Source of the DNA: Clostridia bacterium | Lineage (GTDB): Bacteria; Bacillota; Clostridia; Oscillospirales; RGIG8002 | Direction of reading: 5' to 3' | DNA length: 55,490 nt | NCBI GenBank assembly: GCA_017620395.1 | Contig: JAFZQJ010000014.1 | Location: forward strand, 1-55,490 | In this document: piece by piece, positions 1 to 55,490 of the stretch | How positions within the stretch are numbered: position 1 is the stretch's first letter | Layout: each line of letters opens with the position of its first letter | Translations under genes and position numbers: made by a program | Notes under the pieces: generated by a model | What the model was told of the DNA's origin: nothing | The model's input: only the letters and a program-made list of their open reading frames with translations | Database searches by the model: none

Positions 1-40
1 AGTTTTGAACGAGATGTTTATCGTTCAGGCAAAACAACAA

Positions 41-77
41 AACAGCGGTCATACTTGATGTATGACCGCTGTTTTTT
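41..77. terminator. Rho-independent terminator between convergent genes
   Basis: A 14-bp perfect stem (41-54 with 60-73, arm AACAGCGGTCATAC) closes a 5-base loop and is followed on the plus strand by a T-run at 72-77. An A-rich stretch lies on the other side, so it may also stop the minus-strand acyl carrier/ligase pair that ends at 169. Confidence 0.85.
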
Positions 78-168
78 GTGAAGCATGGGCGGGAAACAGC
101 CGTTCAAAACCCGACTTATCCCTAATTTGCGCGCCCTTTGGCCGGTCTTTCCGTTTGATTCTCGCTTT

Positions 169-393
169 TTACTTATCCAGCAGGTCCAGGATGTCCTGGA
201 TCGTGCGGACGTCCTCGAGCGCTTCGTCCGGGATGGAGACGGAGAACTCCTCCTCGACGGAGTTGGCGAGCTGCGCGAACTCCAGCGAGTTGAAATGCAG
301 GTCGTCGCGAAGGTCGCTGGCGGGCATTATCTTGTCCTTTTCGATACCTATCTCGTCGATAAGTATCTGCTTGATCTTTTCAAAATTATCCAT
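169..393 (-). CDS. Acyl carrier protein
   Basis: A 74-residue acidic protein with the size and helical pattern of an acyl carrier protein. The 4'-phosphopantetheine attachment serine is Ser36 in HFNSLEF; the usual DSL core reads NSL here, an accepted variation in specialised carriers. It begins at an ATG preceded by AGGTG. It lies 16 bases downstream of an acyl-activating ligase on the same strand, so the pair is probably one transcript in which the ligase loads an acyl group onto this carrier. That partnership is inferred from position. It is probably not the housekeeping fatty-acid AcpP, because no fab genes are nearby and the core motif is altered. Confidence 0.9.
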   Translation of the reverse strand: MDNFEKIKQILIDEIGIEKDKIMPASDLRDDLHFNSLEFAQLANSVEEEFSVSIPDEALEDVRTIQDILDLLDK

Positions 394-409
394 GGTTACA
401 CCTCTGTTC

Positions 410-2158
410 TTACTTTTTATATCTCTTTATCTTGCGGGTAGTGGTCTTCTCGAACTCTTCCCGACGGATAACCCATTTGGTGATGCGCTTGTAGCCGACA
501 AGCGTCTTGTTGACCTTCTCGACGTCCGCGGCGACGAGTTTCTCGACCGCGAAGGCGTTGTCCGGATCGCAGAGGTTCAGGCGCTTGATGCTTTCGTAGT
601 CCGGCACGATCGTGGCGACGATGGCGACGTCCTTCGTTACGGGGTTCTCCTCGCCCTCGACGATGCATTCGAGGATCGAAAGCTCCCTCGTCAGCACGGT
701 CTCCATCTCCTCGGGGGAGATCTTTTTGCCGTTTTTCAGCACGATGACGTTCTTCTCTCTGCCGGTGACGAAGAGCCAGCCCTCCTTGTCGAGGTAGCCC
801 AGGTCGCCGCTGTGGAACCAGCCGTTCTTCATAACGGCGGCGGTCGCTTCAGGATCCTTGTAGTAGCCGAGCATGACGTTGTCGCCCTTGATGCAGATCT
901 CGCCGACTCCGTTTTCGTCGGGGTTGTCGATCTTGATCCTGACTCCCGTGAGCGCGGGGCCGGAGGAGCCGGGGCGGTAAACGTCGCGGTATTCGGAGGT
1001 GTTGACGGGCGAGGTCTCGGTCAGTCCGTAGCCGGTGCCGATCGTTACGCCCATGTTGCGGAAGGTCGTCTGCGCGATCGGGAGCAGCGGAGCCGCGCCG
1101 CACATAAGGAAGCGCAGTTTGCCGCCGAAAGCCTCGTGCACCTGCTTGAACAGGCGCTTCTCGAGATTCACGCCGACGGCGCCGAGCGCCTTCGTCGCGA
1201 GGATGCCCGCGTCGAGCGCCATGGTTCCGCCGCGCTTCTGCTTTATCTTCAGCATTATCTGCGTATAGAAGGTCTCAACGATCAGCGGCACGGCGAAGAA
1301 CATCGTCGGTTTGACCTCCTGCAGGTCCTTCAGCAGATAGCGGATGCCGCGCGAGAAATAGTTGCAGCAGCCCGCGTAGACCGGCTGCACGAAGCTAAGG
1401 CTGCACTGCAGGATGTGGTGCAGCGGCAGGAAGGTAAGGAAGGTGTCGTCCGGCTGCAGGTCGTTTCTCTGGTCCATAGCCCAGATGTCGAAGCATATAT
1501 TCTTATTCGAGAGCATAACGCCCTTCGCCATTCCGGAGGTCCCGGAGGTGAAAAGCAGCACCGCGAAGGCGTTGCGGTCGATCTTGGCGTCCACGAACTC
1601 GCGGTTGCCGGCGAGGATGCCGGTCGCGCCGCGCTGTATAAGCTTCGGCAGGCAGGGGTCGGTCTCCGATTCCTGCATGCAGATATAGGTCACGTCGCCG
1701 CGGATCTTGCGCAGTTCCTCCATCTTCGCCTTGACGTCGTTGGAATAGACGACGGCGCTGATGTCGCCCTTCTCGAGCAGCGTCGTGAGCTCTTCTATCG
1801 AAAGCTCCCTGTCGAGGTTGCAGACGACGCCGGTGCCGCAGACTACCGCCATCCACGAAAGGCACCATTCGTAGCTGTTCTCGCCGATGACGGCAACGTG
1901 CTTGCCCTTCAGACCCAGCTCGATGAACGCCGTTCCGAGCGCGTCGATCTGCGCCTTGAAGTCGCGGAAGGTGATATATCTGAACTTCCCTTCGCCGATA
2001 CGGATGCCGAAGGCGTTGTTGCCGCCGAATTTGTCGGCGCTGTTCTCGACTATCGCCTTTATGCTTTCCGGCGGCTCGAGGCATTCGGTGTAGAAGCGGT
2101 TTTCCTTTATCTCTTTCCTGCGCGCGGCGGGAGCGTAAAACTTATCCTGACCGTACAT
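410..2158 (-). CDS. AMP-forming acyl-CoA/acyl-ACP synthetase
   Basis: A 582-residue member of the ANL (acyl-adenylating) superfamily, which activates a carboxylic acid with ATP and passes it to a thiol. The P-loop-like motif TSGTSGMAKG is near residues 203-212, the YGLTETSP motif near 376, the hinge-region GWFHSGDLGYLD near 446, and the C-terminal catalytic lysine probably lies in the TRKIKRY tail. The ATG at 2158 has GGAG eight bases upstream. The overall form resembles long-chain fatty acid CoA ligases. The acyl carrier gene directly downstream suggests the acceptor may be ACP rather than CoA; the sequence alone does not decide this. The substrate is unknown. Cytoplasmic or membrane-associated. 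Confidence 0.88.
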   Translation of the reverse strand: MYGQDKFYAPAARRKEIKENRFYTECLEPPESIKAIVENSADKFGGNNAFGIRIGEGKFRYITFRDFKAQIDALGTAFIELGLKGKHVAVIGENSYEWCLSWMAVVCGTGVVCNLDRELSIEELTTLLEKGDISAVVYSNDVKAKMEELRKIRGDVTYICMQESETDPCLPKLIQRGATGILAGNREFVDAKIDRNAFAVLLFTSGTSGMAKGVMLSNKNICFDIWAMDQRNDLQPDDTFLTFLPLHHILQCSLSFVQPVYAGCCNYFSRGIRYLLKDLQEVKPTMFFAVPLIVETFYTQIMLKIKQKRGGTMALDAGILATKALGAVGVNLEKRLFKQVHEAFGGKLRFLMCGAAPLLPIAQTTFRNMGVTIGTGYGLTETSPVNTSEYRDVYRPGSSGPALTGVRIKIDNPDENGVGEICIKGDNVMLGYYKDPEATAAVMKNGWFHSGDLGYLDKEGWLFVTGREKNVIVLKNGKKISPEEMETVLTRELSILECIVEGEENPVTKDVAIVATIVPDYESIKRLNLCDPDNAFAVEKLVAADVEKVNKTLVGYKRITKWVIRREEFEKTTTRKIKRYKK

Positions 2159-2234
2159 TTCTTCATCTCCTAAATTGCGGATATGTGCAGGAGCACGTTA
2201 GCGCGCTCTCCCTCTTTTATCTCATATTGCAAGC

Positions 2235-2263
2235 ATTATACCAAAGTCGGCCGGAAAAGTAAA
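2235..2263 (-). promoter_or_regulatory. Promoter for the ligase/ACP pair
   Basis: On the minus strand TTTACT (2258-2263), a 17-base spacer and TATAAT (2235-2240) form a sigma-70-type promoter about 77 bases upstream of the ligase start. Confidence 0.6.
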
Positions 2264-2322
2264 TACCTTTTTGCATTTTGTGGAGTATTGCACAAAAAAC
2301 TCACACACGCAGACAAATTATC

Positions 2323-2352
2323 TTGACAAACCCGTGCTATATGGAGTATGAT
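2323..2352 (+). promoter_or_regulatory. Promoter for rny
   Basis: TTGACA (2323-2328), an 18-base spacer and TATGAT (2347-2352) give a near-consensus sigma-70-type promoter. The transcript would carry a leader of about 135 bases before the rny start at 2495. With the divergent promoter at 2235-2263 it accounts for the 336-base intergenic region; nothing else is evident there. Confidence 0.75.
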
Positions 2353-2494
2353 AGGTGTGTATGTTATGAATATTTTTATATATAATCGGGAAAAAGCGTA
2401 TTTTCACGTCCGCTCCCGTGATAAAAACTTTCATAAAATCCAAACATTACTGAGCCGGTTTTAATACGGCAACAACAAAAAAGGAGGAACCACA

Positions 2495-4048
2495 ATGCAG
2501 TGGCTATACGCTGCGATAGGCTTTGTCGCCGGCGGCGTCATCCTCGGCGTCATCGCGTGGCGGCTGGGCTTCAACTACCGCAAAAAGAGCGCCGAACAGC
2601 AGATCGGATACGCCGAAGACGAAGCCAAGCGCATCATCAACGAGGCTTTGAAGACCGCGGAGAGCAAAAAGAAGGAAGCGGTAATCGAGGCTAAGGAAGA
2701 GATCATCAGGAACAGAAACGAAGCCGACAGAGAGCTCCGCGAAAGAAGAAGCGAAGTTCAGCGGCAGGAAAAGCGCATCGTCCAGAAGGAAGAGTCCCTT
2801 GACAAGAAGATAGAGCAGTTCGAGCGCAAGGAGGAATCCCTCAACGCCAAGCTCGCCAATCTCGACGCCAAGAACGCCGAGGTCGAGCAGGTCAAGAAGG
2901 CTCAGCTCGAAATGCTCGAGCGCATCAGCGGCTATTCCACCGATAAGGCGAAGGAATACCTGCTCCAGACTCTCGAAGACAAGCTCGTTCACGAGAAGGC
3001 CGTCCGCATCAGCGCGTACGAGGAGAACCTGCGCGACGAGCAGGAATCCCTCGCCCGCGAGGTGCTTTCCGTGGCGGTGCAGAAGATGGCGTCCGACTAC
3101 GTCGCCGAGACCGCCGTCTCCGTCGTGCCGCTTCCCAACGACGACATGAAGGGCCGCATCATCGGCCGCGAGGGCCGCAACATCCGCGCCATCGAAACGC
3201 TGACCGGCGTCGACATCATCATCGACGACACGCCCGAGGCGATAACCATTTCCTGCTTCGAGCCGGTGCGCAGAGAAATCGCGCGCCAGTCGCTCGAGAA
3301 GCTCATCTCCGACGGCCGCATCCATCCCGCCCGCATCGAAGAGACGGTCGAGAAGGCGCGCCGCGACGTTGAAGCCACCATCAAGCAGGAGGGCGAGAAG
3401 ACCGTTATGGACCTCGGCCTCCACGGCATACATCCCGAGATCGTCAAGCTCATCGGCCGTCTGCGCTACCGCACCAGCTACGGCCAGAACGTGCTGAAGC
3501 ACTCCATCGAGGTCGCCAACATCTCCGCCGCGCTCGCCGCGGAAATGGGCAGCGACGTCATGCTCGCCAAGCGCGCCGGCCTGCTGCATGACATCGGCAA
3601 GGCGCTCGACCACGAGTTCGAGGGCTCCCACATCCAGCTCGGCGTCGACTTCGCCAAGAAGCACCGCGAGAGCGACGAGGTCGTCCACGCCATCGCCGCC
3701 CACCACGGCGACGTTGAGGCGAAGACCGTCACGGCGTTCATCGTTCAGGCCGCGGACGCCATTTCCGCCGCCAGACCGGGCGCGCGCCGCGAGAACCTCG
3801 AGAACTACATAAAGCGTCTTGAACGCCTCGAGGAGCTCACCTCCTCCTTCAAGGGCGTCGAAAAGACCTTCGCCATCCAGGCCGGACGCGAAGTGCGCGT
3901 TATGGTACGCCCCGAGGATATCAGCGACGATCAGATGACGCTTCTCGCCCGCGAGATAGCCGCCAAGATCGAGGAAGAGCTGGAGTATCCCGGTCAGATC
4001 AAGGTCAACGTCGTGCGCGAAAGCCGCGCCGTCGACTATGCAAAATAA
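2495..4048 (+). CDS. rny: Ribonuclease Y
   Basis: RNase Y is the membrane-anchored endoribonuclease that starts mRNA decay in many Firmicutes. The 517 residues match the usual length. In order they show an N-terminal membrane helix (about 3-23), a long charged coiled coil (about 30-200), a KH RNA-binding domain with [10 protein letters not shown] near residue 219, and an HD phosphodiesterase domain with [12 protein letters not shown] near 363-374 holding the His-Asp metal ligands. The ATG at 2495 follows AAGGAGG at ideal spacing. It has its own strong promoter. The zinc-ribbon gene begins 30 bases downstream and may be cotranscribed. Confidence 0.97.
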
Positions 4049-4078
4049 TACCCCTCCGGAAAGAGAAGGAGAAGCCGC

Positions 4079-4687
4079 GTGATAATGCGAGAATGCCCCT
4101 TCTGCGGGAACGAGCTTCCCGACAGGAGCCGTGTGTGTATATACTGCGGCGGCACGCTCGGTAACGCCGACGACGCCGGCGCGGCCGCGAGAAAACACCG
4201 CCAGATCGTTCTTACGCTGGCGGCGGTTGGCGTATTCGTCGTGCTCGTGACGGTCTTCTCGCTGCTTGCCACCGTCACTTCCGACGGCGGCGACGACGGC
4301 GGCAACTTCGTCCCCGGCGGCTACGTTTTCTCGAGTCACACGACAAGCGCGAGCCGGACCGACGAAAGCGGCGACGAAAGCAGCGTCCGAAGCGAGAGCA
4401 GCAGGGAAAGCGCCGGCTCGTCCTCTTCGCGCAGAAGAAGGAGCTCGAGCAGCGCCGGAAACGGCGCGGGAAACGACGGAAGCGAAACGGAGACAAGCTC
4501 CGCGGACGTTCCGGACAGCAGCTACAGCTCCGAGCCGGATATCCCGTCCTCCTCCGAGGCGCAGCAGGACAGCTCCTCCTCCGCCGAGACCCCGCCGGAA
4601 AGCTCCTCCGAGACGCCTCCCGAACCCCCGACGCCGCCCGAATCTTCCGAAAGCGACAGCGGCTTCCAGCCCCCGCCGGACGATTAA
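4079..4687 (+). CDS. Zinc-ribbon, single-pass membrane protein with Ser/Glu-rich tail
   Basis: A 202-residue protein of unknown function. A zinc-ribbon with two CxxC pairs (CPFCG and CIYCG, residues 6-25) is followed by one membrane helix (about 42-63) and a long low-complexity tail rich in Ser, Glu, Asp and Pro, presumably outside the cell. GTG at 4079 and the in-frame ATG two codons on (4085) are both possible starts, with GAAGGAG just upstream. Zinc-ribbon plus helix plus disordered tail is common in Clostridia but has no assigned job. It follows rny closely and is closed by a terminator, so cotranscription with rny is likely. Confidence 0.8.
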   Translation: MIMRECPFCGNELPDRSRVCIYCGGTLGNADDAGAAARKHRQIVLTLAAVGVFVVLVTVFSLLATVTSDGGDDGGNFVPGGYVFSSHTTSASRTDESGDESSVRSESSRESAGSSSSRRRRSSSSAGNGAGNDGSETETSSADVPDSSYSSEPDIPSSSEAQQDSSSSAETPPESSSETPPEPPTPPESSESDSGFQPPPDD

Positions 4688-4697
4688 ACTCAAAAAC

Positions 4698-4730
4698 GAA
4701 GCCGCGATGCAGACGCATCGCGGCTTTCTT
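4698..4730. terminator. Rho-independent terminator, probably bidirectional
   Basis: A stem of GCCGCGATGC (4701-4710) pairs with 4715-4724 across an AGAC loop, extended by flanking GAA/TTT. It is followed by TTTCTT on the plus strand and preceded by CAAAAACG, so it can serve both the zinc-ribbon gene and the convergent mtaB. Confidence 0.85.
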
Positions 4731-4745
4731 CATTTATTATTCATT

Positions 4746-5981
4746 TCACGCCTCCGGCGCGACGTCGAAGACCTCGCCGCAGCGGTAGGCGCCCTTGCGT
4801 TTCACGGGGATATACTCGCGCGAGAAGCCCTCGAAAACACCGCCCTTTTCCGTCTCGAAAAGCACGCTCAAGGGGCGCTTTTCCGCTTCCGCTATGACTT
4901 CGGCGCGGATGGCGTTCACGAGCGCGATGAGCTTTTCGCTCCGCAGGCGCTTGATCTCCTGCGGCACCTGATCGGGCATCGACGCGGCGCGGGTGCCCTT
5001 GCGGCGCGAATACGGGAAGACGTGCAGATCGAGCGGACGCAGCCGCCCGACGAATTCGCAGGTCGCCGCGAATTCCTCCTCCGTCTCGCCGGGGAAGCCG
5101 ACGATCACGTCGCCGGTGAACTGCACGTTCGGGATCGCGGCGCGTAGCTTTTCCGCCGCCGAGGCGAGAAACTCCGTCGTGTACCGCCTGCCCATACGGG
5201 CGAGCGTCGCGTCGCATCCGCTCTGCAGCGAAAGGTGGAAGTGCGGACAGAGGAAGTCCATCTTCCCCGCCGCTTCTATGAATTCGTCGGTCAGCAGGTT
5301 AGGGTCTATCGACGAAACGCGCACGCGCTTCGCCTTCCCCTGCTCCCCTATCTTTTTCAGCAGCCCGAGGAAGCTGCCGCCGAAGTCCCTGCCGTAGGCG
5401 GACATATTTATTCCGGTCAGCACCAGCTCGTTGTAGCCGCCGTCGGTCAGCGTGGCGATCTCGTCGAGCACCGCATCCTCCGGCTTTGAGCGCACGCGTC
5501 CGCGCGCGTAGGGTATTACGCAGTAGGCGCAGAAGTTGTCGCAGCCGTCCTCGATCTTCAGGAAGGCGCGGGAGTGCGCAGGGAACGCTTCTATAAACGA
5601 AGAAACGCCGCCGTTGTTCTCGCCGACGAGGACGCTTCTGCCGCCCTTTTTCAAATGCCCGTCGAGCAGGCGGACTATGTCGCGCTGTTCGGTTATCCCG
5701 ATTATCATATCGGCCTCGGGGAAGGCCGCGGCCGCGTCCTCGCGCGTCTGCGCCATGCAGCCGGTCAGCACTATGACGGCGTCGGGGTTTTCGCGCCGCG
5801 CGCGGCGCAGCGCCTTGCCGCTCTTGCCGTCCGCGATCGCGGTGACGGTGCAGGAGTTGATTATGCAAAGCTCCGGCGACTCGCTTACGGCAACGTGTCC
5901 CGCCGCGGTGAGCAGCCGGGACATATACGCGCTGTCGTACTGATTCGCCTTGCAGCCGAGAGTGACGATCTTGTACCTCAT
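4746..5981 (-). CDS. mtaB: tRNA t6A37 methylthiotransferase MtaB
   Basis: A radical-SAM methylthiotransferase that converts t6A37 to ms2t6A37 in tRNAs reading ANN codons. The N-terminal cluster cysteines lie in TLGCKANQYDS, NSCTV and LTGCMAQ; the radical-SAM CxxxCxxC motif is GCDNFCAYCVIPYARG; a TRAM-like segment closes the protein. The KANQYDS form fits MtaB better than MiaB or RimO. The ATG at 5981 is preferred because a GGTGA precedes it by about six bases; a GTG at 5990 would add three residues (414 instead of 411). It converges on the zinc-ribbon gene. Confidence 0.93.
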   Translation of the reverse strand: MRYKIVTLGCKANQYDSAYMSRLLTAAGHVAVSESPELCIINSCTVTAIADGKSGKALRRARRENPDAVIVLTGCMAQTREDAAAAFPEADMIIGITEQRDIVRLLDGHLKKGGRSVLVGENNGGVSSFIEAFPAHSRAFLKIEDGCDNFCAYCVIPYARGRVRSKPEDAVLDEIATLTDGGYNELVLTGINMSAYGRDFGGSFLGLLKKIGEQGKAKRVRVSSIDPNLLTDEFIEAAGKMDFLCPHFHLSLQSGCDATLARMGRRYTTEFLASAAEKLRAAIPNVQFTGDVIVGFPGETEEEFAATCEFVGRLRPLDLHVFPYSRRKGTRAASMPDQVPQEIKRLRSEKLIALVNAIRAEVIAEAEKRPLSVLFETEKGGVFEGFSREYIPVKRKGAYRCGEVFDVAPEA

Positions 5982-6034
5982 AAATATCACCGCAAATGAT
6001 TATACATCTTTTGCGGATATTTTTCAACTGCATC

Positions 6035-6063
6035 TTGAACGCGGGGACAAAATGCGGTATAAT
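6035..6063 (+). promoter_or_regulatory. Promoter for the HPr-like gene
   Basis: TTGAAC (6035-6040), a 17-base spacer and TATAAT (6058-6063) lie about 52 bases upstream of the HPr-like start. Confidence 0.7.
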
Positions 6064-6114
6064 TTTATCATCAGGAGGGCGGAATCACCCGCCCGCGCAA
6101 AGGAGGCGCCTACC

Positions 6115-6342
6115 GTGACAAGAATCAAGATCGCGCTGACGACAATCAACGACGTGAAAGCCTTCGTCGACGCCGTGAGCCGCTGCGACTTCGCAGTCGA
6201 CCTTTCCGGCGGACGCTACACCGTGGACGGCAAGTCCATCATGGGCATATTCAGCCTCGACCTTTCCCAGCCGCTCGACCTGCTCGCCTACACCGACGAT
6301 CCGGCGTTCGCGGAAAGCATGGCTCCGTTCGCGGTCGAATAG
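6115..6342 (+). CDS. HPr-family protein lacking the phosphorylated histidine
   Basis: A 75-residue protein with the HPr-like fold signature: a central DLSGGRYTVDGKSIMGIFSLD stretch that aligns with the Ser46 region of HPr and its IMG(I/V) follow-on. The protein contains no histidine, so it cannot act as a standard PTS phosphocarrier at His15. Similar histidine-free HPr-like proteins are frequent in Clostridia and may have a regulatory role. The start is a GTG at 6115 with AAAGGAGG eight bases upstream; reading further upstream would pass through the promoter. It lies 58 bases before the carboxypeptidase gene. Function is not known. Confidence 0.82.
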   Translation: MTRIKIALTTINDVKAFVDAVSRCDFAVDLSGGRYTVDGKSIMGIFSLDLSQPLDLLAYTDDPAFAESMAPFAVE

Positions 6343-6400
6343 TGTTAGCGGGGCCGCCGCCGGCATATATATTCTCTGAAACCGAAAGGAGAGGATATAT

Positions 6401-7540
6401 ATGTTGAAAAAACTGACGGCGGTATTTCTCTCGCTGCTGCTCGCGAACGCGGGAGTCCCGTTCGCGCAGGCGCGGGATTACCCCGACCTCGCGCTCGACT
6501 GCCGCGCCGCGCTGCTGATGGAATACGAGAGCGGCGAGGTGCTTTACGCCCGCGCGGAGCACGAACGGATGCCGATGGCGAGCGTCACGAAGATAATGAG
6601 CGTGCTGCTCGCGGCCGAGGCGCTCGAGGCGGGCGAGATCTCGCTCGACGATACCGTTACCGTGAGTACGCACGCGTCCTCGATGGGCGGCAGCCAGATA
6701 TACCTGCGCGAAAACGAGCAGATGCCGCTGCGCGATATTCTCAAAAGCGTCGTCGTCGCTTCCGCGAATGACGCCTGCGTTGCGCTCGGCGAGCACGTCG
6801 CAGGCAGCGAGGACGAGTTCGTCGCGCGTATGAACCGCCGCGCCGCGGAGCTCGGAATGACGGACACGAACTTCGTCAACTGCACGGGGCTCGACGCGGA
6901 GGGGCATTACAGCAGCGCCTACGATATCGCGCTGATGAGCCGCGAGCTGCTCGGACACGAGCTTATCTTCGACTATTCGACCATATGGACCGACTCAGTG
7001 CGCGGCGGCGAATTCGGGCTGACGAACACAAACAAGCTGATACGCTTTTACCAAGGCGCGAACGGGCTGAAGACCGGCTCCACAGACGGCGCGAAATACT
7101 GCGTTTCCGCCGCCGCGAAGCGCGACGGGATGCAGCTGATCGCCGTCGTGCTCGGCAGCTCCTCCGGCACGGCGCGTTTCGACGCCGCGAAGGCGATGCT
7201 GAACTACGGCTTCGCGAACTACCGCCTGCTCCCGCTGGAGAAGCCCGAAATACCTCCCGTCGCCGTCAGAGGCGGCGTGAAGGAGCAGGTCGCCGCGGAC
7301 GCCGTTATTCCGAAAAGCCTGCTCGTCGAAAAGTCCTTTTCAAAACGGCCGGAATGCACGGCAGAGCTCCCCGAATATCTCGAGGCGCCCGTCGAGGCGG
7401 GCGACGAGATCGGCGCGCTGATCTGGACCGCGGGCGGCGAGACCGTCTATTCCTCCGGCATATACGCGGCCGAAACGGTCGAGGAACGCGGCTACGGCTT
7501 CTGCCTGCTGGAGCTGCTGAAAAAGTTTATAATGCTCTGA
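6401..7540 (+). CDS. D-alanyl-D-alanine carboxypeptidase (PBP5/DacF type)
   Basis: A serine-type D,D-carboxypeptidase of peptidase family S11 that trims the terminal D-alanine from peptidoglycan stem peptides. An N-terminal signal peptide (about 1-24) is followed by all three penicillin-binding motifs: SVTK (Ser61, Lys64), SAN (121-123) and KTG (224-226). A C-terminal beta-rich PBP5 domain covers about 270-365, ending in a short hydrophobic/basic stretch that may bind the membrane. Length 379 is typical. GAAAGGAG precedes the ATG. Acts outside the membrane. The symbol could be dacA, dacB or dacF; sequence alone does not separate them. Confidence 0.94.
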   Translation: MLKKLTAVFLSLLLANAGVPFAQARDYPDLALDCRAALLMEYESGEVLYARAEHERMPMASVTKIMSVLLAAEALEAGEISLDDTVTVSTHASSMGGSQIYLRENEQMPLRDILKSVVVASANDACVALGEHVAGSEDEFVARMNRRAAELGMTDTNFVNCTGLDAEGHYSSAYDIALMSRELLGHELIFDYSTIWTDSVRGGEFGLTNTNKLIRFYQGANGLKTGSTDGAKYCVSAAAKRDGMQLIAVVLGSSSGTARFDAAKAMLNYGFANYRLLPLEKPEIPPVAVRGGVKEQVAADAVIPKSLLVEKSFSKRPECTAELPEYLEAPVEAGDEIGALIWTAGGETVYSSGIYAAETVEERGYGFCLLELLKKFIML

Positions 7541-7570
7541 TATAATTCTCAAAAGCAAAGGATGGTAAAA

Positions 7571-8881
7571 ATGATCAAGACCGACCTTACCTTCATCGGC
7601 GATGAAGCGAAAAGACTCATCGAAAGGCTCCGTCCGGAGGGCGACGACGCCGTCGCCACGCTCGAACGCGGCATCGGCAGGGGCAACGGTTTCCTCGGCT
7701 GGCAGGAGCTCCCCTTCAACTACGACAGAAACGAGGTACGCCGCATAAAGGCCGCCGCCGAACGCATCAGAGAGCACGCGGAGGTCTTCGTCGTCATCGG
7801 CATCGGCGGCTCCTACCTCGGAGCGCGCGCCGTCATCGAGGCGATTAAGGGAACCTACCACAACGAGCTCTGCGAAGGGCCGAAGATCTACTTCGCCGGC
7901 AACTCCGTCAGCGCGGACGCGCTCAACGAGCTGCTCGACATATGCCGCGACAAGGATTTCTGCATCAACGTCATCTCCAAATCCGGCACCACGACTGAAC
8001 CCGGCGTTGCGTTCCGCGCCTTCTTCCGCCTGCTGACGGAGAAGTACGGGACCGCCGCCGACAGGCGCATCTTCGTCACCACCGACAGATCGCGCGGCGC
8101 ACTGAAGGAGCTGACTAACCGCAAGGGCTGGGAAAGCTTCGTCGTTCCGGACGACGTCGGCGGCAGATTCTCCGTGCTCTCCGCAGTCGGACTGCTCCCG
8201 ATCGCCGTCGCCGGCTGCGATATCGACGAGCTGCTCCGCGGCGCCGCCGACTCCGCCAACGCGCAGCGTGGCGTCGGCACGCAGGCCGAGGAGTACGCGC
8301 TCGCGCGTTACGCGATGCTCAACCTCGGCAAGAGCATTGAGATAATGGTAAGCTACGAGCCGCGGCTGACGATGTTCGCCGAATGGTTCAAGCAGCTTTA
8401 CGGCGAGAGCGAGGGCAAGGAAGGCAGAGGTCTCTTCCCCGCCGCCTGCGCCTTCTCCACCGACCTGCATTCGATGGGACAGTATATCCAGGACGGCCAG
8501 CGCATCATGTTCGAGACCGTCCTGTCGATAGAGAACTCCGCGACCGACTACGACCTCGGCGCGAGCAACGACGGCATCGCCTTCCTCAACGGGAAGAAGG
8601 TCTCCTTCGTCAACCGCATGGCGCAGCAGGGCACGATACTCGCCCACTGCGACGGCGGCGTCCCGAACGTAGTCATCCGCGTCGAGAAGCTCGACGAATA
8701 CAACGTCGGCGCGCTGGTATACTTCTTCGAGAAGGCGTGCGGCATTTCCGCCTACATGCTCGGCGTCAACCCCTTCGACCAGCCCGGCGTGGAAAGCTAT
8801 AAGAAGAATATGTTCGCGCTGCTCGGCAAGCCCGGTTTCGAGGAGCTTCGTGAAGATTTGAACAAAAGATTGAGAAATTAG
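7571..8881 (+). CDS. pgi: Glucose-6-phosphate isomerase
   Basis: Interconverts glucose 6-phosphate and fructose 6-phosphate in glycolysis and gluconeogenesis, in the cytoplasm. The protein of 436 residues has the compact Firmicute form. GIGGSYLGARAV (about 77-88), the phosphate-binding SKSGTTTEP (about 136-144) and VPDDVGGRFSVLSAVG (about 190-205) are clear. The ATG at 7571 is chosen because AAAGGA at 7557-7562 sits eight bases before it; an upstream ATG at 7562 overlaps that site. It lies 30 bases after the carboxypeptidase gene and may be read with it. Confidence 0.97.
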   Translation: MIKTDLTFIGDEAKRLIERLRPEGDDAVATLERGIGRGNGFLGWQELPFNYDRNEVRRIKAAAERIREHAEVFVVIGIGGSYLGARAVIEAIKGTYHNELCEGPKIYFAGNSVSADALNELLDICRDKDFCINVISKSGTTTEPGVAFRAFFRLLTEKYGTAADRRIFVTTDRSRGALKELTNRKGWESFVVPDDVGGRFSVLSAVGLLPIAVAGCDIDELLRGAADSANAQRGVGTQAEEYALARYAMLNLGKSIEIMVSYEPRLTMFAEWFKQLYGESEGKEGRGLFPAACAFSTDLHSMGQYIQDGQRIMFETVLSIENSATDYDLGASNDGIAFLNGKKVSFVNRMAQQGTILAHCDGGVPNVVIRVEKLDEYNVGALVYFFEKACGISAYMLGVNPFDQPGVESYKKNMFALLGKPGFEELREDLNKRLRN

Positions 8882-8892
8882 GGTGAAACCCC

Positions 8893-8921
8893 TTGAAAAG
8901 CTCCCGATGATAATGTATAAT
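8893..8921 (+). promoter_or_regulatory. Promoter for the small P-loop gene
   Basis: TTGAAA (8893-8898), a 17-base spacer and TATAAT (8916-8921), about 32 bases upstream of the ATG at 8954. Confidence 0.75.
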
Positions 8922-8953
8922 ATAATCATCAAGCAACAAAGGAGTGATCCGTT

Positions 8954-9364
8954 ATGATAAGATTGATAGTCGGCAAAAAAGGAAGCGGCAAGACCAAGCG
9001 CCTGATCGAGGAGATCAACGCCGCCGAACGCGAGGAGCACGGCCACATCGTATGCATCGAGAAGTCCGCGAAGCTCACCTACGATCTGAAGCCCAACGTC
9101 AAGCTGATCGACAGCGACGACTACGGCATCAACGGCTACGACCAGCTTTACGCTTTCATCGCCGGCACCAACGCCGCCAACTACGACACGACCAAGATTT
9201 TCGTCGACAACTGCATGAAGATAGGCGGCAAGGACTTCGCCGAGCTCGCCGCGTTCATCGAGCGCCTCGGCGCGCTTTCCGAAGACACCCTCACGCAGTA
9301 CACGCTGACGATCTCCGCCGACCGCGCCGACATTCCCGCGGAGCTGGAGAGATTCATCGTCTGA
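8954..9364 (+). CDS. Small P-loop protein of unknown function
   Basis: A 136-residue protein opening with a Walker A motif, GKKGSGKTK (residues 7-15), so it very probably binds a nucleotide. A Walker B candidate is the hydrophobic run ending in KIFVD near residue 80; the remainder is helical and acidic. No further domain is recognised. AAAGGAG precedes the ATG. It has its own promoter and terminator, so it is a single-gene unit. Short stand-alone P-loop proteins of this kind recur in Clostridia without known function; ATPase activity is an inference from the motif only. Confidence 0.82.
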   Translation: MIRLIVGKKGSGKTKRLIEEINAAEREEHGHIVCIEKSAKLTYDLKPNVKLIDSDDYGINGYDQLYAFIAGTNAANYDTTKIFVDNCMKIGGKDFAELAAFIERLGALSEDTLTQYTLTISADRADIPAELERFIV

Positions 9365-9401
9365 CGCGGAGCTTCGGCGCCGCCGCAAAACAATATCGTT
9401 C

Positions 9402-9437
9402 AAAACCGTCCGCCGCCGCGGACGGTTTTCTTTTTTC
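9402..9437 (+). terminator. Rho-independent terminator
   Basis: A 12-bp perfect stem (AAAACCGTCCGC at 9402-9413 with 9418-9429) with a CGCC loop, followed by CTTTTTTC. Confidence 0.92.
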
Positions 9438-9439
9438 TA

Positions 9440-9468
9440 TTGCCAAACCGTTATTATTCTGTTATAAT
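9440..9468 (+). promoter_or_regulatory. Promoter for the DUF1015 fusion gene
   Basis: TTGCCA (9440-9445), a 17-base spacer and TATAAT (9463-9468), 49 bases upstream of the ATG at 9518. Confidence 0.7.
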
Positions 9469-9517
9469 AGTCCCGTATTTGATATTAACTGCCGCTTGCG
9501 GCGGAACGGAGAAGGAT

Positions 9518-11389
9518 ATGAGCATCAACCCCTTCAAAAAAGCCGACTTCCTCATCCCGAAGGACGCGGACCTGCAAAAATGGGCGGTCATCGCCTGCGA
9601 TCAGTACACCTCCGAGCCGGAATACTGGAAAAACGCGCGCGAAGCGCGCGGCGACGCGCCCTCCGCGCTCAACCTCATCCTGCCCGAAGCCGAGCTCGCC
9701 GGCGCCGACGTCGCCGAAAAGGCGGGCGAAATACGCCGCCGCTTCAGCGAATACCTCGGCGGCGACCTCATGGCCGAATACCCCGACTGCTACATCTACG
9801 TCGAGCGCGGGCTTAAAAACGGAAAGACCCGCTGCGGCATACTCGGCGCGGTAGACCTCGAGCAGTACGAGCCCTCCCGCTACGCGGAAACGCTCGTTCG
9901 CGCCTCCGAGGAAACCGTCTTCGAGCGCGTACCACCGCGCGTGACGGTCAGGGAGAAATCCCCCGGCGAGGTCAGTCACCTCGTGATCTTCGCCGACGAC
10001 GCTGAAAAGCAGCTCATCGAGCCGCTCGCCGCGAAGAAGGCGGAATTCGAGAAGCTCTACGACTTCGACCTGCCGGAGCACGGCGGACACATCGCCGGCT
10101 GGAAGGTCTCCGCCGAAGAAGCCGAGCGCATCGACGGCGTTCTCGCCTCGATGGCGGAGAAGAAATACGTCTCCGACAAATACGGCACCGACCCCGACGC
10201 CGCGCCGCTGCTGCTCGTCGTCGCCGACGGCAACCATTCCCTCGTCGCCGCGAAGGAGGCGTACGAAAAGCTCAAGGGCAAGCTGACCGACGCCGAGGCC
10301 GCGGAGCATCCCGCGCGCTACGCGATGGCGGAGCTGATAAACATACGTTCCGACGCGTTCGAGTTCGAGCCGATATACCGCGTCGTCAAGGGGGTCGACG
10401 TCGAGAAGTTCCTCGGCGCGCTCCGCGAAGAGACCTCCGCCGAAGGCGAAGGCCAGAAGGTGCGCTTCTTCCACGCCGGCGGCGAAGGCGAAGCCGTCTT
10501 CACCGAGCCCTCCTGCGCCGTCACGGCGGGCACGCTGCAGCGCTTTATCGACAACTATATCGACGACTACGGCGAGGGCAAGTGCGACTACATCCACGGC
10601 GAGGAGGAGCTGAAGGCGCTCTGCAAGGAGAACGGGACCGTCGGCTTCATCTTCGACGGCATCTCCAAGGAGGGACTCTTCCGCGACATAATCTCCGGAG
10701 GCATCCTGCCGCGCAAGGCGTTCTCGATCGGCGCCGCCGACGACAAGCGCTACTACCTCGAAGCGCGCCGCACGAGCGTTCCTGTCAAGCTCATCACCTC
10801 GCACGACGCGGTCGTCGAGGCCGCCGTCGCCTATGACGAAGACCTCTTCTGCAAGTTCAACCTCTTCCACATCAACGTCCGCGGCAAGCGTTCGACCCGC
10901 AACCTGATGTACTCCATCGGGCTCGTGATCGCCGGTATCGTCATCGGCGCGCTGCAGGTCGACAGACTGCTGAAATCCGAAACGGGCTTCCAGTTCACCC
11001 CGTCGCTGATACTCGCCGCCGGCATGATCGTGCTCGGCGCGTTCTGGGCGCCGCTGATGAACCGCATGATGAAAAAGCAGCTGCTCCTGCACTGGAACAC
11101 ACAGACGCAGCTTCACTCCCTGGTCAACATCATCCGCCTCTCGCCCGAAGGCGCATACGTCTTCAGCGACAACGGCACTGACACGACCGAGACCTATCTG
11201 GGTTTCGACCAGATAAGCAAGGTGTATGAGACCGACGATGCGTTCTATATCTACTTCACCTACAACAACGCGGTGCTGCTGAACAAGGCGGATATCGAAA
11301 AGGGCTCCGTCGAAGCGGCGCGCGAGCTCTTCATCGAGCGCCTCGGCGGCAAATTCTCGGATAAGTATTTCAAGGGAAAGAACAAGTAA
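9518..11389 (+). CDS. DUF1015 protein fused to a YcxB-like membrane domain
   Basis: A 623-residue protein made of two parts usually found apart. Residues 1-415 match the whole of a DUF1015 protein as I recall the family (VIACDQYTSEPEYW near the start, VVADGNHSLVAAKE near 230, GGILPRKAFSIG near 395, ending YYLEARR). Residues 416-623 look like a YcxB-type domain: FNLFHINVRGKRSTRN, two membrane helices (about 462-482 and 495-515) and a cytoplasmic beta-rich end. The join is in frame with no internal ribosome site visible. The ATG at 9518 follows GAGAAGGA; earlier in-frame starts overlap the promoter. Neither domain has a firmly known function. Confidence 0.85.
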   Translation: MSINPFKKADFLIPKDADLQKWAVIACDQYTSEPEYWKNAREARGDAPSALNLILPEAELAGADVAEKAGEIRRRFSEYLGGDLMAEYPDCYIYVERGLKNGKTRCGILGAVDLEQYEPSRYAETLVRASEETVFERVPPRVTVREKSPGEVSHLVIFADDAEKQLIEPLAAKKAEFEKLYDFDLPEHGGHIAGWKVSAEEAERIDGVLASMAEKKYVSDKYGTDPDAAPLLLVVADGNHSLVAAKEAYEKLKGKLTDAEAAEHPARYAMAELINIRSDAFEFEPIYRVVKGVDVEKFLGALREETSAEGEGQKVRFFHAGGEGEAVFTEPSCAVTAGTLQRFIDNYIDDYGEGKCDYIHGEEELKALCKENGTVGFIFDGISKEGLFRDIISGGILPRKAFSIGAADDKRYYLEARRTSVPVKLITSHDAVVEAAVAYDEDLFCKFNLFHINVRGKRSTRNLMYSIGLVIAGIVIGALQVDRLLKSETGFQFTPSLILAAGMIVLGAFWAPLMNRMMKKQLLLHWNTQTQLHSLVNIIRLSPEGAYVFSDNGTDTTETYLGFDQISKVYETDDAFYIYFTYNNAVLLNKADIEKGSVEAARELFIERLGGKFSDKYFKGKNK

Positions 11390-11403
11390 CTGACCGATTG
11401 AAG

Positions 11404-11432
11404 ATACGGGGCGTTTTTCGCCCCGTATTTTT
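11404..11432 (+). terminator. Rho-independent terminator
   Basis: ATACGGGGCG (11404-11413) pairs perfectly with 11419-11428 around a TTTTT loop and runs into a short T-run. Confidence 0.88.
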
Positions 11433-11453
11433 AATTTTCCGCGGGTTTTTCTA

Positions 11454-11482
11454 TTGACATCCACATAATATTTCTGTATAAT
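11454..11482 (+). promoter_or_regulatory. Consensus promoter for greA
   Basis: TTGACA (11454-11459), a 17-base spacer and TATAAT (11477-11482): a full consensus sigma-70-type promoter about 50 bases before greA. Confidence 0.85.
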
Positions 11483-11532
11483 ATACAGAATGGTATCCGA
11501 AACAGGATACCGATATGAAAGAGGATGATACA

Positions 11533-12000
11533 ATGTCAGCGATTCGCACCAAAGAAGGACTCAAAAAGGCTCAGGAAGAGCTCGAGTACCTCATTACCGA
11601 AAAACGCAAGGAAGTTACCGAAAAGATCAAGGTCGCCCGCTCCTTCGGAGACCTCTCCGAAAACAGCGAATACGACGAGGCGAAAAACGAGCAGGCCATG
11701 GTCGAAGCCAAGATCAAGGAGCTCGAAGCCGCCATCGCCACCGCCGAGATCTTCGAGGAAGAAAATATCAGCGACGACGTCATCACCATCGGCTCCATCG
11801 TCAAGGTCACCGACTGCGAGCTGAAGGAAACCGAAGAATATACCATCGTCGGCTCGGCGGAAGCGGATCCCATGGACAACAAGATCTCCGACAGGTCCCC
11901 GCTCGGCGCGGCTCTTATGGGGCACAAGGCGGGCGACACCGTCAAGGTCGAGGCGCCCGCGGGCCTGCTGAAGTACAAGATCAAGAGCATCAGCAAGTAA
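11533..12000 (+). CDS. greA: Transcription elongation factor GreA
   Basis: GreA rescues backtracked RNA polymerase by stimulating cleavage of the nascent RNA. The 155 residues fit the family: an N-terminal antiparallel coiled coil (about 5-75) with the acidic tip [13 protein letters not shown] near 40-52, and a C-terminal FKBP-like domain with [16 protein letters not shown] near 123-138. The ATG at 11533 is chosen because GAGGAT lies about eight bases before it; an in-frame ATG at 11515 lacks a ribosome site. Driven by a consensus promoter. Cytoplasmic, bound to RNA polymerase. Confidence 0.97.
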
Positions 12001-12052
12001 GCGGGCTCTCCGCAACGTCTTCAGCGGCATTCGCAACGACTACCGCATCCGG

Positions 12053-12084
12053 GCCGCAGGTATTCCCTGCGGCTTGACTTTTTT
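12053..12084 (+). terminator. Hairpin with T-run between greA and lysS
   Basis: GCCGCAGG (12053-12060) pairs with CCTGCGGC (12066-12073) and is followed by TTGACTTTTTT. It may be a partial terminator of greA or an attenuator ahead of lysS. No T-box elements are visible in the 107-base gap. Confidence 0.6.
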
Positions 12085-12107
12085 CACAAGCGAAAGGAAA
12101 CCCTGTT

Positions 12108-14057
12108 ATGAACGAAAACGAATTTGACCGTTCCGAAATAAACGTCAGCGAGCAGGTCGCCATACGCAGGGCGAAGCTCGCGGAGCTGCAGGCGGCCGGC
12201 AAGGACCCCTTCCTCATCACGAGGTTCGACGTCACCCACCACAGCAGCGAGATACGCGACGGCTTCGACGCCCTCGAGGGCAAGACCGTCTCGATCGCCG
12301 GCAGAATGATGAGCCGCCGCATAATGGGCAAGGCGTCCTTCTGCCACGTGCAGGACCTCAAGGGGCTGATACAGGTCTACGTCGCCCGCGACTCGATCGG
12401 CGAAGAGGCCTACGCCGACTTCAAAAAGGACGACGTCGGCGACATAGTCGGCGTTACCGGCTTCGTCTTCCGCACGAAGACGGGCGAGATAAGCGTACAC
12501 GCCGAGAGCTTCACGCTGCTGAGCAAGAGTCTGCAGGTGCTGCCCGAGAAGTACCACGGGCTGACGAACACCGACCTGCGCTACCGCCAGCGCTACGTTG
12601 ACCTCGTGATGAATCAGGACGTGCGCGAGACATTCGTCAAGCGTTCGCGCATCATAAGCGAGATACGCCGCTACCTCGACGCGCAGGGCTTCATCGAGGT
12701 AGAAACGCCGATACTCGTCTCCAACGCCGGAGGCGCCGCCGCGAGGCCGTTTGAAACGCACTACAACGCGCTCGACCTCGACGTCAAGCTGCGCATTTCG
12801 CTCGAGCTTTACTTAAAGCGCCTCATCGTCGGCGGACTCGAACGCGTCTACGAAATCGGACGCGTCTTCCGCAACGAGGGGCTCGACACGAGGCACAACC
12901 CCGAATTCACCCTTATGGAGCTTTATCAGGCCTACACCGACTACCACGGCATGATGGACCTGACCGAGAATATGTTCCGCCACCTCGCCCGCGAGGTCTG
13001 CGGAAGCGAAAAGTTCACCTTCGGCGAGCACGAGATCGACTTCTCGCAGCCCTTCGCGCGCATAACGATGCTCGAAGCCGTCAAGAAGTACGCCGGCGTC
13101 GACTTCTCCGGGCTCAGCGACGAAGAGGCGAAGAAGATCGCCGACGAGCGTGACGTGCACTACGAGCCGCATCACAAGAGGGGCGACATCCTCAACATCT
13201 TCTTCGACGAGTTCGTCGAGGAGCATCTGATACAGCCCGTCTTCGTCATGGACCACCCGATCGAGATATCGCCGCTGACGAAGCGCAAGCCCGGCGCGCC
13301 CGACTACGTCGAACGCTTCGAGCTCTACGTCAACGGCTGGGAGATGTGCAACGCCTACTCCGAGCTGAACGACCCGATCGACCAGCGCGAGCGCTTCAGG
13401 GCGCAGGACTCCCTCGCCGCCGCCGGCGACGCCGAGGCGAACCACACCGACGAGGACTTCCTCAACGCGCTTGAGCTCGGTATGCCCCCCACCGGCGGCA
13501 TCGGCTACGGCATCGACCGTCTCACCATGCTGCTGACGGACAGCCCCTCCATCCGTGACGTCCTCTTCTTCCCGACGATGAAGCCGCTCGACCAGCAGAA
13601 CAGGAGCGAAACCGCCGGCTCCGAAGCGAACGAAGCCGCTCCCGCGATCGAGGGAGCGCCGATCATTTCCGCCGAGAAGCCCGACTTCTCCAACGTCGTG
13701 ATCGAGCCGCTGTTTGAGGATTTCGTCGACTTTGAGACCTTCTCGAAGAGCGATTTCCGCGCCGTGAAGGTGCTGGAATGCGAGGCGGTGCCGAAGAGCA
13801 AGAAGCTGCTGAAGTTCACCCTCGACGACGGCACCGGCGCTCCGCGCACGATACTCAGCGGCATACACGCCTTCTACGAGCCGGAGCAGCTTATCGGCAA
13901 GACCTGCATCGCGATAGTCAACCTGCCGCCCCGCCCGATGATGGGCATCGAGAGCTGCGGCATGCTCATCAGCGCTGTCCACAAGGAGGGCGAGGAGGAG
14001 AAGCTGCATCTGCTCCAGGTCGACCCACACATCCCCGCCGGCGCGAAGCTGTATTGA
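12108..14057 (+). CDS. lysS: Lysyl-tRNA synthetase with C-terminal tRNA-binding domain
   Basis: A class II lysyl-tRNA synthetase that charges tRNA-Lys. An N-terminal OB anticodon-binding domain spans about 55-165. The class II core covers about 175-500, with motif 2 in YEIGRVFRNEG near 245 and motif 3 in GIGYGIDRLTML near 465. The protein then continues past the usual ~495-500 residues through a linker (about 500-540) into a domain (about 545-649) of the EMAPII/MetRS-tail type, with SDFRAVKVLECEAV, GIHAFYEPEQLIGK and NLPPRPMMGIESCGM. Such tails normally belong to methionyl-tRNA synthetases and add general tRNA affinity. GAAAGGAAA precedes the ATG. Its own promoter is not evident. Confidence 0.95.
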   Translation: MNENEFDRSEINVSEQVAIRRAKLAELQAAGKDPFLITRFDVTHHSSEIRDGFDALEGKTVSIAGRMMSRRIMGKASFCHVQDLKGLIQVYVARDSIGEEAYADFKKDDVGDIVGVTGFVFRTKTGEISVHAESFTLLSKSLQVLPEKYHGLTNTDLRYRQRYVDLVMNQDVRETFVKRSRIISEIRRYLDAQGFIEVETPILVSNAGGAAARPFETHYNALDLDVKLRISLELYLKRLIVGGLERVYEIGRVFRNEGLDTRHNPEFTLMELYQAYTDYHGMMDLTENMFRHLAREVCGSEKFTFGEHEIDFSQPFARITMLEAVKKYAGVDFSGLSDEEAKKIADERDVHYEPHHKRGDILNIFFDEFVEEHLIQPVFVMDHPIEISPLTKRKPGAPDYVERFELYVNGWEMCNAYSELNDPIDQRERFRAQDSLAAAGDAEANHTDEDFLNALELGMPPTGGIGYGIDRLTMLLTDSPSIRDVLFFPTMKPLDQQNRSETAGSEANEAAPAIEGAPIISAEKPDFSNVVIEPLFEDFVDFETFSKSDFRAVKVLECEAVPKSKKLLKFTLDDGTGAPRTILSGIHAFYEPEQLIGKTCIAIVNLPPRPMMGIESCGMLISAVHKEGEEEKLHLLQVDPHIPAGAKLY

Positions 14058-14092
14058 CTCCGCGCTCCCGACATATCCAAAAGGTGATACTT

Positions 14093-14935
14093 ATGAAAAA
14101 GGATATCGTGCTCCTTGACGGAGCGGTAGGAACAAGTCTCTGGGAAAAGGCCGACAAATACGGCTTCCCGAAAAAACCCGTATGGACTTATAATATAGAG
14201 CATCCGGAGATAGTCAAAGAGCTGGCCGCGGAATACCTCGACGCCGGCTCGCAGATCATTCTCGCCAACACCTTCGGCGCGAACGGTCCCGCCGTCAAGC
14301 GTTCGTCCGCTTACACGACGCCGGAGATCGTCAAGGCGGGAGTGCGCCTCGCGCGCGAAGCCGTCGGCGGCAAAGCCGAGGTCTCGCTCTCCGTCGGGCC
14401 GCTTTCCGCGCTGCTCGAGCCGTACGGCGAGCTTTCCGAAACCGAGTGCCGCGAGATATACGAGGAGCATATCGGCTCCGGCATGGAGGAAAAGCCGGAC
14501 AGCATCATGATACAGACCTTTATGGATCTGGAAATGATGCGCATCGCTACGACCGTCGCGAAGCAGTATAACGTACCCGTCTACTGCACGATGACCTTCG
14601 AGAAGGTCGGCCGCACGATAATGGGCAACACCGTTCAGCAGGTCATCGACGTCCTGACGCCCCTCGGCATTGACGCAATCGGTATGAACTGCTCGCTCGG
14701 GCCCGACCTCGCGCTGCCGGTCATACGCGAATTCGCGGAGAAGACCGACCTGCCGCTCGTCTTCAAGCCCAACGCGGGCAAGCCGATCTCCGCTTCCGAC
14801 GGGAGCTCCGCCGCCGAGTACGACGCGGCGACCTTCGTGCGCGAGGTCGAGCCCGCGCTCGAATACGTCAGCTACGTCGGCGGCTGCTGCGGCAGCAACC
14901 CGTCCTATATCCGCGCCCTGCGCGAGATCCTGTAA
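14093..14935 (+). CDS. Homocysteine S-methyltransferase domain protein
   Basis: A 280-residue stand-alone homocysteine-binding methyltransferase domain, equivalent to the first module of cobalamin-dependent MetH. It should move a methyl group to homocysteine to make methionine. DGAVGTSL near the N-terminus, ANTFGANG near 61, the first zinc cysteine in GMNCSLGP near 200 and the paired cysteines of GGCCGSNP near 263 are all present. AAAGGTGAT precedes the ATG at 14093, 35 bases after lysS. A second protein with the same domain plus a reductase lies at 44266-46005. The methyl donor for this one is unknown; no corrinoid-binding module is adjacent. Confidence 0.88.
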   Translation: MKKDIVLLDGAVGTSLWEKADKYGFPKKPVWTYNIEHPEIVKELAAEYLDAGSQIILANTFGANGPAVKRSSAYTTPEIVKAGVRLAREAVGGKAEVSLSVGPLSALLEPYGELSETECREIYEEHIGSGMEEKPDSIMIQTFMDLEMMRIATTVAKQYNVPVYCTMTFEKVGRTIMGNTVQQVIDVLTPLGIDAIGMNCSLGPDLALPVIREFAEKTDLPLVFKPNAGKPISASDGSSAAEYDAATFVREVEPALEYVSYVGGCCGSNPSYIRALREIL

Positions 14936-14979
14936 AGCGAAAACCCCCGTCCCGTCCAACGCGAAAGGAGCTGATAAAC

Positions 14980-16158
14980 GTGCCTCAACAGTATTTCCTT
15001 TACTATACCGTTTCCAACGTGATATGCGCGATAATCTTCGGCATCATGCTGGCGCACGATCTTGCCAGCATCGACCGTCAGGAAAAGCAGATCAAGTTCG
15101 ACAGAGCGCTTATAGCGTTCATGCTCTACTTCGTCTCCGACTCGGTCTGGGCGGGAGTCGACTCCGGAATTATTCCGAAGACGCACTTCTCGGTCTTCGT
15201 GACCAACTTCGCCAACTGCCTTATCATGGCGGCGATGACTTACCTGTGGCTGCGCTTCGTCATGGCGGTCGAGGAGGTCGTCGACAGAGACAGACGCGGA
15301 ACCATATTCGGCATTATGCTCCCCCTGATCCTGTCCACCGCCGCGCTTATCGCGACCTATATCGCCGCGCCTCAGGTGCTGATAGACGAGAACCTCGAAA
15401 CCATGCCCGCGTTCGATATCTTCCTCGTCGCGGTGCCGTTCATCTACATAGTCGTGGTCATAGTCTTCTCGGTACGGAAGATAAAGATCGAGGATAACCC
15501 GATCGAAATGAAAAAGCACGTATCCGTCGGTTTCTTCCCGCTGATAGTCATCGCGGGCAGCGCCGTGCAACTGCTGGCGCTGACGACCACCCCGATATTC
15601 TGCTTCGCCTGCGCGATACTCATGCTGGTATTCTACATCCAGCAGATGGACGAGCGCATCTCCACCGACCCGCTGACGCAGCTCAACAACCGCGGGCAGC
15701 TGCTCCGCTACGTTTCGCAGCCGAACCTCCGCAAGGAGGGGCGCAGGACCTACGTCATGATGCTCGATATAAACGACTTCAAGGGCATCAACGACACCTA
15801 CGGTCACGCCGAAGGCGACCGCGCGCTGAGGATAATTTCCGACGCGCTCCGCAACGCCACGCAGCGCTATAACTTCCCACTTTTCCTCGGGCGCTACGGC
15901 GGCGACGAATTCATACTCATCATGCACCCCGGCTCAGAGAAGGACATCGAGAACCTCCCCGCCGAGATACGCGCTCAGATCGAGCTCGGCTCCGCCGTGC
16001 AGAATATTCCGTACAACATCAGCGTCGGGATCGGCTTCGACGAGCTGCGCGCCGGCGGCGACACCTTCCAGCAGTGCCAGCAGCGCGCCGACCACAAGCT
16101 CTATCTCGATAAGGAATACACAAAGCTCGAGAGCGGCTCTCTTGCAAGACAGAGATAA
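14980..16158 (+). CDS. Membrane diguanylate cyclase
   Basis: A 392-residue protein with about six or seven membrane helices in residues 8-225 and a C-terminal GGDEF domain (about 228-385). The active-site loop is intact, RYGGDEF (Gly307-Phe311), and the metal/substrate region LDINDFKGINDTYGHAEGD is standard, so it should make cyclic di-GMP from two GTP. There is no RxxD inhibitory site just before GGDEF, so product feedback through the usual I-site is not expected. The start is a GTG at 14980 with GAAAGGAG upstream. The membrane part has no recognised sensor family; the signal is unknown. Confidence 0.9.
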   Translation: MPQQYFLYYTVSNVICAIIFGIMLAHDLASIDRQEKQIKFDRALIAFMLYFVSDSVWAGVDSGIIPKTHFSVFVTNFANCLIMAAMTYLWLRFVMAVEEVVDRDRRGTIFGIMLPLILSTAALIATYIAAPQVLIDENLETMPAFDIFLVAVPFIYIVVVIVFSVRKIKIEDNPIEMKKHVSVGFFPLIVIAGSAVQLLALTTTPIFCFACAILMLVFYIQQMDERISTDPLTQLNNRGQLLRYVSQPNLRKEGRRTYVMMLDINDFKGINDTYGHAEGDRALRIISDALRNATQRYNFPLFLGRYGGDEFILIMHPGSEKDIENLPAEIRAQIELGSAVQNIPYNISVGIGFDELRAGGDTFQQCQQRADHKLYLDKEYTKLESGSLARQR

Positions 16159-16259
16159 CCCCGCGCGCCGGACGCCGTAACGCATTCTTCAACGGCAACG
16201 GCGAATTGTAATATTATCCCGTTTTCCGAGTCTCTTAAAGGAACGGAGGAACTCGAGAT

Positions 16260-19200
16260 ATGATTTTCAGAAACGGAATCAATACGAATATAAGAGCGCG
16301 CGGGCGCACGGCGCTGTTTTTCATTTTGATAACCGCGCTGACGTTTTCGCTCGTACTGTCGCTCGGCGTGCTTTCATACAGCGGGAAGATAATAGACCGC
16401 TGCAACGACGCGTACCGCTCCGTAGGATTGCTCGAATACATGGGCGGAGACTACCCCGACGAAAACGCTGCCGATCCTTTCGCAAGGGCGGCCGCCGAAA
16501 ACGTCGGGGCGTTTTTCGGCAAGCTGCCGGAGGGCGTCGAGGACTGGACGGAAACGCGCTCGGACATAGTCTTCGCGGACGGCTTCACGAACAAGAGCAC
16601 GTCGTCGAAATACGCCGATTACGGAGTCGTCGTGCTCAGCGGCATCGGCAATCCGGTCTATCGCGAGGTATATAACTTCATACCCATTGCGGACGTGCCG
16701 CGCGAGCTCTTCGGCTACGAGGGCGAATTCGAGGTCGTTCAGGATCGCGACTATATCAGCAGAGCTTATATACTGACGGAAAACGGCGAAGAATACCCAC
16801 TTGACGAAAACAATTGTCAATATGACGAGAATTTCAATCTCGTCGGCGTCATCATTCCGCGCGAGGACAAAAGCGCGATCTCATACTACTCCGCGCGCGT
16901 CAGCGAGGTGCTTTACGCCGCCGACTTCAAGGAGAACAGACTCGTCAACCTCATCCCCGGCGAGCTCGATTTCATCCCCGAGAAGGGCAAAAGCTATATC
17001 GCGCACGGCGTCTTCCTGCCGAAAAACTCGGTTGAGCCGTATAACGGCATCGCGAGCTTCGAGGTCGTTTCGATTAAGGGATACGACGGCTCGCCGTTCG
17101 CGCTCCGCGACGGCACGGAACCGGCGATCTTCGCGCAGACCGCGGAGCTCTATAACACACTCAACAACTGTCTTGTGCTCGACAGCGCCGACGACGTGAA
17201 CGACCTTTACGAGTTCCATCAGGGGCTCGTCTACGCGGAGCGCGGCGAGATCCCCTCGCCCGAAGACAGGGACTCGTGTATAATCACACCGAATATCGCT
17301 TACGCCCTCGACCTTTCGCCCGGCGGCGAGATACACGTCACGCTGCTGACCTCTGCGGAGGATTCGCGCTATGATCTCGACGTCGCGCCGGTACAAAAGA
17401 CGCTGCGCGTGGCGGGGATAACCAACTGGTCGGACGATTTCTCCGGCAGGATATGGGCGGTCGGCGACGGCTTCGGCTCGCCGCTTTTCGGCTACCGTCT
17501 CGGCACGCTGCGGCTCGACAACGCCTCCGCGCAGGAGACGGCGGAACGCATCTCCGCTTCCCTGCCCTCCGGCGTGCGCCTGACGGTCTACGATCAGGGC
17601 TACTCCGACGCGGTCAGGCCGCTCGAATCGATTATAGCGACCGCCGCCGACGTAGCCGTCGTATGCTCCGTAGGCGCGGTAACGGTGTTGCTTTTCTTCG
17701 CCTTTCTCTTCGTCGGAAGACAGGACGGAAACGTGAAGATAATGGTCTCGCTCGGGACGCCGCGCCGCTCCGTGGCCGCGTGGCTGCTCTCCGGCGCGCT
17801 GCTGATAACCGCGTCCGCTTCCCTGCTCGGCGCGGCCGCGGGACACTTCACGCTGCCGGTCATATACTCCGCCGTGACGCGAACGGCGTTATCCGGCGCG
17901 GATTCTCCCCTGCTTTACAGCGAAACCGCGATAGGCGTAAGGAAAACCGTCGAACTTTCCGCGCCGCGCTCCGTTCTCCCGACGCTCGCGGCATGGGCGG
18001 GTATGATGCTGCTCTCGCTTGCGTTCTGTCTGATATTCATGCGGCGCGCCTACCGCGCGGGAACATTCGACCGCGGCAGCAGCCGCGTGCGCGTTCCGAG
18101 CGGCCGCACTTCAGCCGCCGGACGCGGAAGCATCCGCTTCGCGGCGCTCTCGATTAAACGCGGCGGTATGCGTTCGCTTATCGTTCCCGCGGTCGCCGCG
18201 GTGCTGACCGTCACGGTCGTTTTCCTCTCCGGCATGTATCAGGGCTGGCGAAACGAGCTCGACGCCGCCTATAACGGTATGACGATCACCGGAAACGCCG
18301 TAAGCACGAACGGCCGCTGGTACTCCGGACTCATCATTTCTCCCGAAAACGTCCGCTCTCTGCTCGCGCTCGACAACGTCGACGGCGTTTACGTTTCAAA
18401 ACCGTTCCGCTACTGGATACCCTCCGAGGAGCCGCCGTTTTCCCACACCTCCTTCGGCATAGAGCAGCGCGAGGACTGGATCGCGACGCAGCCGGATATA
18501 ACCGCGGTGAACGCCCTCGCGGGTGCGAAGGATTTCTACTACTCCGAGCCGGTCGTCGAATGGCTCGACGGCTGGGACGAAAGCTTCCTCGCCGACGATA
18601 AGTACGAGCCGTTCCTGTCGCATTACCGAAGCGGGCCGAAGAAGGCAGTCGCCGAAACGGGCGAGGTCGTCTATGAATTCGACGACTACACCATCCCCGC
18701 AGTCGTCGGCGACGGCTTCGCGAAGGCGCACGGGCTCAAAGCCGGCGACGATTTCAGCGTGACCTTCCTCGAGGACGCCTTCGGATACCGCTCCGAGCTC
18801 GGCCAGTCGCTGAAGGTCGTCGGTATATACAAGCAGACGGGCAGGGCGCAGATATACGTTCCGCTCGCGTGGGCGCTGCCGCCGGACGCGCTTTTCGGCG
18901 AATACGACCCTGAGGAGCATCCCGGGCCGAGCTACAGCTACTACAACTACTACACGCCGCCCGCGAACTACGATCCGCTGGACTACTATTACTACTCGCA
19001 GATAACCCTCTCGACCTGCCGCTTCACCTTCACCTCCGCGAGCGGACTCGACGAGGTCAGAAAAACGCTTTATGACGCCGGCTTCAGCCGCGTCGGCAAG
19101 CTCGGGCGGATACGCCTGACGCTCGTGCTCAACGACGCCGGCTTCGTCCGGCTGACCGAGACGCTCGGCAGATACGTTACGACCGGCACGGTCATGATGG

Positions 19201-19523
19201 CGGTCATCGCGGCGCTTGTCGCCGTGTGCGGATTCGTCATTTCGTGGCTGCTGATAAACGGCAGGAAGCAGGAGTTCGCGCTGATGCGCGGCTTCGGCGC
19301 GAACGGAAAACGCATATTCTCATCCTTCTTCTTCGAGCAGGCGCTGCTCTGCGGCGCGGGCACGCTTATCGGAGCCGCCGCGATCCCCGTTTTCAACGCG
19401 GGAGGTTGGCTCCCGCCGGCAGCCGCGGCGGCGTTCGCCGTATGCTATCTCGCCGGCTGCGCCGTTTCGGTGCGTATGATCGGCAAAACGAAGCTTATGG
19501 GGCTTCTGTCTTCAAAGGAGTAG
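16260..19523 (+). CDS. Large FtsX/MacB-type ABC transporter permease
   Basis: A 1087-residue permease with the type VII (FtsX/MacB/YtrF) plan, probably acting in export, envelope signalling or antimicrobial-peptide defence. One helix near 18-40 precedes a large external domain (about 45-470). Three helices of the first FtsX core follow (about 470-600), then a helix near 642-662, a second external domain (about 665-965) and the second FtsX core (about 975-1080). A tyrosine-rich stretch near 895-920 lies in the second external domain. GGAACGGAGG precedes the ATG. Five bases separate its stop from the ATPase gene, so the two form one exporter. Substrate unknown. Confidence 0.92.
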   Translation: MIFRNGINTNIRARGRTALFFILITALTFSLVLSLGVLSYSGKIIDRCNDAYRSVGLLEYMGGDYPDENAADPFARAAAENVGAFFGKLPEGVEDWTETRSDIVFADGFTNKSTSSKYADYGVVVLSGIGNPVYREVYNFIPIADVPRELFGYEGEFEVVQDRDYISRAYILTENGEEYPLDENNCQYDENFNLVGVIIPREDKSAISYYSARVSEVLYAADFKENRLVNLIPGELDFIPEKGKSYIAHGVFLPKNSVEPYNGIASFEVVSIKGYDGSPFALRDGTEPAIFAQTAELYNTLNNCLVLDSADDVNDLYEFHQGLVYAERGEIPSPEDRDSCIITPNIAYALDLSPGGEIHVTLLTSAEDSRYDLDVAPVQKTLRVAGITNWSDDFSGRIWAVGDGFGSPLFGYRLGTLRLDNASAQETAERISASLPSGVRLTVYDQGYSDAVRPLESIIATAADVAVVCSVGAVTVLLFFAFLFVGRQDGNVKIMVSLGTPRRSVAAWLLSGALLITASASLLGAAAGHFTLPVIYSAVTRTALSGADSPLLYSETAIGVRKTVELSAPRSVLPTLAAWAGMMLLSLAFCLIFMRRAYRAGTFDRGSSRVRVPSGRTSAAGRGSIRFAALSIKRGGMRSLIVPAVAAVLTVTVVFLSGMYQGWRNELDAAYNGMTITGNAVSTNGRWYSGLIISPENVRSLLALDNVDGVYVSKPFRYWIPSEEPPFSHTSFGIEQREDWIATQPDITAVNALAGAKDFYYSEPVVEWLDGWDESFLADDKYEPFLSHYRSGPKKAVAETGEVVYEFDDYTIPAVVGDGFAKAHGLKAGDDFSVTFLEDAFGYRSELGQSLKVVGIYKQTGRAQIYVPLAWALPPDALFGEYDPEEHPGPSYSYYNYYTPPANYDPLDYYYYSQITLSTCRFTFTSASGLDEVRKTLYDAGFSRVGKLGRIRLTLVLNDAGFVRLTETLGRYVTTGTVMMAVIAALVAVCGFVISWLLINGRKQEFALMRGFGANGKRIFSSFFFEQALLCGAGTLIGAAAIPVFNAGGWLPPAAAAAFAVCYLAGCAVSVRMIGKTKLMGLLSSKE

Positions 19524-19528
19524 ATGAA

Positions 19529-20194
19529 ATGAGCATTATCGAACTTAACGACGTCAGATATTCATATAAAAACAAATACCGCACCGTAGACGCGATCAAC
19601 GGTATCTCCTGCGGTTTCGACTCGGGCAAGGTCTACGCGCTTATGGGGCGCTCCGGCAGCGGAAAAACCACTCTGCTTTCGCTCATCGCGGGCCTCGATC
19701 TGCCGACGTCCGGACAGATCGTATGCGACGGCGTGCCGACGTCCGAGGCCGACCTCGAGAAGTACCGCCGAGAAAAGGTCTCCGTCATATATCAAGACTT
19801 CCGGCTTTTCCCTCTGCTGACGGTATCGGAGAACGTAATGTATCCGATGGAGCTGCGCGGAATGAAGCCCGCCGAGGCGAAGGAGCGCGCGGCTGAGCTC
19901 GTCGAAAGCGTCGGGCTTCCCGCGGACGTGCTCGACCGCTTCCCCGCGATGCTTTCCGGCGGCGAGCAGCAGCGCGTCGCGATAGCCCGCGCGCTCGGCA
20001 TGGAAACGAAGGTGCTTCTCGCTGACGAGCCGACCGGCAATCTCGACGAGGACAACAGCGCCAAGATATTCGAGCTGCTCCGTTCGCTCGCGCACGACCG
20101 CGGCTACTGCGTCGTAATAGTCACACACGACGAGGCGATCGGCAGGAAAGCCGACGTGACCATCCGCATCCGCGACGGAGTCATCGCGGAATAA
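19529..20194 (+). CDS. ABC transporter ATP-binding protein (LolD/MacB type)
   Basis: A 221-residue ATPase that powers the permease just upstream. Walker A GRSGSGKTT (about 40-48), the signature LSGGEQQRVAIARAL (about 141-155), Walker B VLLADEPTG (about 162-170) and the switch histidine in VTHDE (about 196-200) are complete. The ATG at 19529 is chosen because AAAGGAG at 19514-19520 spans the end of the permease gene. It belongs with the LolD/FtsE/BceA group by form and by partner type. Cytoplasmic face of the membrane. Confidence 0.96.
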   Translation: MSIIELNDVRYSYKNKYRTVDAINGISCGFDSGKVYALMGRSGSGKTTLLSLIAGLDLPTSGQIVCDGVPTSEADLEKYRREKVSVIYQDFRLFPLLTVSENVMYPMELRGMKPAEAKERAAELVESVGLPADVLDRFPAMLSGGEQQRVAIARALGMETKVLLADEPTGNLDEDNSAKIFELLRSLAHDRGYCVVIVTHDEAIGRKADVTIRIRDGVIAE

Positions 20195-20231
20195 ACGTAA
20201 TAATCTTCGTTCCCGAAAGGAGCAAACAAAT

Positions 20232-21608
20232 ATGAAATATGACGTGATAATCATCGGAGCGGGACCGGGCGGCATATTCTCCGCCTACGAGCTGGTAAAG
20301 AACGCCCCGGAGCTGAAGGTCGCCGTCTTCGAGGCGGGCAACGTGCTCAGCAAGCGCCGCTGCCCCATCGACGGCGACAAGGTCAAGACCTGCGTGAGAT
20401 GCCAGAACTGCTCGATAATGAGCGGATTCGGCGGCGCGGGCGCCTTCTCCGACGGCAAGTATAACATCACCAACGACTTCGGCGGCACGCTGCACGAGTA
20501 TATCGGCAAGGAGAAGGCCATCGAACTGATGAAGTACGTCGACGGCATCAACCTCGCCTACGGCGGCGAAGGCACGAAGCTCTACTCCACCGCGAATACG
20601 CAGCTGAAAAAGATATGCGCCCAGAACGAGCTGAAGCTGCTCGACGCCTCCGTCCGCCACCTCGGCACGGACGTCAACTATAAGGTTCTGGAAAACCTCT
20701 ATAAGTATCTCGACGAGCGCGTCGACTTCTACTTCAAAACGCCGGTCGAGCACATCGAAGCCGCGGACGGCGGTTTCCGCGTGACGACCGCGGACAAAGA
20801 GTTCGAGTGCGGCCGCTGCATAGTCTCCGTCGGCAGAAGCGGCAGCAAGTGGATGGAGCAGGTCTGCCGCGAGCTCGATATCCCCACGATGTCCAACCGC
20901 GTCGACATCGGCGTCCGCGTGGAGCTGCCCGCGACGCTGTTTTCGCATATCACAGACGACCTCTACGAAAGCAAGATCGTCTACCGCACCGAGAAATACG
21001 AGGATAAAGTCCGCACCTTCTGCATGAATCCGCACGGCATAGTCGTCACCGAGAACACCAACGGCATAGTGACGGTAAACGGTCACAGCTTCAACGATCC
21101 CGCCAAGCAGACGGAGAATACCAACTTCGCGCTGCTCGTTTCAAAGCATTTCACCGACCCGTTCAGAGACAGCAACGGCTACGGCGAATCGATTGCGCGC
21201 CTCTCGAATATGCTCGGCGGCGGCGTTATAGTCCAGCGGCTCGGCGACCTGATGCGCGGCAGGCGCAGCAAGCAGAAGCGCATCGACGAATGCTTCGTCA
21301 CGCCGACGCTGAAGGCTGAGCCCGGCGACCTCGGGCTCGTGCTCCCCAAACGCATACTCGACGGCGTTATCGAGATGCTCTTCGCGCTCGACAAGATCGC
21401 GCCCGGCACCGCGAACGACGACACGCTCCTCTACGGAGTCGAGGTCAAGTTCTACAACATGGAGGTCGAGCTGAACGAGAAGCTCGAAACGAAATACGAC
21501 GGCCTCTATATAATCGGCGACGGCAGCGGCGTCACCCACTCGCTTTCGCACGCATCCGCCAGCGGCGTCTTCGTCGCGCGGGAGATACTCGAGAAGGTCA
21601 AAAACTGA
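20232..21608 (+). CDS. FAD-dependent oxidoreductase
   Basis: A 458-residue flavoprotein of the type annotated as NAD(P)/FAD-dependent dehydrogenase (COG2509-like). The FAD-binding GAGPGGIFSAYE is at residues 9-20. A cysteine cluster with one CxxC (a lone Cys in RRCPIDG, then KTCVRCQNC) near 40-58 could bind iron-sulfur or a redox disulfide. SGFGGAGAFSDGK follows near 60-72, and the C-terminal FAD loop YIIGDGSGVTHSLSHA is near 429. Substrate and acceptor are unknown. CGAAAGGAG precedes the ATG, 37 bases after the ABC ATPase gene, so cotranscription is possible though the roles look unrelated. Confidence 0.88.
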   Translation: MKYDVIIIGAGPGGIFSAYELVKNAPELKVAVFEAGNVLSKRRCPIDGDKVKTCVRCQNCSIMSGFGGAGAFSDGKYNITNDFGGTLHEYIGKEKAIELMKYVDGINLAYGGEGTKLYSTANTQLKKICAQNELKLLDASVRHLGTDVNYKVLENLYKYLDERVDFYFKTPVEHIEAADGGFRVTTADKEFECGRCIVSVGRSGSKWMEQVCRELDIPTMSNRVDIGVRVELPATLFSHITDDLYESKIVYRTEKYEDKVRTFCMNPHGIVVTENTNGIVTVNGHSFNDPAKQTENTNFALLVSKHFTDPFRDSNGYGESIARLSNMLGGGVIVQRLGDLMRGRRSKQKRIDECFVTPTLKAEPGDLGLVLPKRILDGVIEMLFALDKIAPGTANDDTLLYGVEVKFYNMEVELNEKLETKYDGLYIIGDGSGVTHSLSHASASGVFVAREILEKVKN

Positions 21609-21618
21609 ATCACGGCGT

Positions 21619-21668
21619 CAAAAAAAGCACCCCTCAAGAGACACTTCATAAGGATGTTGCCTTGAGGA
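21619..21668 (-). repeat. Left inverted-repeat arm / hairpin
   Basis: Read on the minus strand it folds (CCTCAAG with CTTGAGG) and then passes through GGTGC into a seven-base T-run, so it could end EamA transcription. Around three quarters of its bases match the right arm at 22821-22870 in inverse orientation, including AGACACTTC and TAAGGA. Confidence 0.75.
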
Positions 21669-21694
21669 GGCATCACCCGGCTCAAAAGGATATG

Positions 21695-21728
21695 AAACAG
21701 GCGTGACCATTGCGGTCACGCCTGTTTT
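21695..21728 (+). terminator. Terminator-like hairpin after the oxidoreductase gene
   Basis: AAACAGGCGTGACC (21695-21708) pairs perfectly with 21714-21727 around ATTGC, followed by a four-base T-run and later TTTTTG. The 215-base gap from 21609 to 21823 holds only this hairpin and the left repeat arm. Confidence 0.7.
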
Positions 21729-21823
21729 GACGCTTGGTTTTTGTGGGGCAAATCCGATGCTCGTTATAACTTCGGACAACAGAAGGCCTGTTCGGCAAAC
21801 CGGAATTTGTTGATATTTGTTTC

Positions 21824-22690
21824 CTATGCCCAGATCGCCATCGCCAAAGTGCCGACAACGATCAGAATCAACCCGGCAAGCGCCTTTCTGCTCAACTTTT
21901 CTTTGAATACGAAATAGGAAAAAGCGACGGAAACGATAATGCTGAGCTTATCGATCGGTACGACAACGCTGACGACTCCGTTCTGTATGGAGTAATAGTA
22001 ACAGAGCCATGATGCGCCTGTGGCAATCCCGGACAGAGCTATGAATACAAGTTCTTTGGAATCAGTATTTTTCAGTTCAGCACCTTTGCCTTTAACGAAG
22101 ACGATCAGCCAAGCCATAACAAGAACAACACCTGTACGGATCGCCGTCCCGAGATTTGATTCTACATCCGTTATGCCGATCTTTCCCAGAATAGAGGTCA
22201 GGGCAGCAAAAACAGCGGAACCGATTGCGTAGGGCAGCCACGTGCGCTTTGTGTCCTTTGCTTCAGTTTTCTTCTTTTCGATCATCAGAAACACGCCTGC
22301 CGCAAGAAGTGCAGTACCGATCAGCTTGACCACCAGATGTTCTGTCTCACTGAAAAGGATGATTGCGATAAGCACTGTCAGAACCGTGCTGGATTTATCG
22401 ACGGGAACGACCTTGTTCACATCGCCGACGGACAGGGCTTTAAAATAGCAGATCCACGAGGCTCCTGTCGCAAGGCCGGACAGAATTAAGAAGATAATAG
22501 ATTTTGCCGATATTTCCGTGATTGTTCCAGCAGAGCCAACGATAAACACCATGATCCAGGCAAAAAGGAGTACAACGACCGTCCGCAGAGCAGTCGCCAC
22601 GTTTGAATCAGTCTTTTTGATCCCGCATTTCGCAAGTATCGCCGTAAGTCCGGCAAAGAGCGCGGACAAAGCCGCCATGATCAGCCACAT
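21824..22690 (-). CDS. EamA-family (DMT) transporter
   Basis: A 288-residue membrane protein with ten predicted helices in two similar halves, the standard drug/metabolite transporter plan. The halves repeat almost word for word: SGLATGASWICYFKALSVGD near 72 and SGIATGASWLCYYYSIQNG near 215, each followed by VVP(V/I)DK. The ATG follows GGGGAAG. Its codon use is plainly more A/T-rich at third positions than the flanking genes, and inverted repeats frame it, which together suggest acquisition by transfer. The substrate cannot be told; members of this family export amino acids, sugars or other metabolites. Confidence 0.93.
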   Translation of the reverse strand: MWLIMAALSALFAGLTAILAKCGIKKTDSNVATALRTVVVLLFAWIMVFIVGSAGTITEISAKSIIFLILSGLATGASWICYFKALSVGDVNKVVPVDKSSTVLTVLIAIILFSETEHLVVKLIGTALLAAGVFLMIEKKKTEAKDTKRTWLPYAIGSAVFAALTSILGKIGITDVESNLGTAIRTGVVLVMAWLIVFVKGKGAELKNTDSKELVFIALSGIATGASWLCYYYSIQNGVVSVVVPIDKLSIIVSVAFSYFVFKEKLSRKALAGLILIVVGTLAMAIWA

Positions 22691-22773
22691 ATCTTCCCCT
22701 TATTCATTGTCATATATTCTGGTAATTCTCGTCCATCAATTATCTCTAAGATAAATCCCGATTTGTTTCGATC

Positions 22774-22802
22774 ATTGTACCATTGCTGCCTAGCGCGGTC
22801 AA
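22774..22802 (-). promoter_or_regulatory. Promoter for the EamA gene
   Basis: On the minus strand TTGACC (22797-22802), a 17-base spacer and TACAAT (22774-22779). The promoter lies within the repeat-bounded segment, so the cassette would bring its own expression signal. Confidence 0.65.
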
Positions 22803-22820
22803 TTATCTCGTGTTCAAACG

Positions 22821-22870
22821 TGAAGGAGGCACTTCCTTACGAAGTGTCTCCCTCGCGGGGTGCTTTTTTG
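22821..22870 (+). repeat. Right inverted-repeat arm / hairpin
   Basis: GGAGGCACTTC and GAAGTGTCTCC form a hairpin (one G-U pair) followed by GGGGTGC and a six-base T-run on the plus strand. It is the inverse partner of the arm at 21619-21668. It points out of the EamA segment toward the end of pepT; no plus-strand gene precedes it, so a terminator role alone does not explain it. Confidence 0.75.
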
Positions 22871-22885
22871 CGTATATCCGGCGTT

Positions 22886-24130
22886 CTATTTTTTTAACGC
22901 GGCGTAGCGTTTCACTATGCCGACCAGCGTGCAGACGGCGGCGTCCATGCCCTCGACCGTGGCGTGCTCGTAGGGGCCGTGGAAGGCGTTTCCGCCGGTG
23001 CCGAGGTTCGGGCACGGCAGGCCCATGAAGGAGAGGCGCGCGCCGTCCGTGCCGCCGCGGACGGGCTTGCGGACCGGCGTCATACCGCCCTCCGCTATCG
23101 CCGCTTCAGCGTTCTCGACCAGGTGCATGCACGGCTCGATGCGCTCGCGCATATTGCGGTATTGCTCGCGGACGGTCAGCTTGACCGTTCCCTCGCCGTA
23201 GCGGGCGTTCATATCGGCGGCTATACTTTCAAGCGTTTTCACGCGGGCGGCGAAAGAAGCCGCGTCGTGATCGCGGATTATGTACTGCAGCACGGCGGAC
23301 GAAACGTCGCCCTGCATATCGGTCAGGTGCCAGAAGCCCTCGTAGCCCTCGGTATCCGCCGGCGTCTGCCCCTTCGGCAGCGCGGCGTTGAACTCCGTAG
23401 CGAGCAGCGCGGCGTTGACCATAACGTTCTTCGCCGTGCCGGGATGCACGCTCTTGCCGGTGAAGACGGCCTTCGCCGCGGCGGCGTTGAAATTCTCGAA
23501 CTCGATGCAGTTCTCCATATCGCCGTCCGCGGTGTAGGCGAAGTCCGCGCCGAAGCCCTCGACGTCGAAGTGATCCGGCCCTCTGCCGACCTCTTCGTCC
23601 GGCGTGAAGCCGATGCAGATCTTCCCGTGCGGGATATTCTCTTTCAAAACGCGCTCGGCGAGCGTCATTATTTCGGCGGCTCCCGCCTTGTCGTCAGCGC
23701 CGAGCAGCGTCGTTCCGTCAGTCGTGATCAGCGTGCGCCCCGCCAGCCCTTTCAGGTGCGGGAAGTCGCGGACGGAAAGCGTCAGTCCGTTCCCTATCGC
23801 GACGTCGCCGCCGTCGTAGTCCTCCCACACGCGCGGGCGGACGTTTTCGCCGGAAGCGTCCGGCGAGGTGTCCATATGCGCGATGAAGCCGATCGCGGGC
23901 GCGTTTTCACAGCCGGCGGAGGCGGGTATTTCGCCGTAAACGTAACAATACTCGCTTATGCGCACGTTTGAAACGCCGAGCGCGATAAGCTCGTCGCGCA
24001 GCGCCTCCGCAAGCTTGAACTGCCGCGCGGTCGAGGGCGACGTTTCGCTGTCCTCGTCGCTCGTCGTGTGGTATTTGACGTATTCCAGCAGCCGCTTCGC
24101 CGCGGCGCTCTCTTCAACTTTTCTGCTCAT
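22886..24130 (-). CDS. pepT: Peptidase T (tripeptidase)
   Basis: A zinc aminopeptidase of family M20B that removes the N-terminal residue from tripeptides. The 414 residues match the family length. Metal-binding and catalytic regions are clear: GFIAHMDTSPDASG near 77-90, TLLGADDKAGAAEI near 142-155 and FTPDEEVGRGPDHF near 177-190. Near the C-terminus PVRGGTDGARLSFMGLPCPNLG carries the substrate-binding arginine, and the ligand His lies in GGNAFHGPYE. Cytoplasmic. It is followed by the right inverted-repeat arm, which is not oriented to terminate it. Confidence 0.97.
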   Translation of the reverse strand: MSRKVEESAAAKRLLEYVKYHTTSDEDSETSPSTARQFKLAEALRDELIALGVSNVRISEYCYVYGEIPASAGCENAPAIGFIAHMDTSPDASGENVRPRVWEDYDGGDVAIGNGLTLSVRDFPHLKGLAGRTLITTDGTTLLGADDKAGAAEIMTLAERVLKENIPHGKICIGFTPDEEVGRGPDHFDVEGFGADFAYTADGDMENCIEFENFNAAAAKAVFTGKSVHPGTAKNVMVNAALLATEFNAALPKGQTPADTEGYEGFWHLTDMQGDVSSAVLQYIIRDHDAASFAARVKTLESIAADMNARYGEGTVKLTVREQYRNMRERIEPCMHLVENAEAAIAEGGMTPVRKPVRGGTDGARLSFMGLPCPNLGTGGNAFHGPYEHATVEGMDAAVCTLVGIVKRYAALKK

Positions 24131-24191
24131 AGCAACCTCTTTATGCGTAGAATTGTCAGCCGGTTTCTATCTTGGCGAAAACCGCATACGT

Positions 24192-24581
24192 TTATATGAC
24201 GACCTTGCTTTCCGTTTCTTTCAACTTTTTGCTCTTTATATAACACGCCATACCGAAAAGCGTAAGCGTTATAATGATACCGACAGACAGAGCCATTAAA
24301 GCGAGCAAATCTCCTTCCGGATCTTCTCTTATACCATTTGTTATATTGTATAACAAATAGGAGAGCTGAATTGCAATAGTGTTCGACAATAATAAATTCA
24401 AAAACAAAATTATAAGCCCCGATAGTTTTTCCGAAAAACGAAAATCGGCATAAGCAAGTGCAAACAGACCGACAAGCAGAAATATCCATGCGCCTGCACC
24501 GAGAAAATGGAATGCCGCACCTATCGCAACTAATAAATAGTTCATCAGAATAAGAGATACTATTTTCAGATATGCTTTCAT
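24192..24581 (-). CDS. Small four-helix membrane protein, AT-rich
   Basis: A 129-residue protein of unknown function with four hydrophobic helices (about 5-25, 28-48, 55-80 and 95-115) and a charged C-terminal tail (SKKLKETESK). No family is recognised. ATG at 24581 is preceded by AGGTGAG; a TTG at 24599 with AAAGGA before it would add six residues. Its composition is far richer in A+T than pepT or the Mrp gene on either side, which suggests it was acquired or is under weak codon selection. It lies between two minus-strand genes with short gaps and could be cotranscribed with the Mrp gene. Confidence 0.7.
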   Translation of the reverse strand: MKAYLKIVSLILMNYLLVAIGAAFHFLGAGAWIFLLVGLFALAYADFRFSEKLSGLIILFLNLLLSNTIAIQLSYLLYNITNGIREDPEGDLLALMALSVGIIITLTLFGMACYIKSKKLKETESKVVI

Positions 24582-24619
24582 AAACTCACCTGCTTTCAAA
24601 TAATCCTTTCGCGGAGCGG

Positions 24620-25444
24620 TCAGATCTTCTCCAGCTTGTCGGCGATATTGTCGAGCCAGTCGCCCTCGAAAAGCTCTATCGCGCCCTTGTCGCAGGCGGC
24701 GGCGAGCTTCGGGTTTATCGGAATGCGCGAAACGGTGTCGACGCCGAGCTTCTTCGCGGTTTCGTCAATGCGGCTCTCGCCGAAGATGCTGTGTTTTCCG
24801 TGGCAGTCGGGGCATTCGAAGTAGGACATATTCTCAACGACGCCGAGCACGGGGACGTTGAGCAGGCCGGCCATCTTGACCGCCTTCTCGACGATCATTC
24901 CGACCAGCTCCTGCGGCGAAGTGACGACGATAATGCCGTCGACGGGCAGCGACTGAAACACCGTCAGCGGCACGTCGCCCGTTCCGGGAGGCATATCGAC
25001 GAACATAAAGTCCACGTCGCCCCAGACGACGTCCGACCAGAACTGCTTGACTATGCCCGCGATGACGGGACCGCGCCAGACGACGGGGTCGCTGTCGTTC
25101 TCAAGCAGCAGGTTGACGGACATAACTTTAACGCCCGTAGCGGACTCGGCGGGATAGAGGCCGTTTTCGTCGCCCTGCGCCCTGCCCTTTATGCCGAAGG
25201 TCTTAGGTATCGAGGGGCCGGTAACGTCGGCGTCGAGGATGCCGACCTGATAATCGCGGCGCTTCATTACCGTCGCGAGCAGGGACGTTACCAGCGATTT
25301 GCCGACGCCGCCCTTGCCGCTGACGATACCGACGACCTTTTTGACTTCGGAAAGGTCGTTGAGTTTTTCTTTCAGATCCTGCGGCTCCTGCCTTGACGCG
25401 CAGTTGCTCGCGCAGGTGGAACAATCGTGTGTGCATTCGCTCAT
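24620..25444 (-). CDS. Mrp/NBP35-type iron-sulfur carrier ATPase
   Basis: A 274-residue P-loop ATPase of the Mrp/ApbC/Nbp35 group, which carry and transfer [4Fe-4S] clusters to apoproteins. The deviant Walker A GKGGVGKS is near residues 43-50. A cysteine-rich N-terminus (Cys at 4, 8, 11 and 15) may bind a cluster. The paired cysteines of CPDCHGKH near 212-217 match the CxxC used for the bridging cluster in this family. MPPGTGD near 150 is the family switch. GGAGG precedes the ATG. Clients are unknown; MtaB in this window is a cluster enzyme but nothing links them directly. Confidence 0.92.
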   Translation of the reverse strand: MSECTHDCSTCASNCASRQEPQDLKEKLNDLSEVKKVVGIVSGKGGVGKSLVTSLLATVMKRRDYQVGILDADVTGPSIPKTFGIKGRAQGDENGLYPAESATGVKVMSVNLLLENDSDPVVWRGPVIAGIVKQFWSDVVWGDVDFMFVDMPPGTGDVPLTVFQSLPVDGIIVVTSPQELVGMIVEKAVKMAGLLNVPVLGVVENMSYFECPDCHGKHSIFGESRIDETAKKLGVDTVSRIPINPKLAAACDKGAIELFEGDWLDNIADKLEKI

Positions 25445-25473
25445 TGCGGTTTACCTCCGGTATGCTTTATATT

Positions 25474-25488
25474 CTGTAACTTATACAG
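25474..25488. promoter_or_regulatory. Dyad CTGTA-N5-TACAG, possible operator
   Basis: A 15-base inverted repeat overlaps the -10/start region of the minus-strand promoter for the Mrp ATPase gene, where a repressor would act. The regulator is not known. Confidence 0.4.
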
Positions 25489-25515
25489 TTTACCACCTTT
25501 TTGCCGAAAACGCAA
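25487..25515 (-). promoter_or_regulatory. Possible promoter for the Mrp ATPase gene
   Basis: On the minus strand TTGCGT (25510-25515), a 17-base spacer and TAAACT (25487-25492). Weaker than most others here. Confidence 0.45.
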
Positions 25516-25588
25516 CAGCGGAGCGCGGTTTTGTGTATTTTGTCCATTTGCGGAGCGGATATTAAATTAAATTATACGCCTCAGCGGG

Positions 25589-25617
25589 TTGCAGTTTCGC
25601 GTTTCTTGGGTTATAAT
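25589..25617 (+). promoter_or_regulatory. Promoter for adhE
   Basis: TTGCAG (25589-25594), a 17-base spacer and TATAAT (25612-25617), 36 bases upstream of the adhE ATG. Confidence 0.7.
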
Positions 25618-25653
25618 ACGGTTGTGTAAAATAATTCCCACGGAGGAAATCTT

Positions 25654-28317
25654 ATGAGCAAGAACGAAAGAGTTCCCATAGACAGCGTCGAGGCGCTGGA
25701 GGCAGCGATAGCGCGTATCAGAGAAGCGCAGCGCGTCTTCTCGGCCTACACGCAGGAGCAGGTCGACAGGATATTCGCCGCCGCCGCTTCCGCCGCGAAC
25801 AAGGCGCGGCTGCCGCTCGCGAAGCAGGCGGTCGCGGAGACCGGAATGGGCGTCGTTGAAGACAAGGTCATCAAAAACAATTACGCCGCCGAATACATCT
25901 ATAACGCATATAAGGACACCCGTACCTGCGGCGTTATCGAGCGCGACCCCGCCTTCGGGATCACGCGCGTCGCCGAGCCGCTCGGCGTCGTCGCCGCGGT
26001 CATCCCCACCACGAATCCGACCTCGACGGCGATTTTCAAATGCCTGATCGCGCTGAAAACGCGCAACGCGATAATCATCAGCCCGCATCCGCGCGCGAAG
26101 AACTGCACTGCCGAGGCGGCGCGCCTCATCCGCGAAGCCGCGGAAGCCGCCGGCGCTCCGAAGGGCGTCATCGACTGGATCGACGCGCCGAGTCTGGATA
26201 TGACCAACCTGCTGATGAAGGAGGCGGACATCATCCTCGCCACCGGCGGCCCCGGAATGGTCAAGGCGGCGTATTCCTCCGGCAAGCCCGCGATCGGAGT
26301 CGGCGCCGGAAACACACCCGCGGTCATCGACGAGAGCGCGGACGTTATCCTCGCGGTCAATTCCATCATCCACTCAAAGACCTTCGACAACGGAATGATC
26401 TGCGCCTCCGAGCAGTCGGTCATCGTTCACAAAAAGGTCTACACCGCGGTCAAGGATGAATTCGCGCGCCGCGGCTGCTACTTCCTCAAGGGCGGCGAGC
26501 TCGAAAAGGTCAGAAAGACGATCATCATCAACGGCTCGCTGAACGCCAAAATCGTCGGACAGAGCGCCTTCACGATCGCATCTCTCGCCGGAGTCAAGGT
26601 GCCGGAGGGCGCGAAAATACTCATAGGCGAGGTCGAAAGCGTCGAGCTTTCGGAAGAATTCGCGCACGAAAAGCTCTCGCCGGTGCTCGCGATGTATAAG
26701 GCGGAAAACCTCGAGGACGCCTTCGCGAAGGCGGAACGCCTCATCGCCGACGGCGGCTACGGCCACACCTCCTCGATCTATCTCGACGAAACCGCCTGCC
26801 GCGACCGGCTCGACGCCTTCGCTGCGAGGATGAAGACCTGCCGCGTGCTCGTCAACACCCCCTCCTCGCACGGCGGGATCGGCGACCTTTACAACTTCAA
26901 GCTCGCGCCTTCGCTTACGCTCGGATGCGGCTCCTGGGGCGGCAACAGCGTCAGCGAAAACGTCGGCGTCAAGCACCTGCTGAATATCAAGACCGTCGCC
27001 GAAAGGAGAGAGAATATGCTTTGGTTCAGAGCTCCCGAAAAGGTTTATATCAAAAAAGGCTGCACGCCCGTCGCGCTTGACGAGCTCAAAAACACGCTCG
27101 GCAGAAAGCGCGCCTTCATCGTGACCGACGCTTTCCTCTACGAGCACGGCTTCACCAAACCCGTGACCGACAAGCTCGACGAGCTCGGCCTTGCGCACGC
27201 GACCTTCTTCAACGTCGCGCCCGATCCGACACTCGCGAGCGCAAAGGAGGGCGCCGCGCAGATGAGCGCCTTCAAGCCCGACTGCATAATCGCGATCGGC
27301 GGCGGCTCCGCGATGGACGCCGCTAAGATAATGTGGGTGCTCTACGAGCATCCGGAAGCCGACTTCATGGATATGGCGATGCGCTTCATCGACATACGCA
27401 AGCGCGTTTACACCTTCCCGAAGATGGGCGAAAAGGCGTATTTCATCGCGATCCCGACCTCCGCAGGCACCGGCTCCGAGGTCACTCCCTTCGCCGTCAT
27501 CACCGACGAAACGACGGGAGTCAAATACCCGCTCGCGGACTATGAACTGCTGCCGAATATGGCGATAATCGACACCGATTTCCACATGAGCGCTCCTAAG
27601 GGACTGACCGCCGCCTCCGGCATCGACGCGGTCACGCACGCGCTCGAGGCGTACGCCTCCGTTATGGCGACCGACTACACGGACGGCCTTGCGAAGCAGG
27701 CGCTGCAGGTCATATTCAAGTACCTGCCCCGCGCTTACGACGACGGGCAGAACGACGTAGAGGCCCGCGAAAAGATGGCCAACGCCGCGACGATGGCGGG
27801 AATGGCGTTCGCCAACGCCTTCCTCGGCGTATGCCATTCGATGGCGCACAAGCTCGGCGCGTTCCACCATATCGCGCACGGCGTCGCAAACGCGCTGATG
27901 ATAGAAGAGGTGCTCCGCTTCAACTCCGCCGAGGCGCCCGCGAAGATGGGCACCTTCCCGCAGTACGGGCACCCGCACGCGCTCGCGCGTTACGCCGAGA
28001 TCGCCGACGCGCTCGGGCTCGGCGGCAGTAACGACTCCGAAAAGCTCGAGAACCTCATCGCCGCTGTCAACGCCCTCAAAGCGAGAGTCGGGATCAAGCC
28101 GACCATCAGGGATTACGGCATTGACGAAAAGGACTTCCTCGACCGGCTCGACGAGATGACCGAGCAGGCGTTCGACGACCAGTGCACCGGCGCCAACCCC
28201 CGCTATCCGCTCATGAGCGAGATAAAGCAGATGTACCTCAACGCCTATTACGGCAGGCACTTCACCGAAAAAGAAACCCCCGGCGCGAAGAAGCCCGCGC
28301 GCCGCGCCAAAGCGTAA
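25654..28317 (+). CDS. adhE: Bifunctional acetaldehyde-CoA/alcohol dehydrogenase
   Basis: AdhE reduces acetyl-CoA to acetaldehyde and then ethanol with two NADH, regenerating NAD+ in fermentation; in other bacteria it forms long spirosome filaments. Residues 1-440 are the aldehyde dehydrogenase domain, with catalytic Cys250 in GMICASEQ. Residues 455-887 are the iron-dependent alcohol dehydrogenase, with GGGSAMDAAK near 548, GIDAVTHALEAY near 655 and HGVANALM near 742 for NAD and iron binding. Length 887 is typical. GGAGG precedes the ATG. At the domain junction an in-frame ATG has its own ribosome site (see 27003-27018). Cytoplasmic. Confidence 0.97.
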   Translation: MSKNERVPIDSVEALEAAIARIREAQRVFSAYTQEQVDRIFAAAASAANKARLPLAKQAVAETGMGVVEDKVIKNNYAAEYIYNAYKDTRTCGVIERDPAFGITRVAEPLGVVAAVIPTTNPTSTAIFKCLIALKTRNAIIISPHPRAKNCTAEAARLIREAAEAAGAPKGVIDWIDAPSLDMTNLLMKEADIILATGGPGMVKAAYSSGKPAIGVGAGNTPAVIDESADVILAVNSIIHSKTFDNGMICASEQSVIVHKKVYTAVKDEFARRGCYFLKGGELEKVRKTIIINGSLNAKIVGQSAFTIASLAGVKVPEGAKILIGEVESVELSEEFAHEKLSPVLAMYKAENLEDAFAKAERLIADGGYGHTSSIYLDETACRDRLDAFAARMKTCRVLVNTPSSHGGIGDLYNFKLAPSLTLGCGSWGGNSVSENVGVKHLLNIKTVAERRENMLWFRAPEKVYIKKGCTPVALDELKNTLGRKRAFIVTDAFLYEHGFTKPVTDKLDELGLAHATFFNVAPDPTLASAKEGAAQMSAFKPDCIIAIGGGSAMDAAKIMWVLYEHPEADFMDMAMRFIDIRKRVYTFPKMGEKAYFIAIPTSAGTGSEVTPFAVITDETTGVKYPLADYELLPNMAIIDTDFHMSAPKGLTAASGIDAVTHALEAYASVMATDYTDGLAKQALQVIFKYLPRAYDDGQNDVEAREKMANAATMAGMAFANAFLGVCHSMAHKLGAFHHIAHGVANALMIEEVLRFNSAEAPAKMGTFPQYGHPHALARYAEIADALGLGGSNDSEKLENLIAAVNALKARVGIKPTIRDYGIDEKDFLDRLDEMTEQAFDDQCTGANPRYPLMSEIKQMYLNAYYGRHFTEKETPGAKKPARRAKA
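27003..27018 (+). promoter_or_regulatory. Internal ribosome site and in-frame ATG at the AdhE domain boundary
   Basis: AAGGAG (27003-27008) stands seven bases before ATG 27016, codon 455 of adhE, exactly where the alcohol dehydrogenase domain begins. It is formed by consecutive AGG-AGA arginine codons, which are less used here than CGC. It could start a separate alcohol dehydrogenase of 433 residues. Confidence 0.45.
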
Positions 28318-28328
28318 AGGAGGAGCGT

Positions 28329-29078
28329 ATGAACCTTAACGAGATCATCGCAGTCAGAAAAAACAAGACGGTCTACCGCGACGGCGACCGCTGCTTAAAG
28401 GTCTTCGACAGCGACTTTTCCAAAGCCGACATCCTCAACGAGGCGCTCAACCAGGCGCGCGTCGAGGAGACCGGACTGAATATACCGAAGGTGCTCGAGG
28501 TTACGGTCATCGACGGCAAATGGGCGATCGTTTCGCAGTTCATCGAGGGCAAAACGCTCGCGCAGCTTATGGACGAACACCCTGATAAGGAGGACGAATA
28601 CCTCGCGCTTTTCGTCGACCTCCAGCTCAAAATGCACGCGCAGACCTGCCCGCTGCTCAATAAGCTGCAAGACAAGATGAACCGCAAGATAAGCGAGACC
28701 GACCTTTCCGCGACGGTGCGCTACGAGCTTCACACGCGCCTTGAGGCGATGCCGAAGCACAAGAAGCTCTGTCACGGCGACTTCCGCCCCTCCAATATCA
28801 TCATCACGCCGGAGGGCGAGCCGTATATCCTCGACTGGTCGCACGCCACGCAGGGCAACGCCTCCGCCGACGCGGCGCGGACGTACCTGCTCTTCTGCCT
28901 GAAAGGGCAGGATGCGCTCGCGGAGAAGTATATGCGCCTTTTCTGCGATAAGAGCGACACCGCAAGGCAGTACGTTCAGAAATGGCTGCCCATCGTCGCC
29001 GCTTCGCAGAGCGTCAAGGGCAACGCCGACGAACGCGAATTCCTCCACCGCTGGGCCGACGTCGTCGACTACGAATAA
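28329..29078 (+). CDS. Aminoglycoside phosphotransferase-like kinase
   Basis: A 249-residue protein with the APH/choline kinase fold. The Brenner-type catalytic motif is CHGDFRPSNII (about 148-158) and the metal-binding motif that follows is ILDWSHAT near 165. An ATP-binding lysine candidate lies in RCLKVFDSD near residue 24. It probably phosphorylates a small molecule or acts on a protein; the substrate is not known and antibiotic resistance should not be assumed. The ATG at 28329 follows AAAGGAGG, 11 bases after adhE, so it is probably cotranscribed with adhE and ends at a strong terminator. Confidence 0.85.
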   Translation: MNLNEIIAVRKNKTVYRDGDRCLKVFDSDFSKADILNEALNQARVEETGLNIPKVLEVTVIDGKWAIVSQFIEGKTLAQLMDEHPDKEDEYLALFVDLQLKMHAQTCPLLNKLQDKMNRKISETDLSATVRYELHTRLEAMPKHKKLCHGDFRPSNIIITPEGEPYILDWSHATQGNASADAARTYLLFCLKGQDALAEKYMRLFCDKSDTARQYVQKWLPIVAASQSVKGNADEREFLHRWADVVDYE

Positions 29079-29096
29079 AACCGCATACGAAAAGCG

Positions 29097-29125
29097 CCGG
29101 ACTCAGTCGAGTCCGGAGCTTTTTT
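29097..29125 (+). terminator. Rho-independent terminator of the adhE unit
   Basis: CCGGACTC (29097-29104) pairs with GAGTCCGG (29109-29116), extended by AGC/GCT, followed by TTTTTT. Confidence 0.9.
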
Positions 29126-29141
29126 GTTATTATCCGTCAGG

Positions 29142-30206
29142 TCATTCGACGGTAACGTGGGTGGCGGGGTTGCCGTCCGCACCGAGCACGGTGCAGTCGT
29201 AGGCGCCTCTCTCGTTCTTTACGCTCGTTATCTCGCCGCCGGTGAGCGTGAGATAATCGGAAACGTAGATCGCGGGATCCATCGTGCTGTCTCCGACTAT
29301 TATCGCGCCGTCGGTGCCGTAGATATCGAGCTTGACGCCCTTCTTGACCATGACGCAGGACTGGCTGTTCTCGCCGTTGATAAGCAGGCCGTAGTTTACG
29401 CCGCCCGCCTTGCCGAGCGTGAGCGAGCCGTCGCCGGTGAAGGTCACGCTGCCGCCGTACATCGCGCCCCAGAGCACGAGCTGATCGAGGGAGTTATCCC
29501 CCTCCAGCTTCACGGTGAAGCCGTTGCCCATGAGGTTCATATCGAGCACGGAGGCGTTGAAATTCGTCAGCGTGAGGGTGTTGGTCTCCTTATCGTAGAC
29601 GGCGTTCGGGCTGCTGCCGAGGGTGTTCGGGCTGAAGGTGCCGTCGTCCTCGTAGACGCCCATCTTCGACCACGCGCCGCCCATCACAAGATAGGTGTAG
29701 CGAGTGTCGCCCTTAGAGTAGAAGCGCACGTATTCCTCGGAGTTCGCCGTTCCGGTGCCGCTCCATGCGTAGTCGCCGGCGAAATCGGGGTTGAGATTGC
29801 CGAGCGTCGGGAAGACGGTGTCGTCCTCCGTCGCGGCAGGCGTGACCGGAGTTACGATCGAGGAACCGCCGGGCGACGGAGTCACGGACGAGCCGCCTCC
29901 GAAAAGCGAGTTGCTGCCGAGCGGGTCCGCGCCCGCGGCGGCGGTCACCACAGACACTATCGCCAGAACGGACGCCGCCTGCATAAGCATAAGCTTCTTC
30001 AGCCGCGCGCGCCTGCCGTCCTTCCGGTCGTCGGCGAGGGCTCCGCTGCCTTGCTTGTATTCGTCGTATATCACGCGCTTCGGCTCTTTGGATATCAGGC
30101 AGTCGTCGTAAAACGGATTCGCCAGCTCCTCGACGTCGTTGACTGTGCGCGCAAGCTCGTTTTCTTCGGGCGAGAAGTGAAACTCGCTGTCATAAAACTT
30201 TTTCAC
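29142..30206 (-). CDS. Membrane-anchored protein with external beta-rich domain
   Basis: A 354-residue protein not assigned to a family. Residues 1-70 are hydrophilic and should be cytoplasmic, one helix follows (about 71-91), then a Ser/Pro/Gly/Thr linker (about 98-125) and an external domain (about 130-354). The external part alternates short strands with Asn/Gly turns (TNTLTLTNFN, GSVTFTGDGSLTLG, VKKGVKLDIYG, DYLTLTGGEIT), as in right-handed beta-helix or carbohydrate-binding proteins. The start is a GTG at 30206 with only a weak ribosome site, 21 bases after mscS, so it may depend on coupling. An anti-sigma-like N-terminal part is possible but unsupported. Confidence 0.75.
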   Translation of the reverse strand: MKKFYDSEFHFSPEENELARTVNDVEELANPFYDDCLISKEPKRVIYDEYKQGSGALADDRKDGRRARLKKLMLMQAASVLAIVSVVTAAAGADPLGSNSLFGGGSSVTPSPGGSSIVTPVTPAATEDDTVFPTLGNLNPDFAGDYAWSGTGTANSEEYVRFYSKGDTRYTYLVMGGAWSKMGVYEDDGTFSPNTLGSSPNAVYDKETNTLTLTNFNASVLDMNLMGNGFTVKLEGDNSLDQLVLWGAMYGGSVTFTGDGSLTLGKAGGVNYGLLINGENSQSCVMVKKGVKLDIYGTDGAIIVGDSTMDPAIYVSDYLTLTGGEITSVKNERGAYDCTVLGADGNPATHVTVE

Positions 30207-30227
30207 GATTCAATCAACTCGCAATCA

Positions 30228-31112
30228 TCAATAAGAGTGAACGTCGACCTGCGGGAACGGGCACTCGACGCCGAGCTTGCGGAAGCCGAGAAGCAGATCG
30301 TGGTTGAGCACGCGGGCTCCGGCGTAAAGGTCCTTTTCGTCGACGTTGACGACGAAGCGGAGCACGACGGAGCTGTCCGCGAGCTGCTGGACGCCGAGGT
30401 ATTTCGGGGGCAGCTTCATCATATCGGTGTGGTTGTTATAGATCTCTTCCATAAGGGCGGGGATGGCGACCTCGAGCTTCTCGAGGTCGGTGCCGTAGGG
30501 GATCGCGATGTCGCTGACGCTGCGGGAGAGTCTGTCGGAACGGTTGAGGATCGTCTTTATCGCGGAGTTGTTGACTATCTTGACGTTGTCGCCGGGATCG
30601 GTGATGCAGGTGGTGCGGATGCCGATGTTCGTAACGGTGCCGCGGAAGCCGTCGATCTCGACGATATCGCCGACGTTATACTGATTCTCGAAGATCATGA
30701 ACGCGCCGGTGACGACGTCCGCGATCAGGCTCTCGGCGCTGAAGCCGACGACCAATGCCAAAATGCCGACGCTGGCGACTATCGTGGAGACGTTGACTCC
30801 GATAATGGAGAGGCCCCAGCAGATAATGACTATCGCCGCCACGTATTTCAGCAGGCTGGAGATAACGGAGAGCACGGAACGCGCGCGGTGGCTCTTCGGA
30901 TTCGGGATCGAGAGGATGAACGCGAGCAGCGATTCGACAACGATGACGCCGAAGATCATAACGAGCAGCTTGACTATGACCTTGCCGCTGATTTCAACGC
31001 CGCTGAAGTCGAAGCTGAAGACCTTTGTCGCGTAGCCGATGCCGACGATCGCGCCGAGCACGACGAGCGCGATTATAAGTCTGATGAGCTTGGATTTGCT
31101 TTTCTTTTCCAT
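30228..31112 (-). CDS. Small-conductance mechanosensitive channel (MscS family)
   Basis: A 294-residue MscS-type channel that opens under membrane tension to release solutes during osmotic downshock. Three membrane helices lie at about 8-28, 42-68 and 83-105. The pore helix and the beta domain follow: ASVGILALVVGFSAESLIADVVTGAFMIFENQYNVGD fills about 113-150 with the alternating small residues of TM3. The C-terminal mixed domain ends at about 290. AAAAGGAGT precedes the ATG. It follows the dockerin enzyme gene by 62 bases with no convincing terminator between. Confidence 0.93.
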   Translation of the reverse strand: MEKKSKSKLIRLIIALVVLGAIVGIGYATKVFSFDFSGVEISGKVIVKLLVMIFGVIVVESLLAFILSIPNPKSHRARSVLSVISSLLKYVAAIVIICWGLSIIGVNVSTIVASVGILALVVGFSAESLIADVVTGAFMIFENQYNVGDIVEIDGFRGTVTNIGIRTTCITDPGDNVKIVNNSAIKTILNRSDRLSRSVSDIAIPYGTDLEKLEVAIPALMEEIYNNHTDMMKLPPKYLGVQQLADSSVVLRFVVNVDEKDLYAGARVLNHDLLLGFRKLGVECPFPQVDVHSY

Positions 31113-31174
31113 TTGTTGTCTACTCCTTTTATTTTTTATCCGCCTTCGCGGAAGAATAACTGTTATATGCGGAG

Positions 31175-33799
31175 CTACGCGAGCTTCGCGGCGCGGCGCA
31201 TGATGCGCAGCGTGTCTGAAACAGTCGCTTCGCCGTCGCCGTCAATATCGGCGAGGCGCTTTTCGGAATCGTAGTATTCCTTCGGGTCGATAGCCATGCG
31301 GAGCGAGGCGAGCGCGTCGGTAACGGTGACTTCGCCGTCGCCGTCAACGTCGCCCTCCGGACGCCGGACGGCGTCCTTCAGCTCCGGATACACCGTCGCC
31401 ATCGCGTAGGCGATCCACGAGGAGTGCTCCTGGTTGCCGACGTCGGAGAACCTGTTCGGGTACCACCAGCTCTCCGGGTACATATTGCTCGCCGGAGAGT
31501 TCATGAGCATGAACTCGGTCATTTCGTCGACGCGCGCGGTATCGCCTATAGCCGCGCTGAACATCAGTTCCCACGAATACCCCTTGCCGATGACGTGGTT
31601 GCCGTAGCGGCCGCTGTCCATATAATAGCAGGCGTCGAGCATCGGGTACGCGCCGTAGTTGACAGAAGCGATCTCGCGGTACGCCGCGAAGGTATCCCTC
31701 ATTATCTGCTCGTCCATGCCGTACCATCCGGCCGCGATCGGAGCGAGATTAACCCACGACATACCCTTGATGAATCTATCGCCGTTCGCGATATCGATCA
31801 GCTCCGCGTAAACGCGCTTGCCGTTGACCTCGGTGACGAGCGTTTCGTTGATCCCGCCGCGGATGCGCTCGGAGAGCGCGTTCCACTTCGCCGCTTCTTC
31901 GGCGTTGCCGAGCGCGGAGTCGAACTCCGCGAATTCGTGGAATACCTGCGAGGCGTAGGCGTTGGTTATCAGGTCGTAGCACTCCCACTTCCTTCCGTCG
32001 CGGGTGTGCTCGAGGTAGTCGTTGCGGATGAGATCAAGCTCGCCGTCTATGAAGCCGCCTTCAACGTAGGCGTTGACGTACTGCTTGATTATCGGATAGG
32101 ACTGCGCGATGAACTCCGCGTCCTCGGGCGTTCCCGGAGCCGCGTTCGCGTAGGCGAACCACGCGTGCGCGAGCACGAGGATGGTATCCGTCTGCGCCTC
32201 ATCGCTCCAGAACTTGGCGTCCGTCTTGAACGCCTCGTAGGACGCTTCTCCGTTTATCGCGACGCCGTTGACCTTCGTTATCAGTCCCTTGTAATTCTTG
32301 CGGCCGTACCACACCACGCTGTCTTCGTCGGAGTCCGGCGCGGATACTGTCAGCGTGTAGTTTCCGGTCGTGACGGGGTTAAGCGGCAGACCGAATTCAA
32401 ACACGACGTAGCCCTTTGACTCGGGCAGCTCCGAGGCCTTGAGCTTCACCTTTCCGACGGTGAAGCCGTCGCGGCTCAGCTCTGCGTTTACCATACCGCG
32501 GGCGCCCCTTCTGCGCGACATCCACACGCCGACAGAGGTCACCGTCGCGTCGGCGCCGCTTATCTCCTGCGAGGCGTAAGCGCTTCCGCCGAGCTTTATC
32601 AGAGCGCTGTACTGTCCCGGACCCGCGCCGGCGTTGTTGCCGTATTCGGTTTCTCGCAGGTCGGAGATTATATGCGTCGGAAACTCCATGCCGCTGTAGC
32701 GGTATACCCCGAGGACGTAGTTGAGCAGGCGGCGCGAAAGGTCGGTGTCGCCCTGATTGGTATGCATCAGCGACTGTATCGACGTGTCGCGCACGAACAT
32801 GCCGTCGTAAAGCCCCGTTACCGACGTCGGCGAGTAGCCGGACGCGGTTATGCGGTCTTTCATAGAGTTATACGAATTGACGTAAAGCTCGCGGAGCAAT
32901 ACCGGTTTGAGAAGCAGAGTCAGCGTTCTGACCTGCTCTTTTTTCTGCGCTTCGGTGCCGTTCGCGAGAACGTTTCTCGCCGTCGCGAGCTCTGAAGCGT
33001 AACTGCCGTCGGCGTCGTATTCCTCGAGCTTCGTTATAAGCTCATCGAGCCCTCTGCCGGACGGCGGCTCCTTATAGAACTTGAAGTCGGATATGTAATA
33101 GGTTGCTCCGGTGTTTATCTTCTGATTGCCGAATATTATGTCTATGGAGTTGAACTTTGAGAATTCCTCGCGAAGACTCCCCTGTTCCCACCAGACGTAG
33201 CCGCCGTGCAGGACTCCGAACTCCACCTTGACGTAACCGTTCTTATCCGGGAACAGCGTTGACGTGCGGTAGTACGGACCGATGCCGTATTGGTCGTAGA
33301 TCGCCTGATGCTCCGCATCGCCCTCGAAGCCGTATGGACCGCCGCAGGGCGAATGACGCATGATCACGACCACGTCGTCGGCGTAGCCGTCCACGCGGAA
33401 CATAAAACCGTCGTACGCGCTCATATCAATTCCGCCGTTGAAGGTCTTGCCGCCGACGTCGGCCAGTCCGTCGTAAAAAAGCTCGTCCTTGACGTGCAGG
33501 TGGCGCGAGGTCGAAACCACCTTCAGCCCGGTCGATAATACGTTGAGCTTCAGCGCGCGCGGGATACCCTGCCCGGCGAGCTCGTCGGTGAAGTCCGCGG
33601 TGCGCGTATCAAAACCCGTCATATACAGCTGCGAAAGCTCCGACTTATCGAACTGTTCAAACGCCGGAAACGGCGTGAAATCGTAGCCCTCGTAGGCGTC
33701 GGGCTTCTCCTCCGCCTTCGCGTGAGTACGCGGCGCGGGAAGCGCGACGCACCCGAGCGCAAACAGGCATATAAGCATTATGGCGAGCGCGATTTTCAT
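31175..33799 (-). CDS. Secreted glycosidase-like protein with C-terminal dockerin
   Basis: An 874-residue exported protein. A signal peptide (about 1-29, cleavage near AHAKA-EE) precedes a jelly-roll, CBM-like region (about 50-245) and a helical region. A catalytic-looking alpha-helical barrel follows, with YDGMFVRDTSIQS near 327 and a C-terminal half containing GKGYSWELMFSAA and GNQEHSSWIAYA. The whole resembles six-hairpin glycosidases (GH63/GH78/GH125-like), but I cannot fix the family. Two type I dockerin repeats end the protein (DVDGDGEVTVTDAL and DIDGDGEATVSDTL, about 813-872), which bind a cohesin in the presence of calcium. GGAGG precedes the ATG. Confidence 0.85.
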   Translation of the reverse strand: MKIALAIMLICLFALGCVALPAPRTHAKAEEKPDAYEGYDFTPFPAFEQFDKSELSQLYMTGFDTRTADFTDELAGQGIPRALKLNVLSTGLKVVSTSRHLHVKDELFYDGLADVGGKTFNGGIDMSAYDGFMFRVDGYADDVVVIMRHSPCGGPYGFEGDAEHQAIYDQYGIGPYYRTSTLFPDKNGYVKVEFGVLHGGYVWWEQGSLREEFSKFNSIDIIFGNQKINTGATYYISDFKFYKEPPSGRGLDELITKLEEYDADGSYASELATARNVLANGTEAQKKEQVRTLTLLLKPVLLRELYVNSYNSMKDRITASGYSPTSVTGLYDGMFVRDTSIQSLMHTNQGDTDLSRRLLNYVLGVYRYSGMEFPTHIISDLRETEYGNNAGAGPGQYSALIKLGGSAYASQEISGADATVTSVGVWMSRRRGARGMVNAELSRDGFTVGKVKLKASELPESKGYVVFEFGLPLNPVTTGNYTLTVSAPDSDEDSVVWYGRKNYKGLITKVNGVAINGEASYEAFKTDAKFWSDEAQTDTILVLAHAWFAYANAAPGTPEDAEFIAQSYPIIKQYVNAYVEGGFIDGELDLIRNDYLEHTRDGRKWECYDLITNAYASQVFHEFAEFDSALGNAEEAAKWNALSERIRGGINETLVTEVNGKRVYAELIDIANGDRFIKGMSWVNLAPIAAGWYGMDEQIMRDTFAAYREIASVNYGAYPMLDACYYMDSGRYGNHVIGKGYSWELMFSAAIGDTARVDEMTEFMLMNSPASNMYPESWWYPNRFSDVGNQEHSSWIAYAMATVYPELKDAVRRPEGDVDGDGEVTVTDALASLRMAIDPKEYYDSEKRLADIDGDGEATVSDTLRIMRRAAKLA

Positions 33800-33834
33800 A
33801 GGCGTTCCTCCTTAACGTTTCCGCGGCCGTTTTG

Positions 33835-36800
33835 TCACTTCTTCGTCAGGCGCATGACGTAAAGTCCCGTAGCGGGCTGATTCATACCGAACATAACGCG
33901 CTTGCCGGAGCAGAACGAAACGCTCTCCACCCAGTTCCCCGAGTCGTCGGCGACGGTGACCGCTTCAAGCAGCGTTCCGTCGCTGCGGTAGGTGCGGACG
34001 GAGCCGTCGTAGGAGCAGGCGGCGATCATACTGCCGTCCTTGGAGACGTCGACGTCGCGGACGAGGGAACCGTAGCCGCCCATCAGCGAATAGAGCCTGC
34101 CGGTGGAAACGGTGAAGATACGCAGGTCTCCCGATTCGGACGCGCAGACTACGCGTCTGCCGCCGTCAAGGAAGCGCACCTTCGTCACCGGCGCGGTGCG
34201 GGTGTTCTTCATCTTGTTTACGCGGGCGCCGGAAGCGGCGTCCCAGACGATGACGTTGCCGTTCTCGTCGGAGGTGACGAGGCGGGAGCCGTCCGCGGTC
34301 AGATCTATGCCTCTGACGGCGGACGTGTGTCCGGTCAGCGTGTGGCGGAGCGCGAAGCTCGAAGCGTCGTAAATCTGCACTTTGGAGTTGCCGAGCGCGA
34401 GCGCGACGGTGTTGCCCGCCGCGGCGACGGCGCGGATGTCGCTCTCGAGATCGACCTGCTTGACCTTGTTGCCGGAGGCGTCGAAGACGAACATGGCGCG
34501 GGAATAGCTCGACTGGTCGTCGTAGTTCCTGCCGCCGGCGACGACGTATTCGCCGTTGCCGGTGAAGGCGACCGCGTCGTGGTAGACGTGGTAGTTATCG
34601 ACGTCCCACGCGATAAGGTCTTCCGTCTCGCAGAAAGTCAGCACGCCGTCGCGGGAGCCGGCGACGAGCATCTTGCCGTCCGGAGAGAAGGCGGCGCAGG
34701 TATAGATCTTGCCCTTTCCCTTCATCTCGCCGAGCAGCTCGGACTTCTTGGCGTTGTAAAGCTTGATATCGCCGCCTCTGCCGACGACGGCGGTGTATTT
34801 GCCGTCCGCCGAGGTAACTATAGCCTTGACGCGGTCGCTGCCGAGGTTATGCACGGTGGCGGCTCCGGCGTCGGCGGAGAAGTTCGCGGTCTGCGAAACC
34901 TCGCCGCTGCGCTTGTAGAAGCGGACGTAGTCCACGTAATAATACGACGTATCCGGCATACCGTCCGGCAGCTGATCGTTGCCGGGGCCGGAAACGGAGG
35001 TGTTCAGTATCAGGAAGTGCGGCTGAGCGCCGAAGCCCCAGCGCATGGAGTCGCTGTTGACGTTCAGCGTCATATATAGCATCCCGTCGACGAGTATCCT
35101 CACCTGCTCGGAATCCCATTCCGCGGAGTAGACGTGGTATTCGTCGCTGAGCAGCTTGTCGCGCGAGATCGGGAAGTTGTAGTTCTTCGACATATGGTAG
35201 CCCTCGTCGCCGAACCAGTGGAGCGTTCCGTAAAGGTTATGCCCCTTGACGATGCCCTCCTCGGTGCTGTTCTCGGCGTCGACCCAGCCGTTTTCCATAA
35301 TGTCTATCTCGCCGTCGTGCGGCCATATGCTCTCGGCGCCCATCATCCAGATCGCGGGCCAGATGTACGCGCCGCCCGGGACCTTCGCCCTGACGTCGAC
35401 GCGGCCGAAGGACTGACCGTATTTGCCGGAGGTCTCGAGCGAGGCGCTGGTGGCGTGGTAGCCCTTGTATTCCTCGATCTTGCTCTTGATGACGAGGTTG
35501 CCGTTTTCGATATAGTGATTGTTCTCGCTGTCGCGGTAATAGATGGGCTCGGTATCGCCGCGCGTTTTGCCGTCGGCGGGAGTCCACATCGAACGGTCGA
35601 GCTTTTCGCCGTCGAACTCGTCCGCCTTGACAAGCTCCCACGCGCCGTAGTCGTACTCCGTCAGCTTCATAGAGCCGCCGGTGCCCTTCTTCAGCACCGC
35701 CTTGGCGCTCAAGGTCGCGAGCGAGTAGGCGTCGGCGTAGGTTATCGCGAAGTTTCCGCCGCCGAGCGGCTTGACGCCGAATTCCTGCTTGGCGTTCGTC
35801 ATATCCGCCTCCTTCATGAAGAGGTCGAACTCGACGTTGGTGGTCAGCGCGAGGCCGGTGCCCTTGTTGACAATGCGGTAGGCGCCGGAGGCGCATTTGT
35901 ATATCTGCCACAGCTGGGTGTCGTCGCCGACGTCCTGGGTGAAGGTCAGCGCCTGGTTATCGTCGTGCATGACGAGCGTTTCCGCCCATTTGAGCTGGCG
36001 CTCGGTTATCGCGGGCCCGTAGGTCAGAACGGTGCCGCGGGAATCGGTTATCTTATAGAACTTTTCGTTTGAAACGGAGGAAGCCGTGTGGACGTAGACG
36101 CCGCCCTTCGCGGTCTCCAGCGTTTCGGCGTACGCCGCGAGGTTCGATACGTAGCACTCGCCGTCAGCCGCGAAGGCGATCGAGTTTATCGAAGGCAGCA
36201 CATCGATGAGATACGTTCCCTCCGCGCCCTTGAATAGATCGAATGAAACGCGGATATCCGACGCCTGCGCCGGAACGGGCAGGTCGGCGGCGAAGGCGGT
36301 CTCGCCCGCCTTCAGCGTTACGGTAAGTCTGCCGGACGGGGCGGCGGCTTCAAAGTGAAACGTCAGTCCCTCCGCGTTCGCGAGCGCACCGCCGAAGGGG
36401 TCTCCGTCGGAGGCCGCGCTGCCGGTGAACTTAACCGCGTCGGCGGTGCCGTCCGGAGCGGCGGAGCGTTCCGCGGCGGTGAACGCCGCGAGTCCGGGGA
36501 TCCCGACGGACTCGAACGCGCCGTCCTTCAGCGCGGCGACGGCGCGGCCGATATCGGCGATGGAGTTCTCCATATCGGAGGACTTGCATTCGGGGTCGTC
36601 GTAATGGCGTTTCGCGTTATCCACGGCGCCGGTCAGGTATTTTCTCGTCTGCTCGTCGGCGTTGCCGAAGATAAGCGGCTCCGCTTCCGCGATCTTCGCG
36701 GCGAGAGGCGCTTTGTCGTCGACGGGCTTTACCTGCTGTTCCTCACCGGAGGACGCGGCGCTTTCGCTGCCGCCTCCCTCTTTCGCGGAACAGGCGGCAA

Positions 36801-36849
36801 AGGATAAACACATTATCAGCGCGAGGAGCGCGGCTGTAAATCTTCTCAT
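33835..36849 (-). CDS. Lipoprotein GH16 glycoside hydrolase fused to a WD40 propeller
   Basis: A 1004-residue protein. A lipoprotein signal with lipobox FAAC (Cys20) suggests anchoring outside the membrane. A helical stretch (about 45-110), a beta-sandwich-like part (about 112-240) and a ricin-like trefoil (about 265-395, QLWQIYKCASGAYRIVNKGTG) precede the GH16 domain (about 400-655). The GH16 catalytic signature is intact, GEIDIME with Glu514, Asp516 and Glu519, as in beta-1,3 or beta-1,3-1,4 glucanases and related enzymes. Residues 663-1004 form a WD40 propeller of about seven blades, e.g. GHTSAVRGIDLTADGSRL. The next gene upstream, 13 bases away, is a paralogue. AAGGAG precedes the ATG. 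Confidence 0.92.
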   Translation of the reverse strand: MRRFTAALLALIMCLSFAACSAKEGGGSESAASSGEEQQVKPVDDKAPLAAKIAEAEPLIFGNADEQTRKYLTGAVDNAKRHYDDPECKSSDMENSIADIGRAVAALKDGAFESVGIPGLAAFTAAERSAAPDGTADAVKFTGSAASDGDPFGGALANAEGLTFHFEAAAPSGRLTVTLKAGETAFAADLPVPAQASDIRVSFDLFKGAEGTYLIDVLPSINSIAFAADGECYVSNLAAYAETLETAKGGVYVHTASSVSNEKFYKITDSRGTVLTYGPAITERQLKWAETLVMHDDNQALTFTQDVGDDTQLWQIYKCASGAYRIVNKGTGLALTTNVEFDLFMKEADMTNAKQEFGVKPLGGGNFAITYADAYSLATLSAKAVLKKGTGGSMKLTEYDYGAWELVKADEFDGEKLDRSMWTPADGKTRGDTEPIYYRDSENNHYIENGNLVIKSKIEEYKGYHATSASLETSGKYGQSFGRVDVRAKVPGGAYIWPAIWMMGAESIWPHDGEIDIMENGWVDAENSTEEGIVKGHNLYGTLHWFGDEGYHMSKNYNFPISRDKLLSDEYHVYSAEWDSEQVRILVDGMLYMTLNVNSDSMRWGFGAQPHFLILNTSVSGPGNDQLPDGMPDTSYYYVDYVRFYKRSGEVSQTANFSADAGAATVHNLGSDRVKAIVTSADGKYTAVVGRGGDIKLYNAKKSELLGEMKGKGKIYTCAAFSPDGKMLVAGSRDGVLTFCETEDLIAWDVDNYHVYHDAVAFTGNGEYVVAGGRNYDDQSSYSRAMFVFDASGNKVKQVDLESDIRAVAAAGNTVALALGNSKVQIYDASSFALRHTLTGHTSAVRGIDLTADGSRLVTSDENGNVIVWDAASGARVNKMKNTRTAPVTKVRFLDGGRRVVCASESGDLRIFTVSTGRLYSLMGGYGSLVRDVDVSKDGSMIAACSYDGSVRTYRSDGTLLEAVTVADDSGNWVESVSFCSGKRVMFGMNQPATGLYVMRLTKK

Positions 36850-36862
36850 CTCGTTCTCCTTG

Positions 36863-39640
36863 TCAAATATTCCAGACGCAGTAGTCGGTATTCAGAATGC
36901 CCATCGCCGCAAACAAACGCGAGCCGTCGGCGGAGAAGGCAATATCCATGACCCATCTGCCCTTGGGGTTGTCGGTGCGGAGCGCAGTCAGATAAGCTCC
37001 GTCGCCGTCGAAAAGTCTGACGCTGCCGTCGTAGGAAGAAACGGCGATGCGCTTTCCGTCCGGCGAGAACTTCGCCTCGCTGACGAGCTCGGCGAAGCCG
37101 CCGAGCGTCGCGGACTGAGTTCCGGTCGCGGAGTCGAACAGGCGGGCGCAGTTATCCGCGCAGACCGCGAGCAGACTCGAGCCGTCCGGTGAGAAGCGCA
37201 CGCGGCGCACAGAGGACGGGTTGACCTTGCCGGCGGCGCACACCTTCTTTTTCTTCAGGTCGCAGAGGTATATTCTGCCCGCCTCGTCGGAGAAAGCGAG
37301 GGAACCGTCCGGCGCGAAGTCGACTCCGCGCATCGCGGCGCCGTCTTCGTTATCGAAGCGGAATACCTGCGTCAGCAGCGGCAGCTCGTAAACGCGCGCG
37401 CTGCCGTCCGAGCAGACAGCGGCGGCGAGTTTGCCGTCCGCGGAAACCGCGGCGTTTCTCACGTCGCTGCCGGTCGCGGCTTCTGAAATCAGCGCTCCGT
37501 CTACGCCCCAGAGGCGCAGGACGCGGCTTTCCTTCGCGTTCGGCCTGCCGCGCTCGATCGTGTCTCTGCCGCCGGCGAGGAAGGCCTTGCCGTCCGGCGT
37601 GAAGGCGGCGAACTCGTTGAAGGTGCCGGCGTCGTCGATGACTAGCGGCGCCTTCGTGAAGTCGGCGCAGTCGTAGATGAATATTTCTCCGTCGCGGTTC
37701 GGCACACAGAGCCTGCTCCCGTCCGGAGTGAAGGTGATCGCCTCGACGGCGACCTCCGGCTCGCGCAGCGTGAAGAGCAGCTCGTCTTTATGCTGCCCGT
37801 AGACGAAGACCTCTCCGCCCTGCCCCGCGGCGGCGGCGTATCTGCCGTCCGGAGAGGCGCAGACCTTGTTGAGCCATTCGCGCGCCGCGCCGTTGACGTA
37901 GTCGGGCGCTTTCGCGTCTTCGACCGGTTCGGCAGCGCAGGTCACTTCTCCGGCGCGCTTGCAGCAGCGCACCCAGTCGATATAATAGAGCGATTCGGCC
38001 GGCGTTTCGGGATACGCCTTCTCTTCACCGGGGCCTCTGACGGAGGTGTTGAGAATGAGGTAGTGCGGGTTGTCGCCGAAGCCCCATTTCTTGCCGTCGG
38101 AGTCGAGGTGCATCGCCATATAGAGCATATCGTCGGTGTAAAGGCGCAGGTGGTCGTATTCCCACTCCGCCGCGTATGTGTGGTAGCGGTCGTTGAGATT
38201 CTCGTAATCCTTGAAGCAGAAGTCGACGCCTTTCTCCATGTGCTTGCTGACCTCGGTCGCCCAGTGGAGCGTGCCGAAGAGCTTGGAGTCCAGCTCGCCG
38301 TGTTCGCCTCCGCCGACGAGCTCCATGACGTCGATCTCGCCCTGGTACGGCCAGTTGCCGACGATGCCCATCGACCAGAACGCGGGCCATATCCACGCGC
38401 CGGTGGCGAGACGCGCGCGCATCTCCATCTTGCAGTAGGTAACGCCGTAGAGCCCGCGCGTATCCATATACGCGCCGGTCTGCGGGATGCCGTCGTATCC
38501 GTCGCCGGAGGTGCGGATGACGAGGTTGCCGTCTTCCGTCCAAAAGTTCTCCTTGCGGTCGAGGAAATAGACCGGCTCGGTATCCGGCCTTATCTTTTTG
38601 TTATAGACGCCCCATACGCTCCTGTCGAGCTCCTCGCCGTCAAAGTCGTCGCGGAAGGTTTCCACCCATTCGTCCTCGGCGATCTCGAAGAGCGCCCAAA
38701 CGCCGTCCTTGCAGTTCTCGCAGGTCAGTGGCCTGCCGCCCTCGCCTATTATCGAGAACTTGCCCGGGCCGGCGGGCAGCAGGTCGAAATCCTGCGACGG
38801 ACAGTTCATATTGACGTCCGTCGGGAAGGGCTTGCCATGCTCGTCGAGCTGGATATGATTGGCGTTGGATTTGTTGATAACGTGGTATTTGCCGTATTCG
38901 GTCTTATAGAGCTGCCACTCCTGCGTATAGTCGCGGGCGCGCTTCTCAAGCGCGAGGTGCTGTCCCTTGTCGGTGTGGATCAGCGACTGCTCCCAGCGCA
39001 GGTCGGTCTCCTTTATGCGCGGGACGAGCGCGAGGGCGCGTCCGGTCGCTATATCGACGATCTTATAGAACCTGTCGTTGCGCGTTTCCGTAACGGGATC
39101 CTCGGAGTAAGGCGTGCGGAGATCCGGCTCTACCTGCTCGCTGAAGAAGCAGAGCGGCGTTACGCGCACTTCGACGTCCTCGTCGGACTCAAGCGCGACG
39201 ACGATGCGCTCCGCGCGCCTGACCGCGGGAACGAAAAGATCGTAAGTCAGCCAAAACGTCGTCTTCTCCTGTGAAAGTCCGATGCCCTCGATATAGGAGA
39301 ATCCGGCGTCGGAACCGACGCCTACGGTCAGCGTCGCGTCGCCGCTTCTGCCGTCGTACTCGACCTCGAGCGCGATGCCGTCGCAGGGCGCGGCCTCACG
39401 CATCGGGAAGTCGGCGGACTTTCTGCCGCCGGCGGCGACGGTGATGATTTCAGGCAGCGCGCCTTCCGTCCGCTTCGTCTTCGCGGGGCGGACGCTGTTC
39501 ACCGCGCGGTGAAGCCCGTTCAAAACGGCGCGGTCGCCGGACGCTTTTTCGGCCTCCGCTATGCAGCGGCGCAGGTTCTTCCTGCCGCGTTCGGCTATGC
39601 CGGAGCAAAGCAGCGCCTTCTCTGTCGCAAATCGTTCCAT
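36863..39640 (-). CDS. GH16 glycoside hydrolase fused to a WD40 propeller, no signal peptide
   Basis: A 925-residue paralogue of the protein encoded just downstream, with the same order: helical N-terminus, beta-sandwich-like part (about 65-180), ricin-like trefoil (about 190-330), GH16 domain (about 335-575) and WD40 propeller (about 585-925). The catalytic signature is intact, GEIDVME with Glu435, Asp437 and Glu440. No signal peptide or membrane helix is present: the start MERFATEKALL is charged, and AAGGAGA sits eight bases before this ATG. Either it works inside the cell or leaves by a non-standard route. It follows ilvE by 40 bases and precedes the lipoprotein form by 13, so all three are probably read together. 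Confidence 0.9.
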   Translation of the reverse strand: MERFATEKALLCSGIAERGRKNLRRCIAEAEKASGDRAVLNGLHRAVNSVRPAKTKRTEGALPEIITVAAGGRKSADFPMREAAPCDGIALEVEYDGRSGDATLTVGVGSDAGFSYIEGIGLSQEKTTFWLTYDLFVPAVRRAERIVVALESDEDVEVRVTPLCFFSEQVEPDLRTPYSEDPVTETRNDRFYKIVDIATGRALALVPRIKETDLRWEQSLIHTDKGQHLALEKRARDYTQEWQLYKTEYGKYHVINKSNANHIQLDEHGKPFPTDVNMNCPSQDFDLLPAGPGKFSIIGEGGRPLTCENCKDGVWALFEIAEDEWVETFRDDFDGEELDRSVWGVYNKKIRPDTEPVYFLDRKENFWTEDGNLVIRTSGDGYDGIPQTGAYMDTRGLYGVTYCKMEMRARLATGAWIWPAFWSMGIVGNWPYQGEIDVMELVGGGEHGELDSKLFGTLHWATEVSKHMEKGVDFCFKDYENLNDRYHTYAAEWEYDHLRLYTDDMLYMAMHLDSDGKKWGFGDNPHYLILNTSVRGPGEEKAYPETPAESLYYIDWVRCCKRAGEVTCAAEPVEDAKAPDYVNGAAREWLNKVCASPDGRYAAAAGQGGEVFVYGQHKDELLFTLREPEVAVEAITFTPDGSRLCVPNRDGEIFIYDCADFTKAPLVIDDAGTFNEFAAFTPDGKAFLAGGRDTIERGRPNAKESRVLRLWGVDGALISEAATGSDVRNAAVSADGKLAAAVCSDGSARVYELPLLTQVFRFDNEDGAAMRGVDFAPDGSLAFSDEAGRIYLCDLKKKKVCAAGKVNPSSVRRVRFSPDGSSLLAVCADNCARLFDSATGTQSATLGGFAELVSEAKFSPDGKRIAVSSYDGSVRLFDGDGAYLTALRTDNPKGRWVMDIAFSADGSRLFAAMGILNTDYCVWNI

Positions 39641-39680
39641 AAGAAGTGTCTCCTTGAAGTGTGTTATTACGTATCGGGGA

Positions 39681-40748
39681 TTACAGCTTGACTTCTTCGG
39701 TCCAGCCGAGGACGTCTTCGCTTCTGCCGTACTGCAGGTCGGTCAGCTCCTTGTAGAGCTTGTGGGACATATCGCCGATCTTGCCGCCGTTGATGGTGTA
39801 GGCGCGGTCGCCGATGTGAAGCTCGCCGATGGGCGAAATGACCGCCGCGGTGCCGCTGCCGAACGCTTCCTCAAGCGCTCCGTTCTCGGCGGCTTCCGCC
39901 AGCTCGTCGACGGAAAGGCGGCGCTCGACGACGGGCTCGCCCCAGTGCTTAAGCAGTTCGATGCAGGACATTCTCGTGATGCCGGGCAGGATGCTTCCCT
40001 GCAGGGCGGGGGTGACGTATTCGCCGTTGATCTTAAAGAAGACGTTCATCGCGCCGACTTCCTCGATGTACTTTCTCTCGACGCCGTCGAGCCAGAGCAC
40101 CTGCGAGTAGCCGAACTCGTGCGCGTCCTCCTGCGCCTTCAGCGAAGCGGCGTAGTTGCCGCCCGTCTTCGCGAAGCCCATGCCGCCTCTGACGGCGCGG
40201 ACGTACTTGTTCTCGACCCAGATCTTGACGGGGTTCAGGCCCTCTTTGTAATAAGAGCCGACGGGCGAGAGAATAATAATGAACAGGTATTCGTGACCGG
40301 CGCGTACTCCGAGGTGCGGGTCGACCGCGATGATGAACGGACGGATGTAAAGCGAAGTGCCGGGCTCCTGCGGGATCCACTCGGCGTCGAGCTTGATGAG
40401 CTCCTTCAGCGCTTTGAGCGCGAAATCGACGTCGATCGGCGGGATGCAGAGGCGCTCGTTGGAAACGTTCATGCGCTCGAAGTTCTTGCGCGGACGGAAG
40501 AGCAGCGTTCTGCCGTCGGCGGCGTGGTACGCCTTCATGCCCTCGAAGACCTCCTGGCCGTAGTGCAGGCACATCGCCGCGGGCGAAACGGATATGTCGC
40601 CGAAAGGTACTATCCTGGCGTCGTGCCAACCCTGTCCGGCGGTGTAGTTCATGATGAACATGTGGTCGGTAAAGTAATCGCCGAAGGTCAGATTGCTGTA
40701 ATCCGGCTTCTGCTTTCTCTGCGCGACTTTTTCGACTCTGATTTCCAT
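39681..40748 (-). CDS. ilvE: Branched-chain amino acid aminotransferase
   Basis: A class IV PLP aminotransferase of 355 residues that interconverts branched-chain 2-oxo acids and leucine, isoleucine and valine with glutamate as partner. Characteristic segments are FGQEVFEGMKAY-like (YGQEVFEGMKAYHAADG near 65-81), FRPRKNFERM near 85, the PLP-lysine region FAKTGGNYAASLKAQ near 194-208 and EEVGAMNVFF near 228. AGAAGGAGAG precedes the ATG. A strong promoter with a leader of about 105 bases lies upstream. Genes encoding two GH16-WD40 proteins follow on the same strand without an evident terminator. Confidence 0.96.
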   Translation of the reverse strand: MEIRVEKVAQRKQKPDYSNLTFGDYFTDHMFIMNYTAGQGWHDARIVPFGDISVSPAAMCLHYGQEVFEGMKAYHAADGRTLLFRPRKNFERMNVSNERLCIPPIDVDFALKALKELIKLDAEWIPQEPGTSLYIRPFIIAVDPHLGVRAGHEYLFIIILSPVGSYYKEGLNPVKIWVENKYVRAVRGGMGFAKTGGNYAASLKAQEDAHEFGYSQVLWLDGVERKYIEEVGAMNVFFKINGEYVTPALQGSILPGITRMSCIELLKHWGEPVVERRLSVDELAEAAENGALEEAFGSGTAAVISPIGELHIGDRAYTINGGKIGDMSHKLYKELTDLQYGRSEDVLGWTEEVKL

Positions 40749-40859
40749 TTTTTACTCTCCTTCTGCCGTATCGGTGCGGCTTTTTGTTTTGGGCAAACGC
40801 CGTCCGATAACAAGGCGTCGTTCGCGTCGGATGGTATTCCGAAATTATAAACCATTATA

Positions 40860-40888
40860 ATTATACAACGGCGGCGGTCATATTTCAA
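40860..40888 (-). promoter_or_regulatory. Promoter for ilvE and the downstream run
   Basis: On the minus strand TTGAAA (40883-40888), a 17-base spacer and TATAAT (40860-40865). The leader of about 105 bases holds a weak TCCGA/TCGGA dyad but no recognised T-box or riboswitch. Confidence 0.75.
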
Positions 40889-40938
40889 TAATTAGTTGTG
40901 TTTTCGGCGCAAAAATATCAATTTCGGAGCAAAAAAAC

Positions 40939-40967
40939 TTGCATATCCGCGCGGGATATGTTAAAAT
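40939..40967 (+). promoter_or_regulatory. Promoter for SRP RNA (and dnaX)
   Basis: TTGCAT (40939-40944), a 17-base spacer and TAAAAT (40962-40967), about 18 bases upstream of the SRP RNA stem. Confidence 0.7.
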
Positions 40968-40984
40968 ATCCGCAGGAACAGACA

Positions 40985-41117
40985 GCGGGTGTTCCGAAGA
41001 AGGGCGGCATGAACGCTGCGGGGACCGGCCGCGAATCATGTCAGGCGGGGAACCGAGCAGCATTAAACGGTACCCGTCTCGTGCAGCCGTAGGGCTGTCC
41101 TTCTTCGGGACACCCGC
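40985..41117 (+). ncRNA. ffs: Signal recognition particle RNA (4.5S-like)
   Basis: A 19-bp end stem joins 40985-41003 (GCGGGTGTTCCGAAGAAGG) with 41099-41117 with a single G-U pair. The apex holds the conserved SRP core: TGTCAGG, then CGG-GGAA-CCG with a GGAA tetraloop, then AGCAGCA, the symmetric loop bound by Ffh. About 133 nucleotides, so the short bacterial type without an Alu-like part. The position directly before dnaX is the same as in many Firmicutes (scr-dnaX-yaaK-recR). It directs Ffh to ribosomes making membrane and secreted proteins. No strong terminator separates it from dnaX, so readthrough is likely. Exact ends are uncertain by a few bases. Confidence 0.93.
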
Positions 41118-41162
41118 GTCAGTTTATTCATAAATCATCACGAACTCTCCAACGGAGGCAGT

Positions 41163-42803
41163 ATGAAACAGGCGCTTTACCGCAAATACCGCCCGGCCGA
41201 CTTCTCGCAGGTCGCCGGCCAGCAGCAGGTCACCGTCACCCTCAGAAACGAGGTCGCCGGCGGCAATATTTCGCACGCCTATCTTTTCACCGGCGTGCGC
41301 GGCACGGGCAAGACCTCCTGCGCCAGAATACTCGCCAAGGCGGTCAACTGCCTTTCGCCCAAGGACGGCAACCCCTGCAACGAATGCGAGATCTGCCGCG
41401 CGATTGACAGCGGCACGCTGACCGACGTCATAGAGATCGACGCCGCCTCCAACACCGGAGTCGACAACATCCGCGCGCTGCGCGAAGAGATAAGCTATCT
41501 CCCCCAGCGCGCGAAATACAAGATATACATAATCGACGAAGTGCACATGCTCTCCGCGGGCGCCTTCAACGCGCTGCTGAAAACGCTCGAGGAGCCGCCG
41601 GAGCACGCCGTCTTCATCCTCGCGACCACCGAAGTCCACAAGCTGCCGGCGACGATACTTTCGCGCTGCCAGCGTTTTAATTTCCGCCGCATCGACGCCG
41701 AAGCCCTCGCCGCCTACCTCTCGCATATCGCGCAGGCGGAAGGCTTCGCCGTTACCGACGACGCGCTGCGCATGCTCGCCGCCGCCGCGGACGGCGGAAT
41801 GCGCGACGCGATAAGCCTGCTCGACGTCTGCCGCGCCGCGAGCGACACGGTGGACGCCTCCGTAGTCGCGCGCGCGGTCGGACTTTCCGGCAGCGAGCGC
41901 GTGCTCGAGCTCTGCGGGCTGATAGCGGACGGCGATATTTCCGGATGCCTCTCCGCGCTCGCCGCGCTCTACGCCGATTCCAAGGAGCCGGAGCGCCTCT
42001 GCGAAGAGCTGCTCGCCGCCCTGCGCAACGTGCTCATAATGAAAACGGCGGATAACGCCGCTTCTCTGATAAACACCGATCCCGCCGGACTCGAAAGCAT
42101 AAAACGCGTAGCGAAGCGCTTCACGCTCGGCAGGATAATGTCCTCCGTCGCGGCGGTCAACGACGCAATCGCGCGTATGCGCTTCGCCTTCGACAAGAAG
42201 ACGGAGGCGGAGATGTTGCTCGTTTCGCTCTGCGTCGCCTCCGGCGCCGTCTGCGCGGAACCCGCGCAGCCCGCGGTGCAGCCGAAACCCGAAACCAAGC
42301 CCGAGCAAAAAATCGCGCCCCCCGTCATCCTGAGCGAAGCGAAGGATCCCACGCCTTCCGCAGACGTCCCGCAGGATGAGGCGGATTCCTCGCGCGAAAT
42401 CCTCGGAATTACAGAAACGCAGCCCTCTGCGGAAGACAGCAACACCTCATCCGCCCCTTCGGGGCACCTTCCCCTCGAGGGGAAGGCTCCCGAGCCTGCT
42501 CCCGAGCCCGTTCCCGAGCCCGCTTCGTCAGGCGCGGCCGGAATGCTCGCGGCGGCGCTTCCCGAAATACGCAAGGCTTCGCCGATGCTCGGCGCCGTGC
42601 TCAGCGGCTCGAGATGCAATGCAGAAGGCGACGTTTTCACCATCCACTCCTCCGCCGACTGCGTCGTTTCAAACACGAAGCTTATATCCGACGCGCTTTT
42701 CAGCGCGAGCGGCATACGCTACAACGTCGTGACGGACGCGGAGGAACCGCCCTTCAGCAAGATAGACGAACTCGACGAAAGATTAAAACAACTCTTTGAT
42801 TAG
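41163..42803 (+). CDS. dnaX: DNA polymerase III subunit gamma/tau
   Basis: DnaX is the AAA+ motor subunit of the clamp loader. The 546 residues include Walker A GVRGTGKTSCARILA near 43-57, four zinc cysteines (CLSPKDGNPCNECEIC, about 63-78), Walker B with DEVHML near 125 and the arginine-finger SRCQRF near 166. Domain III runs to about 360. The linker after residue 385 is odd: residues about 388-442 are encoded by DNA that looks like two intergenic repeat elements (42323-42414 and 42443-42488), followed by a Pro/Glu-rich spacer and a C-terminal domain (about 465-546). GGAGG precedes the ATG. First coding gene of the recombination/repair set with ybaB and recR. Confidence 0.95.
   Translation: MKQALYRKYRPADFSQVAGQQQVTVTLRNEVAGGNISHAYLFTGVRGTGKTSCARILAKAVNCLSPKDGNPCNECEICRAIDSGTLTDVIEIDAASNTGVDNIRALREEISYLPQRAKYKIYIIDEVHMLSAGAFNALLKTLEEPPEHAVFILATTEVHKLPATILSRCQRFNFRRIDAEALAAYLSHIAQAEGFAVTDDALRMLAAAADGGMRDAISLLDVCRAASDTVDASVVARAVGLSGSERVLELCGLIADGDISGCLSALAALYADSKEPERLCEELLAALRNVLIMKTADNAASLINTDPAGLESIKRVAKRFTLGRIMSSVAAVNDAIARMRFAFDKKTEAEMLLVSLCVASGAVCAEPAQPAVQPKPETKPEQKIAPPVILSEAKDPTPSADVPQDEADSSREILGITETQPSAEDSNTSSAPSGHLPLEGKAPEPAPEPVPEPASSGAAGMLAAALPEIRKASPMLGAVLSGSRCNAEGDVFTIHSSADCVVSNTKLISDALFSASGIRYNVVTDAEEPPFSKIDELDERLKQLFD
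42323..42414 (+). repeat. Intergenic-type repeat inside dnaX (copy A)
   Basis: The segment begins CGTCATCCTGAGCGAAGC and ends GGATTCCTCGC...GGAATTACAG. From memory this is the outline of a widespread bacterial intergenic repeat (GTCATCCTGAGCGAAG...GGAATGACAG). It stays in frame and encodes a VILSEAKDP stretch in the DnaX linker. Recognition is from recall, not from a search. Confidence 0.6.
42443..42488 (+). repeat. Intergenic-type palindromic repeat inside dnaX (copy B)
   Basis: CACCTCATCCGCC is followed by the hairpin GCCCC-TTC-GGGGC (42453-42465) and a perfect 20-base palindrome at 42467-42486 (CCTTCCCCTC and its complement). This matches, from memory, an abundant Clostridia intergenic repeat. 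It is translated as HLPLEGKAP in DnaX. Confidence 0.65.
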
Positions 42804-42814
42804 GAGGCTACAAT

Positions 42815-43156
42815 ATGAAAGCGAGAATCCCCGGAGCCGGCGGCATGGGCAACATCATGCAGCAGGCGCAGAAAATGCAGGAACAGATGCAACAGACTCA
42901 GACCGAGCTCGAGGAAAGAGAGTATGAGACCTCGGCCGGAGGCGGCGTGATCAAGGTCAACATCAACGGCAAAAAGGAGATCACCAAGGTCACGATAGAT
43001 CCCTCCGTCGTCGATCCGGACGACGTGGAGATGCTCGAGGACCTCGTAGCCGCCGCCGTAAACGAAGCGATACGCACCGTCGAGGAGGACGCGGCCGCGG
43101 AAATGGGCAAGATCACCGGCGGCATCGGCGGTCTCGGCATACCCGGACTTATGTAA
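42815..43156 (+). CDS. YbaB/EbfC nucleoid-associated protein
   Basis: A 113-residue DNA-binding protein of the YbaB/EbfC family, dimers of which bind DNA and alter nucleoid structure. The N-terminus is rich in Met and Gln (MQQAQKMQEQMQQTQ) as is normal, the core AGGGVIKVNINGKKEITKVTIDPSVVDPDD is the family signature, and a glycine-rich tail follows. TAGGAGG precedes the ATG, 11 bases after dnaX. The dnaX-ybaB-recR order is the standard arrangement and suggests a role near replication or recombinational repair. Confidence 0.96.
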   Translation: MKARIPGAGGMGNIMQQAQKMQEQMQQTQTELEEREYETSAGGGVIKVNINGKKEITKVTIDPSVVDPDDVEMLEDLVAAAVNEAIRTVEEDAAAEMGKITGGIGGLGIPGLM

Positions 43157-43196
43157 CTTTCGCCGCCCTTCGCGGCTGAACGGAGTTTTTCACTCT

Positions 43197-43796
43197 ATGA
43201 AGTATTACGCACCGCTGCTCGAACAGCTCATCGAGCATTTCGAGCGTTTCCCCGGCATCGGGCGCAAGACCGCGCAGAGAATGGCGTTCTTCGTGCTCAA
43301 TCAGCCGGAAGAAAAAGTCAAAAGCTTCGCCGACTGTCTTGTCAGCGCGAAATCGGAGATCCACCGCTGCAGCGAATGCTGCAACCTGACCGACGGCGAA
43401 AAGTGCTCCGTCTGCGGCGATCCCTCGCGGGACCGCGCGACCATCTGCGTCGTTGAGGAGCCGAAGGACGTCGTCGCGCTCGAAGCGGTCGGCGAATACC
43501 GCGGGCTCTATCACGTTCTGCACGGCAGCATCTCCCCGCTCGAAGGCGTCGGCCCCGACGATCTGACGGTAAAGGAGCTGCTCGCGCGCGTTTCGCAGAA
43601 TCCCGGGACCGAGGTCATCATGGCGACCAACCCCGACGTTGAGGGCGACGCGACCGCGCTTTATCTATCCCGTCTGCTCCGCCCGCTGGGGGCGAAGGTC
43701 ACCCGCATCGCCTACGGCATACCCGTCGGCGGCGAGCTCGAGTTCGCGGACGGCGAGACGATCGCCCGCGCCATCGAGGGGAGGCGTGAGATATGA
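43197..43796 (+). CDS. recR: Recombination protein RecR
   Basis: RecR works with RecO (and RecF) to load RecA at gaps. The 199 residues hold an N-terminal helix-hairpin-helix (FPGIGRKTAQRMAFF near 18-32), a C4 zinc finger (CSECCNLTDGEKCSVC, about 58-73) and a Toprim domain (about 80-175) with ICVVEEPKDVVALE and the closing Walker-like NPDVEGDATALYL near 143. Length and motifs are standard. A four-base overlap (ATGA) couples it to smpB. Confidence 0.97.
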   Translation: MKYYAPLLEQLIEHFERFPGIGRKTAQRMAFFVLNQPEEKVKSFADCLVSAKSEIHRCSECCNLTDGEKCSVCGDPSRDRATICVVEEPKDVVALEAVGEYRGLYHVLHGSISPLEGVGPDDLTVKELLARVSQNPGTEVIMATNPDVEGDATALYLSRLLRPLGAKVTRIAYGIPVGGELEFADGETIARAIEGRREI

Positions 43797-44269
43797 CCGC
43801 CAAAAAGGACAAAAACGAACAGAAGTTCATCGCCCGCAACAAGAAGGCTTATCACGATTATTTCATCGAGGAGACCTACGAGGCGGGTATAGAGCTTGCC
43901 GGCACGGAGGTCAAGAGCCTTCGCCTCGGCAAGTGCAACCTCAAGGACAGCTACTGCGACTTCCGCGGCGGCGAAGTTTTCGTCGTCGGGATGCACGTCA
44001 GCCCATACGAGCAGGGCAACATCTTCAACAAGAACCCCCTGCGCGACCGCCGTCTGCTTATGCACAAGCGGGAGATACTGAAGCTTTTCAACGCCGTGCG
44101 GCAGGATGGACTCACCGTCGTGCCGCTTTCCGCTTATTTCTCCGGCAGGCGCGTGAAGCTCGAAGTCGGCCTCTGCCGAGGCAAAAAGCTCTACGACAAA
44201 CGCGCCGCCGCCGCGGAACGCGACGCCAAGCGCACGATCGACAGAAAGATGAAGGAACGCAACGTATGA
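43793..44269 (+). CDS. smpB: SsrA-binding protein SmpB
   Basis: SmpB binds tmRNA and brings it to stalled ribosomes for trans-translation. The 158 residues show the OB-fold core: ARNKKAYHDYFIEETYEAGIELAGTEVKSLR near 12-42, KDSYCDFRGGEVFVVGMHVSPYEQGN near 48-73 and the basic tail (AKRTIDRKMKERNV) that inserts in the ribosomal A site. The ATG overlaps the recR stop (ATGA). The tmRNA gene itself is not in the window. Its own stop overlaps the next start. Confidence 0.97.
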   Translation: MTAKKDKNEQKFIARNKKAYHDYFIEETYEAGIELAGTEVKSLRLGKCNLKDSYCDFRGGEVFVVGMHVSPYEQGNIFNKNPLRDRRLLMHKREILKLFNAVRQDGLTVVPLSAYFSGRRVKLEVGLCRGKKLYDKRAAAAERDAKRTIDRKMKERNV

Positions 44270-46005
44270 TACGGCTCTATCCCGACCGCCCGTTCATATT
44301 CGACGGCGCATTCGGAACCTGCTACGCCGGCCTTTACCACGGGGACACCCCATGCGAGCTGGCGAACGTCAGGCATCCGGAGCGCGTTATCGCGCTGCAC
44401 AGACAGTACGTCGCCGCCGGCGCGGACGGTATAAAGACCGACTCCTTCACGCTCAATCGCGTCAATTTCCCGGACGAAGCGCTGCTTCAAGAGCTCGTCG
44501 CGGGCGCGATCCGCTGCGCGAACGCCGCCGCGGCCGGAAAGGCCGCCGTCTTCGCGGATATCGGCCCGATCCCCGACGGAACTGCGGCGGACTACGCCGA
44601 CCTCGTCGATATCTTCATACGCCGCGGCGCGGAAAACTTCCTTTTCGAAACCTTCGCGGAGTTCGATCCGCTCAATGACGCGCTGACGCGCGTCAGAGAA
44701 AAACTGCCCGAGGCGGGCGTCATCGTCAGCTTCGGAGCCGCGCCCGACGGCTTCACGCGGCACGGCAACGCGCTGACCGCGCTCGTCGCGGAGGCCGCGG
44801 CGCATCCGGCGGTGGACGCCGTCGGTTTCAACTGCGTCTGCGGTCCGGCGCACGCCGCAAGGCTCGCCGCCGAACTGCGCGTTTCAAAGCCGCTCTGCGT
44901 CATGCCAAACGCCGGCTACCCCGTCGACGTCGGCGGCAGGACGGTCTATAACGACAACGCCGACTACTTCGCCGAAAGGATAAAAGAGATCTGCGCCAAC
45001 GGCGCGAAGCTCGTCGGCGGCTGCTGCGGAACGACTCCCGCGCATATCGCCGCCTGCGTTGCTGCGCTGAAAAGCGCGCCGGCGCCGAACGCTCCCGCGC
45101 GTCCCTCTGCGGAAACCGGAGCCGTGCGCGAGGAGGGCGCCTTCGCGCTGAAGCTTCGCGGCGGCGAACGCGTCGTCGCGGTCGAGCTCGATCCGCCCGC
45201 GGATTCGCGACTTTCCGACGTCACGGACGCGGCCGCGCTGCTGAAAAACGCCGGCGCGGACGTGATCACCTTCGCGGACAACCCCCTTTCCCGCGCCCGC
45301 GCTGACAGCTTCATGACCGCCGCCTGCGTTCACTGGCGCACCGGCGCGGAGGTCATGCCGCACCTGACCTGCCGCGACAGGAACCACCTCGCGATAAAGT
45401 CCTCCCTGCTTGCCGCGAACGCGATGGGAGTACGCAACGTGCTCGCCGTGACCGGCGATCCGCTCTCCAACGACGAAATGAAAAGCAAGGGCGTTTTCGC
45501 CCTCAATTCGTATAACCTTATCGGCTACCTCGCCGGACTGAACTCCGCCGAATTCGCTTCCGCGCCCTTCTGCATAGGCGGCGCGCTGAATATCGGCGCC
45601 GCCAACTTCGACGCCGAGCTCGCGAGAGCGAAGGAGAAGGCCGCGCGCGGCGCGGAATACTTCCTCACCCAGCCGGTCGGCTCGGAGCGGGCGCTTGAAA
45701 ACCTCAAAAAAGCGCACGCGGAGCTTGACGCGCCGGTGCTTGCGGGCGTATACCCCGTCGCCGGATACAGAAACGCGCTCTTCCTGAAAAACGAAGTCTC
45801 CGGCATAGACGTCCCCGATTCGCTCATCGCCGAACTCAAAGACAAGAGCCGCGGGGAAGCCGCGGAGATCTCCGTCCGCTACGCCGCTTCGGTCGCCGAA
45901 AAAGCCGCTCCCTACTGCCGCGGCTTCTATATCATGACGCCCCTGAAGCGCGTCGATATCGTCGCCGCGCTGCTCGAAAAGCTCAAGGAGAAGCAACTGA
46001 TATGA
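44266..46005 (+). CDS. Homocysteine methyltransferase / methylene-THF reductase fusion
   Basis: A 579-residue protein of the YitJ-like bifunctional type. Residues 1-270 are a homocysteine S-methyltransferase domain with DGAFGTCYAG near 12, GFNCVCGP near 187 and the zinc pair GGCCGTTP near 250. Residues about 300-579 are a methylenetetrahydrofolate reductase (TIM barrel, FAD), with EL-DPP near 308, LAVTGDPLSN near 401 and EYFLTQPV near 463. It can thus make 5-methyl-THF and supply the homocysteine site. The ATG at 44266 overlaps the smpB stop; its own stop overlaps the pterin-binding gene. The set forms a split, MetH-like pathway without a visible corrinoid domain. Confidence 0.93.
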   Translation: MIRLYPDRPFIFDGAFGTCYAGLYHGDTPCELANVRHPERVIALHRQYVAAGADGIKTDSFTLNRVNFPDEALLQELVAGAIRCANAAAAGKAAVFADIGPIPDGTAADYADLVDIFIRRGAENFLFETFAEFDPLNDALTRVREKLPEAGVIVSFGAAPDGFTRHGNALTALVAEAAAHPAVDAVGFNCVCGPAHAARLAAELRVSKPLCVMPNAGYPVDVGGRTVYNDNADYFAERIKEICANGAKLVGGCCGTTPAHIAACVAALKSAPAPNAPARPSAETGAVREEGAFALKLRGGERVVAVELDPPADSRLSDVTDAAALLKNAGADVITFADNPLSRARADSFMTAACVHWRTGAEVMPHLTCRDRNHLAIKSSLLAANAMGVRNVLAVTGDPLSNDEMKSKGVFALNSYNLIGYLAGLNSAEFASAPFCIGGALNIGAANFDAELARAKEKAARGAEYFLTQPVGSERALENLKKAHAELDAPVLAGVYPVAGYRNALFLKNEVSGIDVPDSLIAELKDKSRGEAAEISVRYAASVAEKAAPYCRGFYIMTPLKRVDIVAALLEKLKEKQLI

Positions 46006-46796
46006 TTTACCTCGTAGGCGAAAAACTCAACAGCTCCGTCCCCTCCACCGGCGAGGCGATGCTCGCGCGCGACTTCGACAGACTCGCGGCGCTCGCGCTG
46101 GCGCAGGCGGAGGCGGGAGCGTCCTGCCTTGACATAAACACCGCGCTCTGCGGCGCGGACGAGATTGATATGCTCCGCCGCGTCGCCGACCTCGCGGTCG
46201 AAAAAACGAACTGCGACGTCATGCTCGACTCCCCGAATCCCGCCGCGATAATCGCGGTATTGCCGCACCTTCGCGGCAGAAAAACGATCATCAACTCCGT
46301 CACCGCCGACGAGCGGCTGGAGGAGCTCGTACCCGCCGCCGCCGAATACGGCGCGGGAGTCGTCGGACTGCCGATACGGTCCGGCGCGATACCCTCCACC
46401 GCGGAGGGACGGCTTGAAAACGCGCTCGCGATACGCGCGCGCCTGAACGCCGCGGGAATACCCGACGAGCGCATCTATATCGACGCGCTCGCGGAGTCCG
46501 TCGCCATGGGCGGCGACGCCGGCAGGACGCTGCTCGAAACGACGCGCCTGCTGCGCCGCGAGCTGCCGGACGTACACGTCATCTGCGGACTTTCAAACGT
46601 CTCCTTCGGTCTGCCGAAGCGCGCGCGTCTGAACGCCGCCGCCGCGACGCTGCTCGCGGAAGCCGGCGCGGACAGCTTCATCTGCGACGCCGCTTCCCCC
46701 TCGCTGAAGGCCGCGCTGACCGCCTGCGAGGCGTTCACCGGCAAAGACGAATACTGCATGGAATACATTACTCAGATAAGGAGCGAGGAGCAATGA
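46002..46796 (+). CDS. Pterin-binding (methyl-THF) methyltransferase domain protein
   Basis: A 264-residue TIM-barrel protein of the pterin-binding family shared by dihydropteroate synthase, AcsE/MeTr and the second module of MetH. The opening IYLVGEKLNSSVPSTGEAM with GASCLDINTA near 40-49 binds the pterin in this family; DVMLDSPNP near 70 and GLSNVSFGLPKR near 200 are the other typical loops. In context it should carry methyl from 5-methyl-THF to a corrinoid protein. It is coupled by four-base overlaps to the reductase fusion before it and the esterase after it. Folate biosynthesis (FolP) is less likely because of the form and the neighbours. Confidence 0.9.
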   Translation: MIYLVGEKLNSSVPSTGEAMLARDFDRLAALALAQAEAGASCLDINTALCGADEIDMLRRVADLAVEKTNCDVMLDSPNPAAIIAVLPHLRGRKTIINSVTADERLEELVPAAAEYGAGVVGLPIRSGAIPSTAEGRLENALAIRARLNAAGIPDERIYIDALAESVAMGGDAGRTLLETTRLLRRELPDVHVICGLSNVSFGLPKRARLNAAAATLLAEAGADSFICDAASPSLKAALTACEAFTGKDEYCMEYITQIRSEEQ

Positions 46797-47626
46797 TCAC
46801 CGACCGCGTATATCCTCAGATCGACTATGAAAAATACGGTCTCGTTAAGGGCAGCCGCGACGTTTACGTCGATCTGTACGTCACCGAGCCCTGCACCGAA
46901 GACCCTCTGCCCCGCCCCGCGGTCGTCGTTCTGCCCGGCGGCGGCTACTGGTTCTGCAGTCCGCGCGAGGCGGAGCCGATCGCGATCGCGTTCGCGCGCA
47001 GGGGTTACGCCGCCTTCGTGCTGAACTACTCAATCGAAACGGGCGAGTTCCCCTCCCAGCTGCTCGAAGCCGCCTGGACTGTCGACTTTGTCCGCAGGAA
47101 CGCGGAAAAGTGGCATATCATGCCGGATAAGATCGCCGTCTGCGGCTTCTCCGCCGGCGGACACCTCGCCGCTTCGGTCGGCACGATGTGGAACGCGCCC
47201 GAGGTGCGCGATATCCTCGGCTTCAAAAACGGCGAAGCGCGTCCCGACGCGATGATCCTCGCCTACCCCGTCATCTCCACCGGAGAATTCATCGAGTGGG
47301 GCTCGATAATGAACCTCACCCAACGCAAGGCGGAGACCGATCCCGCGCTGATGGCGCGGCTTTCGCTCGAGAACGCCGTCGACGACACGACGCCGCCCGC
47401 GTTCATCTGGCACACCGCCGACGACACCTGCGTCAAGGTTGAGAACTCCCTGCTCTTCGCCTCCGCGCTATCGGCGCACAAGATACCCTTCGAGCTGCAT
47501 ATTCTGCCGAAGGGCGATCACGGGCTTTCGCTCTGCGATCCCGCCGTCGATATCCCGCGCGAACGCGCGATCCCGTGGATCACCGGCTGGACGGAAAGCG
47601 CGTCGGTCTGGCTCGACAGACTCTGA
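46793..47626 (+). CDS. Alpha/beta hydrolase (esterase/acetylxylan esterase-like)
   Basis: A 277-residue alpha/beta hydrolase. The oxyanion region is VVVLPGGGYWF (about 43-53), the nucleophile elbow is CGFSAGGHLA with Ser120, the acid is probably Asp211 in HTADDTCV, and the base is His243 in PKGDHGLS. The form resembles BD-FAE and xylan esterase groups. No signal peptide is seen, so it acts in the cytoplasm, perhaps removing acetyl or other acyl groups from imported oligosaccharides; the substrate is not shown. Its start overlaps the pterin-binding gene by four bases (ATGA), although the roles seem unrelated. Confidence 0.9.
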   Translation: MITDRVYPQIDYEKYGLVKGSRDVYVDLYVTEPCTEDPLPRPAVVVLPGGGYWFCSPREAEPIAIAFARRGYAAFVLNYSIETGEFPSQLLEAAWTVDFVRRNAEKWHIMPDKIAVCGFSAGGHLAASVGTMWNAPEVRDILGFKNGEARPDAMILAYPVISTGEFIEWGSIMNLTQRKAETDPALMARLSLENAVDDTTPPAFIWHTADDTCVKVENSLLFASALSAHKIPFELHILPKGDHGLSLCDPAVDIPRERAIPWITGWTESASVWLDRL

Positions 47627-47679
47627 GTCAATACGCGGCCCGCGCCGCATGAATATTAAAAAAACACGGAGGATGCGTT

Positions 47680-48474
47680 ATGTTTTGCACAAAATGCGGA
47701 AACCAATGTGAAGACGGCCAGCGCTTCTGCAACAACTGCGGAGCGCAGCTCGAAGCGGCTCCCGCCGCGGAAGAGCCCGTCGCCGAAGCTCCCGTTATCG
47801 AAGAGCCCGTTATCGAAGAACCCGCCGCGGAAGCGGTTGAAGAAACCGCGGAAGAGGTCTCCGGAGCCGTAGAAGAAGCGGCCGAAGCCGCCAAAGAAAC
47901 CGCTATGGACGAGCCCGTATCCTTGCAGCCGCCCTTTGCCGCTCCCGAGGCCGAGCAACCGTATTCCGGGTATCCGGTCTATCAGCCGCCGATGCAGCAG
48001 GAATACTCCGCGCCGGCTGCCGCACCCGTCACGCTCAAAAAGAAGAGCGGCGTCGGCAAATGGATCGCGCGTATAGTCATCTCCTGCCTGCCGCTGCTGC
48101 TGACCTATCTGGCGCTCTTCGTCAGCGGGATAATCTGGCCCGGCTCGCTGCTGCCGATGAATCCGAATCTCGTGCTTTCATCATGGGCTCCGGAAGCGAG
48201 AACAATCGCCATCGTCATCCTCGCGGTGATCTGCGCCTCCGTTCTGCTGCAGATAATATGCCTCGCGGTATGGGCGCTCCGCAAGAAGGGCGATCCCGCG
48301 CTCCGCGACTGGGCGGTCGGCTTCACGGTCGTCGCGCTCGCGGTAGTCGTTGCGGCGATACTCTTCTCGCTCGGGATGATGCTTTTCAATGACAACTACC
48401 CGCGCCTGTTCAGCTTCCTCGAAGGCTACGTCGCGCCGGTCAGATACATAGGCCTGCTGATTTCGGTGCTCTGA
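47680..48474 (+). CDS. Zinc-ribbon membrane protein with Ala/Glu/Pro-rich linker
   Basis: A 264-residue protein of unknown function. An N-terminal zinc-ribbon (CTKCGNQCEDGQRFCNNCG, residues 3-21) is followed by an acidic Ala/Glu/Pro/Val-rich linker (about 25-125) and three or four membrane helices (about 133-160, 176-200, 208-232 and 245-264). ACGGAGG precedes the ATG. It shares the ribbon-plus-helix idea with the protein at 4079-4687 but not its topology. It ends at a strong terminator and appears to be the last gene of the dnaX-recR run or its own unit; no clear promoter is seen. Confidence 0.8.
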   Translation: MFCTKCGNQCEDGQRFCNNCGAQLEAAPAAEEPVAEAPVIEEPVIEEPAAEAVEETAEEVSGAVEEAAEAAKETAMDEPVSLQPPFAAPEAEQPYSGYPVYQPPMQQEYSAPAAAPVTLKKKSGVGKWIARIVISCLPLLLTYLALFVSGIIWPGSLLPMNPNLVLSSWAPEARTIAIVILAVICASVLLQIICLAVWALRKKGDPALRDWAVGFTVVALAVVVAAILFSLGMMLFNDNYPRLFSFLEGYVAPVRYIGLLISVL

Positions 48475-48488
48475 TACCTGCACGCACA

Positions 48489-48522
48489 CGCGCCGCGTTC
48501 AAACCGAACGCGGCGCGTTTTT
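48489..48522 (+). terminator. Rho-independent terminator
   Basis: CGCGCCGCGTTC (48489-48500) pairs perfectly with 48506-48517 around AAACC, followed by TTTTT. Confidence 0.93.
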
Positions 48523-48536
48523 GCGCGAATTAACTC

Positions 48537-48564
48537 TTGACTGCCCGCGAATATGTGCTATAAT
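48537..48564 (+). promoter_or_regulatory. Promoter for the transglutaminase-dockerin gene
   Basis: TTGACT (48537-48542), a 16-base spacer and TATAAT (48559-48564), 35 bases upstream of the ATG. Confidence 0.75.
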
Positions 48565-48599
48565 GTATTTGTATAGATATGTGCGAGGGGTGAGCGAAG

Positions 48600-50288
48600 A
48601 TGAAAAAACTCAAAACGTTCATAGCGATCCTGATATGCGCCGCGTTGCTGCCGGCGCTTCCCGCCTTGCGCTCTGCGGCGTATGACGGAAGTATTTATAT
48701 AAACAACATAGAAGAACGCGCCTCTTCGCTCGGCATCACGGAGGAGCAGCTGACGGAGCTGGTCGGATACTTAAACGATTCGCTCGCCGCCTGCCGCATA
48801 AGGCTTGACGTTTCATCATACGGCATAGACAGCAACCAGGCAAATGTGATCATGATCCGCGATTTTATTTCCGATAACCCGAAGGCGTTTCACGTTTCCA
48901 ACGTGCGCTATGCGGTCTCCGGCGGCAAAATCGTAAGTTTTATCATTTCATACAAGACCGACATAAACGGATACCTCGAGCAGCTCGCGGAATGCGACGC
49001 CGTAGCCGAACGGCTCACCGAGGGCATTACGCCCGATATGCCGGAAGCTCTGAAGGTACTGCTCGTTCACGACAGGCTGATAACCCACTGCCACTATTCC
49101 GAGGACTACGACTACGAGAACGGCAGATACGCCGACGACGACTACAACGCCTACGGCGCGCTCGTGGGCGGCAAGGCGATATGTCAGGGTTACACGCTCG
49201 GGCTTTCGTACCTGCTGGACTACGTCGGGATAAACAGTTACACCTGCGCCTCCGACAGACTCCTCCACGCCTGGAACATAGTTATCGTCGACGGCGAGAA
49301 ATACCACGTCGACGCCACGTGGGACGATCCTCTTTTCGATATTCCCGGCAAAGTTGGACACTGGAACCTGCTCTCGTCGAGCGACAAGCTCTACGCCTCC
49401 TATCCCACCGCGCACAACGCGGATGACTACGACGTCTCCCCCGTTTCCGTGCTTTACAACAACCGCTCATGGTACGGTTCGCAGTCGCAGTTCTGCCTGC
49501 TCAACGGCGAACTGTATTACATCGATAACACTGCCGCGGCGCTCTGCTCATATGATTATGATTACGACGCGTCCACGTACATTCTCGACCTTTCCGACTA
49601 CTTTTGGCCGGCTGGCCCGTATTCCGCGTGGAACGGCAACTACTCCCGCCTCGCCTGCGACGGTGAATACCTCTATTTCTCGTTGCCGGACGGCATATAC
49701 CGCTACGACCCCGCCAGAGACCGCGTCGAAACCTTCTTCACGCCGAATATGTCCGGACACGATTACTTCTCCGTTTACGGCTTCACGATGGAGGACGGAC
49801 TCCTGACCTGTCTCGCGGCCGCCACGCCGAACCTCCGCAACGAAACCGAAAAGGAATACTACACCTACCGTTACGCCGCTTCGGCCGACGCCGAACCGGT
49901 CGTCAGCGGAGTCGAACAGGGCGGCGTTTACGACGCGCCCGTAACGATAAGCTGGGACGTCGGCGAAGGAACGCTCGACGGCTCGCCCTTCGATAACGGC
50001 GGAACCGTTTCCGACCCCGGCGAGCACGTTCTCGCGGTCGTCAACGGCGGCAAGGCGGTCACGCTGACCTTCACGATAAACGCCGCGCAGCAGATGAAGG
50101 GCGACGTCGACGGCGACGGAGAGATCACCGTTGCGGACGCGCTCTCGGTGCTCCGCGTCGCGGCGAGGCTCGCGCCTTCGACGCCGGAAATGCTCGCCGC
50201 CGGCGATATCGACGGCGACGGCGCGATCACGGTAGCGGACGCGCTGTCCATCCTGCGCGTAGCCGCGAAGCTTGTAACGAGTTTGTGA
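48600..50288 (+). CDS. Secreted transglutaminase-like protein with dockerin
   Basis: A 562-residue exported protein. A signal peptide (about 1-27) precedes a helical region and a transglutaminase-like domain (about 120-255) with the full triad: Cys195 in AICQGYTLG, His223 in HAWN and Asp238 in HVDATW. Such bacterial domains act as peptidases or amide-transfer enzymes on proteins or cell-wall peptides. A beta-propeller-like part follows (about 285-430, repeated YY/YD strands), then an Ig-like part (about 437-496). Two type I dockerin repeats close it (DVDGDGEITVADALSVL and DIDGDGAITVADALSIL, about 500-562). GAGGGGTGAGC precedes the ATG. It probably docks to a cohesin scaffold. Confidence 0.9.
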   Translation: MKKLKTFIAILICAALLPALPALRSAAYDGSIYINNIEERASSLGITEEQLTELVGYLNDSLAACRIRLDVSSYGIDSNQANVIMIRDFISDNPKAFHVSNVRYAVSGGKIVSFIISYKTDINGYLEQLAECDAVAERLTEGITPDMPEALKVLLVHDRLITHCHYSEDYDYENGRYADDDYNAYGALVGGKAICQGYTLGLSYLLDYVGINSYTCASDRLLHAWNIVIVDGEKYHVDATWDDPLFDIPGKVGHWNLLSSSDKLYASYPTAHNADDYDVSPVSVLYNNRSWYGSQSQFCLLNGELYYIDNTAAALCSYDYDYDASTYILDLSDYFWPAGPYSAWNGNYSRLACDGEYLYFSLPDGIYRYDPARDRVETFFTPNMSGHDYFSVYGFTMEDGLLTCLAAATPNLRNETEKEYYTYRYAASADAEPVVSGVEQGGVYDAPVTISWDVGEGTLDGSPFDNGGTVSDPGEHVLAVVNGGKAVTLTFTINAAQQMKGDVDGDGEITVADALSVLRVAARLAPSTPEMLAAGDIDGDGAITVADALSILRVAAKLVTSL

Positions 50289-50305
50289 TTCAGGATAAAA
50301 ACGAA

Positions 50306-50332
50306 AAACCCTCCCAAGCGGGAGGGTTTTTT
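50306..50332. terminator. Bidirectional Rho-independent terminator
   Basis: AAACCCTCCC (50306-50315) pairs with 50320-50329 around AAGC, with T-run on the plus strand and A-run before it. It separates the convergent dockerin and rhamnose units. Confidence 0.92.
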
Positions 50333-50347
50333 ATATGGGTTTTGGTT

Positions 50348-51163
50348 TTACAGATCGAGGAAATCCCTGCGGTAATCGACGCCGAAGCGTTCGGCGGCAG
50401 CCTTCAGCTGCTCGTCCGTGATTGTGTTCACGATCGGCAGGTGCGCGGTAAGCATATAGAGCTGCGCGGCCTTCTCCACCGTTTCGATCAGGCCGAAGGC
50501 TTCGTCGAGGCTGCGTCCGGTGCCGTAAATGCCGTGGGACGCCCAGACGACGAGGCGGTATTCCTTCATCTTCGCGGCGGTCGCTTCGCCGATCTCGTTC
50601 GTGCCGCAGACCATCCACGGCATGACGCCGACGCCGTCCGGAAAAACGATGACGCACTCTGTGCACTGCTCCCAGAGCGTGTGGGTGAAGGAGCGCTCGT
50701 CGAGCGGGTGGACGCGGGTCATCGCGACGGTATTCGTCGGATGGCAATGCGTGACGACGCGGTGAAGCGGATCGGCGGCAAGGCGCGAAACGTGCGTCAT
50801 CAGGTGCGCCGGCAGTTCGCTCGTGAAGCTACCGCCGTCGCTGAAGCCCCAGAGAAGCTCCGCTTCGGAGCCGTCCGCGGAAATGCGGATCACGCCGAGG
50901 TCCTTCTCCGGCTGCTTTTCAATATTCTTGAAGTATTTGCCGGTGCCGGTCACGATGAAGATCCGGCCGGCGAGCGCCTTCGCGTCGAAGCCCGTCGGGA
51001 TGCGGCGCAGAACGCGGCTTAGGTCGAGATATTCGGCGACCTCCGCTTCGTCAAGCAGCATGCTGATATTGCCGCCGTTGCGCTCGTCCCAGCCGAGGCG
51101 GTACATATTCGAGGCCGTTTCGCATATCTCGCGCAGGAACGGCGCGGAAAGTATATCCTTCAT
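50348..51163 (-). CDS. rhaD: Rhamnulose-1-phosphate aldolase
   Basis: A zinc class II aldolase that splits L-rhamnulose 1-phosphate into dihydroxyacetone phosphate and L-lactaldehyde. The 271 residues match RhaD. NGGNISMLL near 29, VTGTGKYFKNIE near 71, the metal histidines in VTHCHPTN (about 138-145) and HGIYGTGRS near 210 are typical. The ATG at 51163 overlaps the rhaA stop by four bases and follows AGAGGAT; longer upstream reading runs antisense-like through rhaA and is not real. Last gene of the rhamnose set. Confidence 0.95.
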   Translation of the reverse strand: MKDILSAPFLREICETASNMYRLGWDERNGGNISMLLDEAEVAEYLDLSRVLRRIPTGFDAKALAGRIFIVTGTGKYFKNIEKQPEKDLGVIRISADGSEAELLWGFSDGGSFTSELPAHLMTHVSRLAADPLHRVVTHCHPTNTVAMTRVHPLDERSFTHTLWEQCTECVIVFPDGVGVMPWMVCGTNEIGEATAAKMKEYRLVVWASHGIYGTGRSLDEAFGLIETVEKAAQLYMLTAHLPIVNTITDEQLKAAAERFGVDYRRDFLDL

Positions 51164-52395
51164 ATCCTCTTCTCCAAAACGTCTTTTTCGTATTTTTTTA
51201 TCTCCGTCAGATAGTCGGACGGAACGCCCGCGCGGCGCAGGAGCTCTTCCCAGACGTCGCCGAAGGGCAGCACGCTCTGCTCCTCGCGCTTCACCATCAG
51301 CGCGGTGAAGTCGGCGGCGTCCTGCAGCTTCTTCAGCTCCGCGGACGGCTCGAGCAGCGCCAGCAGCAGCGCCTTGCGGACGCTTCTGACGCCGGTCACC
51401 CACGCGGAAACGCGGTTTATCGAGGCGTCGAAGTAGTCGGTGGCGATGAACGCGCGGTCAAGTCCGCCGCAGCGGACGAGCTCGCGGGCTATCTCCTTCG
51501 TTTCGTCGTCGAAAAGCACGACGTGGTCGCTGTCCCAGCGGACGCCGCGGGTCAGATGCAGCGCGATGCGCGGGTTGAAAAGCAGCAGCGACGAAAGCTT
51601 ATCCGAAACGAGCTCGGTCGGGTGGTAGTGCCCGTTGTCGAGCAGCGGCACTATGCCCTTTTTTTCCGCGTAGGAAAGGCAAAACTCCGCGCTGCCGACG
51701 GTGTATGACTCCAGCCCGATGCCGAAGACCTTCGACTCGAGCGAAACGAAGACTTTGTCTTTGTCGTACGGGACGGAAAGGATCTCGTCGAGCGACTTTC
51801 TGAAGCGTTCGCGCGGGCCGATGCGGTCGGCGGGGATATCCTTGTAGCCGTCCGGTATCCAGAAGTTGACGAGGCAGGGCTCGCCCGTCTCGCGCGCGAA
51901 GTATTCCGCGATCTCGAGGCAGCGCTTGCCGTGCTCCACCCAGAACGCGCGGACTGTTTCGTCCGGCGAGGAAAGCGTCAGGTTATCCTTCACCATCGGG
52001 TGAGAGAAGAAGGTGGGGTTGAAGTCGATGCCCATCCCGCGTTCCTTCGCGAAGTTCACCCAGAAGGCGAAGTGCTCCGGCTTCAGCGCGTCGCGGTCGG
52101 CGCGTTCGCCGCCGAAGACGGCGTAGCAAGCGTGCAGGTTCAGCTTCATCCTGCCGGGGACGAGGCGGACGACCTCGTCGATATCCGCCGCGAGTTCGGC
52201 GGGAGTACGCGCTCTGCCGGGGTAGTTCCCCGTAGTCTGTATGCCGCCGGTCAGTCCGCCGCCGTTATCGAAACCGATGACGTCGTCGCCCTGCCAGCAG
52301 TGGAGCGAAATCGGGACGGAAAGCAGCTTTTCCATCGCCGCTTCGGTATCGACGCCGAGCGCGGCGTATTTCGCTTTCGCTTCTGTATAGCTCAT
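51160..52395 (-). CDS. rhaA: L-rhamnose isomerase
   Basis: Converts L-rhamnose to L-rhamnulose with a divalent metal. The 411 residues fit the family. CWQGDDVIGFDNGGGLTGGIQTTGNYPG near 33-60 is diagnostic, NFWIPDGYKDIPADRIGPRERF near 168 and LLDNGHYHPTE near 247 contain metal and substrate residues. Cytoplasmic. Translationally coupled at both ends: its start overlaps the rhaB stop (ATGA) and its stop overlaps the rhaD start. Confidence 0.97.
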   Translation of the reverse strand: MSYTEAKAKYAALGVDTEAAMEKLLSVPISLHCWQGDDVIGFDNGGGLTGGIQTTGNYPGRARTPAELAADIDEVVRLVPGRMKLNLHACYAVFGGERADRDALKPEHFAFWVNFAKERGMGIDFNPTFFSHPMVKDNLTLSSPDETVRAFWVEHGKRCLEIAEYFARETGEPCLVNFWIPDGYKDIPADRIGPRERFRKSLDEILSVPYDKDKVFVSLESKVFGIGLESYTVGSAEFCLSYAEKKGIVPLLDNGHYHPTELVSDKLSSLLLFNPRIALHLTRGVRWDSDHVVLFDDETKEIARELVRCGGLDRAFIATDYFDASINRVSAWVTGVRSVRKALLLALLEPSAELKKLQDAADFTALMVKREEQSVLPFGDVWEELLRRAGVPSDYLTEIKKYEKDVLEKRI

Positions 52396-53753
52396 TCGTC
52401 TTCTCCCTTTCCGTCGATAAGCTCACGCGCCTGCGCGAGAGTTATCCTTTTATCGCAGATGATCTGCGAGAGCAGATTGCCGGCGGCGGTCGCCTCGACG
52501 GGCCCCGCCTTCACCGGCAGTCCGGTGTATTTTTCGGTCAGTTCGTTAAGGTAAACGTCGCGGCTGCCGCCGCCTACGACGCGTATCGCGCGCGGCTTGA
52601 CGCCGGTTATCGCGGCTATTTCCGAAACCGCCTCGGCGTATGACTCCGCAAGAGAATGATACACCATATTCAGCGCGCGGTCAAGTCCCATTTGCGGCTC
52701 GCCGGTGAAAGCGCGCACCGCCTCGAGCATATTCGCAGGCGCGAGGAACGCGGCGTCCGTCACGTCGATGCGGGCGTGTCCGCCGCAGGCGCGGGCGGCC
52801 TCCATCATCTCGTCGTAGGTCATCGATTCGCCGATATCGCGGCGGATGCACTGGAAAAGCCACATACCCATGTAGTTTTTCAAAAAGCGGAAACGGCGCC
52901 CGACCCCGCCCTCGTTGGTGAAGTTCGCGCTCCGCGCCGCTTCGGTCAGGATCGGCGAAGGCGTTTCCACACCGATTAGCGACCACGTTCCCGACGAGAT
53001 ATAGACGTCGCCCTCCCCGAGAGGACACGCCGCTACCGCGGAGGCGGTGTCGTGGCTCGGTGCGGCGGCGACTTCGCAGTCGAAGCCGACCGTTTCGGCG
53101 ATCTCCGGCGAGAGCCGCCCGATAAGTGCGCACGGCTCGGCAAGCGGGCCGAAAAGCCGCTTCGGGAGGCCGAGCTTTTCGATAAGCTCCGCGTCCCATT
53201 CGCCGCTTTGCGCGTTGACGAGCCCCGTCGTCGTCGCGTCGGTGTATTCGTTTTTCATCACGCCGGTAAGGCGGTAGGTTATATACGCCGGAAGCATAAG
53301 CATACGCTCCGCGCGGTCGAGACGGCCGGCGAGCTTGTCGGCGTAAAGCCGGTATACCGTGTTGAACGGCTGCTTCTGTATGCCGGTATGCGCGTAGAGT
53401 TCCTCCGGCGGCGTTATCGCTTCGACCGCGGGAACGGCTGCCGCCGTTCCGCCGTCACGGTAGGCGTAAACGGGCGCGATGAGCGCGTTATCCTTATCGA
53501 GCAGCGCGTAGTCCACGCCCCAGGTGTCGACGGCGACGCTCTTCGGCTTCACGCCGAGCGCAGCGCAGCGCTTCATACCCTCGACGACCTCGGAAACGAG
53601 CTTTTCGGCGTTCCAGACGAGGCGATCTCCGGCCCGCTCCATGCCGTTGTTGAAGCGGTAGACCTCGCGCAGCTTCAGCCGCCCGCCCTCGACGGATCCG
53701 AGGACGTGCCTGCCGGACGAAGCGCCGATATCGACTGCGAGATAATACTCCAT
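52392..53753 (-). CDS. rhaB: Rhamnulokinase
   Basis: Phosphorylates L-rhamnulose to rhamnulose 1-phosphate with ATP. The 453 residues belong to the FGGY kinase family: the N-terminal phosphate loop LAVDIGASSGRHVLG (about 4-18), VDTWGVDYALLD near 75, the sugar-binding PSHDTASAVAACP near 235 and the ATP-binding RVVGGGSRDVYLNEL near 394. CCGGAGG precedes the ATG. First gene of rhaB-rhaA-rhaD, 57 bases after dnaJ on the same strand. No rhamnose regulator or transporter is in the window. Confidence 0.96.
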   Translation of the reverse strand: MEYYLAVDIGASSGRHVLGSVEGGRLKLREVYRFNNGMERAGDRLVWNAEKLVSEVVEGMKRCAALGVKPKSVAVDTWGVDYALLDKDNALIAPVYAYRDGGTAAAVPAVEAITPPEELYAHTGIQKQPFNTVYRLYADKLAGRLDRAERMLMLPAYITYRLTGVMKNEYTDATTTGLVNAQSGEWDAELIEKLGLPKRLFGPLAEPCALIGRLSPEIAETVGFDCEVAAAPSHDTASAVAACPLGEGDVYISSGTWSLIGVETPSPILTEAARSANFTNEGGVGRRFRFLKNYMGMWLFQCIRRDIGESMTYDEMMEAARACGGHARIDVTDAAFLAPANMLEAVRAFTGEPQMGLDRALNMVYHSLAESYAEAVSEIAAITGVKPRAIRVVGGGSRDVYLNELTEKYTGLPVKAGPVEATAAGNLLSQIICDKRITLAQARELIDGKGEDE

Positions 53754-53775
53754 AATACCTCCGGATATGACAATC

Positions 53776-53800
53776 GGGACGGACCGAAACGGGCCGTCCC
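53776..53800 (-). other. Hairpin between dnaJ and rhaB
   Basis: GGGACGG-A-CCG pairs with CGG-G-CCGTCCC around AAA. On the minus strand no T-run follows, so it is at best a weak terminator or an mRNA processing/stability element between dnaJ and the rhamnose genes. Confidence 0.55.
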
Positions 53801-53810
53801 GCGTTTGCTT

Positions 53811-54947
53811 TTATTTGAAGATATCCTTGAACTTGCTCTTGAAGGCGCCGCGCTCGGGATGGTTCTCCTCCCCGATGCCTTCCGCCATCTGACGGACAAG
53901 CTCCTTCTGCTTTCTGTTCAGATTCTTCGGCACGACTACCCTGATGTGCACGTATTCGTCGCCGTTCGCGCCGACGGAGCCGCGCTTGCGGACGCCTTTG
54001 TTGCGAAGGCGGAAAACGTCGCCGTTCTGCGTCCCCTCGGGTATCGAATACTTGACCTTGCCGTCCGGGACGGGCACGGTCAGCTCCGCGCCGAGCGCCG
54101 CCTGCGCGAAGGTCACGGGGACCTCGATATGCAGGTCGTAGCCGTCGCGTTTGAAGACCGGATGCGGCTTGACTCTGATGATGATGTTCAGGTCGCCGCT
54201 GCCGCCGCCGTTGGCGCCGGCGTCGCCTTCGCCCGAAAGGGTGATGACCTGGTTATCGTCGATACCGGCGGGTACCTTGAAGGTTATCTTGCGCTGACGG
54301 CGCACCTTGCCTTTGCCGCCGCAGGTCTTGCAGGGAGTCTTGATGATCTTGCCCGTGCCGCGGCACGCATCGCAGGCGGTCTGCACCTGCGTCATGCCGA
54401 AGACGCTGCGCTGCTGGCGGATCACGCGGCCGGTGCCGTGGCAGACGGAGCAGGTCTCCGCCTGCGTTCCCGCCGCCGCGCCGCTGCCCTTGCAGTCGCC
54501 GCAGGACTCGACTCTGCCGATTTCAACGGTCTTTTCGCAGCCGAAGATGGCTTCCTCGAAGGTGAGCGCGAGCGCGGCCTCGACGTCGCGTCCGCGCACG
54601 GGGCCGTTCCTTCTGCCGCCGGAGAAGCCTCCGCCGAAGAACGAGCCGAAAATGTCGGACAGGTCGAAGTCGGCGAAACCGCCTCCGCCGAAACCGCCTC
54701 CGCCCGCGCCGAAGTTGGGGTCGACGCCGGCGTGACCGAATTGATCGTATTTGGCTTTTTTGTCCGGGTCGGACAGGATCGAATATGCCTCGTTCACTTC
54801 CTTGAACTTGGCTTCGGCGTCCTTGTCGCCCGGATTGAGGTCGGGATGGTACTTCTTCGCCAGCTTGCGGTAGGCGTGCTTTATCTCCTCTTCGCCGGCG
54901 GTCTTGTCTACGCCCAGGACCTCATAGTAATCTCTTTTGTCAGCCAC
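53811..54947 (-). CDS. dnaJ: Chaperone protein DnaJ
   Basis: The Hsp40 co-chaperone that delivers substrates to DnaK and triggers its ATPase. The 378 residues contain the J-domain (about 5-70) with HPD at 34-36, a Gly/Phe-rich region (about 75-120) with [21 protein letters not shown]-like composition, four CxxCxGxG zinc repeats ([32 protein letters not shown]; about 145-220) and the C-terminal substrate-binding barrels. The start is a GTG at 54947 with a weak GGAAG upstream, 33 bases after dnaK, so translation may depend partly on coupling. Part of the heat-shock operon. Confidence 0.97.
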
Positions 54948-54980
54948 GGCAATCTTCCGTTCGTGTTAGTTTAGTCGCAA

Positions 54981-55490
54981 TTACTCGACGTCTTTGTAGT
55001 CGGCGTCGGTGAAGTTGTTGTCGCCGCCCTGCGGACCTTCGCCGCCTTCAGCGCCGCCGTTCTGCTGCTGCTCGGCCTGCGCCTTCGCGGCCTCTTCCTT
55101 GTAGATACGCTCGGCGACCTTGTAGAACTCCTTCTGGAGCGCCTCCTCCGCCGCCTTGATGGCGTCGTTGTCGGTGCCCTTTAGGGCTTCGCGGGTCTTC
55201 TCGAGCTCGGCGGTGACGGCCTTCTTCTCGTCCTCGGTGACCTTGTCGCCGAAGTCGTTAAGCGACTTCTCAATCTGATAGACCGACTGGTCGGCGCTGT
55301 TGCGCGTTTCGGCGGCCTCCTTGTTCTTCTTATCCTCTTCGGCGAACTTCTCGGCCTCCTGAACCGCCTTCTCGATGTCGTCCTTGCTCATATTGCTGGA
55401 GGCGGTGATGGTGATCTTCTGCTCCTTGCCGGTGCCCTTATCCTGCGCGGAGACGTTGACTATGCCGTTGGCGTCGATGTCGAAGGTGAC
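54981..55490 (-). CDS. dnaK: Chaperone protein DnaK, C-terminal part (cut by window edge)
   Basis: Only the last 169 residues of Hsp70 lie in the window; the gene continues beyond base 55490. The visible part starts in the end of the substrate-binding beta domain ([19 protein letters not shown], classic DnaK) and runs through the helical lid ([24 protein letters not shown]) to a Gln/Gly-rich tail ending YKDVE. dnaJ follows after 33 bases, the usual order. ATP-dependent folding chaperone of the cytoplasm. Confidence 0.97.

What the first reader, a model, noticed from the sequence alone, without database searches (positions are those of the whole stretch)
33835..39640. Tandem GH16-WD40 fusion proteins with ricin-like modules
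Two adjacent genes encode the same rare architecture: beta-sandwich-like part, ricin-like trefoil, intact GH16 catalytic domain (GEIDIME, GEIDVME) and a WD40 propeller of about seven blades. WD40 propellers are uncommon in bacterial secreted hydrolases, and a GH16-WD40 joint is not one I know as an established family. The propeller could be a binding or sensing platform for the glycan or for partner proteins. The pair sits 13 bases apart beside a dockerin-bearing glycosidase-like gene, which suggests a small glycan-attack locus.
Basis: partly seen in the sequence, partly recalled or inferred. Interest (0 to 1): 0.75.

Follow-up and report, generated by a model that had tools for sequence, protein, structure and literature searches.

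The report
Genus-wide family of glucanase-WD40 propeller fusions
A small group of uncultured bacteria (two of the four species are known from the rumen) has joined a sugar-chain-cutting enzyme to an eight-bladed WD40 propeller, a module rarely seen in this phylum, and multiplied the combination to about fifteen genes per genome, most of them carrying the plug that docks enzymes onto a cellulosome-like surface complex.

Summary
Both window genes (33835-36849 and 36863-39640, minus strand, 13 bases apart) encode a helical part, a beta-sandwich, a ricin trefoil, a GH16 domain with intact ExDxxE and a WD40 propeller. Structure prediction for the 1004-aa protein gives a closed propeller with EIGHT blades, not seven, and a laminarinase-like GH16. 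The pair are 2 of 15 such fusions in this 1.93-Mb genome, plus one catalytically dead, TM-anchored copy at the end of an ABC-importer gene run. Every WD40 hit in the genome lies in one of these ORFs. All four genomes of the genus carry the family; none of roughly 1,150 other Bacillota genomes sampled has the fusion. Thirteen of the 15 carry dockerins; the genomes have 52-73 dockerin hits each. The window pair are the exceptions: a putative lipoprotein and a leaderless protein, neither with a dockerin. GH16 and WD40 are both under purifying selection. Most likely these are endo-beta-1,3(4)-glucanases whose propeller is a binding platform; activity and the propeller's ligand are inferred, not shown. 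I found no description of GH16-WD40 in the open literature searched.

The parts
33835..36849 (-). GH16-WD40 gene, 1004 aa, putative lipoprotein
   Evidence: ORF with RBS, Pfam GH16 and WD40, AlphaFold pLDDT 84.8
36790..36849 (-). lipoprotein-like leader ending LSFAAC (residues 1-20)
   Evidence: sequence; similar in orthologues; not tested by a predictor
36532..36714 (-). helical part, residues 46-106
   Evidence: three helices in the model
36115..36528 (-). beta-sandwich-like part, residues 108-245
   Evidence: strands in the model; no convincing family match
35644..36111 (-). ricin-type trefoil, about residues 247-402
   Evidence: PF14200 over cut-off in the isolated domain
34900..35643 (-). 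GH16 domain, residues 403-650, catalytic E514, D516, E519
33844..34860 (-). eight-bladed WD40 propeller, residues 664-1002
   Evidence: 32 strands; Z 40.5 to TBLR1
36863..39640 (-). GH16-WD40 gene, 925 aa, no signal peptide
   Evidence: ORF with RBS; same start in four species
39125..39490 (-). beta-sandwich-like part of the 925-aa protein
   Evidence: alignment to the 1004-aa protein
38672..39124 (-). ricin-type trefoil of the 925-aa protein
   Evidence: alignment
37931..38671 (-). GH16 domain of the 925-aa protein, GEIDVME
36866..37888 (-). WD40 propeller of the 925-aa protein (not folded here)
   Evidence: PF00400 87.6 bits; alignment
31175..33799 (-). neighbouring dockerin protein with a six-hairpin glycosidase-like match
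   Evidence: PF00404 and PF17389 over cut-off; follows the pair in relatives whose contigs extend that far

Best explanation
The two genes are members of a genus-specific, vertically inherited family of laminarinase-type (GH16) endo-beta-1,3(4)-glucanases that gained an eight-bladed WD40 propeller, probably once, and then duplicated to about 15 copies. Thirteen copies end in dockerins and should plug into a cellulosome-like surface complex; the 1004-aa window protein should be tethered as a lipoprotein; the 925-aa one has lost its leader and probably acts in the cytoplasm; a sixteenth copy has lost its catalytic glutamates and sits membrane-anchored beside a sugar-importer gene run. In each enzyme the GH16 domain cuts beta-glucan, while trefoil, sandwich and propeller hold either the glycan or a partner protein close to the active site. 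Shown: domains, predicted folds, catalytic residues, dockerins, distribution, purifying selection. Inferred: substrate, lipid anchoring, cytoplasmic location of the 925-aa protein, single origin of the joint, and the propeller as a binding platform (glycan or protein, about equally likely).
For: Pfam domains over cut-off. ExDxxE in all 15 paralogues and in every orthologue that covers the site. AlphaFold pLDDT 84.8, pTM 0.84; propeller Z about 40, GH16 Z 29.7 to laminarinase PtLam. All 26 WD40 hits in the genome lie in ORFs with a GH16 hit. Fusion in 4 of 4 genus genomes and no match over both halves elsewhere in order, class and phylum samples. GH16 and WD40 trees give the same orthologue groups for nearly all copies, with duplications older than the species. 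dN/dS of the pair 0.05-0.13 (GH16) and 0.07-0.25 (WD40). Dockerins in 13 of 15; 52-73 dockerin hits per genome; cohesin proteins, one with a C-terminal TM segment and one with two cohesins plus a dockerin. The dead copy keeps trefoil and propeller under purifying selection.
Against: No biochemical data. The most conserved WD40 columns across paralogues are mostly of structural type (D, G, S, A, R), so no shared binding site stands out. Residues around the GH16 cleft differ between paralogues, so not all need cut the same glucan. Cohesin-dockerin pairing was not tested. The leaderless 925-aa protein does not fit a purely surface system.
Confidence: 0.6

Rival explanations
1. The propeller is only a rigid spacer or stabiliser, carrying no specific ligand.
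For: Conserved columns across paralogues are mainly structural; the propeller evolves faster than GH16.
Against: Within orthologues the propeller is under purifying selection (dN/dS 0.07-0.25), and it is kept with the trefoil in a copy that no longer has an active site to space.
Confidence: 0.2
2. The family is chiefly a capture and uptake system: the dead, membrane-anchored copy beside the importer genes is the receptor for beta-glucan fragments, the lipoprotein and the leaderless copy handle captured and imported fragments, and the dockerin copies release them.
For: The dead copy follows two permease-type genes, a DUF5696 gene and a solute-binding protein on the same strand and is conserved in four species with both catalytic glutamates lost; noncatalytic GH16-derived binding proteins exist in GH16_4 (PMC6827312).
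Against: The importer's substrate is unknown; the topology of the dead copy rests on one hydrophobic segment; no link between those genes and the window pair other than homology.
Confidence: 0.25
3. The joint is an assembly or binning artefact (foreign or chimeric contigs in a metagenome assembly).
For: The relatives are metagenome assemblies, and all four genomes are in tens to hundreds of contigs.
Against: The same paralogues, and the same gene order around the window pair, recur in separate genomes including goat and water-buffalo rumen assemblies; a branched-chain aminotransferase-like gene sits beside the pair in all four.
Confidence: 0.02

Closest known systems
GH16_3 laminarinases (T. 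maritima laminarinase 3azx, Planctomycetes PtLam 8xph, SCLam 6xof)
   Same: Catalytic fold, ExDxxE, conserved His after it, WPA...W...WP loop; best sequence and structure matches.
   Different: About 30% identity; no WD40 propeller is mentioned for GH16 in the subfamily paper and none was found in the GH16 matches of other genomes.
Eight-bladed WD40 propellers (TBLR1, Rsa4, Fbw7/Cdc4, designed Tako8)
   Same: Closed eight-bladed WD40 fold with N-terminal strand closure, Z 36-40.5.
   Different: Those are eukaryotic intracellular or designed proteins; these are bacterial, mostly exported and fused to a glycosidase; 14-20% identity.
Cellulosomal dockerin-bearing glycoside hydrolases
   Same: 13 of 15 paralogues end in or carry type I dockerin repeats; the genome has cohesin proteins.
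   Different: The window pair have no dockerin; no large multi-cohesin scaffoldin was seen; no described cellulosomal enzyme with WD40 was found.
Noncatalytic GH16-derived binding proteins (GH16_4)
   Same: Loss of catalytic residues with the domain kept, as in the dead copy (PMC6827312).
   Different: Those are eukaryotic and not known to carry a propeller; the dead copy here sits beside ABC-importer genes.

Membership tests
GH16 | match over the curated Pfam cut-off | tested here: met
   46.5 and 42.6 bits against 22
GH16 | ExDxxE catalytic motif | tested here: met
   E112, D114, E117 of the alignment invariant in all 15
GH16_3 (laminarinase subfamily) | WPA...WXX...WPX loop (PMC6827312) | tested here: inconclusive
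   Window pair: WPAIWMM...WPH and WPAFWSM...WPY; the third-motif residue is outside the listed set, and the L015/L016 paralogues lack the last WP
GH16_3 (laminarinase subfamily) | conserved His on the strand next to ExDxxE | tested here: met
   T542-x-H544 invariant in the alignment
GH16_3 (laminarinase subfamily) | endo-beta-1,3 or 1,3(4)-glucanase activity | not testable with these tools
   needs enzyme assays
WD40 propeller | WD40 repeats over the Pfam cut-off | tested here: met
   88.5 and 87.6 bits against 27
WD40 propeller | closed propeller of four-stranded blades | tested here: met
   32 strands, eight blades, Z 40.5 to TBLR1 for the 1004-aa protein; the same for the dead copy. Predicted models; the 925-aa protein was not folded.
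Cellulosomal enzyme (type I dockerin) | dockerin domain in the window pair | tested here: not met
   no dockerin in either window protein
Cellulosomal enzyme (type I dockerin) | dockerin domain in the 13 paralogues | tested here: met
Cellulosomal enzyme (type I dockerin) | binding to a cohesin | not testable with these tools
   cohesin proteins are present; binding needs experiment
Ricin-type trefoil lectin | RicinB match over the cut-off | tested here: met
   28.3 bits against 25.6 for the isolated domain of the 1004-aa protein; 18 of 19 members match at E up to 0.1

The most novel reading that the evidence does not exclude
WD40 propellers have been recruited in this genus as an extracellular docking or glycan-recognition module of a cellulosome-like system, giving an interaction layer beside cohesin-dockerin, with a dead GH16-WD40 protein as the beta-glucan receptor of an importer.
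Probability: 0.3. Interest if true: 0.8.

Novelty: new variant of a known kind. Interest (0 to 1): 0.62.

Why it matters
WD40 propellers are rare in Firmicutes (5 proteins in 364 species in PMC5587647), and here they appear about 15 times per genome, all joined to one enzyme type. If the propeller binds glycan or a partner, it is a new way of aiming or assembling biomass-degrading enzymes in gut bacteria, and it can be tested with single proteins. The dead copy offers a natural control for separating binding from catalysis. The family is also a compact set of diverged putative beta-glucanases for enzyme work.

Tried and rejected
Artefact or misassembly: rejected because the pair and its neighbours recur in four species. 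A single freak fusion: rejected, 15 intact copies plus one dead. WD40 as an unrelated genome-wide feature: rejected, all WD40 hits fall in GH16 ORFs; the one other WD40-bearing genome in the order sample (G491) has a WD40 protein whose 25 listed Pfam matches are all propeller families, no GH16. An alternative start giving the 925-aa protein a signal peptide: rejected, no leader in the upstream frame and the same start in four species. Cysteine content as a clue to location: uninformative. Paper searches for WD40 with GH16, laminarinase, dockerin or CAZyme gave no description of this fusion; the GH16 subfamily paper does not mention WD40 or propeller. The N-terminal sandwich matched nothing convincing by sequence and was not folded alone. 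The neighbour 31175-33799 had no PDB match by sequence. In the structure list of the dead copy only propellers appear; the absence of a GH16 row there says nothing.

Full report
OBSERVATION. The window holds two minus-strand genes, 33835-36849 (1004 aa) and 36863-39640 (925 aa), 13 bases apart, each preceded by an AAGGAG-type ribosome-binding site. Pfam finds Glyco_hydro_16 and WD40 above the curated cut-offs in both. The catalytic strands read GEIDIMEN and GEIDVMEL. A ricin-type trefoil lies before the GH16 domain (PF14200 in 18 of 19 family members; profile match to ThreeFoil). Before that come a beta-sandwich-like part with no convincing family match and a short helical part.

FOLD. AlphaFold2 on an alignment of 34 paralogues and orthologues gave mean pLDDT 84.8 and pTM 0.84 for the 1004-aa protein. 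Residues 665-1000 contain 32 strands, that is eight four-stranded blades, with an N-terminal strand that closes the ring as in WD40 proteins. The best structural matches are eight-bladed WD40 domains: TBLR1 (Z 40.5), Rsa4 (40.3), Fbw7 (38.4), Tako8 (38.0), rmsd 2.3-2.5 over 313-332 residues. The GH16 domain matches laminarinase PtLam at Z 29.7 and T. maritima laminarinase by sequence at 1.5e-31. The 925-aa protein was not folded; its architecture rests on Pfam and on alignment to the 1004-aa one.

GENOME-WIDE FAMILY. The window's genome (1.93 Mb, 98.7% complete) has 18 GH16 matches. Fifteen lie in ORFs that align over the whole GH16-WD40 core with ExDxxE intact; two are stand-alone enzymes of 242 and 244 aa; one is a dead copy. 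All 26 WD40 matches in the genome fall in ORFs with a GH16 match. The core is 27-37% identical between the 1004-aa protein and its paralogues, so the copies are old. Trees of the GH16 and WD40 halves, built separately, show largely the same orthologue groups across four species, with duplications older than the species; a few groups differ, and deep branching was not tested statistically. One joining event followed by duplication is the simplest reading.

DISTRIBUTION. The fusion is in 4 of 4 genomes of the genus. Samples of 394 order, 391 class and 398 phylum genomes (overlapping; roughly 1,150 distinct genomes) gave no match spanning both halves outside the genus; other genomes match the GH16 half or, more weakly, the WD40 half. 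In the last three searches only the three best candidates per genome were scored. WD40 itself is found in one of 113 other genomes of the order at E below 1e-6. Two relatives are rumen assemblies, goat and water buffalo; the source of the window's own genome is not stated. A published survey counts 5 WD40 proteins in 364 Firmicutes species (PMC5587647).

CELLULOSOME-LIKE SETTING. Thirteen of the 15 fusions carry dockerin repeats; several also have FIVAR, BspA-type LRR or Ig-like parts, and one a C-terminal PnrA-like domain. The four genomes have 52-73 dockerin matches each. Cohesin proteins in the window's genome: one with a leader, a cohesin and a C-terminal TM segment; one with two cohesins and a dockerin; one with LRR, dockerin and cohesin; one with cohesin, an Ig-like part and dockerin. 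The modules other than cohesin and dockerin were read from the sequence. Cohesin-dockerin binding was not tested.

THE WINDOW PAIR. They are the two intact members without a dockerin. The 1004-aa protein begins with a lipoprotein-like leader (LSFAAC; similar in orthologues) and a low-complexity linker. The 925-aa protein begins MERFATEKALLCSG in all four species, directly at the helical part, with a good ribosome-binding site and no leader upstream. It probably works in the cytoplasm; that is inference. The pair keep their place next to a branched-chain aminotransferase-like gene in all four genomes, and next to the dockerin gene in the relatives whose contigs extend that far. One orthologue of the 1004-aa gene (G001) is interrupted by an in-frame stop. 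dN/dS for the pair: GH16 0.05-0.13, WD40 0.07-0.25.

THE DEAD COPY. L018:4165-6483(-), 773 aa from its start codon, has an N-terminal hydrophobic segment, the trefoil, a GH16 remnant with RVDVFD in place of ExDxxE, and an eight-bladed propeller. It is 75-85% identical across the four species and under purifying selection. Upstream of it on the same strand lie two ABC permease-type genes, a DUF5696 gene and a solute-binding protein; Pfam confirms one permease (PF00528), the other was recognised by its sequence only. In GH16_3 only 0.7% of members lack catalytic residues, and GH16_4 includes noncatalytic binding proteins (PMC6827312). A binding or receptor role is the likely reading.

MECHANISM. 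I commit to: endo-beta-1,3(4)-glucanases whose trefoil, sandwich and propeller hold glycan or partner proteins near the active site, displayed mainly through cohesin-dockerin contacts. Catalytic residues, dockerins, predicted folds and selection are shown; substrate, location of the 925-aa protein and the propeller's ligand are inferred. The most conserved propeller columns across paralogues are mainly of structural type, so the ligand may differ between paralogues.

NOVELTY. GH16_3 enzymes, WD40 propellers and dockerin enzymes are each well known; their union as a multiplied, genus-specific family is not described in the open papers searched. Subscription literature, UniProt and phyla other than Bacillota were not searched. 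I therefore rate it a new variant of a known kind.

Noticed in passing
L018:4165-6483(-), with L018:6494-8786 and L099:714-10678: Catalytically dead, TM-anchored GH16-WD40 copy following two permease-type genes, a DUF5696 gene and a solute-binding protein; the dead copy is conserved in four species.
   Followed up: yes
L013:14591-19852(+): A GH16-WD40-dockerin protein with a C-terminal PnrA/Bmp-type substrate-binding domain (PF02608, 1.6e-27), kept in two of three relatives.
   Followed up: partly
L086, L088, L089, L090 and genome-wide: A cellulosome-like system (64 dockerin hits, 5 cohesin hits in 4 proteins) in a 1.9-Mb genome.
   Followed up: partly
L015:2-2872(+): Three CBM_4_9 stretches, an endonuclease/exonuclease/phosphatase domain, Big_3 and a dockerin in one protein.
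   Followed up: no
L012 and L017: Two paralogues at contig ends share nearly identical N- and C-terminal stretches but differ in the middle: recent conversion, duplication or an assembly effect.
   Followed up: no
L065 near 6209-6211: The goat-rumen orthologue of the 1004-aa gene is split by an in-frame stop.
   Followed up: no
window 48600-50288(+): Another dockerin protein (562 aa) with no other Pfam domain.
   Followed up: no
L019:3972-5457(-): Two tandem stand-alone GH16 genes without signal peptides, the only other GH16 genes of this genome.
   Followed up: no
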